In this document: one piece after another, positions 1 through 64,000 of the stretch | Layout: each line of letters begins with the position of its first letter | Numbering within the stretch: the first letter of the stretch is position 1 | Origin: Haploplasma modicum ATCC 29102 | GTDB taxonomy: Bacteria > Bacillota_I > Bacilli_A > Acholeplasmatales > Acholeplasmataceae | Length of the DNA stretch: 64,000 nucleotides | Reading direction: 5' to 3' | Assembly: GCF_000687835.1 (NCBI RefSeq) | Contig: NZ_JHYB01000003.1 | Span: forward strand, 62,001 to 126,000 | The notes under the pieces: generated by a model | The model's database searches: none | Told to the model about the DNA's origin: nothing | The model's input: only the letters and a program-made list of their open reading frames with translations | Made by a program: the position numbers and the translations under genes

Positions 1-189
1 CCCAAAAGAAATAATCCCTGACATACTTTTATGTTCTAGTTTAATTAAATCATCATTAACTAATCCATAATAACCATTTAATACTCCATAAAATTCATGT
101 CCTTTATTAATTCCATATCTAACTGCTGCTCTAATTGCTACGTTCATCCCTGGTGCATCGCCACCTGAAGTTAATATTGCTATTTTCAT
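1..189 (-). CDS. pfkA: ATP-dependent 6-phosphofructokinase, N-terminal part (cut by window edge)
   Basis: The reverse strand from 189 reads 63 codons without a stop to the window edge. The product begins MKIAILTSGGDAPGMN, the nucleotide-binding glycine-rich start of bacterial ATP-dependent phosphofructokinase (fructose-6-phosphate to fructose-1,6-bisphosphate, glycolysis). An AGGTGAT ribosome binding site lies just upstream of the ATG. The catalytic and allosteric parts are outside the window. It is divergent from a PPi-type phosphofructokinase at 365, so the two committing enzymes of glycolysis share an intergenic region of about 175 bp. The family is clear from the N-terminus; whether the whole gene is intact cannot be seen. 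Confidence 0.88.
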   Translation of the reverse strand, partial: MKIAILTSGGDAPGMNVAIRAAVRYGINKGHEFYGVLNGYYGLVNDDLIKLEHKSMSGIISFG

Positions 190-224
190 ATTGTTAATCA
201 CCTGATTTCTTTTTCGTTTTCTTT

Positions 225-233
225 ATTATATCA
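225..233 (-). promoter_or_regulatory. Extended -10 promoter for pfkA
   Basis: The minus strand reads TGATATAAT, an extended -10 element (TGnTATAAT), about 36 bases before the pfkA start. No good -35 is visible. The same element occurs before several other genes of the window. Confidence 0.55.
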
Positions 234-364
234 TATTCAAAAAATCTAATAAATAAGATTAAAAAGAAAACACTTACATTGTGTGCAATATTAAAAAAAG
301 TGGTAAAAAAAATAGTTATATGATAGAATAAAGAATGAATAATAAAAAAGGAAATGGTGATTAA

Positions 365-1609
365 ATGAAAGAATTAAAAGGTGCCGTATTATTAGGCCAA
401 TCAGGTGGTCCAACAAGCGTTATTAATGCTAGTGCTGCCGGTGTTTTCTTAGCTGCTTTAGATAGTCCTCTTGTAACTGAAGTATATGGTGCAGTACACG
501 GGATTAGAGGTGTTTTAAACGAAGAATTCTACGATATGAGACAAGAAGATCGCAGGGAATTAGAATTGTTAAAAAATACACCAAGTTCATCAATTGGTAG
601 TGTTCGTTATAAATTAGCTGATCCAAAAAAAGACGATACAGACTATAAGAGATTATTAGAAGTTTTCAAAAAGTACAACATTCGTTTCTTCTTCTATAAC
701 GGTGGTAATGACTCAATGGATACAGCAAGTAAAATCAATGATTTTATGAGAGAATCAGGTTGGGATATGAGAGTTATGGGAGTTCCTAAAACAATCGATA
801 ACGATTTATTTGGAACAGACCACTCACCAGGATTTGCAAGTGCTGCAAAATATGTAGCAACAACATTTATGGAACTATACCACGACGCAACTGTATATGA
901 TACAAAACAAGTAACAATCGTTGAAGTTATGGGTAGAAATGCTGGTTGGTTAACAGCAGCAAGTCAATTAGCTAAATCATTAGGACAAGGACCAGACTTA
1001 ATATTCTTACCAGAAGTTGACTTTGACTTAGATTTCTTTAACAAACGCGTTAAAGAAGTTTTAGATGAAAAAGGAAAAGTTATTGTTGCAATTAGTGAAG
1101 GTTTAAAAACAAAAGAAGGAAAATATATTCCTGAACTATTTAAATCATTATCAACAGACTCATTTGGACATGCACAACTTGGTGGTGCAGCAGCTGTATT
1201 AGCAGACGAAATTAAACAATTATATAACGTAAAAGTACGTCCAATTGAATTTAGTTTAATGCAAAGATCAGCAGCACACTTAGCAAGTGGAACAGACGTA
1301 AATGAAGCTTATAATGCAGGTAGAATCGCTGTTGAATCAGCACTAAAAGGTGAATCAGGTAAAATGGTTGGTTTCAAACGTTTATCATCAGCTCCATACG
1401 AAATGGAATATGTATTACTTCCATTAAGTCTTGCAGCAAATACAGAACAAACTGTACCATTAGAATGGATCTTACCAAATGCTGAAGGTTTATCACAAGA
1501 ATTCGTTGACTATGCATTACCACTTATTCAAGGGGATGCAGGTGTTACTTATGAAAATGGTTTACCAAGATTTGCTAAATTAAAAAAAGTAAGAGCTCCA
1601 AAACTTTAA
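365..1609 (+). CDS. pfp: Pyrophosphate-dependent phosphofructokinase
   Basis: This cytoplasmic glycolytic enzyme interconverts fructose-6-phosphate and fructose-1,6-bisphosphate, using PPi rather than ATP as likely phosphoryl donor. Visible motifs are LLGQSGGPTSVINAS near the start, GGNDSMDTA in place of the ATP-type GGDGS, PKTIDND (the Lys replaces the Gly of ATP-type PGTIDND and is the accepted PPi signature), and MGRNAGWLTAAS. The length of 414 residues fits the compact PPi-PFK group. A GGTGATT ribosome binding site precedes the ATG and a strong terminator follows the stop. Donor specificity is inferred from the two motif substitutions; the enzyme family is not in doubt. The gene stands alone, divergent from pfkA. 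Confidence 0.92.
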   Translation: MKELKGAVLLGQSGGPTSVINASAAGVFLAALDSPLVTEVYGAVHGIRGVLNEEFYDMRQEDRRELELLKNTPSSSIGSVRYKLADPKKDDTDYKRLLEVFKKYNIRFFFYNGGNDSMDTASKINDFMRESGWDMRVMGVPKTIDNDLFGTDHSPGFASAAKYVATTFMELYHDATVYDTKQVTIVEVMGRNAGWLTAASQLAKSLGQGPDLIFLPEVDFDLDFFNKRVKEVLDEKGKVIVAISEGLKTKEGKYIPELFKSLSTDSFGHAQLGGAAAVLADEIKQLYNVKVRPIEFSLMQRSAAHLASGTDVNEAYNAGRIAVESALKGESGKMVGFKRLSSAPYEMEYVLLPLSLAANTEQTVPLEWILPNAEGLSQEFVDYALPLIQGDAGVTYENGLPRFAKLKKVRAPKL

Positions 1610-1629
1610 TTAATAACTTTTAATAAATT

Positions 1630-1657
1630 AAGTGGATTTTTAAAATCCACTTTTTTA
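1630..1657 (+). terminator. Rho-independent terminator of the PPi-PFK gene
   Basis: The stem AAGTGGATTTT/AAAATCCACTT is followed by TTTTTATTTT about 20 bases after the stop codon. Confidence 0.85.
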
Positions 1658-1743
1658 TTTTAAAAGTAAGATTTAAAATTGATATTTATACTTTTATTAT
1701 GTATAATGATGCTTAGATTGATGTGAAAAAACTAGGAGAACAT

Positions 1744-2682
1744 ATGAAAAAATTATTAATAGCAAGTGAATTTTTACCCTACAAACATTTAATTAATAAT
1801 CGATTTGAATATGATTTTGTAACAAATAGTGAATTTGAAAATATAATAAAAAACAACACTTATGACGCCTTTATTTTAAGTGATTGTTTTGTTAATGACT
1901 TATTTAAAATAAGAAAAGAAAAAAAGTTTATTAACTCATTTATTGTAACAGTACAAAAAAATGATAACTTCTCTCTTGTTAGTGATTATTTTGTAAAAGA
2001 TACCTTAAATGAAGATATCTTTAATAGTATTTTAGATATTGTTTACGGAAATAACGCAATTCAAACAGAAGCTTCTATCTCATATTACTTAAAAAAAATA
2101 CTAGCAGAGAAAGATTCTGATGTTAATACACAAATATATAGAATTCCTTATCTAACTAAATTTTTAGTTGATTTAGTAAAGGGCCATTATGATGAATTAC
2201 AATATTCAAATGAATATTTTTCAGAAATAATAGACTACTCAATTTTTCATGATTTAGGAAAACTTTGCATTGAAGATAACATAGTTAATTCTACTAGTTC
2301 TTATACAGATAAAGAACGTAACAGAATGAAAGAACATTCTAAACTAGGTTTTGAGTTATATAGCGTTATATCTTCCGTCTTTAAAGGATTTAAATCTGAT
2401 GTTGCAGCTAATATGATTTTATATCATCATGAAAAATATGATGGAACTGGCTATCCAAACAATATAAAAGGTGAAGACATTACATTAGAAGCTAGAATTA
2501 TTGCAATAGTTGATGTTTATGATGCACTTAGAAGTAAAAGAAAATATAAAAGTCCATTTACTCATGAAGAAGCAATATAAATACTAGAAAAAGAAAAAGG
2601 AAAGCATTTTGATCCTTCCTTAATTAGTTTAGTTTTAAAAAATGAAAGAGACTTTGAAGAATTTTATAATACATTAATTTAA
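1744..2682 (+). pseudogene. REC-like/HD-GYP c-di-GMP phosphodiesterase interrupted by an in-frame TAA
   Basis: Frame 1744-2682 encodes an HD-GYP protein with one internal stop, TAA at 2578-2580. Before it are the N-terminal about 110 residues with a response-regulator-like pattern (DAFILSD, FIVTVQ, FVKDT) and an HD-GYP domain with HDLGK, KEHSKLG, HHEKYDGTGYP and ARIIAIVDVYDAL. After it the same frame continues ILEKEKGKHFDPSLI and ends at 2682; this is the usual HD-GYP tail (EEAI-x-ILEKEKGxHFDP), so the TAA replaces one sense codon. ATG 1744 is preferred over the GTG at 1723 because AGGAG at 1734-1738 is correctly spaced from it. The first conserved His of the HD-GYP core (usually a TGxH-type segment) is not visible in NTQIYRIPYLTKFL. 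It could be a recent nonsense mutation, a sequence error or a tolerated truncation. Confidence 0.8.
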
Positions 2683-2704
2683 AAACATTTTGGATGTTTT
2701 TTTA
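2682..2704. terminator. Hairpin between convergent HD-GYP and EAL genes
   Basis: The stem AAAACAT/ATGTTTT with loop TTTGG is followed by T-rich sequence on the plus strand and TTTTAAAT on the minus strand. It sits exactly between the two convergent reading frames and may serve both. Confidence 0.6.
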
Positions 2705-4723
2705 TTTATAATTTTCAATAAATTCTTCTAATCTTTTCTCATTTATTGGTTTACTATAATAATATCCTTGTACCATATCACATTTTAACTCTTTTAAAAA
2801 ACTATCTTGTAATAAGGTTTCCACCCCTTCAGTTACAACTAAAGAATCAAGTTTTCTACTAATATTAATAATATCGCCTATTAAAGATACTTTATTACCA
2901 TTAGTTATTCTACTTGTAAATGATTTATCAATTTTGATTATGTCAAATTTTAATTCTTGTAAGTAAATTAAATTTGAGTATCTTTTTCCAAAATCATCTA
3001 ATGCAATTAAAAATCCGATATTTCTTAAATCATTTAATATAATTTCTAATTCTCCTAAATTACTAGCAAAAATTGATTCCGTCACCTCTAAAATTATATT
3101 ATTAAAAAGTAAGTTATTTTTTTTAACAAGTCCTTTAATATCATTAATAAAATTAATATTGTAAAACTGATTAACCGATATATTTATAGATAATTTGAGT
3201 TCACTTTTAAAATTAAGCCTATATCTACTAATAAAATTAAGAGATATATCAATTATTTTTAATCCCAGTTCATATATAAATCGGTTTGATTCAGCAATAC
3301 TTATAAATTCTGCTGGAGCAATACTTCCATATGATTTGCTGTTAAATCTTGCTAAAGCCTCTACTGCAAAAATACTATTATCTCTTAAATATATAATCGG
3401 TTGGTATTCCATATATAAGTTATTTTCCTTACTTTCTATTTCTAAAAGTAATTCATCTTTTATCGTTTGAGTTCTTCTAATTTTATATTCTATTTCTTCT
3501 GTAAAATATATTGTATTATACAACCCATCTAGTTCAAGCGCTAATTCTGAAATTTTAATTGCTTTATTAAGAAGCTCTAGTGAATTAAGTTTTTGATAAT
3601 TAGCAACAATACCTACACCAACACTTATATTTAGTGAAAAATAGTTTGTTAGTTTATCAATAATTTTGTCATTAATTTTATCAACTTCTTCCTTGCTTAA
3701 TAATGCTTTATAGTAAAAGGCAAAACCATTTTCTTGAATATAAAAAAGTCTAAATTTTTCATTTTCAAACATAATCAAGAAATCTCTGATTTCTTTTTTT
3801 ATTTTTTGGACGTTCGTAAAACCATAATCCCCATACTTAATATAGAGGTTTTTCATATTTACTAAAAATAAGGTGCCGTTATTATGTTCCTCAATTTCAT
3901 TTAAAAGAGAGTTTCTGTTAAGTAAGTTTGTTAAACTATCATATTTTATATTATATTCTATCTTGTTATTTAATTCTTTTAGTCTTGTTATATCAAAGAT
4001 CATCCCTTCAATATACTTTATGTTATCATTTTCATCAAAAACAGCTTCAGCATATTCTAATACCCACTTAATCTTATTTTCCTTAGTTATGATTCTATAT
4101 TCTAATTGAAAAACTTCTTTTTCTCTTAACTTGTTTTTCATTATAATTCTTGTTTTTTCTAAGTCTTCTTCATAAATAATATCTGCAAAGCTTTTTTGTT
4201 TATTATTTAATAATTCATTTTCCTTATACCCTGTTAAATTAAAACATCCTTTCGATAAATAAGTCATTGTATAGTCTTTATCGTCTTTTGATCTATATAT
4301 TAAACCTGGAAAATTATTAAAAATTAAGTTTTTATTTCTAATTATTTCAATTACTTCAACTTCTTTTTTTCTAAGGTCTGTTATGTTACTAATAAAAAAA
4401 TAGAAGAGATCTTCTTTTTCATTATAGATTATATAAACATCTAAAAACATATTTAAATCATTCTTACTTTTTGCTTCTAAAGTCATATGATAATTATTTA
4501 TTTTTTTATTATAAAGATCATTCATCTTTGATTTAATCTTAATTAAATCATTATTACTATAAATTTGATTTAGATCTATTTGTTTAATTTCATCTTCGTT
4601 ATAACCAAGCAAATTAATTATATATTTATTTAATTTGATGGTTTCTTTTTGATTATTTCTTATTTTCAATAATCCAATTGGCAGATTATCTAATATATCA
4701 ATTTCATCTGTAATAGTTCTCAT
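2702..4723 (-). CDS. PAS-PAS-(degenerate GGDEF)-EAL c-di-GMP phosphodiesterase
   Basis: This 673-residue sensor protein hydrolyses cyclic di-GMP to pGpG. In order there are two PAS folds (about 5-120 and 130-250, the second with a PAC-like segment), a GGDEF-fold region (about 255-410) starting KYDSLTNLLNRNSLL whose signature is replaced by QENGF, so cyclase activity is not expected, and an EAL domain (about 430-670). The EAL part keeps the expected metal and catalytic residues: EALARF, NISVNQF, EVTES, ALDDFG, KIDKSF, VVTEGVET, VQGYYYSKP. No membrane segment is obvious, so PAS-based cytosolic sensing is likely. The start ATG follows AGAGG. Its start region contains an 11-nt complement to the predicted small RNA at 47386-47583. 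It is convergent with the broken HD-GYP gene. Confidence 0.9.
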   Translation of the reverse strand: MRTITDEIDILDNLPIGLLKIRNNQKETIKLNKYIINLLGYNEDEIKQIDLNQIYSNNDLIKIKSKMNDLYNKKINNYHMTLEAKSKNDLNMFLDVYIIYNEKEDLFYFFISNITDLRKKEVEVIEIIRNKNLIFNNFPGLIYRSKDDKDYTMTYLSKGCFNLTGYKENELLNNKQKSFADIIYEEDLEKTRIIMKNKLREKEVFQLEYRIITKENKIKWVLEYAEAVFDENDNIKYIEGMIFDITRLKELNNKIEYNIKYDSLTNLLNRNSLLNEIEEHNNGTLFLVNMKNLYIKYGDYGFTNVQKIKKEIRDFLIMFENEKFRLFYIQENGFAFYYKALLSKEEVDKINDKIIDKLTNYFSLNISVGVGIVANYQKLNSLELLNKAIKISELALELDGLYNTIYFTEEIEYKIRRTQTIKDELLLEIESKENNLYMEYQPIIYLRDNSIFAVEALARFNSKSYGSIAPAEFISIAESNRFIYELGLKIIDISLNFISRYRLNFKSELKLSINISVNQFYNINFINDIKGLVKKNNLLFNNIILEVTESIFASNLGELEIILNDLRNIGFLIALDDFGKRYSNLIYLQELKFDIIKIDKSFTSRITNGNKVSLIGDIINISRKLDSLVVTEGVETLLQDSFLKELKCDMVQGYYYSKPINEKRLEEFIENYK

Positions 4724-4763
4724 ATACCAAACCTCTCTTTAATATGTATAATTATATATTTTA

Positions 4764-4810
4764 ATAAAAAAAAATCCTATAATATTACTCAAAATAATAT
4801 TATAAGATTT
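4764..4810 (-). terminator. Terminator overlapping the dnaE stop codon
   Basis: The stem is AAATC/GATTT plus TATAATATTA/TAATATTATA (4772-4787 with 4795-4810), followed on the minus strand by a run of about ten T residues. The right arm contains the dnaE stop codon at 4800-4802. Confidence 0.8.
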
Positions 4811-7778
4811 CATTAATTGATTCTAAAATATAACTATCTCTTCCTTGATAGATATCTTTTTTAATCGTTATTACAATAATCTTATTTTTATCTATTTCAG
4901 TTACACTTTCAATTAGTCTATCAAAAACTAATATATCTAGTTGATTTTTAGAGTCACTTAGTTCTATAAACATCATTTTACTGCCTTTTTTAGTTGTGTG
5001 TAATTTTTTATTGATTATTATGCCGCAAGTTTGATATATCCCAGGATTTTTGAGATTTATCTTATCTATTAGTAAGATTTTTTTATTGTTTTTTTCTAGC
5101 CTTTTTATTACATGTAAAATATCAAACTTAACATTATAGCCCAGACTCTCTTTTTCATATTTTTGGTTATCAACAAAACTATAATCACTAACTATATTAA
5201 AAATATAATCCTTAATGATTTTTTCTGCAAGAACTGTTTCATATGAAATATTTTCGATTAAAGTCTTTCTATTTAAATTTAAAAAATCAAGTGCTCCACT
5301 ATAAATTAAGTTTGAGAGTTGGCTTTGGTTTATATCATATTTTAATCTTTCTTTAATATCATTATAAGAGGTAAATTTTTGATTACCACGTCTACTTACT
5401 AATGATTCATATGTTTTTAAACCAATACCTTTTACTTGCGTAAGTGGCATTATAACACCACCTTTATATATTAGGTACTTATTTGTACTAAGATTTAAAT
5501 CTGGTGCATAAATCTTAAATCCCATTTGTTTTAATTCATCTAAATAAATAGTTGTTTGGTTTTCATTACCAATTACTGAGTTAAGTAGTACTCTCATAAA
5601 CTCAAGATAATGATTAGCCTTTAAATAAGCCATTTGATAAGCAACAAGACTATATGAAACGCTATGACTTCTATTAAATCCATAGTCAGCAAATTTTAAA
5701 ATATATTCAAAAATATCGTTTGCTAGTTTCTTATCATAGCCTTTTTTGATGCTTCCATTTATAAATTTAATACGTTCATTTTCTAAGATTCCTAAATTCT
5801 TCTTACTAATTCCTGCTCTTAAACTATCAGCATCAAATAGGCTATATCCAGCAAAAACTTTTGCTATTTCCATAATTTGTTCTTGGTAAATAATAATACC
5901 ATAAGTACTTTTTAAAATATCTTTTAAATCATCATGAAGATAGTTAAATTTAGCTCCTTCTTTTCTTTTAATATAAACATCAATATTTGCCATAGGTCCT
6001 GGTCTAAATAGTGCAAGTGTTGCTACTATATCTTCGAAATTTGAAGGTTTTAATTTTTGTAGTACATTTCTCATCCCATAACTTTCAAGTTGGAAAATAC
6101 CCGTTGTATCACCACTTGATAAAAGTTTGAAGGTTTTTTCATCTTCTAAGTTTAATCTATCTAAATCAATTTTAATATTTCTCTTTAATAAGTTTTCTAA
6201 TATTTCTTTAATGATTGCAAGGTTTTTAATTCCTAAAAAGTCAATCTTGATTAATCCTAGTTCCTCAAGAGTTTGTGCATCATACTGACTTTGCATAAAT
6301 GAAAATGGTCCTTTTTGCAGAGGAATTGATTTAGTTAAATCATTATCACTTAATATTATCCCTGCAGCATGAGTTCCGGTCTGTCTGTATAAACCTTCAA
6401 TTTTACTTGCAATTAGAGCAACTTCCTTAGTTTCCAAGTCAGATTCTTCAACTTTACCATTTAAAACAGCATTGATTATTCCAACTAATCTATCTTGTTT
6501 TACATTTAAAACTCTCGCAATATCTCTAACCGAACTTCTAACAGCAAGAGTACTAAATGTTGAGATTGAGCAAATATGATTATTACCATATTTATTTCTT
6601 ACATAATCTATGACAAAGTCTCTTTTATTGTCAGGGAAATCAATGTCAATATCAGGCATTGTTACACGATTAGGATTTAAAAATCTTTCAAACATTAAGT
6701 TGTATTTTATAGGGTCAACATCAGTTATACCAAGTGAATATGAGACTAATGATCCGGCCGCACTACCACGACCCGGTCCAACTAAAACTCCATTTTTCTT
6801 AGCATATAAAATAAAGTCATAAACTATTAAAAAATAATCATTAAACCCTACTTGGTCAATTACTTTTAATTCTTCTTCTAGTCTTTTTATATATTTATTA
6901 ACTAACTCTTTATTAGTTATATCATTTATTTGTAATCTTCTTTTTAATCCTGCTAATGATAAGTTTGACAAATATTCTTTTTCGCTTAAGTTGTTTGGTG
7001 TATCAAACTTTGGCATTCTAAAGTTTATTTTAGGATATATAAAAGTAATACTATTTAAGAAATTATCCAAACTTTCTTTTACTTTAGGATAATTATTGTA
7101 GATATCATTTAATTCATCTATTTTAATAAATGATCTTTTCTCATTAGTTAAAAGTTCATTTTTACTATTATCAATCTTAATAAATGCTTCATAAACCTTT
7201 TTATCTTCTTCTAGTAAATAATTAGTTTGATGAACTGGAAGTATTTTAAATTTATTTTTTAAATTAATACTTAAAAAGGGAAGTGTAATGTTTAAATCGA
7301 TTTGATGATTACTAGATACACCTACATAAAAATCATCAAACAATGTACTGTATTGATCAAGGTAATTAACAGCCTCTAATTCATTACCATAAATAATTGT
7401 TTTATTAATTAATGAATCAAAACCTGAGCTTACAAAGATTAGACCTTTTTGATAAGTAACTAAATCATACAAACTAAATTTATGGCCTAATTCCTTCATG
7501 CTGGATAATTTAAAAAAATTTTCATATCCTTCCTTATTTTTCAAATAAACTAAAAATTTTGTTTGATTTGGTTCTAAAACTTCAATCGGTAATCCAACAA
7601 TTGGTTTAATGGGAAGGTCTTTAGTTAAATCAAATAATTCTTTAAATCCATGAAGTGATTCATCCGTTAAAGCAATAAATTTATAATTATTTGTTAATGA
7701 ATAGTCTACTAAATCTTTTAATGGGATTAAACTTTTTAACATACTATATGAGCTTTGTAAATATAATACACCTTGCAT
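4800..7778 (-). CDS. dnaE: DNA polymerase III alpha subunit, DnaE type
   Basis: C-family replicative polymerase (template-directed DNA synthesis). The palm aspartates are in PDIDIDFPD, preceded by GPGRGSAAGSLVSY; other family motifs are THAAGIILS, FLGIKNLAII, FRPGPM and GFNRSHSVSYSLVAYQMAYLK. An N-terminal PHP fold (residues 1-about 200) is present, but metal ligands are degenerate: the usual HLQVHS-type start reads YLQSSYSML, and ALTD is not followed by the usual His pattern. A C-terminal OB fold lies around GIIINKKLHTTKKGSKMMFIELSD. At 992 residues it is at the short end of the family. The ATG follows GAGGTGAT. The low-GC Gram-positive pattern suggests a second polymerase PolC elsewhere (inference). 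Confidence 0.95.
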   Translation of the reverse strand: MQGVLYLQSSYSMLKSLIPLKDLVDYSLTNNYKFIALTDESLHGFKELFDLTKDLPIKPIVGLPIEVLEPNQTKFLVYLKNKEGYENFFKLSSMKELGHKFSLYDLVTYQKGLIFVSSGFDSLINKTIIYGNELEAVNYLDQYSTLFDDFYVGVSSNHQIDLNITLPFLSINLKNKFKILPVHQTNYLLEEDKKVYEAFIKIDNSKNELLTNEKRSFIKIDELNDIYNNYPKVKESLDNFLNSITFIYPKINFRMPKFDTPNNLSEKEYLSNLSLAGLKRRLQINDITNKELVNKYIKRLEEELKVIDQVGFNDYFLIVYDFILYAKKNGVLVGPGRGSAAGSLVSYSLGITDVDPIKYNLMFERFLNPNRVTMPDIDIDFPDNKRDFVIDYVRNKYGNNHICSISTFSTLAVRSSVRDIARVLNVKQDRLVGIINAVLNGKVEESDLETKEVALIASKIEGLYRQTGTHAAGIILSDNDLTKSIPLQKGPFSFMQSQYDAQTLEELGLIKIDFLGIKNLAIIKEILENLLKRNIKIDLDRLNLEDEKTFKLLSSGDTTGIFQLESYGMRNVLQKLKPSNFEDIVATLALFRPGPMANIDVYIKRKEGAKFNYLHDDLKDILKSTYGIIIYQEQIMEIAKVFAGYSLFDADSLRAGISKKNLGILENERIKFINGSIKKGYDKKLANDIFEYILKFADYGFNRSHSVSYSLVAYQMAYLKANHYLEFMRVLLNSVIGNENQTTIYLDELKQMGFKIYAPDLNLSTNKYLIYKGGVIMPLTQVKGIGLKTYESLVSRRGNQKFTSYNDIKERLKYDINQSQLSNLIYSGALDFLNLNRKTLIENISYETVLAEKIIKDYIFNIVSDYSFVDNQKYEKESLGYNVKFDILHVIKRLEKNNKKILLIDKINLKNPGIYQTCGIIINKKLHTTKKGSKMMFIELSDSKNQLDILVFDRLIESVTEIDKNKIIVITIKKDIYQGRDSYILESINEIL

Positions 7779-7831
7779 TAAATCACCTCTTTACCTAATT
7801 ATACTAGAAAATATTGTTTTTTTCTTAAATT

Positions 7832-7857
7832 AAAAAAAGAAGAATTAATCTTCTTTT
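7832..7857 (-). terminator. Terminator overlapping the stop of the ligase-like gene
   Basis: The stem AAAAGAAGA/TCTTCTTTT (7835-7843 with 7849-7857) is followed by T residues on the minus strand. The stop codon at 7845-7847 lies in the loop. Confidence 0.75.
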
Positions 7858-9203
7858 AAATATTTATCATTATCTTTTTCTACTAATGCGATTAACAGAT
7901 AAAAAATTACACCAATATATCGATATTCAAAGCCACTATCAGTAGCTGCATGAACTAAATAAATAATAATACCAATCGCTATAAAGTAACGCATTTTATT
8001 TCTATTGTCAAATAATAGATCAACAATCTTATATAAAATAACTGCAACAAATAATAAACTAAAAATCCCTCTATTTATAATTATCTGAAATACAAATGAA
8101 TGGAATGTTGAAAGACCATCTAAAACTGCTCGGTCATATCCCACTCCCTTACCAAAAATAAAGGTTATAGGGTTTTCCATTTCTTTTAAAGCAATTTTAT
8201 ATATTGTAAATCTTCCTGTAGTAAAATCATTAATTTTATTATAAAGATCAGGTAAAACATGCTCGATGCTAACAATAGATCCAATAAAAATTAAAAATGC
8301 AAATATTAAAAATATTATTATCCCATACAATAATTTTCTATTTTTTATAAATAGTAATGGAATAAATAAAAAACCAGCTATAATTGCAAAATGTAATCCT
8401 GTTGATTTAATTTTAACAATTCCATAAACTATTAAAAAATCAAGCGGTAAATATAATAATGCCCATTTATTTTTTTTGACAGTTGCGTATTTATAAAGTG
8501 ATGGGATAAAAGCAATACTAAAAACAGTTGCAACAATATTAGGATTTGCCCATAAATGGGATACTGGAAACTTATTTGAGCCTGGAAACCACTGATAGAC
8601 AATTGAGATTTGAAAACTTATTACTAACAAAAGTAGTGATAAAAACCATGATACTTGTGTGAAATCCACTTTTGATTTACTGCTATTTCTAATAAAGTAA
8701 TATATTATATATCCCCCTGTAAAAAATCCGATTTCTGACAACCCAACCGAAAAGTCTGGAGACCATATCAAAGTAATTAGACTATACAAAATTAGATAAA
8801 TCATTGGAAATAAAAGAGTTCCCTTACGTCTATCTTTATTTTTTATCGAGCGAATAAATAATATTAATATCAAGACTGTAAATGTTGAAATATAAAGGAA
8901 TACATAATTTTTACCTAAAACTGCATTAAATTCCTTACCAAACAATTCCAAATAGATTTTTTTAATAAAATCAAGCATTGCTGGATCTCTCTGACCTGCA
9001 ATACTAAATAGTGAAAACATTACTAATATTACGGAATCAAATTTAAATATTGCCATTAAAATTAATAATGAGACATATATTATTATATTAATTATTTCAT
9101 TAATATTAAAAAACCATGTGGCAAATGAAAAACAAGCCATTGAAATAATTAATAACATATTTTTATTTTCTTTAATTTTTTCTATTAAAAAAATGATAAT
9201 CAC
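7845..9203 (-). CDS. O-antigen ligase/polymerase-like polytopic membrane protein
   Basis: The product is highly hydrophobic, with about ten or more predicted membrane segments over 452 residues, and has the large extracytoplasmic loop late in the protein typical of the Wzy/WaaL (O-antigen ligase) superfamily; GRFTIYKIALKEMENPITFIFGKGVG resembles the conserved region of that loop. The likely role is transfer or polymerisation of surface polysaccharide; the substrate is unknown. It is divergent from a glycosyltransferase at 9308. The start is unsure: GTG 9203 lies inside a better ribosome binding site, GAGGTGAT, which is well spaced for an ATT codon ten bases later (9193). An extended -10 element at 9222-9230 implies a very short leader. 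Confidence 0.75.
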   Translation of the reverse strand: MIIIFLIEKIKENKNMLLIISMACFSFATWFFNINEIINIIIYVSLLILMAIFKFDSVILVMFSLFSIAGQRDPAMLDFIKKIYLELFGKEFNAVLGKNYVFLYISTFTVLILILFIRSIKNKDRRKGTLLFPMIYLILYSLITLIWSPDFSVGLSEIGFFTGGYIIYYFIRNSSKSKVDFTQVSWFLSLLLLVISFQISIVYQWFPGSNKFPVSHLWANPNIVATVFSIAFIPSLYKYATVKKNKWALLYLPLDFLIVYGIVKIKSTGLHFAIIAGFLFIPLLFIKNRKLLYGIIIFLIFAFLIFIGSIVSIEHVLPDLYNKINDFTTGRFTIYKIALKEMENPITFIFGKGVGYDRAVLDGLSTFHSFVFQIIINRGIFSLLFVAVILYKIVDLLFDNRNKMRYFIAIGIIIYLVHAATDSGFEYRYIGVIFYLLIALVEKDNDKYLKED

Positions 9204-9221
9204 CTCTTTTAACTCTTTGCT

Positions 9222-9230
9222 ATTATAACA
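9222..9230 (-). promoter_or_regulatory. Extended -10 promoter for the ligase-like gene
   Basis: The minus strand reads TGTTATAAT. The predicted transcript start (about 9215) leaves only about 12 bases before the GTG start. Confidence 0.55.
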
Positions 9231-9307
9231 TAAAATTAATAATTATCTAAATGTATCAATTTTTAAGGTATAATACATATAGTATTATATTAAGAAGAGG
9301 TTTAAAA

Positions 9308-10588
9308 ATGAATGAATTTATTAACTATATTAAAGACTACTTATCAAACAATTTATTCCTTGTCGTCTTAGGAATTCTTACTTTTTACCAATCTGTGTAT
9401 ATTGTAATTGGATTTTTTAGTAAAAAACGAAAATTTAATGAAACTGAGATTTATAAAAAGTATGCAATTGTAATTGCTGCAAGAAATGAAGAAATGGTTA
9501 TTGGTAAGTTAATTGACAGTATAAAACAACAAAACTATGATAAAGATAAAATTGATATTTTTGTTGTTGCTGATAACTGTAGCGATAATACTGCAAAAAT
9601 TGCAAGAGAACATGGGGCAATCGTTTATGAGCGATTTGATGAGACAAAAAAAAGAAAAGGCTGGGCTTTAGAATTTTTATTTGAACAAATAAAAAGGGAT
9701 TACGGAATAAGCAGTTTTGATGGTTATATTTTCTTTGATGCTGATAATTTAGTTCATAAAAACTTTGTTCATGAAATTAATAAAGCATTTGTTGAAAAAG
9801 GTGGAATTGTAACAGGCTACCGTAATATTAAAAATTTTGATACAAACTTGATCTCTAGTGCCTACGGCATTCACTTCTACCGCAGTGTAGTTAACTATCA
9901 TCGTCCTAGACAAAGACTAAATCTTGGTACTCATATTGCTGGTACCGGCTATGTGATTGATTCTAAGCTTTTATTAGATGGTTGGAACTTTCATGGATTA
10001 ACTGAAGATACTGAACTTACACTTTATTATTCGTCAAAGGGTGAAAAAATATCATTTTGTGAAGATGCTATATTTTATGATGAGCAACCAACTAATTTCT
10101 TTGTTGCTTTTAGACAAAGATTAAGATGGACAAGAGGAAGACTCGATGCTTTTATTAAAACATTTCCAAGACTTATTGTAAGTACTTTTAAAAGACTAAG
10201 TTTTACCACATATGATTTATTCTTTTATGGATTTCCATGGCCCTTCTATACCTTGATAAAGTTTATCTTTTATCCAATCATTATTGGCATAATCGCAAAA
10301 GAAATAACAACAGGTGTATTTTGGCTAGATTTCTTAAAAGTCTTACTATCAACATTTGCTAGTCTTTATTTAGTAAATTTCTTGCATGGGTTACTTGTTG
10401 TAATTAGAGAATCTAAAAATATTCCAGTTAAGACATACAAAAAAATAATTGCAGTATTTACTTACCCTTGGTTTAATATGATAACAATGTTTTTAGCCTT
10501 AGGAGTTATCATTAAACCTAATGTTAAATGGACTAGAATTGTTCATGATGATAAAAGATCAATTGAAGATATAGAAAAAGAAAACTAA
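9308..10588 (+). CDS. Processive family 2 glycosyltransferase, membrane-bound
   Basis: This is a beta-glycan-synthase-like enzyme that polymerises sugar nucleotides at the membrane. One N-terminal membrane segment (FLVVLGILTFYQSVYIVIGFF) precedes a GT-A domain with VIAARNEE, VVADNCSDNT, the DAD metal site in FFDADN, the TEDTELT acceptor motif and QRLRWTRGR (QxxRW, a hallmark of processive GT2 enzymes). Two to three C-terminal membrane segments follow. ATG 9308 is preferred over an in-frame ATG at 9251 because AAGAAGAGG is well spaced before it; the protein is then 426 residues. It is divergent from the ligase-like gene, suggesting one surface polysaccharide function. The polymer is unknown. 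Confidence 0.88.
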   Translation: MNEFINYIKDYLSNNLFLVVLGILTFYQSVYIVIGFFSKKRKFNETEIYKKYAIVIAARNEEMVIGKLIDSIKQQNYDKDKIDIFVVADNCSDNTAKIAREHGAIVYERFDETKKRKGWALEFLFEQIKRDYGISSFDGYIFFDADNLVHKNFVHEINKAFVEKGGIVTGYRNIKNFDTNLISSAYGIHFYRSVVNYHRPRQRLNLGTHIAGTGYVIDSKLLLDGWNFHGLTEDTELTLYYSSKGEKISFCEDAIFYDEQPTNFFVAFRQRLRWTRGRLDAFIKTFPRLIVSTFKRLSFTTYDLFFYGFPWPFYTLIKFIFYPIIIGIIAKEITTGVFWLDFLKVLLSTFASLYLVNFLHGLLVVIRESKNIPVKTYKKIIAVFTYPWFNMITMFLALGVIIKPNVKWTRIVHDDKRSIEDIEKEN

Positions 10589-10607
10589 AAAGTTTTCTTT
10601 TTTTTAC
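10578..10607 (+). terminator. Terminator of the glycosyltransferase gene
   Basis: The stem AAGAAAACT/AGTTTTCTT with loop AAAA is followed by a T run. The stop codon (10586-10588) is part of the hairpin. Confidence 0.85.
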
Positions 10608-12410
10608 TTAAGATTTTAATTTTTTTGTTATATCTTCGATTTCATCAATAATATCGCTTATTATTTTAATTGTATCTAAGAGTGGTTTATCCGTTTCTAA
10701 GTCAATATCAACCATTTTAGCAAGTTCTAATGGCTTTTTACTACCACCAGCACTTAACATGTTAATCCAATCGTTAAAGCTAATCTCATTATTTTTAATT
10801 TTATTAAATGCAAGTGTTGAAATAGTTAATCCTGCACTATATGTATATGGATATAATCCCATAAAATAATGGGGTTGTCTCATCCAGGTTAATCCTGCAT
10901 AGTCATTTATTTCAACATCATCTTTCCAGAAATCTTTTAAGACATTTAGTTTTAAGGTTTTTAAAACTTTGGCGTTAAGTGGCTTTTTAGCATCTACATA
11001 ACGATAAACTTCTCTTTGATAAGCGGCTTCTAAGAGGTGAGTTACAAAGTTATGATAATAAGTTCTTGAAATAAGATTTGATAAAACCCATCTTCTAAAT
11101 CTTAAATCATTTCTTTCTTTACTTAAATAGTCAGCCATAATAAGTTCATTTATTGTTGATGGCGCTTCAATCATATATAAGCTTGATCTTGTATTTAAGA
11201 TTGTTTGATTTTTACCTGCAAAATAAAAATGGCCAGCATGTCCTAATTCATGCGCTAAAACAAACACTTCATCCATTTTGTTATTCCAGTTTAATAAAAT
11301 ATATGATCCCTTATTATAAGGGCTAGAACAAAATCCACCGGTTGATTTACCAACATTTTGTGGAAAATCAATCCATCTATTATTTAGTGCATCATTTACT
11401 AAGTTACTATATTCACTGCCATATACACTAAGTGCTTCTTTTGCATATTCCTTAGATTTCTCAATTGATATTTCTGGTTCAAACTCATAATCTACTGGTA
11501 AGTGAAGATCCGCATAAGTCATTTTATCAAGGCTATAAATATCTTTTAAGAGCCTTGCAAATTTACGCATTGGTCCACTTAAATGTTCCATAATTAAATC
11601 AATTTGACGGTCATACATATCTTTAGATACTTTTTGATTAACTAATAAATAATCAATCACTGAATCGTAGCCTTTTAAATTACTATAGGCTTTTTCAGTT
11701 AATACTTTTGTTCGGTAGTTATTTGCAAGTCCATTTTCATAATTTGATAGTTCTTTATAAAAACTCTCAAATGCCGCTCTTCTAACATCATGGTTTAATT
11801 CATATTGCCATTCATTTTCAAAGAGTGTAAATGATTGTTTAAATGATTTATCTAATACTTTAAACTCCTCAAACTTCATATCAGCAAACTTAAACATTTG
11901 ATAGTTTGCATATGGTGCACTAAAGACATCAGAAAACTCAGAGAGTGCTTGACTCACTTTTGGATCAATCATATGTTTTTTCTCTATTATTAAATCATTT
12001 AAAAAAGATTCATAGGTAATATCTAGTTTTATCGCTTCATTAATTAATAACTCATCAAGCATTAAAAGGTTTGAATTATAAAATGTTAGTTTAATATCTA
12101 AATCGCTTGCTAATATACTATATTCACCTTGTCTTTTTAAGTTTTCTTCACTACTTATATCAACACTTGAATGAAGACTTTGATAAGTTCCAGTATAAGT
12201 CATTAGTTTTAATATTTCTTCATAGTCTTTAATTGACTTAATCAAAGTTTTACTATCATTTATTTTATTTTCATAATTTTCTTTAAATGAATCAACTAGC
12301 CTATTTAAAAGATTTAAAGCTTCTAAATAATCTTGCTCTGTTTTAAACAGTCTTGTTAGATCCCATGTATCATTTATATTTAGTTCATTTCTTTTTAGTA
12401 TTTTTTTCAT
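10608..12410 (-). CDS. pepF: Oligoendopeptidase F (M3 family zinc metallopeptidase)
   Basis: Cytoplasmic zinc peptidase that cleaves short peptides, probably those imported by the Opp system. The zinc motif HELGH lies in VLAHELGHAGHFYFAG, with the M3B third ligand expected in SLYMIEAPSTINELI. The length of 600 residues is normal for PepF. AAAGGA precedes the ATG. The next gene upstream on the strand (aldo/keto reductase) ends 13 bases before it, so cotranscription is likely. Confidence 0.93.
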   Translation of the reverse strand: MKKILKRNELNINDTWDLTRLFKTEQDYLEALNLLNRLVDSFKENYENKINDSKTLIKSIKDYEEILKLMTYTGTYQSLHSSVDISSEENLKRQGEYSILASDLDIKLTFYNSNLLMLDELLINEAIKLDITYESFLNDLIIEKKHMIDPKVSQALSEFSDVFSAPYANYQMFKFADMKFEEFKVLDKSFKQSFTLFENEWQYELNHDVRRAAFESFYKELSNYENGLANNYRTKVLTEKAYSNLKGYDSVIDYLLVNQKVSKDMYDRQIDLIMEHLSGPMRKFARLLKDIYSLDKMTYADLHLPVDYEFEPEISIEKSKEYAKEALSVYGSEYSNLVNDALNNRWIDFPQNVGKSTGGFCSSPYNKGSYILLNWNNKMDEVFVLAHELGHAGHFYFAGKNQTILNTRSSLYMIEAPSTINELIMADYLSKERNDLRFRRWVLSNLISRTYYHNFVTHLLEAAYQREVYRYVDAKKPLNAKVLKTLKLNVLKDFWKDDVEINDYAGLTWMRQPHYFMGLYPYTYSAGLTISTLAFNKIKNNEISFNDWINMLSAGGSKKPLELAKMVDIDLETDKPLLDTIKIISDIIDEIEDITKKLKS

Positions 12411-12423
12411 GTTAATTTATCCT

Positions 12424-13344
12424 TTATAATATTTTATTACCACTTGCAAAATAGATTTCATACCATTCTTCTCTTGTTAGATTAATTTCAATTCCTTTGG
12501 CGCATTCAACAATTCTACTTGGTGTCATTGTGCCAATAATTGTTTGCATTTTTGCAGGATGTCTATTAATCCAAGCTACACTAATTGCAGTCTTAGTTGT
12601 ATTATATTTTTTAGCAATTTCTTCTAACTTTTCGTTTAGTAATGGAAACTTAGGATTATCAACAAAGACTCCTTCATATCTACCAAATTGGAATGGACTC
12701 CATGCTTGAATAGTAATATTATGTTCTCGCATATAATCTAAAATACCAATCGAATGATATCCACTATCATATAAGTTTGTATTAACAAAAACACCTGTTG
12801 TTGCCATATCTGCATGCATTATTGAAAATTGAAGCTGGTTTGCTATTAAATCAAAGTCTAGTCTTGATTTTAAATATGAGACTTGGTTTTGATGCATATT
12901 TGAAACACCAAAATTTCTAACCTTACCATTTTTATGTAATATTTTAAATGCCTCATTAATTTCTTCAGGTTCCCACAACATATCTGGTCTGTGAAGTAAT
13001 AGACTATCTAGGTATGTTGTATTAAGTCTTTCTAATATTTCATCGACTGTTTTTAAAATATGTTCTTTACTAAAATTATATTGAATTCCTGGCATAATAC
13101 CAACTTTAGATTGAAGATAATATGTACTTCTGTCAACATTTAGTTCCTTCATTGCTTTTGCAAAAATTATTTCACTTTCACCTTTCCCATAAATATCTGC
13201 ATGATCAAAAAAATTTATTCCAACACTAAAAGCTGTCTTTAAAATTTCCTTTGCTTCATCTATTGTCTTAGTAGCAAGTCTCATTAATCCCAGTGACAAT
13301 CTACTTGCTTTAATATTTGATTTCCCAATATATTCATATTTCAT
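12424..13344 (-). CDS. Aldo/keto reductase
   Basis: NAD(P)H-dependent carbonyl reductase of the TIM-barrel AKR superfamily, 306 residues. The catalytic tetrad is visible: Asp and Tyr in FFDHADIYGKGESE, Lys in LQSKVG, His in LLLHRPD. NFGVSNM and AWSPF are further family motifs. It most resembles the YdhF-type group; the substrate cannot be told from sequence. A strong AAAGGAG precedes the ATG and an extended -10 element lies at 13366-13374, so this is probably the first gene of the AKR-pepF unit. Confidence 0.9.
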   Translation of the reverse strand: MKYEYIGKSNIKASRLSLGLMRLATKTIDEAKEILKTAFSVGINFFDHADIYGKGESEIIFAKAMKELNVDRSTYYLQSKVGIMPGIQYNFSKEHILKTVDEILERLNTTYLDSLLLHRPDMLWEPEEINEAFKILHKNGKVRNFGVSNMHQNQVSYLKSRLDFDLIANQLQFSIMHADMATTGVFVNTNLYDSGYHSIGILDYMREHNITIQAWSPFQFGRYEGVFVDNPKFPLLNEKLEEIAKKYNTTKTAISVAWINRHPAKMQTIIGTMTPSRIVECAKGIEINLTREEWYEIYFASGNKIL

Positions 13345-13365
13345 ATTATCAATCTCCTTTTATTT

Positions 13366-13374
13366 ATTATATCA
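13366..13374 (-). promoter_or_regulatory. Extended -10 promoter for the AKR-pepF unit
   Basis: The minus strand reads TGATATAAT, 22 bases before the start codon. Confidence 0.55.
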
Positions 13375-13401
13375 TAATAAAAATATGATTATTTAAACAA
13401 A

Positions 13402-13430
13402 AAAGAATCTCTTATTAAAAGAAATTCTTT
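13402..13430 (-). terminator. Probable terminator of the ABC exporter operon
   Basis: AAAGAAT/ATTCTTT with an imperfect inner stem CTT/AAG is followed on the minus strand by TTTTGTTTAAAT. It lies about 86 bases after the exporter stop. Nothing else is seen in the spacer 13431-13515. Confidence 0.45.
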
Positions 13431-13515
13431 ATTTTATCTTATTTAGAAGAAAGGTTTTGTTGTAAAGTCTAGATTTGAATGTTTAAGTGAAAAGAAATTA
13501 TCTTTAATAACATAA

Positions 13516-15249
13516 CTACTCCTCAGATTGATATTGACTTAAAAATAATTTTGAATATAAACCATTATTATTTAGTAACTCATCATGCTTTCCATATTCT
13601 ACTATATTGCCTTTATCCATAACGATAATAATATCGGAATCGACAATCGTTTTTAAACGGTGAGCAATAATAAAACTTGTTCTATCTTTCATCACTAAAT
13701 CGAATGTTTTTTGAATATCTTGTTCCATCAAACTATCTATACTCGATGTTGCCTCATCTAAGATTAACATAGGCGGATCAATTACTAATGCTCTTGCTAT
13801 AGTTAATAATTGTTTTTGACCCGTTGATAAATTACTATTTTCATCAAGTTTAGTCAAATAACCATCTTTTAAGTTCATAATAAAATCATGGCAGTTTGCC
13901 TTCTTTGCAGCAATAATTACTTCTTCATCAGTTGCTTCTTTCTTACCATATTTTAAGTTATCTAATATTGAACCACTAAATAACCATGGTTCTTGTAATA
14001 CAAGGCCAAAACTTAGTCTTAAAGCCTTTCTATTATAATCTTTGATATCTTTATCATCTAACTTGATACTACCTTCTCTAACATCATAAAAACGCATTAA
14101 TAAGTTAATCATTGTTGATTTACCAGCACCAGTTGGTCCGACAATAGCAACCTTTTGTCCTGGATTAACCGTTAAACTAAAATTCTCAATTAAACTAACT
14201 TTTTTATTATAACTAAAAAAGACGTTTTCAAATACCACTTTACCTCTACTTGCTCGGTCTTTAATATTAAAAGGAGTAACTTCTTCTTCAACGTGATTAT
14301 CAATAACTTCAAAAATACGTTTCATTCCAGCCTTTCCCGCCATAAAATTAGCTGTAAGTGAGCTATAGTCATTAAAAGGTCTTTGGAACATTTGAGCATA
14401 CATAATCATGCTAGTTAGAACCGATACTTCAATTATATTTCCACCTTTTGTTAAGATGATTGAAACAAGTCCTAACATCGCAAAAGCAATGTTATTAAAT
14501 AAGCGGTATGTTGGATTATTAATCGATGCTACAAAATATGCTTTGGTAGAAACACTCGATAATTCATCATTAATTTCTTTAAAATTAGCTTTTGCCTTAT
14601 CTTGATAACTATATGCTTCAATTAATTTTTTTTCATCAAAATACTCTTTTGCTGATGCTGTTAAATTACCAGTTAAACTTTGTAATTTAAAAAATCTTTT
14701 ACCACTTTTATTTCTTGTTAATTTTGAATAAATAAAAATTATTGGTACTACCGCTAATACAACTAAAGTTAGGTAAATATTTAAATAAATCATTAAAATT
14801 AACGATAAAATAACAGTTGTCCCACCTTGGAAGATATTCATGAAAAACTGTGATAATGAATCAAAGATTAAATCAATATCTTGTGAAAATCTATTCATTA
14901 TATCACCGGTTTGTACACCGTCTAAGTATTTAATCTTAGAGTGAGTAACAACATTAAAAGCTTTAGTTCTAAGGTTTTTAGTAACGAGTGTTGCATAGTT
15001 ATGGCTACATGCCTGACTTAGATATAAAGTTGCTGAACCTAAGACATAAAATATAGCTATTACTATTAATTTAGAAATAACATTGTTAAAATCAACACTT
15101 CCTTTAATTAAGGTTCCAATTAATCTACCAATTAATAACGGATTAATTAAAATCATAATATTACCAATAATTGAAGTTATCAAGTTTAAAACTAACCATT
15201 TTTTTGCACCTTTTGAATAAGGTAATAATTGCATTACAACTTCTAACAT
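13516..15249 (-). CDS. ABC exporter half-transporter, catalytic-Glu subunit of a heterodimer
   Basis: 577 residues: six-helix membrane domain (about 1-310) then an ATPase domain with Walker A GPTGAGKST, signature LSTGQKQ, Walker B MLILDEATSS (catalytic Glu present) and switch IIAHR. Its signature motif departs from LSGGQ. Its start codon overlaps the stop of the partner gene by one base (TAATG), so both are translationally coupled. Together they match the heterodimeric exporters of the BmrCD (YheHI)/LmrCD/TM287-288 type, which extrude drugs or lipids; the substrate is unknown. The gene ends with TAG at 13516. Confidence 0.9.
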   Translation of the reverse strand: MLEVVMQLLPYSKGAKKWLVLNLITSIIGNIMILINPLLIGRLIGTLIKGSVDFNNVISKLIVIAIFYVLGSATLYLSQACSHNYATLVTKNLRTKAFNVVTHSKIKYLDGVQTGDIMNRFSQDIDLIFDSLSQFFMNIFQGGTTVILSLILMIYLNIYLTLVVLAVVPIIFIYSKLTRNKSGKRFFKLQSLTGNLTASAKEYFDEKKLIEAYSYQDKAKANFKEINDELSSVSTKAYFVASINNPTYRLFNNIAFAMLGLVSIILTKGGNIIEVSVLTSMIMYAQMFQRPFNDYSSLTANFMAGKAGMKRIFEVIDNHVEEEVTPFNIKDRASRGKVVFENVFFSYNKKVSLIENFSLTVNPGQKVAIVGPTGAGKSTMINLLMRFYDVREGSIKLDDKDIKDYNRKALRLSFGLVLQEPWLFSGSILDNLKYGKKEATDEEVIIAAKKANCHDFIMNLKDGYLTKLDENSNLSTGQKQLLTIARALVIDPPMLILDEATSSIDSLMEQDIQKTFDLVMKDRTSFIIAHRLKTIVDSDIIIVMDKGNIVEYGKHDELLNNNGLYSKLFLSQYQSEE

Positions 15250-16955
15250 TAATTATCACCTCCAACTTGTGAAAGGTATAATCTATGATATAACTGGTTG
15301 TTTTTTAGTAACTCATGATGAGTTCCTATCCCAATTACTTTTCCTGAATCAATTACAATTATCTTATCTGCATTATAAATACTACTTAATCTTTGACTAA
15401 TAAATATTCTTGTCTGATTATTTTTTTCCTTATTTAATTTAGTTCTAATATTTAAATCAGTTACATAATCTAATGCACTAAATACATCATCTAAAATTAA
15501 GAGACTACCATTTTTAGCAAGTGCTCTTGCAAGTTGAACTCTTTGTCTTTGTCCTCCAGAAAAATTACTGCCACCTCTTGAAACTAGAGAGTGTATGCCA
15601 TTTTCTTTTTGATAAACAAAATTGGCATTTGCAATATCAATAGATTTTTCTACTAAACCCTTATCCATTTCATTGCCCATTGTAATATTATCAATTATAT
15701 TACCTTGTAACATTGCAGCTTTTTGCTGTGCATAGGCAATCTTTTCACGTAAACTTTCAATTTTATATTCTTTAATATCTTTATCATTAATTAAAATAGT
15801 TCCTTCTTTAGTGTCATAAAATCTCATTAATAAATCAACTAATGTTGATTTTCCACTACCAGTTAGACCAACAATTCCAACAGTCTCACCTTCATTTATG
15901 ATGAAATCTAAGTTATTTAAAACATAGTTTTTATTATCACCGTAACCAAAAGAAACATTCTTAAATTCAATTTTCATCGGTTTATCAAGTACTAAATCAT
16001 TGCCACTATCAATAATGCTAAAGTCTTTATCTAATACCTCATTAATTCTAGTTTTAGATGTTGCTGCTTTTGTATACATTAAAATTAAATTCATAACCCC
16101 GACAATCGAGAAAGAAAGTTGAGTCGTATAGTTAATTGCTTGTAGTAACTGTCCATCTGTCATATTACCAACATTAATTTCAAATGATGCAAAATAGATC
16201 ATAAATACTAGTAAAATATTTAAGATTACTACAGTAATTGGACTTGAAAGCGAAGTAATTCTACCTAGTTTAATCATAACTTCACTCATAACATCATTTC
16301 TATTTTTAAATCTAGACTCTTCATGTTCTTCTTGAGCAAAAGCTCTAATCATTCTAGACCCTTCAACATTGTCTTTAACAACATCAACTAGGCGGTCATT
16401 ATTGATTTGAAATTTTCTAAAAATTTTAATTGATAAAAACATAATAACAACAAGAATTGATATTAAGATGGGTAGACCAATAATTAGTATAATTGCTAGT
16501 TTTGGACTTACTAAAAATAATGCAATAATACTACCGATCATTAGTACCGGTGCTCTACTTGCAATTCTTATAGTCATACTTAAACTATTTTGTAAGTTAT
16601 TAACATCCATATTTAATCTATTAATTAAACTACTTGAAGAAAAAGTATTACTATCTTCTACTGGTAGATCAATTACTTTATTAAATAATGCCTCTCTTAA
16701 TTCCTTTGCAAATTCTTGTCCCACTTTAGCAGCAGCGTACTGAGAATAAAGTGTCGTTAAATAACCGAAAAATGCAAAACAAACTATTAATATAACCATC
16801 TTTATACCAAAATTATAGTCACTGTTTTTTAATCCTTGTTCCATTATTTTTGCCATTAATACTGGTAGAAATAATTCAGTAATAACTTCAAAAGTTTTAA
16901 ATACAAAACCTGATATAAATGTTAAACGATACTTAACAAACTTCATTAATCCCAA
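15249..16955 (-). CDS. ABC exporter half-transporter with degenerate ATPase site
   Basis: 568 residues: membrane domain, then ATPase with Walker A GLTGSGKST and canonical signature FSGGQRQR. Walker B is LLILDDVFSALD, where the catalytic Glu is Asp, and the switch region is FISQRLSS, where the His is Gln. These changes are typical of the degenerate subunit of heterodimeric exporters and complement the LSTGQ signature of the partner. The start is taken as TTG 16955, eight bases after AAAGGAG; an in-frame ATG nine bases further would be too far from it. It is the first gene of the pair. Confidence 0.9.
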   Translation of the reverse strand: MGLMKFVKYRLTFISGFVFKTFEVITELFLPVLMAKIMEQGLKNSDYNFGIKMVILIVCFAFFGYLTTLYSQYAAAKVGQEFAKELREALFNKVIDLPVEDSNTFSSSSLINRLNMDVNNLQNSLSMTIRIASRAPVLMIGSIIALFLVSPKLAIILIIGLPILISILVVIMFLSIKIFRKFQINNDRLVDVVKDNVEGSRMIRAFAQEEHEESRFKNRNDVMSEVMIKLGRITSLSSPITVVILNILLVFMIYFASFEINVGNMTDGQLLQAINYTTQLSFSIVGVMNLILMYTKAATSKTRINEVLDKDFSIIDSGNDLVLDKPMKIEFKNVSFGYGDNKNYVLNNLDFIINEGETVGIVGLTGSGKSTLVDLLMRFYDTKEGTILINDKDIKEYKIESLREKIAYAQQKAAMLQGNIIDNITMGNEMDKGLVEKSIDIANANFVYQKENGIHSLVSRGGSNFSGGQRQRVQLARALAKNGSLLILDDVFSALDYVTDLNIRTKLNKEKNNQTRIFISQRLSSIYNADKIIVIDSGKVIGIGTHHELLKNNQLYHRLYLSQVGGDN

Positions 16956-16977
16956 TTAAACCACTCCTTTACATGAA

Positions 16978-18369
16978 TTAATTTTTTTTACTTATTCCCG
17001 GATATTTTACCGAAATCTTTTTTACTTCTCCATTAAAATCTATTGTTAATGCCGCATTTGTTACGGCAGTTACCTTACCTTCACCAAACTTATCATGAAT
17101 AACAGTATCACCTTTTAAATATGCAATAACTGGTTTTCTTTCTGTTTTAACATGAACTACTGAATGCTTGCTTCTTTGTTTTGTTTCATTAATAAATTTG
17201 GATTCATTTTGAATTTGTGGAATCCCACCTAATTGTGTTCTTCTTGAACTTGTAATGTAGAGATGTTTTTTTGCTCTTGTTATTGCAACAAAGAATAATC
17301 TTCTTTCTTCTTCTTCATCCTCATTTTTATTCATTTTATTATCAGGAATAATTCCTTCATTAACTCCAACAATAAATACAACATCAAATTCTAATCCCTT
17401 TGATTGATGAATCGTTGAAACTGTTACATTTTTAAACTCTTCTTCTTTAAAATAATATCTATATGAATATCCTTGAAAATTATTTCTATATAAAACTGCA
17501 AAACTTTCATATTTGTCTTTCAGTTCTTCATATTTTTTTTGTACAAACTCAAACTCTAAATTATCATCTAAAAACTTATTGTAATAAATAAACCCTTCAT
17601 CAGCACTAAAAGATTTTAACTCTTTTTCAATTCTATTTTGATTATAACTAATTAAATTATTAGCGATACTAATTATTCCTTTATCCGAACGATAGTTGTT
17701 TGATAAAATTTTAACATCAGCACTAAAATCTTCAATATATTTAGTAAATAACTTAAAGTTTGCACCTCTAAAACCGTAAATACTTTGATCTGGATCCCCA
17801 ACAATAAATGTTTTTGTATTATCTGTTATTAAAGATTTAAAGATTAAATACTGTAGTTCATTAGTATCTTGAAATTCATCAATTAAAATATGTTTGTATG
17901 TGATATTAAACTCTTTAATTGCATTAAGTGCTAAATATTCAACATCAATAAAATCCATTTTATTTTCAGTTTGTTTAAACAAAATATAATCATCATATTT
18001 TTTTGGTTTTTCATCTATTTTCAACCCTACATCATAGTTATTGAACTTATTTAATTCACTTTCTGTAAATGGACTTTTTCCAATAATTTGAATATCTTTT
18101 TTCAAGTAATTTGTTACTATCTCATAACAAAAAGCATCAAATGTTTTAACTGTTAAATCACTTCTATTTATTCTTTCACTCATTTCAGTTGCTGCTTTTT
18201 TAGTAAAAGTAATAGCTAAAATATCAGTCTCATTTTCATCTTCTAAAATAGTTTTAATTCTTTCGGTTAAAACTGTTGTTTTACCACTTCCTGCACCTGC
18301 AATAACTGCAGTATGTTTGCTAGTCGTGTATATTGTCTTTAATTGTTCATCACTAAAATTCTTCATCAT
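16978..18369 (-). CDS. Compact UvrD-like superfamily 1 helicase lacking the 2B subdomain
   Basis: 463 residues with the SF1A motif series: Walker A AGAGSGKTT (Lys30), Ia ILAITFTKKAATEM, II LIDEFQDTNE, III VGDPDQSIYGFRGA, IV LSNNYRS, V STIHQSKGLEFDVVF, VI FFVAITRAKKHLY. Compared with the neighbouring PcrA, the 1B insertion is shortened and 2B is absent: the chain goes from AVLYRNN plus about 20 residues directly to motif V. A C-terminal Tudor-like segment (KGDTVIHDKFGEGKVTAV) resembles the PcrA tail. It starts right at the pcrA stop (TGACATG), so the two are one operon. Role in repair or collision clearance is inferred. Confidence 0.88.
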   Translation of the reverse strand: MMKNFSDEQLKTIYTTSKHTAVIAGAGSGKTTVLTERIKTILEDENETDILAITFTKKAATEMSERINRSDLTVKTFDAFCYEIVTNYLKKDIQIIGKSPFTESELNKFNNYDVGLKIDEKPKKYDDYILFKQTENKMDFIDVEYLALNAIKEFNITYKHILIDEFQDTNELQYLIFKSLITDNTKTFIVGDPDQSIYGFRGANFKLFTKYIEDFSADVKILSNNYRSDKGIISIANNLISYNQNRIEKELKSFSADEGFIYYNKFLDDNLEFEFVQKKYEELKDKYESFAVLYRNNFQGYSYRYYFKEEEFKNVTVSTIHQSKGLEFDVVFIVGVNEGIIPDNKMNKNEDEEEERRLFFVAITRAKKHLYITSSRRTQLGGIPQIQNESKFINETKQRSKHSVVHVKTERKPVIAYLKGDTVIHDKFGEGKVTAVTNAALTIDFNGEVKKISVKYPGISKKN

Positions 18370-18370
18370 G

Positions 18371-20482
18371 TCATCCTTTTTTTATACTAATATGAGTTTT
18401 AAGTATTTTTTTAATACCATGTTCAACACTAAAAGCAATTGTTAAAATATCACCACTTATTGCAACTACAATACCTTTACCATATAAATCATGAGTAATA
18501 ATATCGCCGGTATTAAAATCTTCAATCTCATTTTTCTCTTTATATATTTTCTTAACTTCATTTGGTTTTTCTAAAACTTTTCTTGTTTCTTTTTCCAAGA
18601 ATGCTTCTTTTAAAAATCTAGAAGGTCTATTATAGTTATATGTCCCATACATAACACGCATTTTAGTGTTTGTTAAGTATAAATCAATTTTCGCTCTAGT
18701 CACAGCAACATAAAATAATCTTCTTTCTTCTTCAAGTTTACTTAAATCATCAAAACTTCGGTGATTAGGAAAAATTGTTTCTTCTAATCCAACAATGAAA
18801 ACAACTTTAAACTCTAATCCTTTAACTTGATGAATTGTTGATAATCTGACTGAGTTATCATCATTTTTTAATACTTCTTGGTCGGTAAACAAACTAAGTT
18901 CATCAAGGATTGCTCTAATTTTTTCTAGATTTGTTCCTTCATACTTTGTTTTACCCATAAAAAACACTGATTTAAGTTCATTTATATTGTCTTTACGTTC
19001 TTTTTGTTTATCTTCTATTTCTTGATCCAATTCTTCTTGATAATTACTATAACGATATATTACATCGACAATTTCTTCAATATTTTCTAAGTCGTTTAGC
19101 TCTCTTCTAATATTAATAATTATATTTTTAAATTCAGTTAATATTTTTTTAGTTTGCGCTGATATAGTATTAATACTACTGATTGCATTTAACATTGTTA
19201 AATTATTCTCGAAAGCAAAATTTTCTAACTTGTTTTTAGTTGTATCACCAATTTTTCGTTTTGGCACATTAATAATTCTTTTTAAATAAAAATTACTTTC
19301 TTCAACTACAACCTTCAAATAAGCAAGCATATCTTTTACTTCTTTTCGGTCATAGAAAGACTGTCCCCCGTAAATAATATATGGAATATTTTCATAATTA
19401 AAATTATGTTCAAAGTTTCTAGATAAAACATTATTACGATATAACACTGCAATTTCATTATAAGAAATTCCTTCATATGTTAAATCTTTAATTTGGTTTG
19501 CGACAAAAAATGCTTCTTCCTTTTCATTATCAAATGTATATGTCTTAACATTTTTGCCACTTCCTAAATTACTACTTAAGTTTTTATTGCCTGTTCTACT
19601 TAAATTATGTTTAATAACTTTGTTTGCAAGTTCTAAAATATTATTAGTTGAACGATAATTTTCATCTAAAACAATTGTCTTGGCACCAAAATCTTTAACA
19701 TACATTTCATTATGTTCGTATTTTGCTCCTCTAAATGAATAAATACTTTGATCAGGATCCCCTACCACAAACATATTTTTATTATTTAATTGCTTTAAAA
19801 TTTGATATTGTAATTTATCTGTATCTTGAAATTCATCAACCAATATATGTTCAAACATATTTTGGTATTTGAGTCTAATATCTTCATTATTTTTAAATAA
19901 CTTATACACATATACAATTAAATCATCAAAATCCATTAAATTATCAGCAATTAATTTTTCTTGATATAAATCAAAAATATCTAACATTTTCTCATCATAC
20001 GTAAATTCTAACTCTGTTTTATGTCCTGATATTACACTTCTACAAAGTCTAACTGGATATTCCTTAATGTCTAAATCAAGTAGTCTAATAACCTCTCTTG
20101 TTATAGTAAGTGAATCATCCTGGTCTATAACAATAAAATCATTGTTATAGCCTAATTTTAAGTCTTTAGCATGTTCTCTTAAAACCTTTAGGCAAAATGC
20201 GTGGAATGTGTATAACCATGTTCCCATTTTATTAGGATAAATTATGCTATCTACTCTATCTCTTAATTCTTTTGCTGCTTTATTAGTAAATGTCACCCCT
20301 AATATTTTATTAGGATTAACATTATTTTTTTCAATTAAATAGGCAATTCTTGTTGTTAGTGTTTTAGTTTTACCAGTTCCTGCCCCTGCAACAACAAAAA
20401 GCGGAGTGCCTTGATGACGTACCGCCTTTAATTGGTTTTCGTTTAAGCTATTTAATTGTAAATCAATTTCTTCACTTTTCAC
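18371..20482 (-). CDS. pcrA: ATP-dependent DNA helicase PcrA/UvrD
   Basis: 703-residue 3'-5' superfamily 1A helicase of repair and replication. It begins LNENQLKAVRHQGTPLFVVAGAGTGKTKT (Q motif and Walker A in order) and has DEFQDTDKLQ, VGDPDQSIYSFRGA, LDENYRSTNN, the 2B-containing region from IIYGGQSFYDRKEVKDML on, STIHQVKGLEFKVVF and FYVAVTRAK. The C-terminus has the RNA-polymerase-interacting Tudor-like fold (TGDIITHDLYGKGIVVAI). It ends with TGA and is immediately followed by the compact paralogue; glnS precedes it by 11 bases. Confidence 0.94.
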   Translation of the reverse strand: MKSEEIDLQLNSLNENQLKAVRHQGTPLFVVAGAGTGKTKTLTTRIAYLIEKNNVNPNKILGVTFTNKAAKELRDRVDSIIYPNKMGTWLYTFHAFCLKVLREHAKDLKLGYNNDFIVIDQDDSLTITREVIRLLDLDIKEYPVRLCRSVISGHKTELEFTYDEKMLDIFDLYQEKLIADNLMDFDDLIVYVYKLFKNNEDIRLKYQNMFEHILVDEFQDTDKLQYQILKQLNNKNMFVVGDPDQSIYSFRGAKYEHNEMYVKDFGAKTIVLDENYRSTNNILELANKVIKHNLSRTGNKNLSSNLGSGKNVKTYTFDNEKEEAFFVANQIKDLTYEGISYNEIAVLYRNNVLSRNFEHNFNYENIPYIIYGGQSFYDRKEVKDMLAYLKVVVEESNFYLKRIINVPKRKIGDTTKNKLENFAFENNLTMLNAISSINTISAQTKKILTEFKNIIINIRRELNDLENIEEIVDVIYRYSNYQEELDQEIEDKQKERKDNINELKSVFFMGKTKYEGTNLEKIRAILDELSLFTDQEVLKNDDNSVRLSTIHQVKGLEFKVVFIVGLEETIFPNHRSFDDLSKLEEERRLFYVAVTRAKIDLYLTNTKMRVMYGTYNYNRPSRFLKEAFLEKETRKVLEKPNEVKKIYKEKNEIEDFNTGDIITHDLYGKGIVVAISGDILTIAFSVEHGIKKILKTHISIKKG

Positions 20483-20493
20483 AATATTTTCCC

Positions 20494-22125
20494 TTAATAA
20501 GATTTTTTAAGTGGCACAATCTCATTTAAAACTAAATGATCTTTATCACTATCTTCATCAATATTAAAAAATCCATGTCTAATTAATTGTAGTTTTTCAT
20601 TAACTTTTAAATATGCTACAGTTTTTTCAATAAATCCTTCTTTGGTTTGCCATGAATTATGATTAAATCTATCTAGTAAATCTTTAGACTTATCTTCATC
20701 CATAATCAGTGGTTCAAAGAAGTTGTATGTTACAGGATGGGCATTTAGGCTTGAAACAAATTGGATTGTTCCGTTTGGCTTTCTTGCATCAAAACCTGAA
20801 CCACTCTTTGTTTCTTCATCGTAAGTTGCTAAGATTTCAACAATATTACCATCCTTATCATAGATTACTTCATTTGCTTTAATGAAGTAAGCATTAAATA
20901 ATCTAACTTCAATTCCAAGTGCAAGTCTCTTATAATGTTTATTTGGTTTTTCTAAGACAAAATCTTCTCTATCAATATACAATTCTTTAGAAAAAACAAT
21001 TGATCTTGATCCTAAATCTTCATTGTTTGGATGAAATGGTACATCGATCATTTCATATTTTCCTTCAGGATAGTTAGTAATAGTTACTTTAATTGGATCA
21101 ATTACTGCCATTACTCTTCTTGCTTTATCATTTAAGTCATCTCTTAAGCTTGATTCAAGCATGTCTGCACTTACTGTTGAGTTAACTTTTGATAGTCCTG
21201 TTGATAAAATAAAGTTCTTTATGGCAGCTGGAGTATATCCCCTTCTTCTAAGACCTGAAAGTGTTGGCATTCTAGGATCATCCCAGCCTCTAACTAACTT
21301 AGATTCAACAAGACGAAGTAAATATCTTTTACTCATTACAGTATCTTCTATTCCAAGACGACCAAATTCAATTTGTCTTGGTACATTTTCCATTTCTGTT
21401 TCTCTAACCACCCAATCATAAAGTGGACGGTGATCCTCAAACTCTAAACTACATAGTGAATGAGTTATTCCTTCAATAGCATCTTCAATCGGATGAGCAA
21501 AATCATACATTGGATAAATTACCCATTCATCTTTAGTGTTGTGGTGATATGCAAATAAAATACGATATAAAATTGGATCTCTCATATTCATATTAGGACT
21601 TTCCATATCTATTTTTGCTCTCAAGACACATTCGCCTTCTTTAAACTTACCATTTTTCATATCTTCAAATAATTCTAAGTTTTTTGAAACTTCTGTATCT
21701 CTGTATGGTGAGTTTGTTCCTTTAACTTCAAAAGAACCTCTTTGCTTATTAATTTCTTCAGGTGTTGAGAAATCAACATAAGCTAATCCCTTCTTAATTA
21801 AAATAACTGCTCTTTTATACATCTCTCCAAAATAATCAGAAGCAAAAAAGACATGATTTGGATCATAACCTAACCATTTAATATCTTCTTTAATTGCCTT
21901 AACATATTTTTCTTCTTCTTTTTCTGGATTTGTATCATCATATCTTAAGTTCGTTGTTCCACCAAAGTGTTTTGCAAGTTCAAAGTTTTGAATTATTGCT
22001 CTGGCATGACCAATATGTAAAAATCCATTTGGTTCAGGTGGAAATCTAGTAATGATTTTAGTATGTTTTTTATTCTCTAAATCATTTTCCATAATTGTTT
22101 TAATAAAGTTTGATTGATTTTCCAT
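20494..22125 (-). CDS. glnS: Glutaminyl-tRNA synthetase
   Basis: Class I synthetase charging tRNA-Gln with glutamine. TRFPPEPNGFLHIGHA carries the HIGH motif, VMSKR is the KMSKS loop, and YDDTNPEKEEEKYV, YPMYDFAHPIEDAIEGITHSLCSLEFEDHRPLYDW are diagnostic for GlnRS over GluRS; both C-terminal beta-barrels are present (543 residues, normal for bacterial GlnRS). GAGGTG precedes the ATG. A dedicated GlnRS is unusual for this type of organism, where transamidation by GatCAB is the rule. It leads the glnS-pcrA-mini-helicase unit. Confidence 0.95.
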   Translation of the reverse strand: MENQSNFIKTIMENDLENKKHTKIITRFPPEPNGFLHIGHARAIIQNFELAKHFGGTTNLRYDDTNPEKEEEKYVKAIKEDIKWLGYDPNHVFFASDYFGEMYKRAVILIKKGLAYVDFSTPEEINKQRGSFEVKGTNSPYRDTEVSKNLELFEDMKNGKFKEGECVLRAKIDMESPNMNMRDPILYRILFAYHHNTKDEWVIYPMYDFAHPIEDAIEGITHSLCSLEFEDHRPLYDWVVRETEMENVPRQIEFGRLGIEDTVMSKRYLLRLVESKLVRGWDDPRMPTLSGLRRRGYTPAAIKNFILSTGLSKVNSTVSADMLESSLRDDLNDKARRVMAVIDPIKVTITNYPEGKYEMIDVPFHPNNEDLGSRSIVFSKELYIDREDFVLEKPNKHYKRLALGIEVRLFNAYFIKANEVIYDKDGNIVEILATYDEETKSGSGFDARKPNGTIQFVSSLNAHPVTYNFFEPLIMDEDKSKDLLDRFNHNSWQTKEGFIEKTVAYLKVNEKLQLIRHGFFNIDEDSDKDHLVLNEIVPLKKSY

Positions 22126-22205
22126 TTTTAAGCACCTCGCTACTATTCTTTATTATATGATAAAACCCTAAAATTAACAACTTTTATCAACATTTTAAAT
22201 AAGAA

Positions 22206-22234
22206 ACTTTAAGTAATTTTTAAATACTTAAAGT
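22206..22234 (-). terminator. Hairpin after the rRNA methyltransferase gene
   Basis: A perfect 10-bp stem ACTTTAAGTA/TACTTAAAGT with a 9-base loop lies 18 bases after the stop codon on the minus strand. The following sequence is only moderately T-rich, so it may be a weak terminator. Confidence 0.5.
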
Positions 22235-22251
22235 CAGTTATCAATATTTAT

Positions 22252-23508
22252 TTAATTTATTAAATCTAATATTACTAATGTCTCAAATGAGTTTGTTTCA
22301 GGGAACATTTTAATTGGAGTAATTTCTTTAATTTCATATTTGTTTGCAAGCAATTTTGTATCTCTAATTAATGATTGAAGGTTACATGACATATAAATGA
22401 TTCTTTTAATTTTTTTGTTTAATAAACTATTAACAAATTTCTTATCTAAACCTTGTCTTGGTGGATCTACAAGTAAAGTATCACATGTTAGCTCATCGAT
22501 TAAATCTTCAGCATTACCAAGTAATAAGTTTACTTCTTTGTCTTTAAATATTTCTTTAGCAAGTTTAATATTTTCAGGATTATTATCAATCAATGTTAAT
22601 TTTTTATTATTATCTAAAACATTATATGAAATACTACCTATTCCACTATATGCATCAATAATACTTTTACCTAAAATATGTTTTCTTATTTCTTCAAATA
22701 CTAAATCTTGAACTTTAAAGTTAACTTGCATAAAACTCTTTGTTGTCATAATTAAATTATTTTCATTTAAGAAATCTTGACCTCTTAGTGTGTATGTTTT
22801 GTTACCTAGGATTTTATTAACATCATCTTTAATATTTAGGGTAACTCCTAAAACATTTTTATCTAAATCAAGAAGCTCTAATATTTCATGTAGACCAATA
22901 AAACTTCTTCTAGTAGAAACTAATGTTACTAGTAATTTATTTTCTGAATTATTTTTTATCATTAAATGTTTTAATATATTAAAATCAACAGTAATTTTTG
23001 CATCATTTAATTTTTTAACTAAAATATTAGCATTATCATTAGCAATATCTAGCCTATCAGTTTTTACTAATCTAGTTTCATTATAATCATATAGTCCAAG
23101 TGTTAATATTTTATTATTCATTATATGGAATGTTACTTTATTTCTATATGATGAATTATTATTATCTGTAATAATCGGAGCTATTTCAAAATCCTTGTTA
23201 AATGCTTTGTTAAATGATTTTAATGTAATATCACTTTGCCATTTTAGTTGCATGTCAAATGATAAATGGCTCATATTAAGACTTCCTAATAAGACACTAT
23301 CTTTTAGTCGATCTTTTGATGGTTTAATTACTTTTATAAGTTTGGCTATAGCAAACTTCTCTTTTACTTTAAGCACTAAAGCACGAACTAACTCGTCTTT
23401 TAATGCTCCTTTGATATAAACATATATATCATCAACAATTGCAATCCCATCACCTTTATAATCTAAATCTATTATTGTTACTTCTATTTCTTTTTTTACT
23501 TCTAACAT
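22252..23508 (-). CDS. rlmD: 23S rRNA (uracil-5-)-methyltransferase, RumA/TrmA family
   Basis: SAM-dependent enzyme that makes 5-methyluridine in 23S rRNA. An N-terminal TRAM domain (about 1-60, IDLDYKGDGIAIVDD), the SAM motif IDAYSGIGSISYNVL, VDPPRQGLD and the nucleophile Cys in YMSCNLQSLIRD are visible. The four Fe-S cluster cysteines of E. coli RlmD are not seen: the region around LLGSLNMSHLSFDMQLKWQ has serine, asparagine and histidine instead. 418 residues is slightly short. Which uridine (747, 1939 or both, as in RlmCD) is modified cannot be decided here. Confidence 0.88.
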   Translation of the reverse strand: MLEVKKEIEVTIIDLDYKGDGIAIVDDIYVYIKGALKDELVRALVLKVKEKFAIAKLIKVIKPSKDRLKDSVLLGSLNMSHLSFDMQLKWQSDITLKSFNKAFNKDFEIAPIITDNNNSSYRNKVTFHIMNNKILTLGLYDYNETRLVKTDRLDIANDNANILVKKLNDAKITVDFNILKHLMIKNNSENKLLVTLVSTRRSFIGLHEILELLDLDKNVLGVTLNIKDDVNKILGNKTYTLRGQDFLNENNLIMTTKSFMQVNFKVQDLVFEEIRKHILGKSIIDAYSGIGSISYNVLDNNKKLTLIDNNPENIKLAKEIFKDKEVNLLLGNAEDLIDELTCDTLLVDPPRQGLDKKFVNSLLNKKIKRIIYMSCNLQSLIRDTKLLANKYEIKEITPIKMFPETNSFETLVILDLIN

Positions 23509-23584
23509 AAAAACTCCTTCTTTTATTACATATCATAATAAATACTTATATATTATACCTTATTTTAATAAATTTAATCATATA

Positions 23585-23607
23585 ATATAAAAACCTCTAA
23601 AAGAGGT
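23585..23607 (-). terminator. Terminator of the 507-residue membrane-anchored protein gene
   Basis: The stem ACCTCT/AGAGGT lies 10 bases after the stop codon and is followed by TTTTATATTATATG on the minus strand. Confidence 0.6.
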
Positions 23608-23616
23608 CTTTATGTA

Positions 23617-25140
23617 TTATGGATTTAAGTTTGTATAAGAATTAATAATATCTAATAATTCTTGTTGTTTTAGTGGATCTAATGATTCATATTCAGTTAT
23701 TAAATTTGAAACATCTTGACTAATGTCATCACCATTTGTAATACCTGTAATAATATCTGCTACAATTAAGTCTATTTCAGGTGTTATCGAGTTTGAAAGA
23801 ATTTCATTTAACATGTCTGATGCATTAATACCTTCAAATTCAAAGACTAAATTATTTGATGCCACTTTAACATTAGTTACTTTTATTCCTGATTCATTAA
23901 AGTTTGCAAAGAATCCTGTAACTCTAAACTTGTTGTTTTCAAAATTTAGTCCCTCACTACTAATTTGTCCAATGATTGTTGTAATCAAATCTGTTTCGAT
24001 TTCTAAATCACCAAATTTTACTTTTGTAAGTTCTAAAACTAAATCATTATTTTCTTTTAATGGATTTAAATTAAATTCTACATTAGTTTTAAAATAATTA
24101 CCATTTTTACCAAGTTTGACTGGAACATTTAAAACTAAGCTTTCTGTTACATCAAAATAAGGTAGTCCTACAACAAGTTCAAAATCTTTATAAACTGTCT
24201 CTTTTGAAATGTATGAGTTTGCTGCATTTTCTCCTCCAGTAATTAAATAGTTAATTACTCGGTATAGTTCAAAATCGTTAAAATTCATATGATTTCCATT
24301 TAAAATTAATGAAGAGATTGCTTTATCTTTTAGGAATGTTTCAAATTCAGATTCTGTTTTAATTTTATCTGATTCTAATAAAGTTTTTTCAAGCTTAGAG
24401 GTTCTAAGTTTAGTAAAATCAATTTCACCACCTAAAATATAATCTTCTCCTTCTTCAACAATGCCAAGGCTTACTAAACTATTTTCTTTAGCAATATTTA
24501 ATAAAGCATTAATTAATTCATTGTTCTCTGTCTCAAGAATTGTAGTTAGGTCAATTGTTAATTCTAATTTTGATTTATCAAATGTACCTAAATTATTTAA
24601 AGCATCATTGATAATCTTATCAAAATCAACTACTTTGGAAGCAAGATTTAGAGCCCATTTGAATGGAATATTTCCCATATTGACTTTCTTTAACTTAAAA
24701 ACCATTACCCCGTCGGTTGAATCGATTACCTCAAAACTAATAAGTGCTCTTGTTTTGTATGTCATTATTCTAGCATTTAAATGAACCCCAACAATAACAT
24801 TCAATGTTTTTTCATTTAACTCTAACCATACACCTTGAAACATAATATTTTCATTTACATAAACATAATTTGGATCACTAGTATTTGACATACCGGTTAA
24901 AGCCTTGATAATTTCATTATTTAAAGCATCTTCTCCAAGCCCAAGTGAAATTATATTTGTACCAGTAATTAATTTTTCAAGTTCTTCTTCAATTAATTCT
25001 TCTAAATTAATTGCTTGATTTGAAGTTTCTGGCACTTTTACTGACTTATACATCAAGGCAAGTGGTAAGCCAATTAAAACAACAAAAAATAATATAATAC
25101 TTAATAACCACTTAATTGGTTTTAAAATTAGTTTTAGCAT
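23617..25140 (-). CDS. Membrane-anchored extracytoplasmic protein, function unknown
   Basis: 507 residues. One N-terminal membrane segment (WLLSIILFFVVLIGLPLALMY) after a basic start predicts an anchored protein facing outside. The rest is soluble, rich in Leu, Asn, Glu and beta-type alternation. Two halves look related: VFKLKKVNMGNIPFKWAL at about 150 and LVLELTKVKFGDLEIETDL at about 380 share a pattern, weakly recalling the YpmS/DUF2140 fold in tandem; this is a suggestion only. The last about 45 residues are polar and helical. It is monocistronic, between tsaD and the methyltransferase. No enzyme motif is recognised. Confidence 0.7.
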   Translation of the reverse strand: MLKLILKPIKWLLSIILFFVVLIGLPLALMYKSVKVPETSNQAINLEELIEEELEKLITGTNIISLGLGEDALNNEIIKALTGMSNTSDPNYVYVNENIMFQGVWLELNEKTLNVIVGVHLNARIMTYKTRALISFEVIDSTDGVMVFKLKKVNMGNIPFKWALNLASKVVDFDKIINDALNNLGTFDKSKLELTIDLTTILETENNELINALLNIAKENSLVSLGIVEEGEDYILGGEIDFTKLRTSKLEKTLLESDKIKTESEFETFLKDKAISSLILNGNHMNFNDFELYRVINYLITGGENAANSYISKETVYKDFELVVGLPYFDVTESLVLNVPVKLGKNGNYFKTNVEFNLNPLKENNDLVLELTKVKFGDLEIETDLITTIIGQISSEGLNFENNKFRVTGFFANFNESGIKVTNVKVASNNLVFEFEGINASDMLNEILSNSITPEIDLIVADIITGITNGDDISQDVSNLITEYESLDPLKQQELLDIINSYTNLNP

Positions 25141-25214
25141 AAAAAAATTACCTCCTTTATCTAAATTTATAATAATCTATTTAGACAAAAAAAGCAATTG
25201 TTTTGAATTTAAAA

Positions 25215-26210
25215 CTATATATTTTGTTTTGTAGAAAATCCTTTAATGATGTAGTTTTCATTAACACCACTAACTGATTCTTGAACGAATGCTGCACTTG
25301 CAATCATTGCTGCATTATCAGTACAGTACTTAAAACTTGGAATTAAAACTTCTAAACCCTTTATCTCTTCATTAACTCTTCTTCTAAGTTCACTATTGGC
25401 AGCAACACCGCCTGCTAAAATAAATTGTTTAACATCATATTTTTTAATTGCATTAAGTGATTTTTCTAATAAAACATCCATTACACTATTTTGAAATGAT
25501 GTTGCCATATCATTTACATTAACTTCTAAACCTTTTTGATTTAAGTTATGAACCTTATTAATTACTGCACTTTTTAGGCCTGAAAAACTAAAATTAAACT
25601 CATCTTTATCTAATAAAACACGTGGTAGATCGTAAGTATCTTTCCCAAGTTTAGCCAGTTTATCAATTACTGGCCCTCCTGGATATGATAAGCCTAGAGT
25701 TCTTGCAACCTTATCATATGCCTCACCAACTGCATCATCTAGTGTTGTTCCAATAATTTCAAAATCAAAATCTTTATTCATATAAATTAACTCTGTATGG
25801 CCGCCACTTACTAATAAAGCCATTAGTGGAAACTTCATTTCATTTTCAATTCCTGCCGCATAAATATGTCCAATTAAATGGTTTACACCGATTATTTTTA
25901 TATTATTTGCATAGGCAAATGCTGTTGCTGCATTAATTCCAACTAATAAAGATCCAATTAAACCAGGTCCTTGTGTCACTGCTACTAAATCAATTTCACT
26001 AACATTGATATTCGCTTTGCTAATAGCTTCTTCAATTAATCTTGTTACATGTTTAACATGGTTTCTACTTGCTATTTCTGGAACAACTCCACCATATATT
26101 GTGTGTATATCTATTTGAGAAAATACGATATGTGATAAAACTTCTTTTTGGTCTTTAAGTATAGCGACACTTGTTTCATCACAGCTACTTTCAATTGCTA
26201 ATACTATCAT
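25215..26210 (-). CDS. tsaD: tRNA N6-threonylcarbamoyladenosine transferase TsaD
   Basis: 331-residue Kae1/ASKHA enzyme that transfers threonylcarbamoyl to A37 of ANN-decoding tRNAs with TsaB and TsaE. It begins [22 protein letters not shown] and the metal motif HLIGHIYAA (HxxxH), [10 protein letters not shown] and [12 protein letters not shown] are present. It is the last gene of the S1-tsaE-tsaB-rimI-tsaD unit, one base after rimI. The start ATG is shared in context with an upstream GGAG. Confidence 0.97.
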
Positions 26211-26211
26211 T

Positions 26212-26640
26212 TTATAACTCCTTCATTAATACTAAGGCATCTTCGGTTTCATAATAATTTTTTCTAACATTTATTAAATAAAAATCATTTTTAGCATAAA
26301 ACTTTTGTGCTTTAATATTACTCCTTCTTACTTCTAAAGTAATTGTTTTTACATCTTCATTTTTAAAAAGATTAATAACTTCATTAAATAATAAAGTTCC
26401 AAATCCTCTTTGTTGATAAAAATCATCAACAACAAAATTTAATAACTCTCCTGTGTCATCATAATATCTACAACCAATATAACCAATTATTTGTTTATTT
26501 TGTTCATAAACAAAAAATCTAGCAAAAGGATTATACATAATTTCCGAGTATAGGAATTTTTCACCTAAAGTATCTTTAAGTATCTTTTTTTCCAAATTAA
26601 CAACACTTACAATGTCATTTAATTCCATTTTTCTGATCAT
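26212..26640 (-). CDS. rimI: RimI-type GNAT N-acetyltransferase
   Basis: 142 residues of GNAT fold with the acetyl-CoA binding pattern [14 protein letters not shown] (RxxGxG/A) and the C-terminal [16 protein letters not shown] typical of RimI (N-terminal acetylation of ribosomal protein S18). Its usual place between tsaB and tsaD supports the name. Its start overlaps tsaB by 26 bases; an in-frame ATG four codons later (26628) is also possible and neither has a strong ribosome binding site, consistent with coupling to tsaB. Confidence 0.88.
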
Positions 26641-27196
26641 ATTCGTTTTCTGCTTCAGTCTTTCTTAAATAATTGGGTTCAAGTAAAAATACGTCTTTTA
26701 CTTCTTCACTATTATTAATTATAATATCTAAATCTACTTTAATTGTATCTTCATTTAAAATAATATAGTCTTTGTTTTCTTTTAAGTTATCTAAACTAAT
26801 ATATTTATCACCGCTAATAGATTTACCAAAAGTGTGATTATTTGCAAAATAAAAACCTCTTCTAGCATCAATTGCAGCAGTTATATTTTCGTATCCGCTT
26901 GATAGAAAAATTAGGCTACTAATCTGTTCTAGTTTAATATTCTTACTGTATGCTAATGTCTTAGCAACTACAACTGCTACTCTATTACCTGTATATGAAC
27001 CTGGTCCAATACCAACGATAATTTTATCTAGATTTTCTAACTTTATATTTTCTTCATTAAGTAAAACTTCAATTTCATTGACTAAGTAAGCGGCATTATC
27101 GTTTTTACCTAATCTAGTTCTAATTATATTTTTATCATCATTTTTTAAACCAACAACTAAGAGATTAGTTGCGGTATCAATTACTAAAACTTTCAT
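26615..27196 (-). CDS. tsaB: t6A synthesis scaffold protein TsaB
   Basis: 193-residue ASKHA-fold partner of TsaD. It begins VLVIDTATNLLVVGL and has VGIGPGSYTGNRVAVVVAKTLAY, the signature of TsaB. It is shorter than the about 230 residues common in Bacilli, lacking much of the C-terminal part. TGA is the stop (26615), useful proof of TGA as a stop codon here. It overlaps tsaE by four bases (ATGA). Confidence 0.94.
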   Translation of the reverse strand: MKVLVIDTATNLLVVGLKNDDKNIIRTRLGKNDNAAYLVNEIEVLLNEENIKLENLDKIIVGIGPGSYTGNRVAVVVAKTLAYSKNIKLEQISSLIFLSSGYENITAAIDARRGFYFANNHTFGKSISGDKYISLDNLKENKDYIILNEDTIKVDLDIIINNSEEVKDVFLLEPNYLRKTEAENEYDQKNGIK

Positions 27197-27642
27197 ATCT
27201 CATTTATTTCCTTTTCATACATCTCATTTGGTGATGAGAATTTAAATGTTCGATTATTTAAGTTACCTTCAATTTTAACTAAAATATAGTTATCCGGAAG
27301 TAAGTCAACTACTTGATATGGCCACTCGATAACAACAAAACTATCTTTGTCAAAAACATATTCTTCTAAATCAAAATCTAGACCGATATCTATAAGTCTA
27401 TATAAGTCTAAGTGATATAATTTTGCTTCATCATTTTCATATTCTTTCATAATAGTGAATGTCGGGCTCTTAATAACATCCGTTATTCCAAGTCCCTTTG
27501 CAATACCTTTAGTTAGGGTCGTCTTACCTGCAGCTAAATCTCCATCTAACAAAAAAACAACATGTCTGCCTTTAAAGATATTACCTATTTTCTTTCCTAA
27601 TTCTATTGTTTCTAATTCACTATTCGTTGTTACTACTTTCAT
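27193..27642 (-). CDS. tsaE: t6A synthesis ATPase TsaE
   Basis: 149-residue P-loop ATPase that resets the TsaBD complex. Walker A LDGDLAAGKTTLTKGIAKGLG, the family motif KSPTFTIMKEY, YHLDLYRL and IEWPY are visible. It ends in TGA overlapping the tsaB start and overlaps the upstream S1 gene by 23 bases, so the operon is tightly coupled. Confidence 0.95.
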   Translation of the reverse strand: MKVVTTNSELETIELGKKIGNIFKGRHVVFLLDGDLAAGKTTLTKGIAKGLGITDVIKSPTFTIMKEYENDEAKLYHLDLYRLIDIGLDFDLEEYVFDKDSFVVIEWPYQVVDLLPDNYILVKIEGNLNNRTFKFSSPNEMYEKEINEI

Positions 27643-27970
27643 CTTTTTCTACCTTCTTCTTTGCTACCCATTCAGGTAATCTATTTCTCAATGAATGAAA
27701 ACCTATAATTATTGGAATGCTCTTACTTATTTTTTTATTGATTTCATGACAACTTTTATAACTAAGTTTGTATCTTTTAGTTTCTTCGTCAACTTCAATC
27801 ACTTGAAGTCTAACTATGTCATTAGTATTAAAAATATTTTCTATATCAGCAACAAAAAGTTCGGATATTTCTGAAATGTGAACTAAGCCATTATACTCAC
27901 CACAATTAACAAACATCCCATACTCTTGAAAACCTGTAATTTTGCACTCGATTAAGTCGTTTTTCTTCAT
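27620..27970 (-). CDS. S1-domain RNA-binding protein (YugI/CvfD-like)
   Basis: 116 residues. A single S1 OB-fold (about 3-72, CKITGFQEYGMFVNCGEYNGLVHISEIS) is followed by a short tail with GFHSLRNRLPEWVAKK, resembling the C-terminal segment of the YugI/GSP13/CvfD group of ribosome-associated post-transcriptional regulators. It is the first gene of the t6A operon, with an extended -10 element 20 bases upstream. Linking a translation regulator to tRNA modification genes fits, but is inference. Confidence 0.85.
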   Translation of the reverse strand: MKKNDLIECKITGFQEYGMFVNCGEYNGLVHISEISELFVADIENIFNTNDIVRLQVIEVDEETKRYKLSYKSCHEINKKISKSIPIIIGFHSLRNRLPEWVAKKKVEKDESSNNE

Positions 27971-27989
27971 AATTCTACCTCTTTTTATT

Positions 27990-27998
27990 ATTATAACA
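27990..27998 (-). promoter_or_regulatory. Extended -10 promoter of the S1-tsaEB-rimI-tsaD operon
   Basis: The minus strand reads TGTTATAAT, 20 bases upstream of the S1 gene start. Confidence 0.6.
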
Positions 27999-28048
27999 TA
28001 ATAATTAGTATGATAAAAAATATATAGCTTAATATCTTATTTTTCACA

Positions 28049-28081
28049 TTAAAAAACCTAGTAACAATTTATTACTAGGTT
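28049..28081 (-). terminator. Terminator of the Ig-like surface protein gene
   Basis: The stem AACCTAGTAA/TTACTAGGTT (28055-28064 with 28072-28081) is followed by TTTTTT on the minus strand. Confidence 0.85.
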
Positions 28082-28086
28082 AAAAA

Positions 28087-29634
28087 CTATTTATTTACTT
28101 TTCTTTTTTTTATAATAACAATCCCCAAAGTAGTTCCTGTTACTACAACAAGTCCAATTAATAGCATTAATAGATAATTCATATTACTATCTTCATAATT
28201 AAGGCTTGAGTTATAGACATTTATTTGTTGTTCGACACTATGAACTACACCAAACTTATCTGTAATATTTAACTTTACTTGATATAGGCCACTTATATTT
28301 TCATATCCGGTATATTCATCCATAACTACTTCATAATTTAAAATTTCTATATTATTATATTTAGAGATTAAATCTGCAATTTGGTCAATAGTCATCTTAT
28401 TTACTTCTTCAATTGTAATAATATTTTTTGAAACCCAAAAAACTGGAACATCTAGTGAGACTACCTCATATTTTCTCGTATATGTCGTTTTATTTCCAGC
28501 AGAATCACTTACTTCATAAATGACATCGTAAATTCCAATAACACTCTTGATATTATTTTTTACAACCTTTATATTATCTGTTAGAATACCATCTATTTCA
28601 TCATTAGCTTCTAATTCAAGTCTCAATAATTGATCAGTTATTTTATCCTTGTAATTAATTTTAATAATACCACTAGCATTGTCAACAAATAATGGCATAA
28701 CATCATCGATAACACTTATTTCAAGTAAATGGGTTGCTTTGTTTTTCGAACTATCTTGTGTCTCTAAAGTCACTTGATATTTACCTATTTCTCCATTTAT
28801 CAATTTGTTATCTATAATATTTACCTCTAAATTTAAATCATAATTATCTTTTACTGTAAATAATGTTTTTATATCACTATCAGTTAAAACATCTTTATAA
28901 CTAATTGTTATATTACTTGGTCCTTCGATAATTGGTTTTTTAAAATCCATAACTACAACTAAAAGTAAATATTCTTTAGTTTTTCCCGAACTATTTTTAA
29001 CAGTAAATAAAATCTCATAATTACCAACCTTATTTTTATTTTCTGAGTAACTATCTTTTGACACTTTAATTAAACTTGTAATGTCACCATCATAACCATC
29101 AAGTGCCCTTAGATTGATTGCTTGTTTAATTTCATCAATAGTCATAGGCTTTTCAAAATCAACAACTAAAGTATCCTTACCACTAATTGCAAGTTTCTGG
29201 TTGTTTTTTATAATAACATCCAATTCAGCATCGGTACTTATTATCTCTTTGTTATTTATATATAGTGTAATTTTATTTTCCACAATTACAAATCTTATAC
29301 TTGATAATGAAACATTTTTTTCAGTAATCTCATCAGGGCTTGAAATTACTAAATCAAATGATCCACTTCCTTCAAATGTTACTAACGCCTCGCCCAATCC
29401 CCAAACGTTTTCTGAGAATTTTTTATCTGTTCCTTTAACATTCAATATTAAATCGTTATATCCTACAACATAATTAAATAGTATATCTTGGTCGCCAAAC
29501 TCACAATCATAAACCAACGTTCCATTTAAGTTGTAGTTAACTTTGAAACTATTTTCACTAGCAAAAATACTACTCGAACTAACAATTAATATACTTAATA
29601 AAACAATTATAAAAGCATTAACCTTTCTTATCAT
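28087..29634 (-). CDS. Secreted Ig-like repeat protein anchored by C-terminal membrane helix
   Basis: 515 residues. A signal peptide (VNAFIIVLLSILIVSSSSIFA) precedes an N-terminal beta-rich region (about 30-165) and three to four Ig-like modules of about 75-80 residues resembling the DUF5011/bacterial Ig type, with recurring patterns such as GIYDVIYEVSDSAGNKTTY and GKYQVTLETQDSSKNKA. The C-terminus has one membrane helix (YLLMLLIGLVVVTGTTLGIVII) and a basic KKRKVNK end, with no LPXTG, so it stays in the cell membrane facing out. Function as an adhesin or stalk is inferred. Its start overlaps the upstream gene by 17 bases. Confidence 0.8.
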   Translation of the reverse strand: MIRKVNAFIIVLLSILIVSSSSIFASENSFKVNYNLNGTLVYDCEFGDQDILFNYVVGYNDLILNVKGTDKKFSENVWGLGEALVTFEGSGSFDLVISSPDEITEKNVSLSSIRFVIVENKITLYINNKEIISTDAELDVIIKNNQKLAISGKDTLVVDFEKPMTIDEIKQAINLRALDGYDGDITSLIKVSKDSYSENKNKVGNYEILFTVKNSSGKTKEYLLLVVVMDFKKPIIEGPSNITISYKDVLTDSDIKTLFTVKDNYDLNLEVNIIDNKLINGEIGKYQVTLETQDSSKNKATHLLEISVIDDVMPLFVDNASGIIKINYKDKITDQLLRLELEANDEIDGILTDNIKVVKNNIKSVIGIYDVIYEVSDSAGNKTTYTRKYEVVSLDVPVFWVSKNIITIEEVNKMTIDQIADLISKYNNIEILNYEVVMDEYTGYENISGLYQVKLNITDKFGVVHSVEQQINVYNSSLNYEDSNMNYLLMLLIGLVVVTGTTLGIVIIKKRKVNK

Positions 29635-30262
29635 TTTTATACCTCTTTCTATTTATTAATACTATTATTAAACTTGTTAAAACTATTATTGTAATACCTA
29701 TTATCAAAAAATAATTGATCGTTTTTTCAACATTTATTGTTAACTCTATTTCAATTACCTGATTATTTTTTGTTGTTATAATAATATTTTGATTATAAAC
29801 ACCAACATCACTATTATTAAAATAATTATTGTTTTTTATAACATAACTAAAAATCTCAAAATCAAAGTGTACACTTATCATTTCTAAAATTAATGCCTCA
29901 CTTAAAAAGTAATTTTTTTTGGTATATACTTCAAATCTTTTAGTAGTACTTTTTTGTTTTAAATCGACGTTATAAATTGTTAAGTTACAAACATATTTTC
30001 CTCCTTCGTATGTTACTTCATATTTTTGATTATAAATCCCTAAATTAGTCATGTTATCTTTGTATTCATCTAAAACTAGTTTTAGCTCTAAATCCACTAT
30101 GTTTTCTCCAACTACAATTTTAAAATCAACAATTCTTAATATTTCTTTTTGAGATAACGGCTTATTTATGTCATTAATCAAAACATTGCTAGATTCTGCT
30201 TCCTTATGATTACTAAAATTAAATGATGTAAATAGTGTTAACAACAAAAAAAGTAACTTCAA
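29618..30262 (-). CDS. Small membrane-anchored Ig-like surface protein
   Basis: 214 residues with a signal peptide (LLFLLLTLFTSFNF), two short beta-type modules with GIYNQKYEVTYEGGKYVCNL and GVYNQNIIITTKNNQVIEIEL, a C-terminal helix (YFLIIGITIIVLTSLIIVLI) and a basic tail. It looks like a small relative of the two larger Ig-like proteins nearby and is translationally coupled to the 515-residue one. The start is TTG, eight bases after AAAGGAGG. It follows zwf by 75 bases that contain only a weak hairpin (about 30301-30334), so it may be read from zwf or from its own promoter. Confidence 0.7.
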   Translation of the reverse strand: MKLLFLLLTLFTSFNFSNHKEAESSNVLINDINKPLSQKEILRIVDFKIVVGENIVDLELKLVLDEYKDNMTNLGIYNQKYEVTYEGGKYVCNLTIYNVDLKQKSTTKRFEVYTKKNYFLSEALILEMISVHFDFEIFSYVIKNNNYFNNSDVGVYNQNIIITTKNNQVIEIELTINVEKTINYFLIIGITIIVLTSLIIVLINRKRYKNDKKG

Positions 30263-30337
30263 TTATTTCCCCTCCTTTACAATATAGTAGGTATAAAATA
30301 ACTTAATTACTTTTTAATTATTTGGATTAAGTTTTAC

Positions 30338-31576
30338 TTATAAATTATAATCACTTTGATAGAAGATTAACTCTTTCTTATTGTCTAAAATATCTTCGGT
30401 TATCTTCCATGCTAGTTCTATTTCATCTCTTCTTACAAAAAACTCTTTTCTCTTTTCAATTATTGCAAGAATTAATTTACTATAGTCTTCTAATTCTTTA
30501 TTAAAATTATGTTTGATATTAATTGATTCACCTAAAATTTTTGAACAAAGAGTAATTGAATTATTTGGGAAAATATCAATTAATACTTCACTTCCATCTT
30601 TTAGTGTTAATTTTATATTTGTTTTTTTACTATCTAATTTTTTACCAGTAATAATATTAATGTCAATATTCTTGTATTTCAAAGTTCCTTTAAATAACGT
30701 TTCTGTTGTTGAGTCCTTTGAAATATTCTTTTCATCTAAATATCCATCATACTGACCAAAGATTAATGATTCATAATCAACTCTTAGTTTTTTAAGAACT
30801 TTTACTTTATTATCAATAATTAAGTTAGATAAGTTCTTCTTTGGAATATCACTTAAAATAATTGTAAGTAATTGTAAGATATGTCCTTGAAACATATCTT
30901 TAAGAGCTCCTACCTTATCATAAAAAGGTCCACGGTCTAAGACTCCCACATCTTCTATTACTTCTAAATCAATTTTCTTAATGTTGTTGGTATTTAAAAA
31001 ATTATTTAATATATTTGGATAAAACTTAAAATTAAATATTTGATCAATTATATTTTTAACTAAATAATGATCAACACGATAAATTTGATTTTCTAAAAAA
31101 TGATTTTCTAACTTTGTATTTATTTTAAATGCATCTAAATAATTATCGCCAAATGGTTTTTCAAAAACTAATAGGTGTTTTAAGTCTTTTTTAACAACAA
31201 TTTTATTGTTTGATAAATTATCAATAACCTCATTAACTAAGTTTGCAGCTAAAGCAAGATAGTGAATAATATTTGTCTCTTCTGATTTATTGTCTTCTAG
31301 ATATTTACTTAAAATATCATAATCCTCTTCTTTACTTATTTCCATTTTTAAATAATCTAGATCAGATTTTATATTTTCCAAACTTAATTTATCGTTTTTA
31401 TTTTTAATAAAGTCTATATATTCTAAAGTTGTAAAGTCTCTTCTACCTAGTGCCACAACCTTAGTATTTTCGGGTAATTTATTTTTAATTTTTAGTTCTT
31501 CAATTGCAGGTAAGATTTTTCTAAAAGTTAAATCTCCTGTTGAACCATATAAAATAATGATTAAATCGCTTTTCAT
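30338..31576 (-). CDS. zwf: Glucose-6-phosphate 1-dehydrogenase
   Basis: Oxidises glucose-6-phosphate to 6-phosphogluconolactone with NADP+ (oxidative pentose phosphate pathway). The N-terminal Rossmann motif YGSTGDLTFRKILPAI and the substrate/catalytic motif RVDHYLVKN (RIDHYLGK in most) are visible; VFEKPFGDNY is a family motif. At 412 residues it is about 70 shorter than typical Zwf, with losses in the C-terminal domain. ATG 31576 is chosen because GGGAGG lies directly before it; the frame is open to a TTG at 31588. 6-phosphogluconolactonase lies at 34285. Confidence 0.9.
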   Translation of the reverse strand: MKSDLIIILYGSTGDLTFRKILPAIEELKIKNKLPENTKVVALGRRDFTTLEYIDFIKNKNDKLSLENIKSDLDYLKMEISKEEDYDILSKYLEDNKSEETNIIHYLALAANLVNEVIDNLSNNKIVVKKDLKHLLVFEKPFGDNYLDAFKINTKLENHFLENQIYRVDHYLVKNIIDQIFNFKFYPNILNNFLNTNNIKKIDLEVIEDVGVLDRGPFYDKVGALKDMFQGHILQLLTIILSDIPKKNLSNLIIDNKVKVLKKLRVDYESLIFGQYDGYLDEKNISKDSTTETLFKGTLKYKNIDINIITGKKLDSKKTNIKLTLKDGSEVLIDIFPNNSITLCSKILGESINIKHNFNKELEDYSKLILAIIEKRKEFFVRRDEIELAWKITEDILDNKKELIFYQSDYNL

Positions 31577-31623
31577 TTTTCCTCCCAATATTATAATAAA
31601 TAATAATAATATACCTATTATAA

Positions 31624-31654
31624 TAAAAAAAGACTAATATTACAATATTAGTCT
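31624..31654 (-). terminator. Terminator of the flavodoxin gene
   Basis: A perfect stem AGACTAATATT/AATATTAGTCT with a two-base apparent loop is followed by TTTTTT on the minus strand. The flavodoxin stop (TAG 31653-31655) starts inside the right arm. Confidence 0.88.
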
Positions 31655-32084
31655 ACTCAAACCTTGCAAAGCTTGCTCCATATTCAAAGCATTTTTCTTC
31701 TTCTTCTGAAGATGGTGTTGATTCAATAATTAAACCCTTAGCAAATGGTTTAATATTTATCGCTTCAAGTCGCTCTTCCCAATAATCCATCCATTCTCCT
31801 TCACTCCAGCCATAAGACCCGAATAAAGCTATTTTCTTGCCTTTTAGGCTATGTTCTATATCAGCGAAGAATGGTTCAAACTCTTCTTCTTCTAATTCTT
31901 CAATTCCCATTGAAGGGCATCCGAATGCAATTTTATCATATGTTAATACATGTTCAATAGTAGCATCATATACTTCTAATAATTCAACTTCATATTTTTC
32001 ACTTTCCATACCTTCTTTAATCTTTTTTGCCATTATTTCAGTATTTCCAGTGCCACTCCAATAAACAATAACTGCTTTTTGCAT
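31653..32084 (-). CDS. Flavodoxin
   Basis: 143-residue FMN electron carrier. The phosphate-binding loop VIVYWSGTGNTEIMAKKI is at the N-terminus, the flavin loop FGCPSMG follows, and FGSYGWSEGEWMDYW closes the isoalloxazine site, as in short-chain clostridial flavodoxins. The start ATG 32084 follows AGAGGTGAT; the reading frame is open further upstream but without a signal. It has its own extended -10 promoter and a strong terminator. Likely redox partner unknown; NADPH from Zwf is a plausible source (inference). Confidence 0.9.
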   Translation of the reverse strand: MQKAVIVYWSGTGNTEIMAKKIKEGMESEKYEVELLEVYDATIEHVLTYDKIAFGCPSMGIEELEEEEFEPFFADIEHSLKGKKIALFGSYGWSEGEWMDYWEERLEAINIKPFAKGLIIESTPSSEEEEKCFEYGASFARFE

Positions 32085-32109
32085 GCTATCACCTCTTTTA
32101 TCATTTAGT

Positions 32110-32118
32110 ATTATAACA
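32110..32118 (-). promoter_or_regulatory. Extended -10 promoter of flavodoxin gene
   Basis: The minus strand reads TGTTATAAT, 26 bases upstream of the start codon. Confidence 0.6.
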
Positions 32119-32139
32119 CTAATTGCTATTTTTGCCAAA

Positions 32140-34209
32140 CTATTTTTTCTTGTAGTAATAAATTATAAAGCCGGTAATTGCTATTATGTTAAAGAGTGCT
32201 ACTAAATAATATTTCTTATAATTTATTGAATTATCAGCAATCTCTACTTTTTGAATATATTCTTCATAATTTCCCCTACAGTCATAAGCGACATATAAAA
32301 TATGATAAGTGCCACTTATACTTGTATCAATGTTTTTGGGAAAACTTAAGAGAGAAACTACATTTTCCCCTAACTCTAAATTCATTCCCTTATAAAATAT
32401 ATCATTTTTATTTAAACTTAAATCTTTTCCGCTAATTAGTTTCTCATATTTTAAATCAACATAAACTAATAAAATATATTGACTTATATTTTCATATTCA
32501 TCTGTTAATTCATATATTACTTCATAGACTCCTATCTCATTTATATTAACCTTACTTTTTATTTTTATTAAAATATTTTCAGGTAAACTTAAATTATCAC
32601 TATATTTTTCAATAAAAGTTAGGTAGTCTGGTTCACTACTATTTAGTTTTAGAGTTATATTATTTTTACTTAAAATTAATTCTGGTGGGTTTTCATCTAT
32701 AACATAAATAGTATCAGAAAGTTCTATATAATTAAGACTACTATCAGTAAATCTAAATATAACATTGTAAATTCCTGGTTTTTTATAGTTGATCTCTCCA
32801 ATTAATTCTAAATTAATATTTGCACCTTTATCATAGTTATCATTAATTTCAAAAAACTTTTTGTAATAATTATTATCTACCTTATTAAAATCAGTAAAAA
32901 TGATATTCAGTTCATCATTTATCTTAAAAACTTCTGGTGCTTCTAAGTCTTTAACTAAAACTTTAACCTTAATTATTTTTGTATTTTTACTTTTATCTGT
33001 AACACTAACATCAAGATTATAAGTTCCAATAATATCATATTTGATATTTATATCGATAAACTTAATTATTAAGTCACTATAATCATCATAATTATCTTCT
33101 ATTAAGAAATAATTATGATAGTCGATATATTTTTTATTAACCTCAATTATAATATCCGTTAAAATGTTAATTGAAGGTTTTTCTAAGTCCTTTATTTCAA
33201 TAATTACTTTTTTTGATGTCATATTTAGGCTTGAATCACTTACCTTATATATACATTCATATTTACCAATACTATTAAAGTCAATATATCCTTCTATAAT
33301 GACACTATTAATATTAAGCTTTGAGTAATTATCACTTACTTCAATGATTAATGATTCTAGTACTTTTTTATCATAGTCATAAACATTAAAAACATTATTT
33401 TCCTTGATGATTAGTTGAGGTTTTTCACTATCTATTACTTCAACAAGCCGTGTTGAAGTTTCAAAAAGTCCAAATTTATTAGTTGCTTTTACAGTAATAT
33501 AAAAACTTCCTAGATGATTAAAATCGAAATTATAATCATATTTTATTTCTAAGTTATTGTCATAAGGATCTGTAATTTTAAAATGTTTTATTGGATCAAA
33601 TTTTAATCCATACTCATGATATATAATATCTTTTGATTCAATTATTGGTTTTTTGTTACTCTCAATAATATAATACCGCTCTACTTTATTTATATTATAT
33701 GATGGATCAAATATTTCAATAGTTATTTTATACTTACCTGGGATATTTACATTGACTAAAGATAACCCATAAATATTTATTGTTATATCATCATTGCTAT
33801 AGTAATTATCTTTATAAATTATATTACTAATTATTTCATTTTTATCTAGAAGTTTTTTCCCAACAGGTTCTATAATATCTTCAACATATATAAACTCTGG
33901 AGCAATAGTATCTACAATATTAAAATAAATTGACTCTGTGTTGCTAATAAAATAGTCAGGAAATGTTGCCTTATAGTCCACTCTAAAAGTTTTTACATGT
34001 TTTGTGTTAATCACTTTAGTAGTTGTATGATTTACTTCCTCATAAAAACAATTTTTAGATACAATGTTTCCCTTATCATCAATTAGTTTTGCTTCTGGTA
34101 AATTAAAGTACTCGCCAGGGCTACTATTTAAAGGTATATCTATTTTTATATTATTCCAAACAACTCGGTAACTTGAAAGGATGTTAAACATCAAAAAAAA
34201 TATTTTCAT
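32140..34209 (-). CDS. Large Ig-like repeat surface protein with C-terminal membrane anchor
   Basis: 689 residues. A short hydrophobic N-terminus (MKIFFLMFNILSSY) acts as signal, followed by about seven beta-sandwich modules of 75-85 residues in tandem, each closing with a pattern such as IGTYNLDVSVTDKSKNTK, PGIYNVIFRFTDSSLNY or IGVYEVIYELTDEYEN, then a helix (YYLVALFNIIAITGFIIYYY) and KKK. The modules match the DUF5011/HYR-like type of Gram-positive surface proteins; Ile, Asn and Asp dominate. No catalytic motif. A GAGGTG site precedes the ATG. It is probably an extended surface stalk or adhesin (inference). Confidence 0.8.
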   Translation of the reverse strand: MKIFFLMFNILSSYRVVWNNIKIDIPLNSSPGEYFNLPEAKLIDDKGNIVSKNCFYEEVNHTTTKVINTKHVKTFRVDYKATFPDYFISNTESIYFNIVDTIAPEFIYVEDIIEPVGKKLLDKNEIISNIIYKDNYYSNDDITINIYGLSLVNVNIPGKYKITIEIFDPSYNINKVERYYIIESNKKPIIESKDIIYHEYGLKFDPIKHFKITDPYDNNLEIKYDYNFDFNHLGSFYITVKATNKFGLFETSTRLVEVIDSEKPQLIIKENNVFNVYDYDKKVLESLIIEVSDNYSKLNINSVIIEGYIDFNSIGKYECIYKVSDSSLNMTSKKVIIEIKDLEKPSINILTDIIIEVNKKYIDYHNYFLIEDNYDDYSDLIIKFIDINIKYDIIGTYNLDVSVTDKSKNTKIIKVKVLVKDLEAPEVFKINDELNIIFTDFNKVDNNYYKKFFEINDNYDKGANINLELIGEINYKKPGIYNVIFRFTDSSLNYIELSDTIYVIDENPPELILSKNNITLKLNSSEPDYLTFIEKYSDNLSLPENILIKIKSKVNINEIGVYEVIYELTDEYENISQYILLVYVDLKYEKLISGKDLSLNKNDIFYKGMNLELGENVVSLLSFPKNIDTSISGTYHILYVAYDCRGNYEEYIQKVEIADNSINYKKYYLVALFNIIAITGFIIYYYKKK

Positions 34210-34260
34210 TTTTTCACCTCATTAGATACTAGTTCATTAAATCTATTTTTACTTTTATTA

Positions 34261-34269
34261 TGTTATAAT
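34261..34269 (+). promoter_or_regulatory. Extended -10 promoter of the lactonase gene
   Basis: TGTTATAAT lies 15 bases before the ATG; with a start about seven bases after it the leader is very short but includes AGGTGATGA. The element is in the 75-bp region divergent from the Ig-like gene. Confidence 0.55.
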
Positions 34270-34284
34270 AAATTAGGTGATGAC

Positions 34285-35187
34285 ATGAAAATATTAGTTG
34301 GATCATATAATAAAAATATATATGAAGTTTCAATTGAAAATGAAAAATTTAAAGAAACAAAAATTTTTAAAAATATTGAAAAACCTAGTTACTTAATTAA
34401 TGACTTAAATTTAAGTTATATTTATTCTATTGATAAAATTCAATATGCTCATATTGAAAATAACGATGTGTTATTGAATGAGGGAGCGTGTCATATTTCT
34501 TATGATAAAGTTAATAACTTAGCTTATACATCTTTTTATGGTGCTGGATTATTAAAGGTTTTAGCAAAAAAAGATAAATGGCAAGTATCAGAAACATTTA
34601 AGTATACTAGTAAATCTAAGATACACTATGCCGAGTATATTGATACAATAAATTTGGTTGGTGTAGTTGATTTAGGTGAAAATAATTTAATGCTTTATGA
34701 AGTAATTGACGGTAAATTAACTCTTAAAACAAATTACATTTTCCAAGAAAACGTTGGACCTAGACATTTTACATTCCACAAAACTTTACCAATCATTTAT
34801 TTGATAAGTGAATTAATACCAAAAATATTTGTATTTAAGTATGAAAATGGTTCATTAATTTTACTTGAAGAACATTTCTTAACTGACGGATACGGTTCAG
34901 CAATTAGACTAACAAAAGACAACAAATTCTTGTATGGTGCTGTAAGAAAATCAAATTACTTATTTTCTTTTAATGTAGATGAAAATGGTTTAATTTCTTT
35001 AACTCAAAAAATTAGTACAGAAGGAGATCATCCAAGAGATTTTAATCTAATTGATTGTGATAAATACTTAGTGGTTGCTAATATGCATAGTAATGATCTT
35101 TCATTATTTAAAATAGTAAATGGCAAACTATATTTAAAAGACAGTAAATATAATTTAGACGGTGGGGCATCGATTATTCACAAATAA
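34285..35187 (+). CDS. pgl: 6-phosphogluconolactonase, beta-propeller type
   Basis: 300-residue member of the YbhE-type seven-bladed propeller lactonase family (6-phosphogluconolactone to 6-phosphogluconate). The conserved family segments VGPRHFTFHKTLPIIYLISEL and EGDHPRDFNL are visible, with repeated blade edges (LLKVLAKK..., LFSFNVDENG). It is short of the usual 330-350 residues. Its location near zwf supports the assignment. Its 3' end overlaps the convergent XRE regulator gene by 14 bases. Confidence 0.83.
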   Translation: MKILVGSYNKNIYEVSIENEKFKETKIFKNIEKPSYLINDLNLSYIYSIDKIQYAHIENNDVLLNEGACHISYDKVNNLAYTSFYGAGLLKVLAKKDKWQVSETFKYTSKSKIHYAEYIDTINLVGVVDLGENNLMLYEVIDGKLTLKTNYIFQENVGPRHFTFHKTLPIIYLISELIPKIFVFKYENGSLILLEEHFLTDGYGSAIRLTKDNKFLYGAVRKSNYLFSFNVDENGLISLTQKISTEGDHPRDFNLIDCDKYLVVANMHSNDLSLFKIVNGKLYLKDSKYNLDGGASIIHK

Positions 35188-35204
35188 TTGATGCTTTTCT
35201 TTTT
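35167..35204 (+). terminator. Terminator overlapping both convergent stop codons
   Basis: The stem GCATCGATTATT/AATAATTGATGC (35167-35178 with 35183-35194, one G-T pair) is followed by TTTTCTTTTT. It contains the pgl stop (35185-35187) and the XRE gene stop (35174-35176). Confidence 0.8.
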
Positions 35205-36400
35205 AATAATTTAATAATTTTAGTCATTAAACTAACTGATTGTTTATAAAGTGATTTCTTATTTGATAATTTAACAAGTTCTTCTAAAACAAAAAGTTGA
35301 ATAAAATAGTCATCGACAAAAACATCAACATTAGATAACTCTCTAAAAGATGAATCAAGGTCAGTATTACTACTGTTATTGAAATAATAATTAAAGAACA
35401 AAATAATTATTTTACTGGACTTTTTGTATAGTAATTCGCTATTTTTAATTATCTCTTTTTTTAGTTCATTATGCATTGATAACTTAAATAATGTTACTAA
35501 ATATTTAATATAGAAAAATTCATTCTTGTTTTTTAATTTGCTGATATATACTAAAGACTTTTCATAATCATGCTTATTAAAAAAATAGTGAGAAAACCAA
35601 ATATAGTCTTCATTGATGTTATCTAGATTATTTAAAATATTTAACTCATTTTTAATCTGATCAGAACAAGAAATACTTGCTAAATGGGCTAATTCATAGT
35701 TTATTAAGTTGGTAATCTCATCGAGGTTAGCATATTTGTAGCTAATCGATTTAGTTTTTTCTAAGAGAGATCTAGCATTATTGTATAAACCAATTTTATA
35801 ATAAGATTTAATGACCAATATGTTTGTGTAATGTTCGATATTATTTTTAACATTGAACAATACAAGTTCCCTAGATAATTCAATAATATGATTATATTTT
35901 TCTAATCCATAGTAAATTTGAATTACTAAAACAACGAAAAAAATTAGTTCATCTTGAAGGAAAAAATTATAATAACCAATTAACTCATTTGCTATTAAAC
36001 TTGATTTTTCATAATTTTTTTCGTTAAATACATTGTATGCAAGCATAATAAGTTTTGACCGATAATCTACTTTATCAATATGATTATTGAGAATATTTGA
36101 TTCTACATATTTCTTTGACAAAATATCTTCGATCCAAAGATAATCATTCTCTTCTTCAACAAATAACCTATTATCTATTTTTAATCGATTTTTTAGTGTG
36201 TTTAGAATTGAATCATTAGGAATTAATTGATTTCTTTCAACCTTACATAAATATGATAGACTACAAACATCTTTAGAAACTTCCTCAAGAGTAAGCCCCA
36301 TTTCTTTACGTCTATGTTTAATAATTGATCCAACCGTCTTATTAGCTGGATTAATTATTGTGTGATAATCTTTAATACATAATTTTATTTTATTTAGCAT
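35174..36400 (-). CDS. XRE-family regulator with helical-repeat sensor domain (Rgg/PlcR-like)
   Basis: 408 residues. The helix-turn-helix is at about 23-80 (SIIKHRRKEMGLTLEEVSKD then SYLCKVERNQLIPN), followed by about 330 residues of TPR-like helical repeats. This layout is that of Rgg/PlcR/MutR regulators that sense peptides, but no adjacent peptide gene was found. ATG 36400 is chosen because AAGGAG is eight bases upstream; that site is paired in a predicted leader hairpin (36401-36442). It lies downstream of nth and convergent with pgl. Ligand and targets unknown. Confidence 0.82.
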   Translation of the reverse strand: MLNKIKLCIKDYHTIINPANKTVGSIIKHRRKEMGLTLEEVSKDVCSLSYLCKVERNQLIPNDSILNTLKNRLKIDNRLFVEEENDYLWIEDILSKKYVESNILNNHIDKVDYRSKLIMLAYNVFNEKNYEKSSLIANELIGYYNFFLQDELIFFVVLVIQIYYGLEKYNHIIELSRELVLFNVKNNIEHYTNILVIKSYYKIGLYNNARSLLEKTKSISYKYANLDEITNLINYELAHLASISCSDQIKNELNILNNLDNINEDYIWFSHYFFNKHDYEKSLVYISKLKNKNEFFYIKYLVTLFKLSMHNELKKEIIKNSELLYKKSSKIIILFFNYYFNNSSNTDLDSSFRELSNVDVFVDDYFIQLFVLEELVKLSNKKSLYKQSVSLMTKIIKLLKRKASIICE

Positions 36401-36442
36401 AAAAAAAACTCCTTTTTGAAATATTATCTTCATATAAGGAGT
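36401..36442 (-). promoter_or_regulatory. Leader hairpin covering the ribosome binding site of the XRE regulator; also terminator-like
   Basis: On the minus strand ACTCCTT (36442-36436) can pair with AAGGAGT (36414-36408), which is the Shine-Dalgarno sequence, and eight T residues follow before the ATG at 36400. An inner TGAA/TTCA pairing adds stability. The same hairpin plus T run is a good intrinsic terminator for nth, whose stop is 25 bases upstream. Confidence 0.6.
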
Positions 36443-36466
36443 AAAAGTCTATTTTTATTTGAATTA

Positions 36467-37099
36467 TCAAATATTTTTTTTATCGTAAGTACAAATATCA
36501 ACGAGTGGACATTCTTTACAATTAGGTTTTGCTGCCTTACAATGGTATCTTCCAAAAAATATTAATTGATGATGTAGTTTAGTCCAAGTGCTTTTATCAA
36601 ACTTCTTCATTAGTTTGTTTTCAACTTCGATTAAACTATCTGATTCTTCTGCAAGACCTAATCTTTTAGATACACGGTTAACATGTGTATCAACAGCAAT
36701 TTGCGGGATATCAAAGGCAATGCTTAATACTACGTTTGCTGTTTTTCTTCCAACTCCCGGTAAGCTTTCTAAAGATTCTCTATTACCCGGAACTATACCG
36801 TTAAAATTATTAACTAGCATTTTTGATAACCCAATAATATTTTTGGCCTTGTTTCGGTATAGACCAATACTATTAATTAAATTTTCAACATCAGATATAC
36901 TTGCCTCTGCAAGTTTTTCAGGTGTTGGATACTTTTTGAATAATTCTTTTGTTACAATGTTTACTTGAACATCCGTGGTCTGTGCACTTAAAACAACAGC
37001 AACTAATAATTCAAAATCATTTTCATGATCTAATTCTCCTTTGGCATCAGGAAACATGATGTTTAATTGTTCTAAGATAAATTTTTCTTTTTTATTCAT
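36467..37099 (-). CDS. nth: Endonuclease III
   Basis: 210-residue bifunctional DNA glycosylase/AP lyase for oxidised pyrimidines. The helix-hairpin-helix LPGVGRKTANVVLS with catalytic Lys, the catalytic Asp in VDTHVNRVSKRLGL, and the C-terminal [4Fe-4S] cluster CKAAKPNCKECPLVDIC (C-x6-C-x2-C-x5-C) are all intact. It follows dnaD with a two-base gap, the classical Gram-positive dnaD-nth pair. Confidence 0.96.
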   Translation of the reverse strand: MNKKEKFILEQLNIMFPDAKGELDHENDFELLVAVVLSAQTTDVQVNIVTKELFKKYPTPEKLAEASISDVENLINSIGLYRNKAKNIIGLSKMLVNNFNGIVPGNRESLESLPGVGRKTANVVLSIAFDIPQIAVDTHVNRVSKRLGLAEESDSLIEVENKLMKKFDKSTWTKLHHQLIFFGRYHCKAAKPNCKECPLVDICTYDKKNI

Positions 37100-37101
37100 C
37101 T

Positions 37102-37710
37102 TTATAACTTTTTAAATACTCTATCTAATAAATCATTTGTACTTTGATCTATTTCTCGTTCTTCATAGTCAATATTTAATAACTTTTCAATATAGTTTAT
37201 TGTTGTTTTGCCATTTATAGAGTTAATTGTCTTAATAATTTTATCATGGCTATAATTATATGTATCATACCATAATCTTATTCTATCTAATTCCTGACTT
37301 CTTAGTAGTCTTTCAAGTCTAGATTCAATTAACTCAATTGTTTTACTAATATTGTTTGAATTTTTTTCGCTATTTTCTAATTCTATTTCATCTCTTAGTA
37401 AAGATGTAATTTTAGCAAAAGTTTTATCTACTAAAATGATCTCTCTTGAGACTTTATTATTTGTTTCAAGTACAATTTCTATAAAATCTTTTTCAATTAA
37501 TGAATTAATTGTTTGTGCAACTTCATCTTGGTTATAATCTGTTTTTCTACTAATACTTCCTATTGAAAAAGTAACTTTTTTACTATTATAAGAAAATATT
37601 GTTAGGAGAATATTCAATTCAGAACTTGAAAGTTTTAATTTTTTAGCCTCTTTAATTAATATTTTTTCAATATTAAAACCATAATTTTCATAAAGTTTTT
37701 GTAATATCAT
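37102..37710 (-). CDS. dnaD: DnaD-like replication initiation protein
   Basis: 202 residues. An N-terminal winged helix (about 20-95, LSSSELNILLTIFSY ... TINSLIEKDFIEIV) and a C-terminal DnaD/DnaB_2 domain with LDRIRLWYDTYNYSHDKIIKTI fit DnaD, which remodels origin DNA and helps load the helicase. ATG 37710 is chosen because GAGGGGG is well placed before it; it overlaps rnc by 23 bases. The conserved neighbour nth supports the assignment; sequence identity to known DnaD seems low. Confidence 0.85.
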   Translation of the reverse strand: MILQKLYENYGFNIEKILIKEAKKLKLSSSELNILLTIFSYNSKKVTFSIGSISRKTDYNQDEVAQTINSLIEKDFIEIVLETNNKVSREIILVDKTFAKITSLLRDEIELENSEKNSNNISKTIELIESRLERLLRSQELDRIRLWYDTYNYSHDKIIKTINSINGKTTINYIEKLLNIDYEEREIDQSTNDLLDRVFKKL

Positions 37711-38359
37711 AATTCCCCCTCTTAAGTGCGTCTTTAGCTGCCTCTTGTTCGGCTTCTTTTTTTGTTTTTCCATAACCTGTTCCAAGAACAATTTCTCTAT
37801 CAAGTAAAACTATTGCTTCAAAGTTTTTATTGTGTGAAGGCCCTGATTCCTTAATTATTTGATAAGAGATGTTTCTGACATCGCTATGTGCTAGTTCTTG
37901 TAGTGTTGATTTATAATCTTTAATTGTAAAAGATTCTTCAAGATTAGGAATTATTATTTTGTTAAATAATCTTTGACTTTGATTTAAGCCTAAATCTAAG
38001 TAAACAGCAGCAAATAATGCCTCAAAAGCATCAGCTATTAAAGCATTACTAGCACCTTTTAGTTGTTCACCATGACCAAGTCTTATGTAGTCTTTTAAAT
38101 TAATTTTATTACTATAAATAAGTAGTGCTTCTTCACGAACTGCTTGAGCTCTTTTTACAGTCATTTTACCTTCGGATAAATCTGTCTTTTCAAATAAGTA
38201 CTTACTCATTAAAAGTTCTAATACTGCATCGCCTAGAAATTCAAGTCTCTCATTACTTTCTACACCATTTTCATTAGCATATGATGAATGCGTTAATGCT
38301 TTTAAATATAAATTAATATCTCTTGGTTTAATGCCAAGATTTTCTAATAATTCTTCCAA
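37688..38359 (-). CDS. rnc: Ribonuclease III
   Basis: 223-residue double-strand-specific RNase for rRNA processing and sRNA decay. The catalytic signature ERLEFLGDAVLELL is present, with the second acidic site in NALIADAFEALFAAVYLD, and a C-terminal double-stranded RNA binding domain (STLQELAHSD ... GYGKTKKEAEQEAAKDAL). It follows plsX by four bases; plsX-rnc is a common Gram-positive order. Confidence 0.96.
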   Translation of the reverse strand: MEELLENLGIKPRDINLYLKALTHSSYANENGVESNERLEFLGDAVLELLMSKYLFEKTDLSEGKMTVKRAQAVREEALLIYSNKINLKDYIRLGHGEQLKGASNALIADAFEALFAAVYLDLGLNQSQRLFNKIIIPNLEESFTIKDYKSTLQELAHSDVRNISYQIIKESGPSHNKNFEAIVLLDREIVLGTGYGKTKKEAEQEAAKDALKRGNYDITKTL

Positions 38360-38363
38360 AAAA

Positions 38364-39359
38364 TCACGCTTCCTTGTTTAATATTTGATCAACTATTTTA
38401 ATTACGTCTTTTTCAACCATATCTTTCGCTTGTCTGATTGCATTAAAGAATGCATAGCTGTTTGATGAACCATGTGCCTTGATTAATGTATGATTTAAGC
38501 CGATTACTAATGCACCACCAATTTCTGATGCATCAAGCGATTTTTTGAAATTCTTAAGGGCTTTTTTCATAAATAAATAACCAATTTTACTTCTTAATGA
38601 TGATTTAATTTCACGCTCTAAAACCATTCCTAATCCTTTTGCAGTTCCTTCCATTGTTTTCATAACAATGTTTCCTGTAAATCCATCAGTAATTAAAACA
38701 TCAGCTGGTGTAACAAAAACTTCTTTTGTCTCTAAGTTACCAAAGAAATTAATATTATCATTAGCCTTTAATAAATTATATGCTTCACGATCAAGTTCTC
38801 TACCTTTTCCTTCTTCATCACCAATATTTATTAAAGCAACTGTAGGATTTGGTCGATTTAAAACTTCCTTGGCAACAATTTGTGCATAGATTGCTAGATC
38901 TACTAAATGTTCGGCTTTTAAGTCAACATTCGCTCCTGAATCAAGTAGTATTCTACCTTTTCCATCAAACGAAGGGATGATTGGTGCAATTGCTGCTCTT
39001 CGCATTTTATTCATTTTTTTTAAAATTAATTGGCCACCAACAACAACAGCTTGTGTTGGTCCTGCCGTTACAATTGCAGATGCATTACCATCTGCTACAT
39101 ATTGCATTGCTTTAAACATTGAATGTTCTTTATTATTACGGTATTCAAAAACTGGATCTTTTACTCCCATAGGTAAAAAATGTTCTGTATGTACTATTTT
39201 TAATCTATCATGATTAATCAAAAATGGCTTCATTTTGTTTTCATCACCAAATAAAGTAATTTCAACGTCACTAAATTTTTTAAGTGCTTCAATTGTTGCT
39301 TTTACAATTGGTTCTGGAGCGAAATCTCCACCCATTCCATCAACAGCTATTTTTATCAT
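38364..39359 (-). CDS. plsX: Phosphate acyltransferase PlsX
   Basis: 331 residues. It makes acyl-phosphate from acyl-ACP for phosphatidic acid synthesis. It begins KIAVDGMGGDFAPEPIVKA; RRAAIAPIIPS, LINIGDEEGKG, LITDGFTGNIVMKTMEG and GGALVIGLN match the family along the whole length. A GGAGAT site precedes the ATG. An extended -10 promoter lies at 39393-39401, so it leads the plsX-rnc-dnaD-nth unit. Confidence 0.96.
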   Translation of the reverse strand: MIKIAVDGMGGDFAPEPIVKATIEALKKFSDVEITLFGDENKMKPFLINHDRLKIVHTEHFLPMGVKDPVFEYRNNKEHSMFKAMQYVADGNASAIVTAGPTQAVVVGGQLILKKMNKMRRAAIAPIIPSFDGKGRILLDSGANVDLKAEHLVDLAIYAQIVAKEVLNRPNPTVALINIGDEEGKGRELDREAYNLLKANDNINFFGNLETKEVFVTPADVLITDGFTGNIVMKTMEGTAKGLGMVLEREIKSSLRSKIGYLFMKKALKNFKKSLDASEIGGALVIGLNHTLIKAHGSSNSYAFFNAIRQAKDMVEKDVIKIVDQILNKEA

Positions 39360-39392
39360 TTCTACATATCTCCTTACATTTTTATCATTTTT

Positions 39393-39401
39393 ATTATATC
39401 A
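39393..39401 (-). promoter_or_regulatory. Extended -10 promoter of plsX-rnc-dnaD-nth
   Basis: The minus strand reads TGATATAAT in the 44-base gap after recG. Confidence 0.55.
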
Positions 39402-39403
39402 CA

Positions 39404-41296
39404 TTATTTGGTAAACTCTTTTTTCATGTTATTAATTATTTCGAAATCTTTAAAGAAATCTAAGTATTTAAAGGAGATATTACCTGACTGCTCAGTTCCT
39501 AAAAACATTCCTGGACCTCTTAATTTTAAGTCGTGTTCACTAAGGATAAAACCATCAGATACTTTTTCAATAATAGATAGTCTTTCTACATCATCATTAG
39601 TACTAACTAAAAGACATAAGTTATCTAAATTGTTTCTTCCAACTCTTCCTCTTAATTGATGAATTTGGCTTAGCCCAAAAAAGTCTGCTGAAAATATCAC
39701 AATTAAGGTAGCAAGTTCAATATCAATTCCTACTTCAATCATTGTTGTTGAGATTAGTATTCCTGCATCCTTATTAATAAAGTCATTAATAATAGTATTT
39801 TGATCTTTCTTAGCAACCTTGCTACTTAATTTATAGATGTTTGTGTTTTTAATTTTATCGTTAATTAATTCATACACATTTTCTACATTATACTTAGCAT
39901 GGGTTGATGAGATTGCTGGGACCACAACAATTGTTTTTTCTTTTTTAACTATTCTATCCCTTAATTTTTCAAAAACATATTCTAAATTATCATCTTTAAT
40001 ATTTTTAGTAATAATCTCTTTTCTTCCACCAGGCTTTTCTTTAATTAAAGAAATTTTAGATTCACCAAAAAGTGAAATGGCAAGAGTTCGAGGTATCGGT
40101 GTTGCAGTTAAATATAAGACGTCAGTTAAGCCTTTATCTAATAAATTTTTCCTAATTTCAACACCAAATTTATGTTGTTCATCAATTATCGCAAGACCTA
40201 AATCCATAAATCTAACATTATCAACAATTAGTGCATGTGTTCCCACAATAAAATCAATTAATCCTTCACTTAAATCACTTTTTATTTTATCTTTGTTTTT
40301 AGTATCACTAGTTAGTAATTCAACTCTAGCCCTACCTTTAAGCAACTTTATAATGCTATTATAATGCTGTTTTGCTAGTAATTCGGTAGGTGCCATTAGA
40401 GCAACTTGTTTTTTTGCAGTAATCATTCCATATGCTCCAAGTATTGCAACAATCGTTTTACCCGATCCAACATCACCTTGGATTAATCTATAAGATATTT
40501 CCTCTTTTTTAAAGTCTTGAAATATTTCGTTTACTGCATTTTTTTGATCAACTGTTAATTCAAAGTCTATTTCATCAATTAATGATTTGACTAAAGTTAA
40601 GTCATATTTTATAATATTTCTTTTTTCAACAACGTTAATTTTACTTGTAAATTCTTTTTGAAAATAATATGCTTCTTCATATTTCATACGATTTATTGCA
40701 CTAGATAATTCCTTTTTATTACTTGGCTTATGAAGTTTTTTAATTGCTTCAATTCTACTAAGTAGGTTGTATTTATTTAAAATAAATACTGGCATATTTT
40801 CATAGATTTCAACAAGATTATTTGAAAAAATATTATCAACTATTTTAGTAATAGTTTTATCATATATCCCTTCTATTTTGTAAATTGGTAATATATTATT
40901 AAAGTTATTATCTCTAACTATTTTAGAAATAATAATCGTATTATTTTTAGATGTATATTTTCCTGTTAAGTATACTTTGTCATTTTCTTTATACTCTTTA
41001 AGTAAATATGACTGATTAAATGCTATTGCTTTTAATATTTTATTTTTAAATAAAACTTCAAAATTGATATATGATATTTTATTTGTCTTAAACTCATTAA
41101 GTGGTGAGCATATTTCTCCAAGTATAGTTATACTTGTATTGTTATTGCTAAAATTTAGTTCTTCAACTTCATCAAAGATGCTATAAGTTTTAGGAAAATT
41201 TAATACCATTGAATAAGTGTTAAAAATTTTATTATCTCTAAGAACTTTTAAATTTTTAGGCCCAATTCCACTTACTTTATCTATACTATGAATCAA
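39404..41296 (-). CDS. recG: ATP-dependent DNA helicase RecG
   Basis: 630-residue fork-reversal helicase. An N-terminal wedge/OB domain (about 40-160) precedes the SF2 core: Walker A QGDVGSGKTIVA, VALMAPTELLAKQHYN, IIDEQHKFG (DEQH), LYLTATPIPRTLAIS, STTMIEVGIDI and QIHQLRGRVGR (motif VI). It is slightly short (about 670-690 typical). The start is TTG 41296, five bases after GGAGGTGA. The degV gene lies upstream with a hairpin between them. Confidence 0.96.
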   Translation of the reverse strand: MIHSIDKVSGIGPKNLKVLRDNKIFNTYSMVLNFPKTYSIFDEVEELNFSNNNTSITILGEICSPLNEFKTNKISYINFEVLFKNKILKAIAFNQSYLLKEYKENDKVYLTGKYTSKNNTIIISKIVRDNNFNNILPIYKIEGIYDKTITKIVDNIFSNNLVEIYENMPVFILNKYNLLSRIEAIKKLHKPSNKKELSSAINRMKYEEAYYFQKEFTSKINVVEKRNIIKYDLTLVKSLIDEIDFELTVDQKNAVNEIFQDFKKEEISYRLIQGDVGSGKTIVAILGAYGMITAKKQVALMAPTELLAKQHYNSIIKLLKGRARVELLTSDTKNKDKIKSDLSEGLIDFIVGTHALIVDNVRFMDLGLAIIDEQHKFGVEIRKNLLDKGLTDVLYLTATPIPRTLAISLFGESKISLIKEKPGGRKEIITKNIKDDNLEYVFEKLRDRIVKKEKTIVVVPAISSTHAKYNVENVYELINDKIKNTNIYKLSSKVAKKDQNTIINDFINKDAGILISTTMIEVGIDIELATLIVIFSADFFGLSQIHQLRGRVGRNNLDNLCLLVSTNDDVERLSIIEKVSDGFILSEHDLKLRGPGMFLGTEQSGNISFKYLDFFKDFEIINNMKKEFTK

Positions 41297-41319
41297 TTAT
41301 GTCACCTCCATAATTTTTA

Positions 41320-41339
41320 AAAGGAGCAAAAGCTCCTTT
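41320..41339 (-). terminator. Hairpin after degV
   Basis: A perfect stem AAAGGAGC/GCTCCTTT with loop AAAA is followed by TAAAAATTATGG on the minus strand, so the T tract is weak. It may attenuate reading into recG. Confidence 0.55.
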
Positions 41340-41347
41340 AATTAAGT

Positions 41348-42217
41348 TTAATATTTAAGTTTATCTAAATTAATATAACCAACACCGATTGCTTTTGGCC
41401 CCGTATGTGCGCCAACAACTGGAGTTAGGTATGATGAAATTACTTTTCTATCTGGATAATGTTTATTTATTTCTTCAGTTATGAACATGACTGCCTCATC
41501 ATTATGAGCATGAGAAATAAATGTTAATACATTTTTATCTTTTGTTTCTTCCAAGTATAAATCAATAATTCTTTTTAATGCTTTAGGTGTTGTCTTGATT
41601 TTCTCAACAGTCTCAACTGCACCATTTTTATCAAATGATAAAACTGGTTTAATCTTTAATAGAGTACCTAAAGTTCCTTGTAGCTTTGTTAATCTACCAT
41701 TTTTAACAAGATATTTTAATGTATCAACTGCAAAATACCATTTGTTATTATCTCTAATTAAATCTAGTTGTGTAACAACCTCATCCATGTTGTGTCCAAG
41801 ATCAAATAATCTATATGCTTCAAGCGCCATAAATGCTTCTGCATATGCGATTGTCTTCGAATCATAAACTGTAATCTTTAATTTTTCAAAGTTTTTTGCT
41901 TGTAGTCTAAGTGCTTCATATAGACCACTAAGTGGCTTAGCAATCGTTACAATTAATGCTTCTTCATATCCTTTTTTTTCTAATTCTTCAAACACTTCAT
42001 TCATTTTACCGATTGATACATAACTTGTCTTTGGAACATCGTTAGCATCTTTATCGATTCTTTCATAAAATGTTTTAGCATCCATTTCTACAAAATCGTC
42101 ATAAGTTTCATCTGTACCAAAATGAATTACTGATCTTAGTATAGTAATATCTTTTGGATAATCAAGATAGTCTAGTCCGGCATTACTACATACTAATACA
42201 GCTGTTTTTTTCTTCAT
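41348..42217 (-). CDS. DegV family fatty-acid-binding protein
   Basis: 289 residues. The DegV/FakB fold binds one fatty acid and presents it to the kinase FakA. PKTSYVSIGKMNEVFEEL and IVTIAKPLSGLYEALRLQA are the two conserved family segments (the usual TSQPS reads TSYVS), and RLTKLQGTLGTLLKIKPVLSF follows. The start ATG is 15 bases after the mscL stop. Because FakA is not in the window, a role in lipid uptake remains inference from family knowledge. Confidence 0.92.
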   Translation of the reverse strand: MKKKTAVLVCSNAGLDYLDYPKDITILRSVIHFGTDETYDDFVEMDAKTFYERIDKDANDVPKTSYVSIGKMNEVFEELEKKGYEEALIVTIAKPLSGLYEALRLQAKNFEKLKITVYDSKTIAYAEAFMALEAYRLFDLGHNMDEVVTQLDLIRDNNKWYFAVDTLKYLVKNGRLTKLQGTLGTLLKIKPVLSFDKNGAVETVEKIKTTPKALKRIIDLYLEETKDKNVLTFISHAHNDEAVMFITEEINKHYPDRKVISSYLTPVVGAHTGPKAIGVGYINLDKLKY

Positions 42218-42232
42218 TTTCTCATCTTCCTT

Positions 42233-42724
42233 TTATTTGTTTTTAAGTGAATCTCTAATTTCTCTTAATAGTAATATTTCTTCACTTGGTTCAACTATTA
42301 CTTCTTCTTTTACTTCTTCAACTTCCTCTACTGGAGCAAGTTCAGCTTCAACTTTTTTAGCAAAATCTTTTCTTCTAATAACTAATGTAAGAATAAAATA
42401 AATTGAAAATGCTATAATTAAAAATTCAAGCATAAACATTATAAAGTTACCATATCTAATTGCAACTTCGGCAGTTCCTGTAATAATATCTGCATCTTTT
42501 AATACTACTTTTAAATCTTTAAAATCTACTCCACCGATTAATAGCCCAATAGGTGGCATAATAATATCATTAACTAACGATGTAACAATTTTACCAAATG
42601 CACCACCAATGATAACCCCAACTGCTAAATCTACTACATTCCCTTTTGAAATGAAGTCTTTGAAGCCTGAAAAAAACTTTTTACGTGCTACTTCTACCTT
42701 TTTAATACTTTTATTTTTCTTCAT
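42233..42724 (-). CDS. mscL: Large-conductance mechanosensitive channel MscL
   Basis: 163 residues. It opens under membrane tension to release solutes. [33 protein letters not shown] is the pore helix region in order (residues about 17-49), a second helix lies at about 92-115 ([23 protein letters not shown]), and the C-terminal acidic bundle ([18 protein letters not shown]) ends in [12 protein letters not shown], the conserved tail. GGAGGGAT precedes the ATG. Confidence 0.96.
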
Positions 42725-42781
42725 TATATCCCTCCGTATATTAATTACTTATATTTTAACATTTTTTTTGACTTTTGTCTT

Positions 42782-43225
42782 TTATTTATGATAAGGATGA
42801 TTATTTAATATTTGATAAGCCCTATAAACTTGTTCAGCTAGAAGAAGTTGCATCAACTGGTGTGGAAAGGTGAAATCAGAAAACGATAGTTTATAGTTTG
42901 ATCTCTCACTTACACTACTACTTAGTCCAAACGATCCACCAATGACAAATACTAAGTCCCCTTTTAAGTCATCTTCCGTTTTAGAGATTAATTTTGCTAG
43001 GTCTTCACTGGATATTTTTTTCCCTTTAATTTCTAGCGTGATAACAAAATCAGTAGGTTTAATATTCCTTAGAATATTTTCACCTTCTTTTTCCATCCCT
43101 TGGATTGTTGGCTCGTCTTTTAAAACAATAATTTCGGTTTTTCTTGGTATTTGTTTCAGATAAAAATCTATTAAACTTGATAACTCTTTTTTTCTAACTT
43201 TACCAACTGTTATAATCTTAATCAT
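42782..43225 (-). CDS. rlmH: 23S rRNA (pseudouridine1915-N3)-methyltransferase RlmH
   Basis: 147-residue SPOUT methyltransferase acting on helix 69 of 70S ribosomes. ITVGKVRKKEL at the start, the SAM-binding VFVIGGSFGLSSSV and the C-terminal SDFTFPHQLMQLLLAEQVYRAY and NHPYHK are diagnostic. It overlaps the upstream metallo-beta-lactamase gene by four bases (ATGA), as in the walKR-yycJ-rlmH region of Firmicutes. Confidence 0.96.
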   Translation of the reverse strand: MIKIITVGKVRKKELSSLIDFYLKQIPRKTEIIVLKDEPTIQGMEKEGENILRNIKPTDFVITLEIKGKKISSEDLAKLISKTEDDLKGDLVFVIGGSFGLSSSVSERSNYKLSFSDFTFPHQLMQLLLAEQVYRAYQILNNHPYHK

Positions 43226-43995
43226 ATTTTTACTACCTTACTTGTTGTTTGTGAAGTAAATAAAACATCAACCTTTGTTGGATCTTTTATGATTCTTACT
43301 ATAGACTTTTCTATTAAGTGAAGATTATTACAATCTTCTGAAATATGAGCAACTGCCCATACTGCTTTTTTATCATTAGGTATAAATTTATCAATTAAAT
43401 ATGAAGCCTCATGATTAGATAAATGTCCTTTTTCACTAATTATTCTTTGTTTTAAGTAATAAGGTCTACTTGAATCCATCAATAAAGATGGCTCATGATT
43501 TGCTTCTAACAAATAAAAGTCTGCATTACTTAATAAATCAAAATATGATTCATCGATATATCCAGTATCGGTCGCGATAACAACTTTTTTGTTATTACTT
43601 GAAATAACAAAACCAAGTGGTTCTTTCGCATCATGCGATAATCCGTATGTTTCAAATTTAAAATTTAAAATTTCATATGTATTATCACTTTTAAGTATTA
43701 CATAATTAATTAATAATTCCTTTGTTTTTGCATCTAGACTCTCATATGTTCCAAGAGACAAGTATACCGTTACATCAACATGATATTTTAAAAACACTTG
43801 TAATCCTTTAATGTGATCACTATGTTCATGTGTAATAAACAAGTGTTTTATACTTTTAATATCAACCATATTTTCTTTTAGTTTACTTTTTAATACTTGA
43901 TAACTAATACCAATATCTATTAGTATGTTTGAATTATTACTCTTTATATTCATAGCATTGCCTTTTGAGCCACTTGCTAATATTATTATTTCCAT
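43222..43995 (-). CDS. Metallo-beta-lactamase fold hydrolase (YycJ/WalJ-like)
   Basis: 257 residues of MBL fold with the metal motif THEHSDHIKGL, further ligands in GLSHDAKEPLG, VIATDTGYI and LLEANHE, and GHLSNHEAS. It begins IILASGSKGNAMNIKSNNSNILID, the typical YycJ start. WalJ proteins are linked to cell division/replication coordination and act as DNA exonucleases in some reports. Coupling with rlmH supports the name; no walKR genes are in the window. Confidence 0.9.
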   Translation of the reverse strand: MEIIILASGSKGNAMNIKSNNSNILIDIGISYQVLKSKLKENMVDIKSIKHLFITHEHSDHIKGLQVFLKYHVDVTVYLSLGTYESLDAKTKELLINYVILKSDNTYEILNFKFETYGLSHDAKEPLGFVISSNNKKVVIATDTGYIDESYFDLLSNADFYLLEANHEPSLLMDSSRPYYLKQRIISEKGHLSNHEASYLIDKFIPNDKKAVWAVAHISEDCNNLHLIEKSIVRIIKDPTKVDVLFTSQTTSKVVKI

Positions 43996-44150
43996 TTATA
44001 CCACCTTTTTTATTTTAACATTTATTTGATAACAATTAAAGTATTTGTAATTAAAAGATATGATATTAACAATAATTAGGCTAATAGAATATTATTAAAA
44101 ATCAACTATTTAAAAAATATTCAATTTTAAACCAATATTACCAAAATTAG

Positions 44151-44179
44151 TTGTAAAAACGCTTTTTTTATGTTATATT
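44151..44179 (+). promoter_or_regulatory. Sigma-A-type promoter of the 1039-residue lipoprotein gene
   Basis: TTGTAA, a 17-base spacer and TATATT lie about 42 bases before the start codon. AAAGGAGTGA is the ribosome binding site (44202-44211). The rest of the 226-bp region 43996-44221 is AT-rich with nothing else recognised. Confidence 0.6.
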
Positions 44180-44221
44180 TATATATGCTTGTAGAAATTT
44201 ATAAAGGAGTGAAATTTAACT

Positions 44222-47200
44222 ATGATCCAAGTAAAGCATATTAAAAAAGTTACTAGTTTTCTTTTAATTTTAGTTACTGCATTTTTGTTAGTAGCTTGTT
44301 CTAAAAAAGAAAATGTGCCTTACGGTGATATAAAAGGTGACGATTATTTAACTGTAGGAGATGTGAAAATCACAGATAGGGATGTATATGATACATTACG
44401 TAGACAAGGGGCATCCGTATTACCAAAAATGGTTGAAGAAAAATTATTCGAAGGTTATTTAAATAACGCCAAAGAATTATTAAAAGCAACTAACGTAGTA
44501 GAGGGTTCAAAGGAAGAATGGGCTCAAAAGGAATTTGATAATATTGTTAAAAAAGCAATATTCCAAACAGATGATGTTGAAAGCATTGAAAAAATGCCAG
44601 AATTAAATCGTAAGACATTAATCAATAAGTATGTTGATTCATTATATAAAACTGACTTTAATATAGACAGAACAACTTTAGTTCAAGAAATTCAAGCATT
44701 TGTTGCAGATACTTTAGCAGATGAAGATTACGCTAAAGGTTTCTATACAAATGATACATTACTTAAATTATATGTAATTGAAATTCAAAAGTTAATTTAT
44801 GCAAAAGAACAATTAGATAAAAATGTTATTGACGAAGAATCAGACGACTTTGTAAAAGATACAAGTGTTATTTCACATTTTAAAAATAATGTTAAAAAAC
44901 AATTTGATACAAATGTTTTCTACTTCCACTTCATCTCAACAAATGAAGCAAACGCTGCATTTACATTATTAAACTTAAAAAATAATAGTCGTGGACACTG
45001 GTTTGAAATTCCAGATATTAGACTTGTTGCAATATATGATGAATTTAAGGATAACGAAGAACATCAAATTTGGGAAGTTTTAGAAAAAACAAAACTAACT
45101 ACTAAATTTGAACAAACTTCAGACTTAGATGCAACAAAAACAAAAATTAATGAAGAAGATTACAAGAAATTCTATGATGCATATGGTCCATCAGAAACAA
45201 ACTCACAAAAGTTACCAGTTGTTAGTGTATTACAAAAATTCATTGAATTACATAATATTGTAAATACAAAAAAACTAGTTCAAGTTGCTGATGATGTTGA
45301 TTTAATTAATTTAGAATTAAAATATACAAATGGTGTTGTTTACGAAACAGAAAAATCATATGATGATTTAACAAAATTAAATACAACATTTAGAAACTAT
45401 ATCTATGATACATTAACAGAAGAAAAACCATATTCAACATTAAGAACTGTTGGTGAACACCGTTACTTAGCTTTCAAATTAGATAAAAACTATTATGAAC
45501 TTAACTATGTAAGTGAAGAAAAAGATGAAGATGATAATGAAAAATGGGTAACAATTGATGAATTAAAAGAACTTCTAGAAAAACAAAAAGAAGATTTGGA
45601 AGATAATACAAAAGAACCTAAGTTATTAAATGACTTAAGAACAATCGAAGGTGTTGTAAATTCAGCTGGTGAAGTTAACTGGGATGTATTAGATACAAAG
45701 ATGAAAGAAAATATCAAATCATGGACAGAGGAAGTTATTTCTAAAAAACTTACTACTTCTTATGCTTCTACAAAAGTTTCAAACTTATTAAAAGATGCTA
45801 AAGTTGAAATCTATGATAATGTTATTAGATCATTCTATAATCAATCAACAGACAATAAAGCAAAAGGTAAAGCAAAAAATGGTAATGATTTACTAAAATT
45901 AACTGTTAAATTAAATGATGAAAATGTAACAGTTGAAATTACAGTTAATGATTTATACAAAAAACTAGAACAAAATGATGGTTTAGAAGTTGCAATTGAC
46001 TTAGCTTTAAATGAAATTTTATTAGATGAATATAATAAGAAAAATGGTTTATTTAAAGATGATGAAATTAGTTTAAAAGATTTCAAAAAAGAATATAAAG
46101 AATTAATCAACAACTTCTCAAATGACCAATTTGCACAAGCTGGATATCCTGCTTCAATTGGTAGAGAAACATTCTTATTACTATTATTTGGTACAAAAAA
46201 CGTTGATGAAGCAATTGAACAAGGTTACTTATTACCAAAATTAAGAGAATTATTCAGTGAAAAAACTGAAGTTACTCTACCTGGTGTAGATGTAAATTCA
46301 CAATTAGCAAAATTTGCTGCACTACAACATGAAAAATTCATTGGATTCCAAGTAAGTCACTTATTAGTTTACTTTGATCCAAGTGGAACAGGTAGTCCAG
46401 TTGATCCAAAAGAATATTTCGAAGATTTAGAACAAGTTGAAATTGATGAAATCAAACAAGCAATCGTTGATATGTATGCATTAGTTATTGATGAATTAGG
46501 AAATCCTGGTTTAACAACAAGCAAGTTAAAAGCTATTGCTCAAGAATTCCAAGAATCAGCACGTATTGATTTAGGAAATAATGCTAAAACAACATGGCAA
46601 ACATTCCGTAAATACGGATTAAACTTGAAATTTGAAGACTTAGGTAGTGAACTTACAAATACTTCAAACTTACCAACAAACTCATCAACTTTAGATAAAG
46701 TATTCTACAACCGTGCTATTGAATTATTCAATATAATTAAAGCAGATAAAGATTCAGATGATGAAGATTTAGTTGATGGTGGTCTACCATTCTTAGACTT
46801 CGGTGGAAGTTTAAATATCATTCACCAAGATGATCAAAATGTTGCAGATTATTTAAATGAAGACGGAATTATGTCATCATTTGGTTTCCATTTCATTATG
46901 GTTACTTCTGTATCAGAAAAATTATCAGCTGTTTACAAAGAATCAGATGACTATAACGAAGACTACACATTTGAAATTGATGGAACAAAATATAATCCAT
47001 ACAATGAAGATAGTGAAACAATTACTAAATCACAAGTTGATTACTACTTAAAAGGTAAAAAACTAGATGATCCAGCAACATTACCTTCAAAAGTATTACA
47101 AGCATTTACAAAATACTTTGATCCAATTTACAAACTATATCAAGGAAATAGTATGAATCAAGCTATTATGTATAACTATATTAGCAATCAAGGTCTAAAC

Positions 47201-47341
47201 TTACACGGTAAAGAAGCAAGATTTAAATCACTACAAGAAATTAATCAAACAGAATTCCATAACTACTTATTAGGAAATGATAGTAACTATGACGAGTTAT
47301 ATGCAACATGGTTTGAATCATTCAAGTTAGATATTAAATAA
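44222..47341 (+). CDS. Large PrsA/SurA-like foldase lipoprotein
   Basis: 1039 residues. The lipobox LVAC (Cys26) follows a hydrophobic signal, so the mature protein is lipid-anchored outside. A SurA/PrsA-type N-terminal helical part begins YLTVGDVKITDRDVYDTL and continues VLPKMVEEKL; a second similar start is near VTVEITVNDLYKKLE (about 580). A parvulin-like domain is indicated by FIGFQVSHLLVYFD (about 720) and closed by SSFGFHFIMVTSVSEK (about 900). It is three times the size of ordinary PrsA, suggesting two fused or duplicated chaperone units. Likely a foldase for secreted proteins; prolyl isomerase activity unproven. Strong promoter, ribosome binding site and terminator suggest high expression. 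Confidence 0.78.
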   Translation: MIQVKHIKKVTSFLLILVTAFLLVACSKKENVPYGDIKGDDYLTVGDVKITDRDVYDTLRRQGASVLPKMVEEKLFEGYLNNAKELLKATNVVEGSKEEWAQKEFDNIVKKAIFQTDDVESIEKMPELNRKTLINKYVDSLYKTDFNIDRTTLVQEIQAFVADTLADEDYAKGFYTNDTLLKLYVIEIQKLIYAKEQLDKNVIDEESDDFVKDTSVISHFKNNVKKQFDTNVFYFHFISTNEANAAFTLLNLKNNSRGHWFEIPDIRLVAIYDEFKDNEEHQIWEVLEKTKLTTKFEQTSDLDATKTKINEEDYKKFYDAYGPSETNSQKLPVVSVLQKFIELHNIVNTKKLVQVADDVDLINLELKYTNGVVYETEKSYDDLTKLNTTFRNYIYDTLTEEKPYSTLRTVGEHRYLAFKLDKNYYELNYVSEEKDEDDNEKWVTIDELKELLEKQKEDLEDNTKEPKLLNDLRTIEGVVNSAGEVNWDVLDTKMKENIKSWTEEVISKKLTTSYASTKVSNLLKDAKVEIYDNVIRSFYNQSTDNKAKGKAKNGNDLLKLTVKLNDENVTVEITVNDLYKKLEQNDGLEVAIDLALNEILLDEYNKKNGLFKDDEISLKDFKKEYKELINNFSNDQFAQAGYPASIGRETFLLLLFGTKNVDEAIEQGYLLPKLRELFSEKTEVTLPGVDVNSQLAKFAALQHEKFIGFQVSHLLVYFDPSGTGSPVDPKEYFEDLEQVEIDEIKQAIVDMYALVIDELGNPGLTTSKLKAIAQEFQESARIDLGNNAKTTWQTFRKYGLNLKFEDLGSELTNTSNLPTNSSTLDKVFYNRAIELFNIIKADKDSDDEDLVDGGLPFLDFGGSLNIIHQDDQNVADYLNEDGIMSSFGFHFIMVTSVSEKLSAVYKESDDYNEDYTFEIDGTKYNPYNEDSETITKSQVDYYLKGKKLDDPATLPSKVLQAFTKYFDPIYKLYQGNSMNQAIMYNYISNQGLNLHGKEARFKSLQEINQTEFHNYLLGNDSNYDELYATWFESFKLDIK

Positions 47342-47349
47342 TATGAATT

Positions 47350-47376
47350 AAGAAGAACTTCGGTTCTTCTTTTTTT
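47350..47376 (+). terminator. Strong terminator of the lipoprotein gene
   Basis: The stem AAGAAGAAC/GTTCTTCTT with a TTCG tetraloop is followed by TTTTTT. Confidence 0.92.
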
Positions 47377-47385
47377 ATTAATAAA

Positions 47386-47415
47386 ATAAAAAAAAACTAG
47401 AACTTAATCTAGTTT
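47386..47415 (-). terminator. Terminator of the predicted small RNA
   Basis: The stem AAACTAG/CTAGTTT with an 8-base loop is followed on the minus strand by TTTTTATTTTAT (47415 down to 47384). Confidence 0.7.
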
Positions 47416-47473
47416 ATAATGATTGAAGGCATAGCCAAAAATCTTTAAATATTATACATAAAATCTAACAATG

Positions 47474-47569
47474 TAAAACTATGAGAACTAAAAGCATTAA
47501 AACCTAAATCCTAAAACTATGAGAACTAAAGCATTAAATCTTTAAATCTTAAAACTAAAACTTAAATCT
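47474..47569. repeat. 38-nt tandem repeat, two good copies and one decayed
   Basis: Copy 1 is 47474-47511 and copy 2 is 47512-47549. Both begin TAAAACTATGAGAACTAAA, continue GCATTAAA and end in TAAATC plus one base. A third, partial copy starts exactly one period later at 47550 (TAAAACTA then AAACTTAAATCT). The repeat lies inside the predicted small RNA. Confidence 0.8.
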
Positions 47570-47589
47570 AAGCTATGCCTTCTACCCAT

Positions 47590-47618
47590 AGTATATAATA
47601 AGATATTAATAATTGCAA
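47590..47618 (-). promoter_or_regulatory. Promoter of the predicted small RNA
   Basis: On the minus strand TTGCAA (47618-47613), a 17-base spacer and TATACT (47595-47590) form a near-consensus sigma-A promoter just after the tpiA terminator. Confidence 0.65.
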
Positions 47619-47629
47619 TACCTTTAATT

Positions 47630-47661
47630 AAAAAAATAAAAGTGGAATAAAATCCACTTTT
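47630..47661 (-). terminator. Terminator of the pgk-tpiA operon
   Basis: The stem AAAAGTGGA/TCCACTTTT (47638-47646 with 47653-47661) is followed by ATTTTTTT on the minus strand. Confidence 0.88.
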
Positions 47662-47671
47662 ACTATGTTTG

Positions 47672-48430
47672 TTATTTATCTGCAGCTTCTGCTAATTTTA
47701 AGAATGAATCAGCTACTAATGAAGCACCACCTACTAATGCACCATCAATATCTGACATGCTTAATAGATCTTTAATATTATCTGGTTTTACTGATCCACC
47801 ATATAAAATTCTAATTTTATCTGCTGTTTCTAAATCATATAATTTTTCTAATACTTTACGAACTGCAATGATTGTTTCATTTGCTTGCTCTTTAGTTGCA
47901 GTTTTACCTGTTCCAATAGCCCAAACTGGTTCATAAGCAACAACTGTATTTAAAGCATCTTCTTTACTAATGTCTTTATATGCTAACTCAACTTGTTTAC
48001 CAACAACTTTATTTGTTGTTCCTTTTTCTCTTACTTCTAGTTCTTCACCAACACAAACGATTGGAACTAAACCTTCAGCAATAGCTTTTTTAGTTTTTAA
48101 GTTAACTGTTTCATCTGTTTCATTATAATATGCTCTTCTTTCACTATGTCCTAATACTACATAGCTTACACCGATGTTTTTAAGCATTTCAGCTGATACT
48201 TCACCTGTATATGCTCCTTCATCTAAATAATGCATATTTTGTGCACCTATTCTTAAATTATCACCTTGTCTTTTTACGAGGTCTCTTAAATAAATTGCTG
48301 ATGCGCAAATAACAGTTTCAACATTTGATGATTCAGGTAATTTATCGTTTACTTGATAGATAAATTCTAACGCTTCATCACGATTTTTGTACATTTTCCA
48401 GTTTCCTGCAATAATTGGTATTCTTTTCAT
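47672..48430 (-). CDS. tpiA: Triosephosphate isomerase
   Basis: 252 residues. It interconverts dihydroxyacetone phosphate and glyceraldehyde-3-phosphate. IIAGNWKMYKN (Asn and catalytic-site Lys), the His in VVLGHSERR, the catalytic Glu in AYEPVWAIGTGKTAT and the phosphate loop ILYGGSVKPDN are intact. The start ATG 48430 gives the normal length; the frame is open 15 codons further, but that would overlap the upstream gene. AAAGGATG precedes the ATG. It is the last gene of pgk-(XRE-cupin)-tpiA. Confidence 0.97.
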   Translation of the reverse strand: MKRIPIIAGNWKMYKNRDEALEFIYQVNDKLPESSNVETVICASAIYLRDLVKRQGDNLRIGAQNMHYLDEGAYTGEVSAEMLKNIGVSYVVLGHSERRAYYNETDETVNLKTKKAIAEGLVPIVCVGEELEVREKGTTNKVVGKQVELAYKDISKEDALNTVVAYEPVWAIGTGKTATKEQANETIIAVRKVLEKLYDLETADKIRILYGGSVKPDNIKDLLSMSDIDGALVGGASLVADSFLKLAEAADK

Positions 48431-48447
48431 TTTATATTCATCCTTTT

Positions 48448-48990
48448 CTAAAACATTGGAGGTGTAGAAATCCATAATACTTTAGCATTAGTATTCCCAT
48501 TATTAACAATATAATGTTCTTTGTTTGCCATATAGTAAAAGGTTTCTCCCTTCTTAATTATATATCTTTTTTTATTTAATACAAGTGTTACTTGTCCTTC
48601 TAAAACATAACCGAACTCTTCACCATTGTGTGGATCATCAATTGTTGATTGGCCACCCGCTTCTAAATTAATGATAATTGGCTCCATTTGGTATTTAAGG
48701 GCATTTGGAACAATCCAACTAATTCGGTGTTTTAAATCATCATTTTCTTTTTCAAAAAAATCTTCTTTTTTAAAAACAACATTTATTTCTTGCTCATTAG
48801 CAAAAAACTCATGAATATTTGTTCCTAGTACTTCTAAAAGAGCAAATAATGTTTGAATTGAAGGAGAAGTTAAGTTATTTTCTAACTGTGAAATATAGCC
48901 TTTTGTAAGCTCAAGTCTTGATGCCAACTCATCCTGTGTTAATCCATTACCTAATCTTAAAGCCCTTATTTTTTTACCAATATCAACCAT
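48448..48990 (-). CDS. XRE-cupin transcriptional regulator
   Basis: 180 residues: N-terminal helix-turn-helix (about 7-62, IRALRLGNGLTQDELASRLELTKGYIS in order) and a C-terminal cupin_2 barrel (about 105-175, DDPHNGEEFGYVLEGQVTLVL, GETFYYMANKEHYIVNN). This family often controls polyamine, amino acid or sugar genes by small-molecule binding to the cupin. It sits inside the glycolytic operon, two bases after pgk and 17 before tpiA, so its level is tied to both; it may sense a glycolytic state (inference). Confidence 0.9.
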   Translation of the reverse strand: MVDIGKKIRALRLGNGLTQDELASRLELTKGYISQLENNLTSPSIQTLFALLEVLGTNIHEFFANEQEINVVFKKEDFFEKENDDLKHRISWIVPNALKYQMEPIIINLEAGGQSTIDDPHNGEEFGYVLEGQVTLVLNKKRYIIKKGETFYYMANKEHYIVNNGNTNAKVLWISTPPMF

Positions 48991-48992
48991 TA

Positions 48993-50189
48993 TTATTTAT
49001 CCTTTACAGCAACAATACCTGGTAATTCTTTTCCTTCTAAGTATTCTAATGATGCTCCACCACCTGTTGAAATATGGCTGAAACCATCTTCTAGTCCAAA
49101 TTCAATAACAGCAGCTGCACTATCACCACCACCAACGATTGATGTTAAGTGATCTTTATTATCAGCGATTGCTTTAGCAACGCCTATTGTTCCTTTTGCA
49201 AAGTTGCTCATTTCAAATACACCCATTGGTCCATTCCAAACAACTGTTTTTGCATTTTTAATAATTTCACTAAATTCTTTAATTGATTTAGGTCCAATAT
49301 CTAATCCCATTTCGTCTTTTAAGATGCTATCTACTTCTCTAACGTTTACTTCTGTATCATTACTAAATGCTTTACCTGTTGTAACGTCTGATCCTAAAAC
49401 AATTTTTCCATTAGCTTTTTCTAATAATTCTTTAGCTAATTCTACTTTATCTTCTTCTAATAAACTCTTACCAATTTCATATCCCATTGCTTTGTAGAAT
49501 GTAAATGCCATTCCACCACCAATTAATACTGTATCAGCAACTTTTAATAAGTTATTAATTACTTCAATTTTATCAGATACTTTAGCCCCACCTAAAATAG
49601 CCACAAATGGTCTTTCTGGGTTTTCTAATGTACCACCAATAAATTTAATTTCTTTTTCTAGTAAAAATCCTGCAACTGCAACATCAATATTATCTGAAAT
49701 ACCTACGTTTGATGCGTGTGCTCTATGTGCTGTACCAAATGCATCATTAACAAATACATCACCTAAGCTTGCCCAGTATTTACCTAATTCTGGATCATTT
49801 TTACTTTCTTTTTTGCCATCTAAATCTTCAAATCTTGTGTTTTCAAACATTAAAACTTCACCTGATTTTAAGTTATTGATTGCATTTTCTAAAAGAGTAC
49901 CTCTTGTTTCAGGAACAAAAGTAACTTCTTTTCCTAGTAATTCTTCTAATCTTTTAGCAACAATGTCTAAACTATTTTTCTTTTTGTCACTTTCTTCTTT
50001 AATTCTTCCAAGGTGTGAGAATAAAATTGCTTTACCACCATTTTCAATTACATACTTAATTGTTGGTAGTGCTGCTTGAATTCTATTGTCATCTGTAATG
50101 ACTCCTCCATGAATTGGAACGTTAAAATCTACTCTAATTAAAACTTTTTTGTCTTTTACGTTTATGTCACGTACTGTTAATTTTGCCAT
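48993..50189 (-). CDS. pgk: Phosphoglycerate kinase
   Basis: 398 residues. It converts 1,3-bisphosphoglycerate and ADP to 3-phosphoglycerate and [48 protein letters not shown] and [13 protein letters not shown] plus the tail [22 protein letters not shown] are the full set of family motifs. AAAAAAGGAGA precedes the ATG. An extended -10 promoter lies at 50228-50236. It leads the three-gene glycolytic unit. Confidence 0.98.
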
Positions 50190-50227
50190 TTATATTCTCC
50201 TTTTTTTGTTGTTTGTATTTTAACTAT

Positions 50228-50236
50228 ATTATAACA
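50228..50236 (-). promoter_or_regulatory. Extended -10 promoter of the pgk operon
   Basis: The minus strand reads TGTTATAAT, 39 bases before the pgk ATG. No -35 consensus is evident. Confidence 0.6.
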
Positions 50237-50277
50237 CTTTTATATATCATTTTCTATTAGTAAATACGTTTTCATTT

Positions 50278-50769
50278 TTACCAATAGTTAAGTTTATTCA
50301 AGTAATTTTTAATATTTATTATCTTATCTTCTTGCCCTTTTAGATAACTAATACTTCTATTAATCTCTAATTTTTCACCATTTTTAAAAATAATATTTGT
50401 TTTATTATTAATAGAAACTGACTTTTCTATATTTATGTAGTTAATCCATATATTATTATAATCTTTAATGTTTCTGATAGATATTAAAATGATTTTATCA
50501 TTAATGTAGACTGGGATATTATATTTGTAATTAAAAATTATTTTAACTGAATTTAAGTATGCATCAAGATTACTTAAATTAAGTTTCAACATATAATCAA
50601 CAACGTATAATATTCTTTCTCGGTAACTAATAACTTCATTTTCTAAAAATAGTGTTGATCCAAGGCTACTATTAATCATATAGTTTAGATTTTGATAAAT
50701 CTCTAAATCATAAGTTGATTTAATTGTTTTTGGTTGATTAATATTACTAATATAACAACGCTCTTCCAA
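50278..50769 (-). CDS. ComK-like competence transcription factor (divergent)
   Basis: 163 residues. I recognise the ComK pattern from the middle to the end: PVYINDKIILISIRNIKDY, NIWINYINIEK, TNIIFKNGEKLEINRSISYL correspond to the ComK run of PI-x-V-N, F-P-T-x-S, W-I-x-H-x-x-I, V-x-F-x-N-x-x-x-x-E-x-x-I-S-Y; the N-terminal SSLGST recalls its GSS-Y segment. In Bacillus and Staphylococcus ComK activates DNA-uptake genes. No com or pil genes are in the window, and key basic residues of Bacillus ComK are not all visible, so a wider role is possible. Single gene between pgk and a DUF4349 lipoprotein. Confidence 0.65.
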   Translation of the reverse strand: MEERCYISNINQPKTIKSTYDLEIYQNLNYMINSSLGSTLFLENEVISYRERILYVVDYMLKLNLSNLDAYLNSVKIIFNYKYNIPVYINDKIILISIRNIKDYNNIWINYINIEKSVSINNKTNIIFKNGEKLEINRSISYLKGQEDKIINIKNYLNKLNYW

Positions 50770-50868
50770 CTAAATCACCTCTATTATTATACCATATTAG
50801 AGATTTATTACTTAAATTACTTAAAAAATGTAATTTAAGTAGATAACTTGATATAAATTAATTAATCT

Positions 50869-50899
50869 TAAAAAAAACTATACTCCTTGGAATATAGTT
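50869..50899 (-). terminator. Terminator of the DUF4349 lipoprotein gene
   Basis: AACTATA/TATAGTT and TCC/GGA with one C-A mismatch are followed by TTTTTTT on the minus strand. Confidence 0.8.
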
Positions 50900-50906
50900 A
50901 TGTTAA

Positions 50907-51698
50907 TTATTTTTTATTCTTCTTTTTATTTCTAATAACGAAAAATATTACAATTACAGAAACTGGAACAATAATTATTAAAAGTGGAATTATAAAGACA
51001 ATTACTTGAACAAATGAATGGAATAAAATAACCGTACTATCCCACCCTGCATTAAATGATCTACTAACCTTATTACTTAAAGTAGGTGGTTTAGGACTTG
51101 ATTTAGGTCCATGAATCCAAAGATTAACAGTACTATAATCTACTAATGAATCATATTCTAAGAGTTGTCTTTCAATTCTAATTAATTCTTGATCAACTTC
51201 GCCTATTCTTCTATTAATCATAATCATATCGTTAATAGAAGCATTTTCATATAATTCCATTAATCTTTCTCGCTCTTTAGTTAAAGCATCTTTCTTAGAT
51301 GCAATATTTATATAATCAAGTGAGACATCCTTACTTTCTAGTTTATAATTTGTTGTTTCATAATCATTTTTTAATCCGTTTAAAAATGCATTTAATCTAC
51401 TTGTTTTAATTCTAATTGTTAAATAGTTATTATTTTCTGTTAAATTTTCTTCTTGAACCCACTCACTACTATCTAGTAGTGCCTTAATTTTAGTAGTAGT
51501 TTCACCTAAATTATTAGTTTTAATTGATAAGTGAGCAGTATAGATTATCTTTCTGTTTGAATTATCAGCAATAACTGAACTACTTCCTCCTTGTTCTTCG
51601 CTACCTCCATTATCTCTTGGCCCATTACTTGAGTTACATCCAACTAAGAGTAACAGTGTTAGAAAAATTAATGGTACTAAGAAAAGTTTTTTAAACAT
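50907..51698 (-). CDS. DUF4349 family lipoprotein
   Basis: 263 residues: signal peptide with lipobox LLVGC (Cys21), a short Gly/Ser/Glu linker, the DUF4349 fold (about 48-205: RKIIYTAHLSIKTNNLGE, YLTIRIKTSRLNAFL, a coiled-coil centre with RRIGEVDQELIRIERQLLEYDS) and a C-terminal membrane helix (VIVFIIPLLIIIVPVSVIVIFFVI) with a basic tail. It is thus held at both ends in the membrane. Family function is unknown; an envelope role is inferred. Confidence 0.87.
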   Translation of the reverse strand: MFKKLFLVPLIFLTLLLLVGCNSSNGPRDNGGSEEQGGSSSVIADNSNRKIIYTAHLSIKTNNLGETTTKIKALLDSSEWVQEENLTENNNYLTIRIKTSRLNAFLNGLKNDYETTNYKLESKDVSLDYINIASKKDALTKERERLMELYENASINDMIMINRRIGEVDQELIRIERQLLEYDSLVDYSTVNLWIHGPKSSPKPPTLSNKVSRSFNAGWDSTVILFHSFVQVIVFIIPLLIIIVPVSVIVIFFVIRNKKKNKK

Positions 51699-51742
51699 AA
51701 TTGAGTCTCCCCCTTCTTTATATTTTTAGTATACCATAATTA

Positions 51743-51774
51743 TAAAAAAAATAAAAAGGTGTTTTCACACCTTT
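51743..51774 (-). terminator. Terminator overlapping the stop of the YjdF-like gene
   Basis: A perfect stem AAAGGTGT/ACACCTTT with loop TTTC is followed by TTTTATTTTTTTT on the minus strand. The stop codon begins at 51773 inside the right arm. Confidence 0.88.
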
Positions 51775-52447
51775 AAATTAACTCAATTGATTGTTCATTT
51801 ATAATTTCAATATTAAATGCATTTATAATTACTTTATTTCTAAAATGACTTCTAACTAAAATAAAACCAGCTAGCATTGCCCCAAGTGTATCTACTACTA
51901 AATCAACCATTGTATATAGTAGGGCTTTTTGGCCGACAAAATCTATTCCTGAATTAATATCTTGGTAACGTTGCATGTTATTTCCAAATATAAAGTCAAC
52001 ACCAAATTCATATATCTCCCATAAAGTTCCGATTGTTACTGATGCCAAAAATGCAATGACAATTATTTTTATCATATGTTTATCATAGTCTTTAAAGAAA
52101 CATTTAATAATAGAAAATGAAATAACTAAAATTATTCCCCCGTTTAAGAAATGAATAACTGTATCATAGTGACTTAGAACTTGATATAACTTAAAACCAA
52201 ACCCACTGCCTACTGATAAAATCATTGAAGTAAGTAACATTATATATAATGCATTACTAATTTCTATATTAAATCTTTTTAAGATTTCTGGTAAAAATGT
52301 TGTAAGTAATACAACAGCCATTGAAGGAATAAATATATCTAATTCTAGAGATCCTGTTTACCCTAGATTAACCATAATTTGCATCATTGCAATTCCAATT
52401 AAAGTTAAACATATTATCCTTATTGTCAAACTAAACTTTTTTAACAT
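51773..52447 (-). pseudogene. YjdF/DUF2238-like membrane protein interrupted by an in-frame TAA
   Basis: The real gene start is ATG 52447, six bases after AAGGAGT; from there 29 codons (MLKKFSLTIRIICLTLIGIA and on) run to TAA at 52358-52360, then the same frame continues TGSLELDIFIPS into the 182-residue stretch that looks like a gene of its own. That stretch has about five membrane segments with DTVIHFLNGG and GTLWEIYEFGVD, motifs of the YjdF/DUF2238 family. The upstream part supplies the missing first helix. No ribosome binding site precedes the internal ATG 52321. A one-base change would restore the gene. Follows sufB by 17 bases. Confidence 0.75.
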
Positions 52448-52464
52448 CAAATCACTCCTTGAAA

Positions 52465-53874
52465 TTATCCTAAAGAACCTTCCATTTCAAGTTTAATTAA
52501 TTGATTTAGCTCAATTGCATACTCCATTGGTAGTTCTTTAGCAAATGGTTCAATAAAGCCCATGACAATCATCTCTGTCGCTTCAGCTTCAGTTAAACCT
52601 CTACTCATTAAATAAAATAATTGGTCTTCACTTATCTTAGAGACAGTTGCTTCATGTTGTAAAAATACATCACTATTTTTAACAACGTTAATTGGTACTG
52701 TATCACTTGTTGAAATACCGTCTAATATAATTGTATCACACTCTATATTACTTCTAGCACCTTTCGCTAATTTCCCAAAATGTACTTTCCCACGGTAATT
52801 TACTGCTCCACCACCACGGCTTATTGACTTAGAAATAATGTTACTTGTTGTGTTTGGTGCAAGATGGATCATCTTTGCTCCTGCATCTTGCCATTGTCCT
52901 TTACCGGCAAAAGCAATACTAATTGTTGAACCCTTAGCACCTTCTTCAAGTAAGACACATGATGGATATTTCATAGTAATTTTAGATCCTAAGTTTCCAT
53001 CAATCCATTCCATATGAGCATCTTTTAAAACATGAGCTCTTTTTGTCACTAAGTTTAAAACATTATCGCTCCAGTTTTGGATTGTTGTATAACGACAATA
53101 CCCACCTTTTTTAACAATAATTTCAACATTAGCGTTATGTAAGCTTTCACTACTATATGTTGGTGCTGTACATCCTTCAATGTAATGTAGGTGAGCACCT
53201 TCATCAACAATAATCAGTGTTCTTTCAAATTGTCCTTGTTGTTCGGCATTAATTCTAAAATATGACTGTAATGGTTTTGATACTTTAACACCCTTAGGTA
53301 CATAGATAAAAGTTCCACCACTCCAAACAGCACTATTTAATGCTGCATATTTGTTATCATTATTTTTAATTACTGTTCCAAAATATTCTTTAACTAATTC
53401 AGGATATTCTCTAAGACCTGAATCCATGTCTAGAAAAACAACACCAAGCTCTGTTAATTCTTCTTCGGTTGCGCTATATGCAGCTTCACTATCAAACTGA
53501 CCAACAACACCACCCAAATAGTTTCTTTCTGCTTGGGGAATACCAAGTCTTTCAAATGTTTCTTTAATCTTTTCAGGTACTTCTTCCCAAGTGTTTTTTA
53601 CGCCATCAACATAAGTTTTATAATATGTAATTTCTTGAAAATCAATATCATTTAAATTTGGTCCCCATGTTGGATTTTTGATTTCTAAGAAGTTCTTAAA
53701 ACTTTCAACTCTAAAATCTGTCATCCATTTTGGTTCATTTTTTATTTTACTGATCGTTCTAACGATCTCTTCATTTAAACCTTTACCTATATCAATTGTA
53801 GGTTTAGCATCAGTTTTAAAACCAAATTGATACTCACCGACAATATTATCTACTTTTTTTAAATTGTCTTCCAT
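52465..53874 (-). CDS. sufB: Fe-S cluster assembly scaffold SufB
   Basis: 469 residues, core of the SufBCD scaffold. [70 protein letters not shown]-like [19 protein letters not shown] and the C-terminal [20 protein letters not shown] are the full family pattern. It is the last gene of sufCDSUB and follows sufU by four bases. Confidence 0.97.
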
Positions 53875-53878
53875 AATA

Positions 53879-54310
53879 TTAAACCTCCTCGTTTAATAAC
53901 CCTTTTTCAATTGCTTTCCAAGCAAGACTTGCACATTTTACTCTCGCTGGAAACTTAGAAACTGTACTATATGCTAGGGCATCACCCTTTAAAATATCTT
54001 TATTGTATTCTTTACCCATTACAAGATTATAAAATTCATTAATAATATTTAATGAATCATCTTTATTTAAATTTTTTAAAGTGTTGGTCATAATACTTGC
54101 TGATGAACAACAAATTGAACAACCAGTTCCAAGTTGTCTAATATCTTTAATGACATTATCTTCTACCTTTAACTGAATAACAACATCATCACCACAAGAG
54201 GGATTATTAACATGTATTGTTAAATAAGTACTATCATCTACTAAGCCTTTATTATGTGGATATTTATAATGATCCATTATAATATCACGGTATAAATTAC
54301 TAAAATCCAT
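53879..54310 (-). CDS. sufU: SUF sulfurtransferase SufU
   Basis: 143 residues, IscU fold. It accepts persulfide sulfur from SufS. Zinc ligands are visible: Cys in NPSCGDD (with the Asp), Cys in [12 protein letters not shown], and Cys in [11 protein letters not shown]. The region between them is of the Gram-positive SufU type, with the GEYN-like insertion. ATG 54310 follows the sufS stop by one base; an in-frame ATG inside sufS gives no ribosome binding site. Confidence 0.95.
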
Positions 54311-54311
54311 A

Positions 54312-55517
54312 TTAATCGCCAAACCCTTCAAAAAAATTACTTGCTTCATTTAATGCACTAATAAATTTATCAACATCTTCTTTTGTGTTATATACACTAA
54401 AAGAAGCTCTAAGTGTTGCATTTACCTTTAAAAAACGATGTGTTAAATCATTACAGTGTTTACCTGCCCTTACATAGACATTTTTACTATCTAAGATACT
54501 TACTATATCATGGGGATGAATATTTGCAATGTTAAATGTAATTAAAGGACTATCACTATTTAAATTGTATATTTTAATTCCTTTAATATTTTTCATTTGT
54601 TCTAACGCATAATCTTTAAGTTTTATTTCATGTTTAAACATTTTATCTGTATCAATTTCATTTAAAAATTTAAAAACTTCCTTAAAAGCAATTACTTCAG
54701 CAATAACTGGAGTTCCAGCCTCAAATTTATAGGGAATATCTTTGAAATCCATATAGTCGATATTAACGCTATTGGCCATTTCACCACCAAATTCAAATGG
54801 TCTAATTTCCTCTAATAACTTTTTCTTACCATATAAAACACCAACACCATTTGGTCCAAATATTTTATGCGCACTAAATGCTAAAAAATCAACATCTAAA
54901 TCTTTAACATCTATTTTTGTATGAGCAACCGATTGTGCAGCATCTACTATCACTATTGCACCTTTTTCGTGTGCTAGTTTCGCAATGCTTTTAACATCTA
55001 CTAAATGTCCAAGTACATTAGACATTTGATTGATTGCTACTACCTTAGTTTTATCACTTAAAACTTTATTAAAATTATCTATGGTAATTCTTCCTTCTTC
55101 ATCTAGTGGAATATAAACTAACTTAGCTTTTTTAATCTCACAAATATTCATCCAAGGAAGAATACTTGAGTGATGCTCAAGTTCTGATGTTATAATCTCA
55201 TCGCCCTCATTAATCATGTTTGCTAAACTATTAGCAAGTTTATTCAAGCCATCAGTCGTACCTTTCGTAAAAATGACTTCAGAAAGACTTGAATTGATGT
55301 ACTTTGAAACTAACTCTCTAGTCTCTTCAAATGCTTCTGTGGCTAAATATGAGAGTTTATAGGCACCCCTATGAACATTTGTTCCATTATTTACATAATA
55401 GTCATTTAGACTATCAATAACTGTTTGTAATTTCAAACTAGATGCAGCACTATCTAAGTAGCTTACATCTTTGTTTTCTTTAAAAAATGGAAATTTTTCT
55501 TTAATTTTTAAATTCAA
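54312..55517 (-). CDS. sufS: Cysteine desulfurase SufS
   Basis: 401-residue PLP enzyme that takes sulfur from cysteine. NVHRGAYKLS, TSELEHHSSILPWM, DAAQSVAHTKIDVKDLDVDFLAFSAHKIFGPNGVGVLYG (PLP Lys in SAHK) and RAGKHCND (catalytic Cys) are present, and RASFSVYNTKEDVD closes the domain. Normal length for group II desulfurases. Five bases after sufD. Confidence 0.97.
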   Translation of the reverse strand: MNLKIKEKFPFFKENKDVSYLDSAASSLKLQTVIDSLNDYYVNNGTNVHRGAYKLSYLATEAFEETRELVSKYINSSLSEVIFTKGTTDGLNKLANSLANMINEGDEIITSELEHHSSILPWMNICEIKKAKLVYIPLDEEGRITIDNFNKVLSDKTKVVAINQMSNVLGHLVDVKSIAKLAHEKGAIVIVDAAQSVAHTKIDVKDLDVDFLAFSAHKIFGPNGVGVLYGKKKLLEEIRPFEFGGEMANSVNIDYMDFKDIPYKFEAGTPVIAEVIAFKEVFKFLNEIDTDKMFKHEIKLKDYALEQMKNIKGIKIYNLNSDSPLITFNIANIHPHDIVSILDSKNVYVRAGKHCNDLTHRFLKVNATLRASFSVYNTKEDVDKFISALNEASNFFEGFGD

Positions 55518-55522
55518 AATAA

Positions 55523-56404
55523 TCAGATCCTTACGTTTACTAATTCAACAAATTTATCTTTTAATACTTCATCATCAATTTCATCAATTAATGGACGTAA
55601 AAATCCATTAATAATTAAACGCTCTGCATCTTCTTTTCTAAGTCCGCGACTTTGAAGATAATACATTGCATCTTCATCTAACTTACCAACGGTTGCTGCA
55701 TGTCCAGCACCTTCTAAATCATATTCATCAATTATTAAAATTGGGTTTACTTCAACTATTGCATCATCTGATGTAATAATACCTCTTAATGTTTGATAGA
55801 CGTTTGAATGTTTCATGCCGTTATCAATTTTTTCAATCCCATTTAAAATAACTCTACCTTTTTTATTTGCAATCCCAACACAAGTCATTTCACCATTTGT
55901 GTAAGGTGCTTTGTGATTCATATAAACATCAATCTTTTGATCATGAGAATCACTTGATACCGCAACAGCCTTAATTTTAACGGTTGCACCACGACCTAAG
56001 ACATTAACATCAAGTTTAGCAGTTAAGACATTGCTTACTAAACCTGCAAGTATTAAGACGTTCGAATCTTTATTAATGTTAAACTCATGATTAATTACTG
56101 CCTTATTACTTTCAAGTGCAGAAATTAGTAAATATTTAACATTAGAATTATCTAGCACATTAAATTTAATACTGTAATTATCATCAGATTTATCATTACC
56201 TAGTACTTCTAAAATAACTTTTAAATCACTATTTTTACCAACTACAAATTCTAATGTTTCATTTGAGTCATTTAATAAAGTAATTTTAAGTGGTTCATCA
56301 AGTACTGTATTATCTGGTACAAGCAGTCTTCCATTTTCAAGTTTTATAAAAGTACTTAATGTATTTTCAACAATTTCATGGTTCTTAATAACAATAACCG
56401 CCAT
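55523..56404 (-). CDS. sufD: Fe-S cluster assembly protein SufD
   Basis: 293 residues, partner of SufB. The core beta-helix region ends in DDAIVEVNPILIIDEYDLEGAGHAATVGKLDEDAMYYLQSRGL (conserved His) and ERLIINGFLRPLIDEI. It is shorter than the usual 420, with the N-terminal helical part absent, a trimmed form found in small genomes. Two bases after sufC. Confidence 0.92.
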   Translation of the reverse strand: MAVIVIKNHEIVENTLSTFIKLENGRLLVPDNTVLDEPLKITLLNDSNETLEFVVGKNSDLKVILEVLGNDKSDDNYSIKFNVLDNSNVKYLLISALESNKAVINHEFNINKDSNVLILAGLVSNVLTAKLDVNVLGRGATVKIKAVAVSSDSHDQKIDVYMNHKAPYTNGEMTCVGIANKKGRVILNGIEKIDNGMKHSNVYQTLRGIITSDDAIVEVNPILIIDEYDLEGAGHAATVGKLDEDAMYYLQSRGLRKEDAERLIINGFLRPLIDEIDDEVLKDKFVELVNVRI

Positions 56405-56406
56405 TA

Positions 56407-57171
56407 TTAATTACCTTCCTTAAAATCAATACCTAATTCTTCCCTAACCCATTCATATCCATTAGCATCAATCTTAGCGATTAATTCAGCTCCACCTGTT
56501 AATACAATTTTTCCGTCAATCATAATATGAACGTGAGTTGGTTTAATATAGTCTAAAATTCTTTGGTAGTGAGTAATTAAAACACAACCAAAATCTGGAC
56601 CAACCATATTATTAACATTTTCACCAACAATCTTTAATGCATCAATATCTAGACCTGAGTCTATTTCATCTAAGATAGCAATTTTTGGTTTTAATGTTTT
56701 AAGTTGTAAGATTTCATTTCTCTTACGTTCTCCACCACTAAATCCTTCATTTAAGTATCTATGTGGTAAATCTTTACGCATTTTTAAATCGGCTGCATTA
56801 TCTTCATACATCATAATGAAATCAATTAATCCCATTTCAGCACCAGTTGTTGCTCTTACAGCTTGACGCATAAAGTCACTATTTGTAACACCTGGAACTT
56901 CTGATGGATATTGCATTGCTAAAAATAAACCTGCTCTTGCACGTTCATCTACTTCCATTTCTAATAGATCTTCATCATCTAGAAATGCTTCACCACTAGT
57001 CACTTCATATTTTGGGTGTCCCATTAATGCACTAGCAAGAGTACTCTTACCTGTACCGTTTGGTCCCATAATTGCGTGTACTTCTCCTGAGTTAACTACT
57101 AGATTAACTCCTTTTAATATTTGATTGTCTTCAATTTTAACTTGAAGATCATTAATTACTAATTTCGACAT
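56407..57171 (-). CDS. sufC: Fe-S cluster assembly ATPase SufC
   Basis: 254-residue ABC-type ATPase. Walker A MGPNGTGKSTLA, the SufC-specific LAMQYPSEVPGVTN, signature FSGGERKRNE, Walker B AILDEIDSGLDIDAL and ITHYQRIL are intact. It is the first gene of sufCDSUB. Upstream (57172-57269) TATAAT-like sequence is visible but no extended -10. GGAGATG precedes the ATG. Confidence 0.97.
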   Translation of the reverse strand: MSKLVINDLQVKIEDNQILKGVNLVVNSGEVHAIMGPNGTGKSTLASALMGHPKYEVTSGEAFLDDEDLLEMEVDERARAGLFLAMQYPSEVPGVTNSDFMRQAVRATTGAEMGLIDFIMMYEDNAADLKMRKDLPHRYLNEGFSGGERKRNEILQLKTLKPKIAILDEIDSGLDIDALKIVGENVNNMVGPDFGCVLITHYQRILDYIKPTHVHIMIDGKIVLTGGAELIAKIDANGYEWVREELGIDFKEGN

Positions 57172-57269
57172 ACTTCATCTCCTTAATTTAAGTTCTTTAT
57201 TATTATATAATAAATATGTAATTTATTCCATTTAAAAGATAAAGCTTATATAAAAGTAGTAAAAAACTC

Positions 57270-57674
57270 ATGAGTGAATCTACAATAATTAAAAAGTGTT
57301 TAAGTGTAAGTGAAGAATTAAATGAAGTATACAAACTATATGATTATTTTCAAACTAGTACTAATCACGTATTTGAAAGTTATGATAAAGCAATTATATT
57401 TATTAATGACTATGTCAATAAAATGTTTAATTCAAAAATACCAGTGTTCTATTCTCTAGCAAAGTTATTTATTAATTGGAAGAAGGAAATAGCTTTTTCT
57501 TTATGTTTAGAAAACAATCACAGTAACAATAAAAGATATACTAATGGATTTATTGAAGGTGTTAATAATTTTATAAAGACATTTAGAAGAATGTCTTATA
57601 ACATTAGAGATTTAAATAGGTTTAAAACTAGAATAATATCATCATTCAATCAAGAGTTCATGATAAAAGCATAA
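57270..57674 (+). pseudogene. ISL3-family transposase C-terminal fragment
   Basis: 134 codons matching only the C-terminal part of ISL3 transposases: a helical stretch LSVSEELNEVYKLYDYFQ and the conserved end YTNGFIEGVNNFIKTFRRMSYNIRDLNRFKTRII (third catalytic Glu in GFIEGVNN). The N-terminal zinc finger, helix-turn-helix and the two Asp are missing, and the upstream frame is closed by stops. No ribosome binding site is seen. The frame itself is undamaged, so decay by truncation seems recent or it may have been kept by chance. Confidence 0.85.
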
Positions 57675-57707
57675 AAAAACTTGATTATCACATTGTGAGA
57701 ACCAAGT
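57671..57707 (-). terminator. Terminator at the end of the opp operon
   Basis: A 14-bp stem with two mismatches (57679-57692 with 57694-57707, ACTTG/CAAGT outer, TCACA/TGTGA inner) is followed by TTTTTTTAT on the minus strand. It follows the last opp-linked gene by about 60 bases that hold only a possible ISL3 end. Confidence 0.7.
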
Positions 57708-57768
57708 CTTAATTTAGATTTATTTTGTTAACCCCTATTTTGACATTCAACAAAAAAATTTAAAGTGC

Positions 57769-58275
57769 TTATAAATGTTTTATTAACAAAATTACGGATG
57801 GTATTAATAATAATAATAATGAGTGAGTGAATATTACTCTATAATAAAATGGCGGAAGCGGATTATCTTGAATGTTTTTCATATAATCATAGTAACTAAC
57901 ATTGGGTTTTTTCCCTATAAGCATTCCTAAAAATGTTTTAGTTCCATGAACTAGTGGTGAAAATACATTGTGGTTATACACAAACATTGCCCAAGCAACA
58001 GTAAATTCCACAACAAAAGCAAACCATAATGCATTAGTTATAGCCATCGAGTCGGATCTATATTGCCACTTTAAAGAAAACCAAACTAAAAATGCAGCAA
58101 ACAAAGTAAGAAAAATATTTAGTATAATTATTTTTTTTATTATACTTTTTTTCTTATTAGGTACTTTTTTAACTAAGGCATCTTTTTCTTTAGCTTCTAC
58201 TACTTCTTCCTTTATAAGAAAATCATCATTTGAAGATTCTTCATTTATAAACTTAAATTTATCTTTGTTACTCAT
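57769..58275 (-). CDS. Membrane protein of unknown function (possible DUF3899)
   Basis: 168 residues: an acidic/basic cytoplasmic N-terminus (about 1-45), then three membrane segments (IIILNIFLTLFAAFLVWFSL, ALWFAFVVEFTVAWAMFVY, VIFTHSLLLLLIPSVILLI). The pattern recalls DUF3899 membrane proteins of Firmicutes; this is only a weak resemblance. It directly follows (no gap) the 249-residue membrane protein gene and is the last of the opp-linked unit. Confidence 0.7.
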   Translation of the reverse strand: MSNKDKFKFINEESSNDDFLIKEEVVEAKEKDALVKKVPNKKKSIIKKIIILNIFLTLFAAFLVWFSLKWQYRSDSMAITNALWFAFVVEFTVAWAMFVYNHNVFSPLVHGTKTFLGMLIGKKPNVSYYDYMKNIQDNPLPPFYYRVIFTHSLLLLLIPSVILLIKHL

Positions 58276-59025
58276 TTATTCAGCCCCATCTAAAAAACAA
58301 TATTTACATATTTGCTTTACAGCATAATAATAAGCCTTATTAGGATATCTTTTCTTAGCCCTTAAAAAATAGACTGAATTGTTTTTAACAAAATATCCTA
58401 CATTTAAATTAATTAAATAATTTGCTCTTTCTTTAAACATAATAACTGATTCTAATTCTTTTTTATTATCTTTATTAAAATCATTATATTTTTTAAATTG
58501 GAGAACTATTTGTCTTCTCACTTTTTTTGCATTTTTATAATCCATGTATAATTTATTAATTGCACCATCAACTGTATCACTATAGAAATTAAAGTCATAG
58601 GTTTTAGCAACAATTACTATTGTTAGTGTTTCACCATTACCAATTAAGTCCTTAAGTTTTTTGTCAAATTTATAAAATAAAACAAAAGTTGTATCTTGAT
58701 AGCCTCTCTCAAATCCTAAATTTCTAAAATTATTAAGCCAACTTTCAGTATAAATTTTTCTCTCCAACTGGATTACGCCTAAATCTTCTTTAACCATACG
58801 TAGATATGAGTAATTCATCGAGTAAAAATTTAACTTATTTCTTAAATAATTAAGTAAAAATAATATAGAAAGTCCATAGATTAAGTATAAAGAATAAAAT
58901 AAATTATCCTCTATACGAGAGTAACGTCTTAGCATAAAAAACAACCAGACACTCAATATTAGCAAAAAAATTATAAGAAAGAGAATTAAATTTCTCTTTC
59001 TTTTATACATTGATAATTTATCCAT
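58276..59025 (-). CDS. Membrane protein of unknown function, two N-terminal helices
   Basis: 249 residues: two close membrane helices at the N-terminus (LILFLIIFLLILSVWLFFML, LFYSLYLIYGLSILFLLNYL) then about 180 residues of basic, soluble sequence predicted inside the cell (LGVIQLERKIYTESWLNNFRNLGF, YQDTTFVLFYKFDKK, VIVAKTYDFNFYSDT). No known domain is recognised. It sits one base after a lipoprotein gene and abuts the next, so the three look coexpressed with opp. Confidence 0.7.
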   Translation of the reverse strand: MDKLSMYKRKRNLILFLIIFLLILSVWLFFMLRRYSRIEDNLFYSLYLIYGLSILFLLNYLRNKLNFYSMNYSYLRMVKEDLGVIQLERKIYTESWLNNFRNLGFERGYQDTTFVLFYKFDKKLKDLIGNGETLTIVIVAKTYDFNFYSDTVDGAINKLYMDYKNAKKVRRQIVLQFKKYNDFNKDNKKELESVIMFKERANYLINLNVGYFVKNNSVYFLRAKKRYPNKAYYYAVKQICKYCFLDGAE

Positions 59026-59026
59026 T

Positions 59027-59833
59027 TTATTTTAGTTCCCAAATTGCATATATGCTAAGAGCACCAATATGATCAAATGTTTCACCATTATTAAACCATA
59101 CACCAGTTCCATCTGCAGATGTATTCCAACCTTTGAATGAATATTTTTCATGTGTAAAACTACTAAATGTTTCAAATGAAATTATAGAATCAAATTGAAC
59201 TGATCTTGAACTTGGTTTTTCAGGTCCTTCATTTTCAACTGGGAAGTTTACATTAAAAGTAACATTACTTGTTAAAGGTTTCCAGTGTGCAAAAAGTTTA
59301 ATGTCTTTAGGTTCTTTTGAAGGGATTGATTGATAACCAAAATCACCTGGTTTTGTTGCAATATTACCATTTGAATCTAGCCATTCATATAAATACCAAG
59401 ATACAAATGTATAACCTCTTTTTCCTGTAGGACGTGGTAATGTTTTTGATTCGCCTACAGTAAATTTAGTTGGAGCATTGTCAGGAAGCACTCCACCATA
59501 AACTTCATATTCAATATTATAAATAGCAGCTTCCCATTTTGCATAAATAATTATTGATGTCTGTAATTCAAATGTTTCAAAAACAAACGGAATAGTTCCA
59601 GATACATCTTCGAACCAACCTTTAAATGTAAAACCAACTCTAATTGGATCTTCTTCAGGTTTTTCTATAAGTGAACCTTTTTCTAAATTGAAATAAGAAA
59701 GTGGTGGAGCCTGATCATTTTTATAAGTGAAGAAAATGACATTTAAACTATCGTCATATACTTTTTTATCTCTACATGCAACAAGTGTTACACTTAGAAA
59801 AGTCATAAAAACTAAAAGTATTATTTTTTTCAT
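59027..59833 (-). CDS. Lipoprotein with InlB B-type repeats
   Basis: 268 residues: signal peptide with lipobox LVAC (Cys20), then three repeats of about 70 residues of the InlB B-repeat (Listeria-Bacteroides) type, recognisable by [33 protein letters not shown] and [14 protein letters not shown], each followed by an IYAKWE- or AHWK-like strand. Such repeats occur in surface proteins that bind host or cell surface. It is coupled to oppF (ATGA overlap), which is unusual for the family. Confidence 0.85.
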
Positions 59834-61719
59834 TTTGACTCACCTTTTCCTTTCTTTTTAGCTAAATCATTTTGTTTTTGATATTCAATTAACATTTCCT
59901 TAAATTCTTTATCATTTGCATAAACCATATGGTTTGGTGCTATTTCACGCATTTGTGGTTTATCAACACTATAATCGTGCTCTAAAGCTGGATTATAGTT
60001 AATTCTTTTTCTACCTTTTTCATAGTCTGGATCAGGTTGGGGAATAGCAGATAATAGTGATTTTGTATATTTATGCATAGGGTGTTTAAATAACTCTTCT
60101 GATGTTGCAAGTTCAACAATCTTTCCATTATTCATTACGGCAATTCTATCACAGAAAAATCTTACTAATGATAGATCATGAGCAATAAATAAAATTGTTA
60201 ATCCTAATTCATTTTTTAGTTCAGTTAACAAGTTAATTACTTGTGCTCTAATTGATACATCTAAAGCAGAGATTGGTTCATCAGCAATAATAAAATCAGG
60301 ATTCATAACAAGTGCTCTTGCTATACCAATTCTTTGACGTTGTCCACCACTAAACTCATGTGGATATCTTGACACATATTCAGGTGCTAAACCAACTAAT
60401 TCTAATACTTCTTTAACCTTAGCATCAATTTCTGCATCAGTATGTCTTTTTTGTATAATTAAACCTTCAGAAATAATTTCCTTAACTGTCATTCTTGGAT
60501 TAAGTGACGAAATTGGATCTTGGAAGATCATTTGCATTTGTCTAGAATGAACTAAAGATTCTTTTGATTTATTAATTTTAATAGCTTTAGCAATTTTTTC
60601 TTTTTCAATATTGATTAATTCACGTGATTTATTTAATAGTGATTTTTTATCATCCAAATAAGTTTTTAATTCTTGAATAGTTTTCTTGTTCTTTTCAAGT
60701 TTACCTATATTTTCTTTAGCCTGATCATTCAACTCTTTAATTTTAATATTAAGTTCTGCAAGATCTTCTTTTAATTTAGTTTTAACATTAGTAATATCAC
60801 GTTTAATTTGTTCAAAGTTGGGTTTATTATTAATAATTTTAATCTTATCTTCTTCATATTTTTGTTTTAAAACATTAATATCATTTTCTTTTTCAATATT
60901 AAGTTTTTTAAGTTCTTCTTTTGCAACTGAAAGTTCAATAATATCTTTTTTTGCTTCTTCGATCAATGGCGTAAACTTATTAATAAGTAATTCTAATGCT
61001 GAATTATTTTCTTCATTTACTTTTCTTAACTCTTCTTCTCTTTGTGCCTTAGTTAATGCAGCAGAATCTTTTATTGCATCTTTCTTTTGGCTAAAAACAA
61101 CATTTTGAATTGATACTTCTTTTTTATATTCAATTTCCGCTTGATTTTTTGACTTGTTTAAAATATTTTCTTCTTTTTGATTAAAGTCAAAAATAATTTT
61201 ATTAATATCTACGTTTAATTGATTTTTTAATTCATATAATGATTTCTTATAATGAACCTTTTTAGAATTTATTTTATTAATTTCATTATTTGCATTTTCT
61301 TTTAAGATATCTTTTTTATTAGTTAAAAGAGCTATTTCTTTTCTTGTTGCAGATTTAATATTATAGACTTCTGTTTTATACTTATCTAAAAATCTAATTT
61401 CTTTTTTAGTTTCACGTTTAATTTTGCGAATTTGTACTGTGTTTCCTCTGTAACCTGCACCAATTAATTCACCATTCAAAATTGTATATCCATTAGTAGG
61501 TTCATAAAGCTTCATTATTGTTCTTCCAGCAGTTGTTTTACCACTACCAGATTCACCAACAATACCAAAAACTTCTCTTTTATAAACATCAAAACTGATA
61601 TTGTCTACTGCTGGAACAATTAATTTATCTTTACCACGCCCAACATTGAAATGTTTTTCTAAATTTCTAACTTCTAATACTGTTTCATTATAATCAATTT
61701 TATTATTTTTGTTGGACAT
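59830..61719 (-). CDS. oppF: Oligopeptide ABC transporter ATPase OppF with large coiled-coil insertion
   Basis: 629 residues, about twice normal. N-terminal half-domain: [24 protein letters not shown] (Walker A ends at Lys61). An insertion of about 295 residues (92-388) of charged helical coiled coil follows, rich in Lys, Glu, Ile and Asn, before the normal continuation [19 protein letters not shown] (Q loop), [30 protein letters not shown] and a C-terminal OppF tail [10 protein letters not shown]. Walker A, Q loop, signature and Walker B all look active. Long insertions are known in some Mycoplasma OppF proteins. It drives peptide import with OppD. Confidence 0.92.
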
Positions 61720-62755
61720 CTTTCAAAATCCTCCCTCTATTAGCTTTTAAGATTTTAACAGCCTCAGGTAAATCAACTTCTGGAGCATCTGGATGTAATA
61801 ACCAGGTTGCTGCATAATGAGTATCACTTACCTTAAATAAAGGTGGTTCTTCTTCAAAATCTATTTTCATTGCATATTTATTTCTTGGAGCAAATGCATC
61901 TCCCTTAACTTCATAAATTAAGTTTGGTGGTGTACCAGGAATTGCATCTAATTTTTTTGAACTAGCAAGGTTTGGCATTGAAGATAATAATGCCCATGTA
62001 TAAGGGTGCTTTGGATTATAGAATATGTCTTCTGCAGTTCCAATTTCAACAATTTTACCTGCATACATAACAGCAATTCTATCGGCAACGTTAGCCACAA
62101 CACCTAAATCGTGAGTAATAAAAATCACTGATAAGTTTTTCTTTACTTTAAGATCATTAATTAATTCTAAGATTTGTCCTTGAATTGTAACGTCAAGAGC
62201 TGTTGTTGGTTCATCGCATATTAATAATTCAGCATCATTTGCAAGAGCAATAGAAATAACTATTCTTTGTCTCATCCCACCAGAAAACTGGAATGGATAT
62301 TGGCTATATCTTTTCTCAGCATTATTTATTCCAACTGCTTCCATCAATTCAATAGCTTGTTTTTTTGCCAAATCTTTTGGCATGTTAAGTTTAAAAATCA
62401 ATGCTTCCGCAATTTGTTTACCTACTGAAACAATAGGGTTTAATGAACTCATTGGGTCTTGGAAAATCATTGAGATTTTTGAACCACGTACTTCATGGAA
62501 CTGATCTTCTGGTAAATGCATTAAGTTTCTATCTTCATACATAATAGAACCTTTTTCATAAATTGAGTTCCCGGCAAGTAATCCTAAGATTGCTCTTGAT
62601 GTAACACTTTTACCTGAACCTGATTCACCTACAATTGCAAGTGTTTCTCCTCTTTTTAAATCAAAAGAAACACCTCTTAATGCGTGTAAAATACCGTATT
62701 GAGTTTTAAAAGAAATTGTTAAGTCTTCGACTGATAAAATTGTATCTTTATTCAT
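61703..62755 (-). CDS. oppD: Oligopeptide ABC transporter ATPase OppD
   Basis: 350 residues. [15 protein letters not shown] (Walker A), [43 protein letters not shown] and [16 protein letters not shown] are OppD/DppD motifs, and the C-terminal AIPGTPPNL lies in the peptide-transporter extension. ATG 62755 follows GAGAGGAG by nine bases; the frame is open to TTG 62764. It is one base after oppC and overlaps oppF by 17. Confidence 0.95.
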
Positions 62756-62756
62756 C

Positions 62757-64000
62757 TTACTCAACTCCTCTCAAAGATGGATTAAATGCATCTCTTAAAC
62801 CATTACCAAACAAGTTAAATGCTATCATTAATATAGCAATATAAAGTGATGGGAATAATAATACATGTGGATGTAATTGCATAACTTTTTGTCCTTGATC
62901 AATTAGCATACCAACACTAGTTGCATCTTTATAATTAATAATTCCTAAGAAAGAATATGATGCCTCAGTAAATACAAAGGCAGGAATTGCTAGAGCATAT
63001 CCTGTAACAATTAAACCTAATGTATTAGGGAAAATATGTTTAACCATAATACGTGCATCTGATGCACCAAGAGTTCTTGCTGCAAGAACATATTCTCTAT
63101 TTTTGAAACGATAAAACTGCATTCTACCGGTTCCATACGAACCTATCCATCCGGTTGCAGTAAAGGCTATAACAACAACCCATAGTTCAGTACCAAATCT
63201 CAAGGTTAATAAGGTAATAACCGTCATGAATGGAATGGATGAAACTATTTCTACAAATCGATCAAATAGTAAATCTAAAACACCACCATAATAACCAACA
63301 ATAGATCCTAATATTAGACCGATTGATGTATTAACAATTAAAACTAAAAGAGCCATAATTAGTGATATTCTTGCACCCTTCCAAATTTCAAGGAATAAAT
63401 CTTCTCCTCTTTCATTTGTTCCAAACCAAAAATATGTATCTTCTGGTAATTGGTTAAGTGCTTGTTTAAATCTATCAACTTTTACGATATATTGATAATT
63501 AGTGATTGAAGGATCATTAATATCCTTTGATTCAATAATATCTAATAATTCAATAATATAATTTTTTTCTAAATATTCTTCAAATTGTTCTTTTGTTAAA
63601 ATAATTTTAACCGATTCATTCGGATCTTTATTTGTACCACTTTTTTCATTTTCTTTTATTATTCCAAAATAATCAATTGGCATATATGAAATAGTGTAGT
63701 TAACAAATTTATAATAATCAACTTTTACTACAAAATCACTTACATTTGCATAGTCCGGATGATTTGGATTATCCATTAGTTCTTGTGGAAGACCTGATAA
63801 GATAATTCCTTCTCCATACTCGTTTTGTGCCATATGTAATAAGAATTCTTTCCCTACTGTTAGTTTTTTTGTCCCATCAAAAATACCAAGTTTTTCTAAA
63901 CCTGGGATTTTCGGTGTTAAAAACTGAAATCTTTGTGCATCAGTTTTGTTATCCTGTGGCAGAGTGTATTTCTTTAAAGAAGGGCCAAAAATTACTAAAA
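62757..64000 (-). CDS. oppC: Oligopeptide ABC transporter permease OppC (cut by window edge)
   Basis: At least 413 residues; the frame is open to the end of the window, so the ATG at 63833 is not the true start. The upstream codons read FGPSLKKYTLPQD, the sequence just after the first membrane helix of OppC. A long extracytoplasmic loop (about 180 residues) follows, then the transport core ARISLIMALLVLIVNTSIGLILG, the EAA-type loop in VLAARTLGASDARIMVKHIFPN and five membrane segments. OppB and the binding protein are expected further upstream, outside the window. Confidence 0.93.
   Translation of the reverse strand, partial: LVIFGPSLKKYTLPQDNKTDAQRFQFLTPKIPGLEKLGIFDGTKKLTVGKEFLLHMAQNEYGEGIILSGLPQELMDNPNHPDYANVSDFVVKVDYYKFVNYTISYMPIDYFGIIKENEKSGTNKDPNESVKIILTKEQFEEYLEKNYIIELLDIIESKDINDPSITNYQYIVKVDRFKQALNQLPEDTYFWFGTNERGEDLFLEIWKGARISLIMALLVLIVNTSIGLILGSIVGYYGGVLDLLFDRFVEIVSSIPFMTVITLLTLRFGTELWVVVIAFTATGWIGSYGTGRMQFYRFKNREYVLAARTLGASDARIMVKHIFPNTLGLIVTGYALAIPAFVFTEASYSFLGIINYKDATSVGMLIDQGQKVMQLHPHVLLFPSLYIAILMIAFNLFGNGLRDAFNPSLRGVE

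What the first reader, a model, noticed from the sequence alone, without database searches (positions are those of the whole stretch)
47386..47583. Unannotated small RNA with its own promoter, 11-bp end-closing stem, 38-nt tandem repeats and terminator
The only gene-free stretch above about 290 bp carries a complete minus-strand unit: TTGCAA-17-TATACT, a start near 47583, GAAGGCATAGC at the 5' end and its exact complement near the 3' end, then a hairpin with T run. Inside are two near-identical 38-nt units and a third decayed one. The interior strand has almost no C and little self-pairing, as expected for a displayed single-stranded loop. It fits no RNA family I recognise; 6S RNA is the closest in size and end pairing.
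Basis: partly seen in the sequence, partly recalled or inferred. Interest (0 to 1): 0.75.

Follow-up and report, generated by a model that had tools for sequence, protein, structure and literature searches.

The report
Orphan small RNA gene beside tpiA
Between two genes of an Acholeplasma-like bacterium lies what looks like a one-off small RNA gene that would fold into a long hairpin; no relative of it could be found, so it is probably an ordinary lineage-specific RNA of unknown target rather than a new RNA family.

Summary
The 330-bp gap between tpiA and a convergent 1039-aa ORF carries a minus-strand unit. It has a promoter-like site, an 11-bp perfect inverted repeat starting at the predicted +1, about two 38-nt repeats, and a hairpin with U9. 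The inverted repeat appears in only 3 of 20,000 shuffles. One claim is wrong: the interior is not an open loop. It is predicted to be more paired than shuffles, as a long imperfect rod. The unit is single copy, matches no Rfam family, and is absent at this site in both held same-genus genomes. A covariance model finds no credible homologue in 159 other genomes of the order, so covariation cannot be tested. RNase P, SRP and tmRNA are encoded elsewhere. 6S RNA, CRISPR, type III antitoxin, HutP, MITE and methylase-remnant readings were tested and not supported. Antisense targets are at chance level. Best reading: a lineage-specific orphan small RNA gene with a rod-like transcript. Transcription and function are unproven.

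The parts
47590..47618 (-). promoter-like site TTGCAA-17-TATACT
   Evidence: 9 of 12 matches; not above chance on its own; its position 7 nt before the stem start is read from the sequence
47425..47583 (-). predicted structured RNA body (159 nt), folding as a long imperfect rod
47572..47582 (-). 5' arm of closing stem, GAAGGCATAGC
   Evidence: pair probability 1.0 over the 11 pairs
47425..47435 (-). 3' arm of closing stem, GCTATGCCTTC
47512..47549 (-). 38-nt repeat unit, first copy in RNA order
47474..47511 (-). 38-nt repeat unit, second copy in RNA order
47550..47569 (-). decayed partial repeat unit
   Evidence: array 47474-47557; direct reading
47436..47571 (-). C-poor interior with 7.5-nt periodicity (U3-4 tract then purine tract)
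47386..47415 (-). terminator-like hairpin plus U9 run
   Evidence: -7.7 kcal/mol; I4
47635..47664 (-). tpiA's own terminator, upstream of the unit
   Evidence: 12-pair stem, T run

Best explanation
A lineage-specific (orphan) small RNA gene. RNA polymerase would start at about 47583 on the minus strand, after tpiA's terminator, and make an RNA of about 195 nt. The 11-bp G+C-richer helix ties the 5' end to the region just before the terminator hairpin. The AU/GU-rich interior folds back on itself as an imperfect rod, because its repeating U-tract/purine-tract unit is nearly self-complementary. A 5' end buried in the helix, plus the terminator hairpin, would make the RNA resistant to end-dependent decay. 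The most likely role is a stable regulatory or decoy RNA acting in trans. I lean weakly towards protein binding along the rod or its U-tracts rather than antisense pairing, because no mRNA start region pairs with it better than chance. SHOWN: the sequence anatomy, predicted fold, single-copy status, and absence in the relatives searched. INFERRED: transcription, stability, trans action, partner.
For: The inverted repeat is far beyond chance and unique among noncoding DNA of the readable genome. Predicted +1, stem start, repeat array and U-tract hairpin lie in the right order and spacing on one strand. The unit lies between tpiA's terminator and the convergent gene's terminator. The stem forms with probability 1.0 and the interior is more paired than in 98% of shuffles. 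The + strand unit would lack a terminator. In same-genus G001 and G002 the tpiA/convergent-gene gap has only two terminators and no such unit. Antisense scores over 1101 start regions are no better than with shuffled RNA (max 38.0; shuffles 39.1 +/- 3.4).
Against: No expression data. No homologue, hence no covariation or conservation. The promoter match is at chance level for the region. Interior folding energy alone is not significant (z = -1.1). Hfq, CsrA and TRAP gave no significant tblastn match with single B. subtilis queries, so no partner is identified beyond a generic CspB-like cold-shock protein.
Confidence: 0.6

Rival explanations
1. Non-functional or nearly neutral intergenic DNA: a slippage-expanded AT-rich repeat that happens to sit inside an inverted repeat and between terminators, perhaps transcribed at low level.
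For: Absent from all relatives searched; degenerate 7.5-nt repeat typical of repeat expansion; promoter match at chance; no target above chance.
Against: The 11-bp stem is very unlikely by chance and its start coincides with the predicted +1; a separate U-tract hairpin follows on the same strand.
Confidence: 0.2
2. A MITE-like or other mobile repeat: the 11-bp arms are terminal inverted repeats and the unit jumped into the gap between two convergent terminators.
For: Perfect terminal repeats, and relatives with an apparently empty site.
Against: Single copy in the genome, arms found nowhere else; no target-site duplication flanks the arms (ATGATT / TACCCA, direct reading); no similar element in plasmids or phages or in viral contigs at other spacings.
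Confidence: 0.08
3. A divergent 6S RNA: rod-like RNA that occupies RNA polymerase.
For: Similar length, end pairing and rod shape; no Rfam 6S elsewhere in the genome.
Against: No RF00013 match even at E up to 10; no relative over the 6S cut-off among 61 genomes and no homologue of this element, so it is not an inherited 6S; the predicted rod has only small loops and no large central bubble.
Confidence: 0.04
4. A DNA-level element, for example a repeat array bound by a protein or an extra bidirectional barrier between convergent genes.
For: Strong 7.5-nt periodicity at DNA level and an inverted repeat, between two convergent genes.
Against: Both genes already have their own terminators; directional promoter and U-tract layout fits a transcript; no second such array in the readable genome.
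Confidence: 0.08

Closest known systems
Orphan (species-specific) intergenic small RNAs of bacteria
   Same: Autonomous transcription unit in an intergenic gap, U-tract hairpin, no conservation beyond the species
   Different: Unusually regular U/purine periodic interior and a perfect end-closing stem
6S RNA (RF00013)
   Same: About 190-200 nt, paired ends, rod-like fold
   Different: No covariance-model match, no large central bubble, not inherited in the clade
Type III toxin-antitoxin RNA repeats (ToxI and others)
   Same: Tandem repeats of about 36-40 nt with promoter and terminator
   Different: No toxin gene follows; the next gene is a convergent 1039-aa ORF with no Pfam match; the end-closing stem is not a ToxI feature
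HutP / TRAP NAG-repeat RNA sites
   Same: U-rich RNA with UAG/AAG about every 7 nt in part of the interior, like HutP sites
   Different: No HutP in the genome; TRAP spacing of 5-6 nt not met

Membership tests
6S RNA (RF00013) | Match to the covariance model | tested here: not met
   (E up to 10)
6S RNA (RF00013) | Rod with large central bubble imitating open promoter | tested here: not met
   predicted loops are at most about 4x4
6S RNA (RF00013) | Binds RNA polymerase, templates pRNA | not testable with these tools
   needs experiment
RNase P / SRP / tmRNA (missing housekeeping RNA) | The canonical RNA is otherwise absent from the genome | tested here: not met
   found at C2:245990-246316, C6:7711-7806, C2:203033-203370
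Type III antitoxin RNA | Toxin gene directly downstream on the same strand | tested here: not met
   downstream is a convergent 1039-aa ORF, no Pfam match
CRISPR array / tracrRNA | Repeat-spacer array in the genome | tested here: not met
   no array found in readable contigs; cas genes not searched
MITE | Several copies with shared ends | tested here: not met
MITE | Target-site duplication | tested here: not met
   flanks of the arms differ (direct reading); sites outside the promoter or terminator could not be defined
HutP-bound RNA | HutP protein encoded | tested here: not met
Csr-type sponge RNA | CsrA encoded, many GGA loops | tested here: not met
   no CsrA match by tblastn with the B. 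subtilis sequence; one GGA in the interior
Orphan bacterial small RNA gene | Own promoter and terminator, no ORF | tested here: inconclusive
   layout fits; transcription not tested
Trans-acting antisense small RNA | Pairing to mRNA start regions above chance | tested here: not met
   short-seed targets cannot be excluded

The most novel reading that the evidence does not exclude
First known member of a new kind of structured RNA: an end-closed rod built by repeating a self-complementary U-tract/purine-tract unit about every 7.5 nt, serving as a multivalent binding platform for a U-rich-RNA-binding protein such as a cold-shock protein.
Probability: 0.08. Interest if true: 0.55.

Novelty: new member of a known kind. 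Interest (0 to 1): 0.27.

Why it matters
If transcribed, it is an unannotated small RNA gene in a little-studied wall-less lineage. It apparently arose recently between two terminators and may illustrate how new RNA genes form from expanding repeats. It does not open a known open question, because it has no relatives and no identified partner.

Tried and rejected
(1) Remnant of an EcoRI-type methylase gene. The paired-arm pattern hit one viral contig, inside such a gene, and a 15-nt stretch was shared. The interior and both flanks show no similarity beyond shuffles, and no methylase occurs in the genome. I estimate about 0.1 hits of this pattern by chance, so it is a coincidence.

(2) Homologues by BLASTN in 60 relatives: only short AT-rich matches; the one in same-genus G002 lies across a gene start.

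(3) Covariance model R1 over 160 genomes including its own: one weak hit, which is a terminator hairpin.

(4) Phages and plasmids: phage hits are 39-nt matches to the terminator end only.

(5) Repeat unit as antisense to an ATGAGAACTAAA start region: no such gene start. The best predicted pairing, 17 contiguous pairs over the SD of a membrane-protein gene at C2, is within chance.

(6) HutP because of NAG every 7 nt: no HutP.

(7) Similar inverted repeats or 7.5-nt arrays in the 79% of same-genus G001 that could be fetched: none of this type.

(8) Paper searches gave nothing specific.

Full report
WHERE IT IS. The window lies in a 1.22-Mb, 10-contig genome of about 27.5% G+C whose nearest named relatives are Acholeplasma and Acholeplasmataceae. 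Four small contigs (5.9 kb in all) read as N, so 'whole genome' below means the readable part. The unit lies in a 330-bp gap, the only gap of 280 bp or more in the window. On one side is tpiA (minus strand; Pfam TIM) and on the other a convergent 1039-aa ORF with no Pfam match. Each neighbour has its own terminator-like hairpin.

WHAT IS THERE. The promoter-like site alone is no better than chance in such AT-rich DNA, but its predicted start falls on the first base of the stem. The inverted repeat is clearly beyond chance: 3 of 20,000 shuffles contain one of that length and G+C, and no other noncoding one of that quality exists in the genome.

The interior is not predicted to be an open loop. 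The ensemble leaves 34% of it unpaired against 41 +/- 3% in shuffled interiors, and the minimum-energy fold is one long rod of 58 pairs. The pairs are weak A-U and G-U ones: fold energy of the interior alone is not significant (z = -1.1), and the z of -5.3 of the whole comes mostly from the closing stem. The interior also has a strong 7.5-nt periodicity (0 of 1000 shuffles reach it; no other stretch of the genome does), which remains when one 38-nt unit is removed. It reads as U3-4 tracts alternating with purine tracts, a nearly self-complementary pattern when G-U pairs are allowed. This would explain why direct repeats can pair with each other across the tip of the rod.

COMPARISON WITH RELATIVES. 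In the two held genomes of the same genus, tpiA and the convergent gene are separated only by two terminators; the unit is missing. A covariance model of the unit finds nothing credible in 159 other genomes of the order; the single weak hit is a terminator hairpin. BLASTN in relatives, phages and plasmids gives only short AT-rich matches. No arm, repeat or full copy occurs elsewhere in the genome. Covariation in the stem therefore cannot be tested.

WHAT IT IS NOT. No Rfam family matches at gathering or relaxed thresholds. RNase P, SRP RNA and tmRNA are encoded elsewhere. No 6S RNA is found over the cut-off in 61 genomes including this one, and the lack of inherited homologues speaks against a divergent 6S. 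No CRISPR array was found, no toxin gene follows, and no HutP is encoded. Hfq, CsrA and TRAP gave no significant match with single B. subtilis queries, while a CspB-like protein is present. An apparent match to an EcoRI-type methylase gene in a viral contig does not survive comparison of the interiors.

HOW IT MOST LIKELY WORKS. Best reading (0.6): an orphan small RNA gene whose RNA of about 195 nt has its 5' end closed into a helix and its interior folded as a rod, giving a stable RNA that acts in trans. Predicted pairing to 1101 mRNA start regions is at chance, so I lean weakly to a protein partner. B. subtilis CspB is known to prefer T/U-rich stretches of about 6-7 nt (own knowledge), which would fit the repeat spacing, but nothing here tests that. 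The chief rival is a non-functional expanded repeat (0.2).

VERDICT. A real and statistically unusual sequence arrangement, probably an ordinary lineage-specific small RNA gene; new as a member, not as a kind. Interest is modest because there are no relatives, no transcript data and no identified partner.

Noticed in passing
window 48448-48990 (-): An XRE-type regulator with a cupin domain lies between pgk and tpiA, its reading frame overlapping the long form of the tpiA ORF.
   Followed up: partly
G000:C3:23650-23878 (outside the window): A 229-bp noncoding unit with 10-bp ends GGGGCTGTAA/TTACAGCCCC, looking like an insertion-sequence remnant or MITE.
   Followed up: no
G000:C5:36515-36651 and G001:296732-296878: Noncoding inverted TGTGGATAAC/GTTATCCACA boxes in both same-genus genomes, resembling DnaA boxes near an origin.
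   Followed up: no
window 44222-47341 (+): 1039-aa predicted lipoprotein with no Pfam match; the same-genus genomes have a similar convergent gene next to tpiA.
   Followed up: partly
L200 (IMGVR_UViG_3300044558_000093) 2905-3999: EcoRI-type methylase gene with an internal 11-bp perfect inverted repeat identical to the window's closing stem, judged a coincidence.
   Followed up: yes
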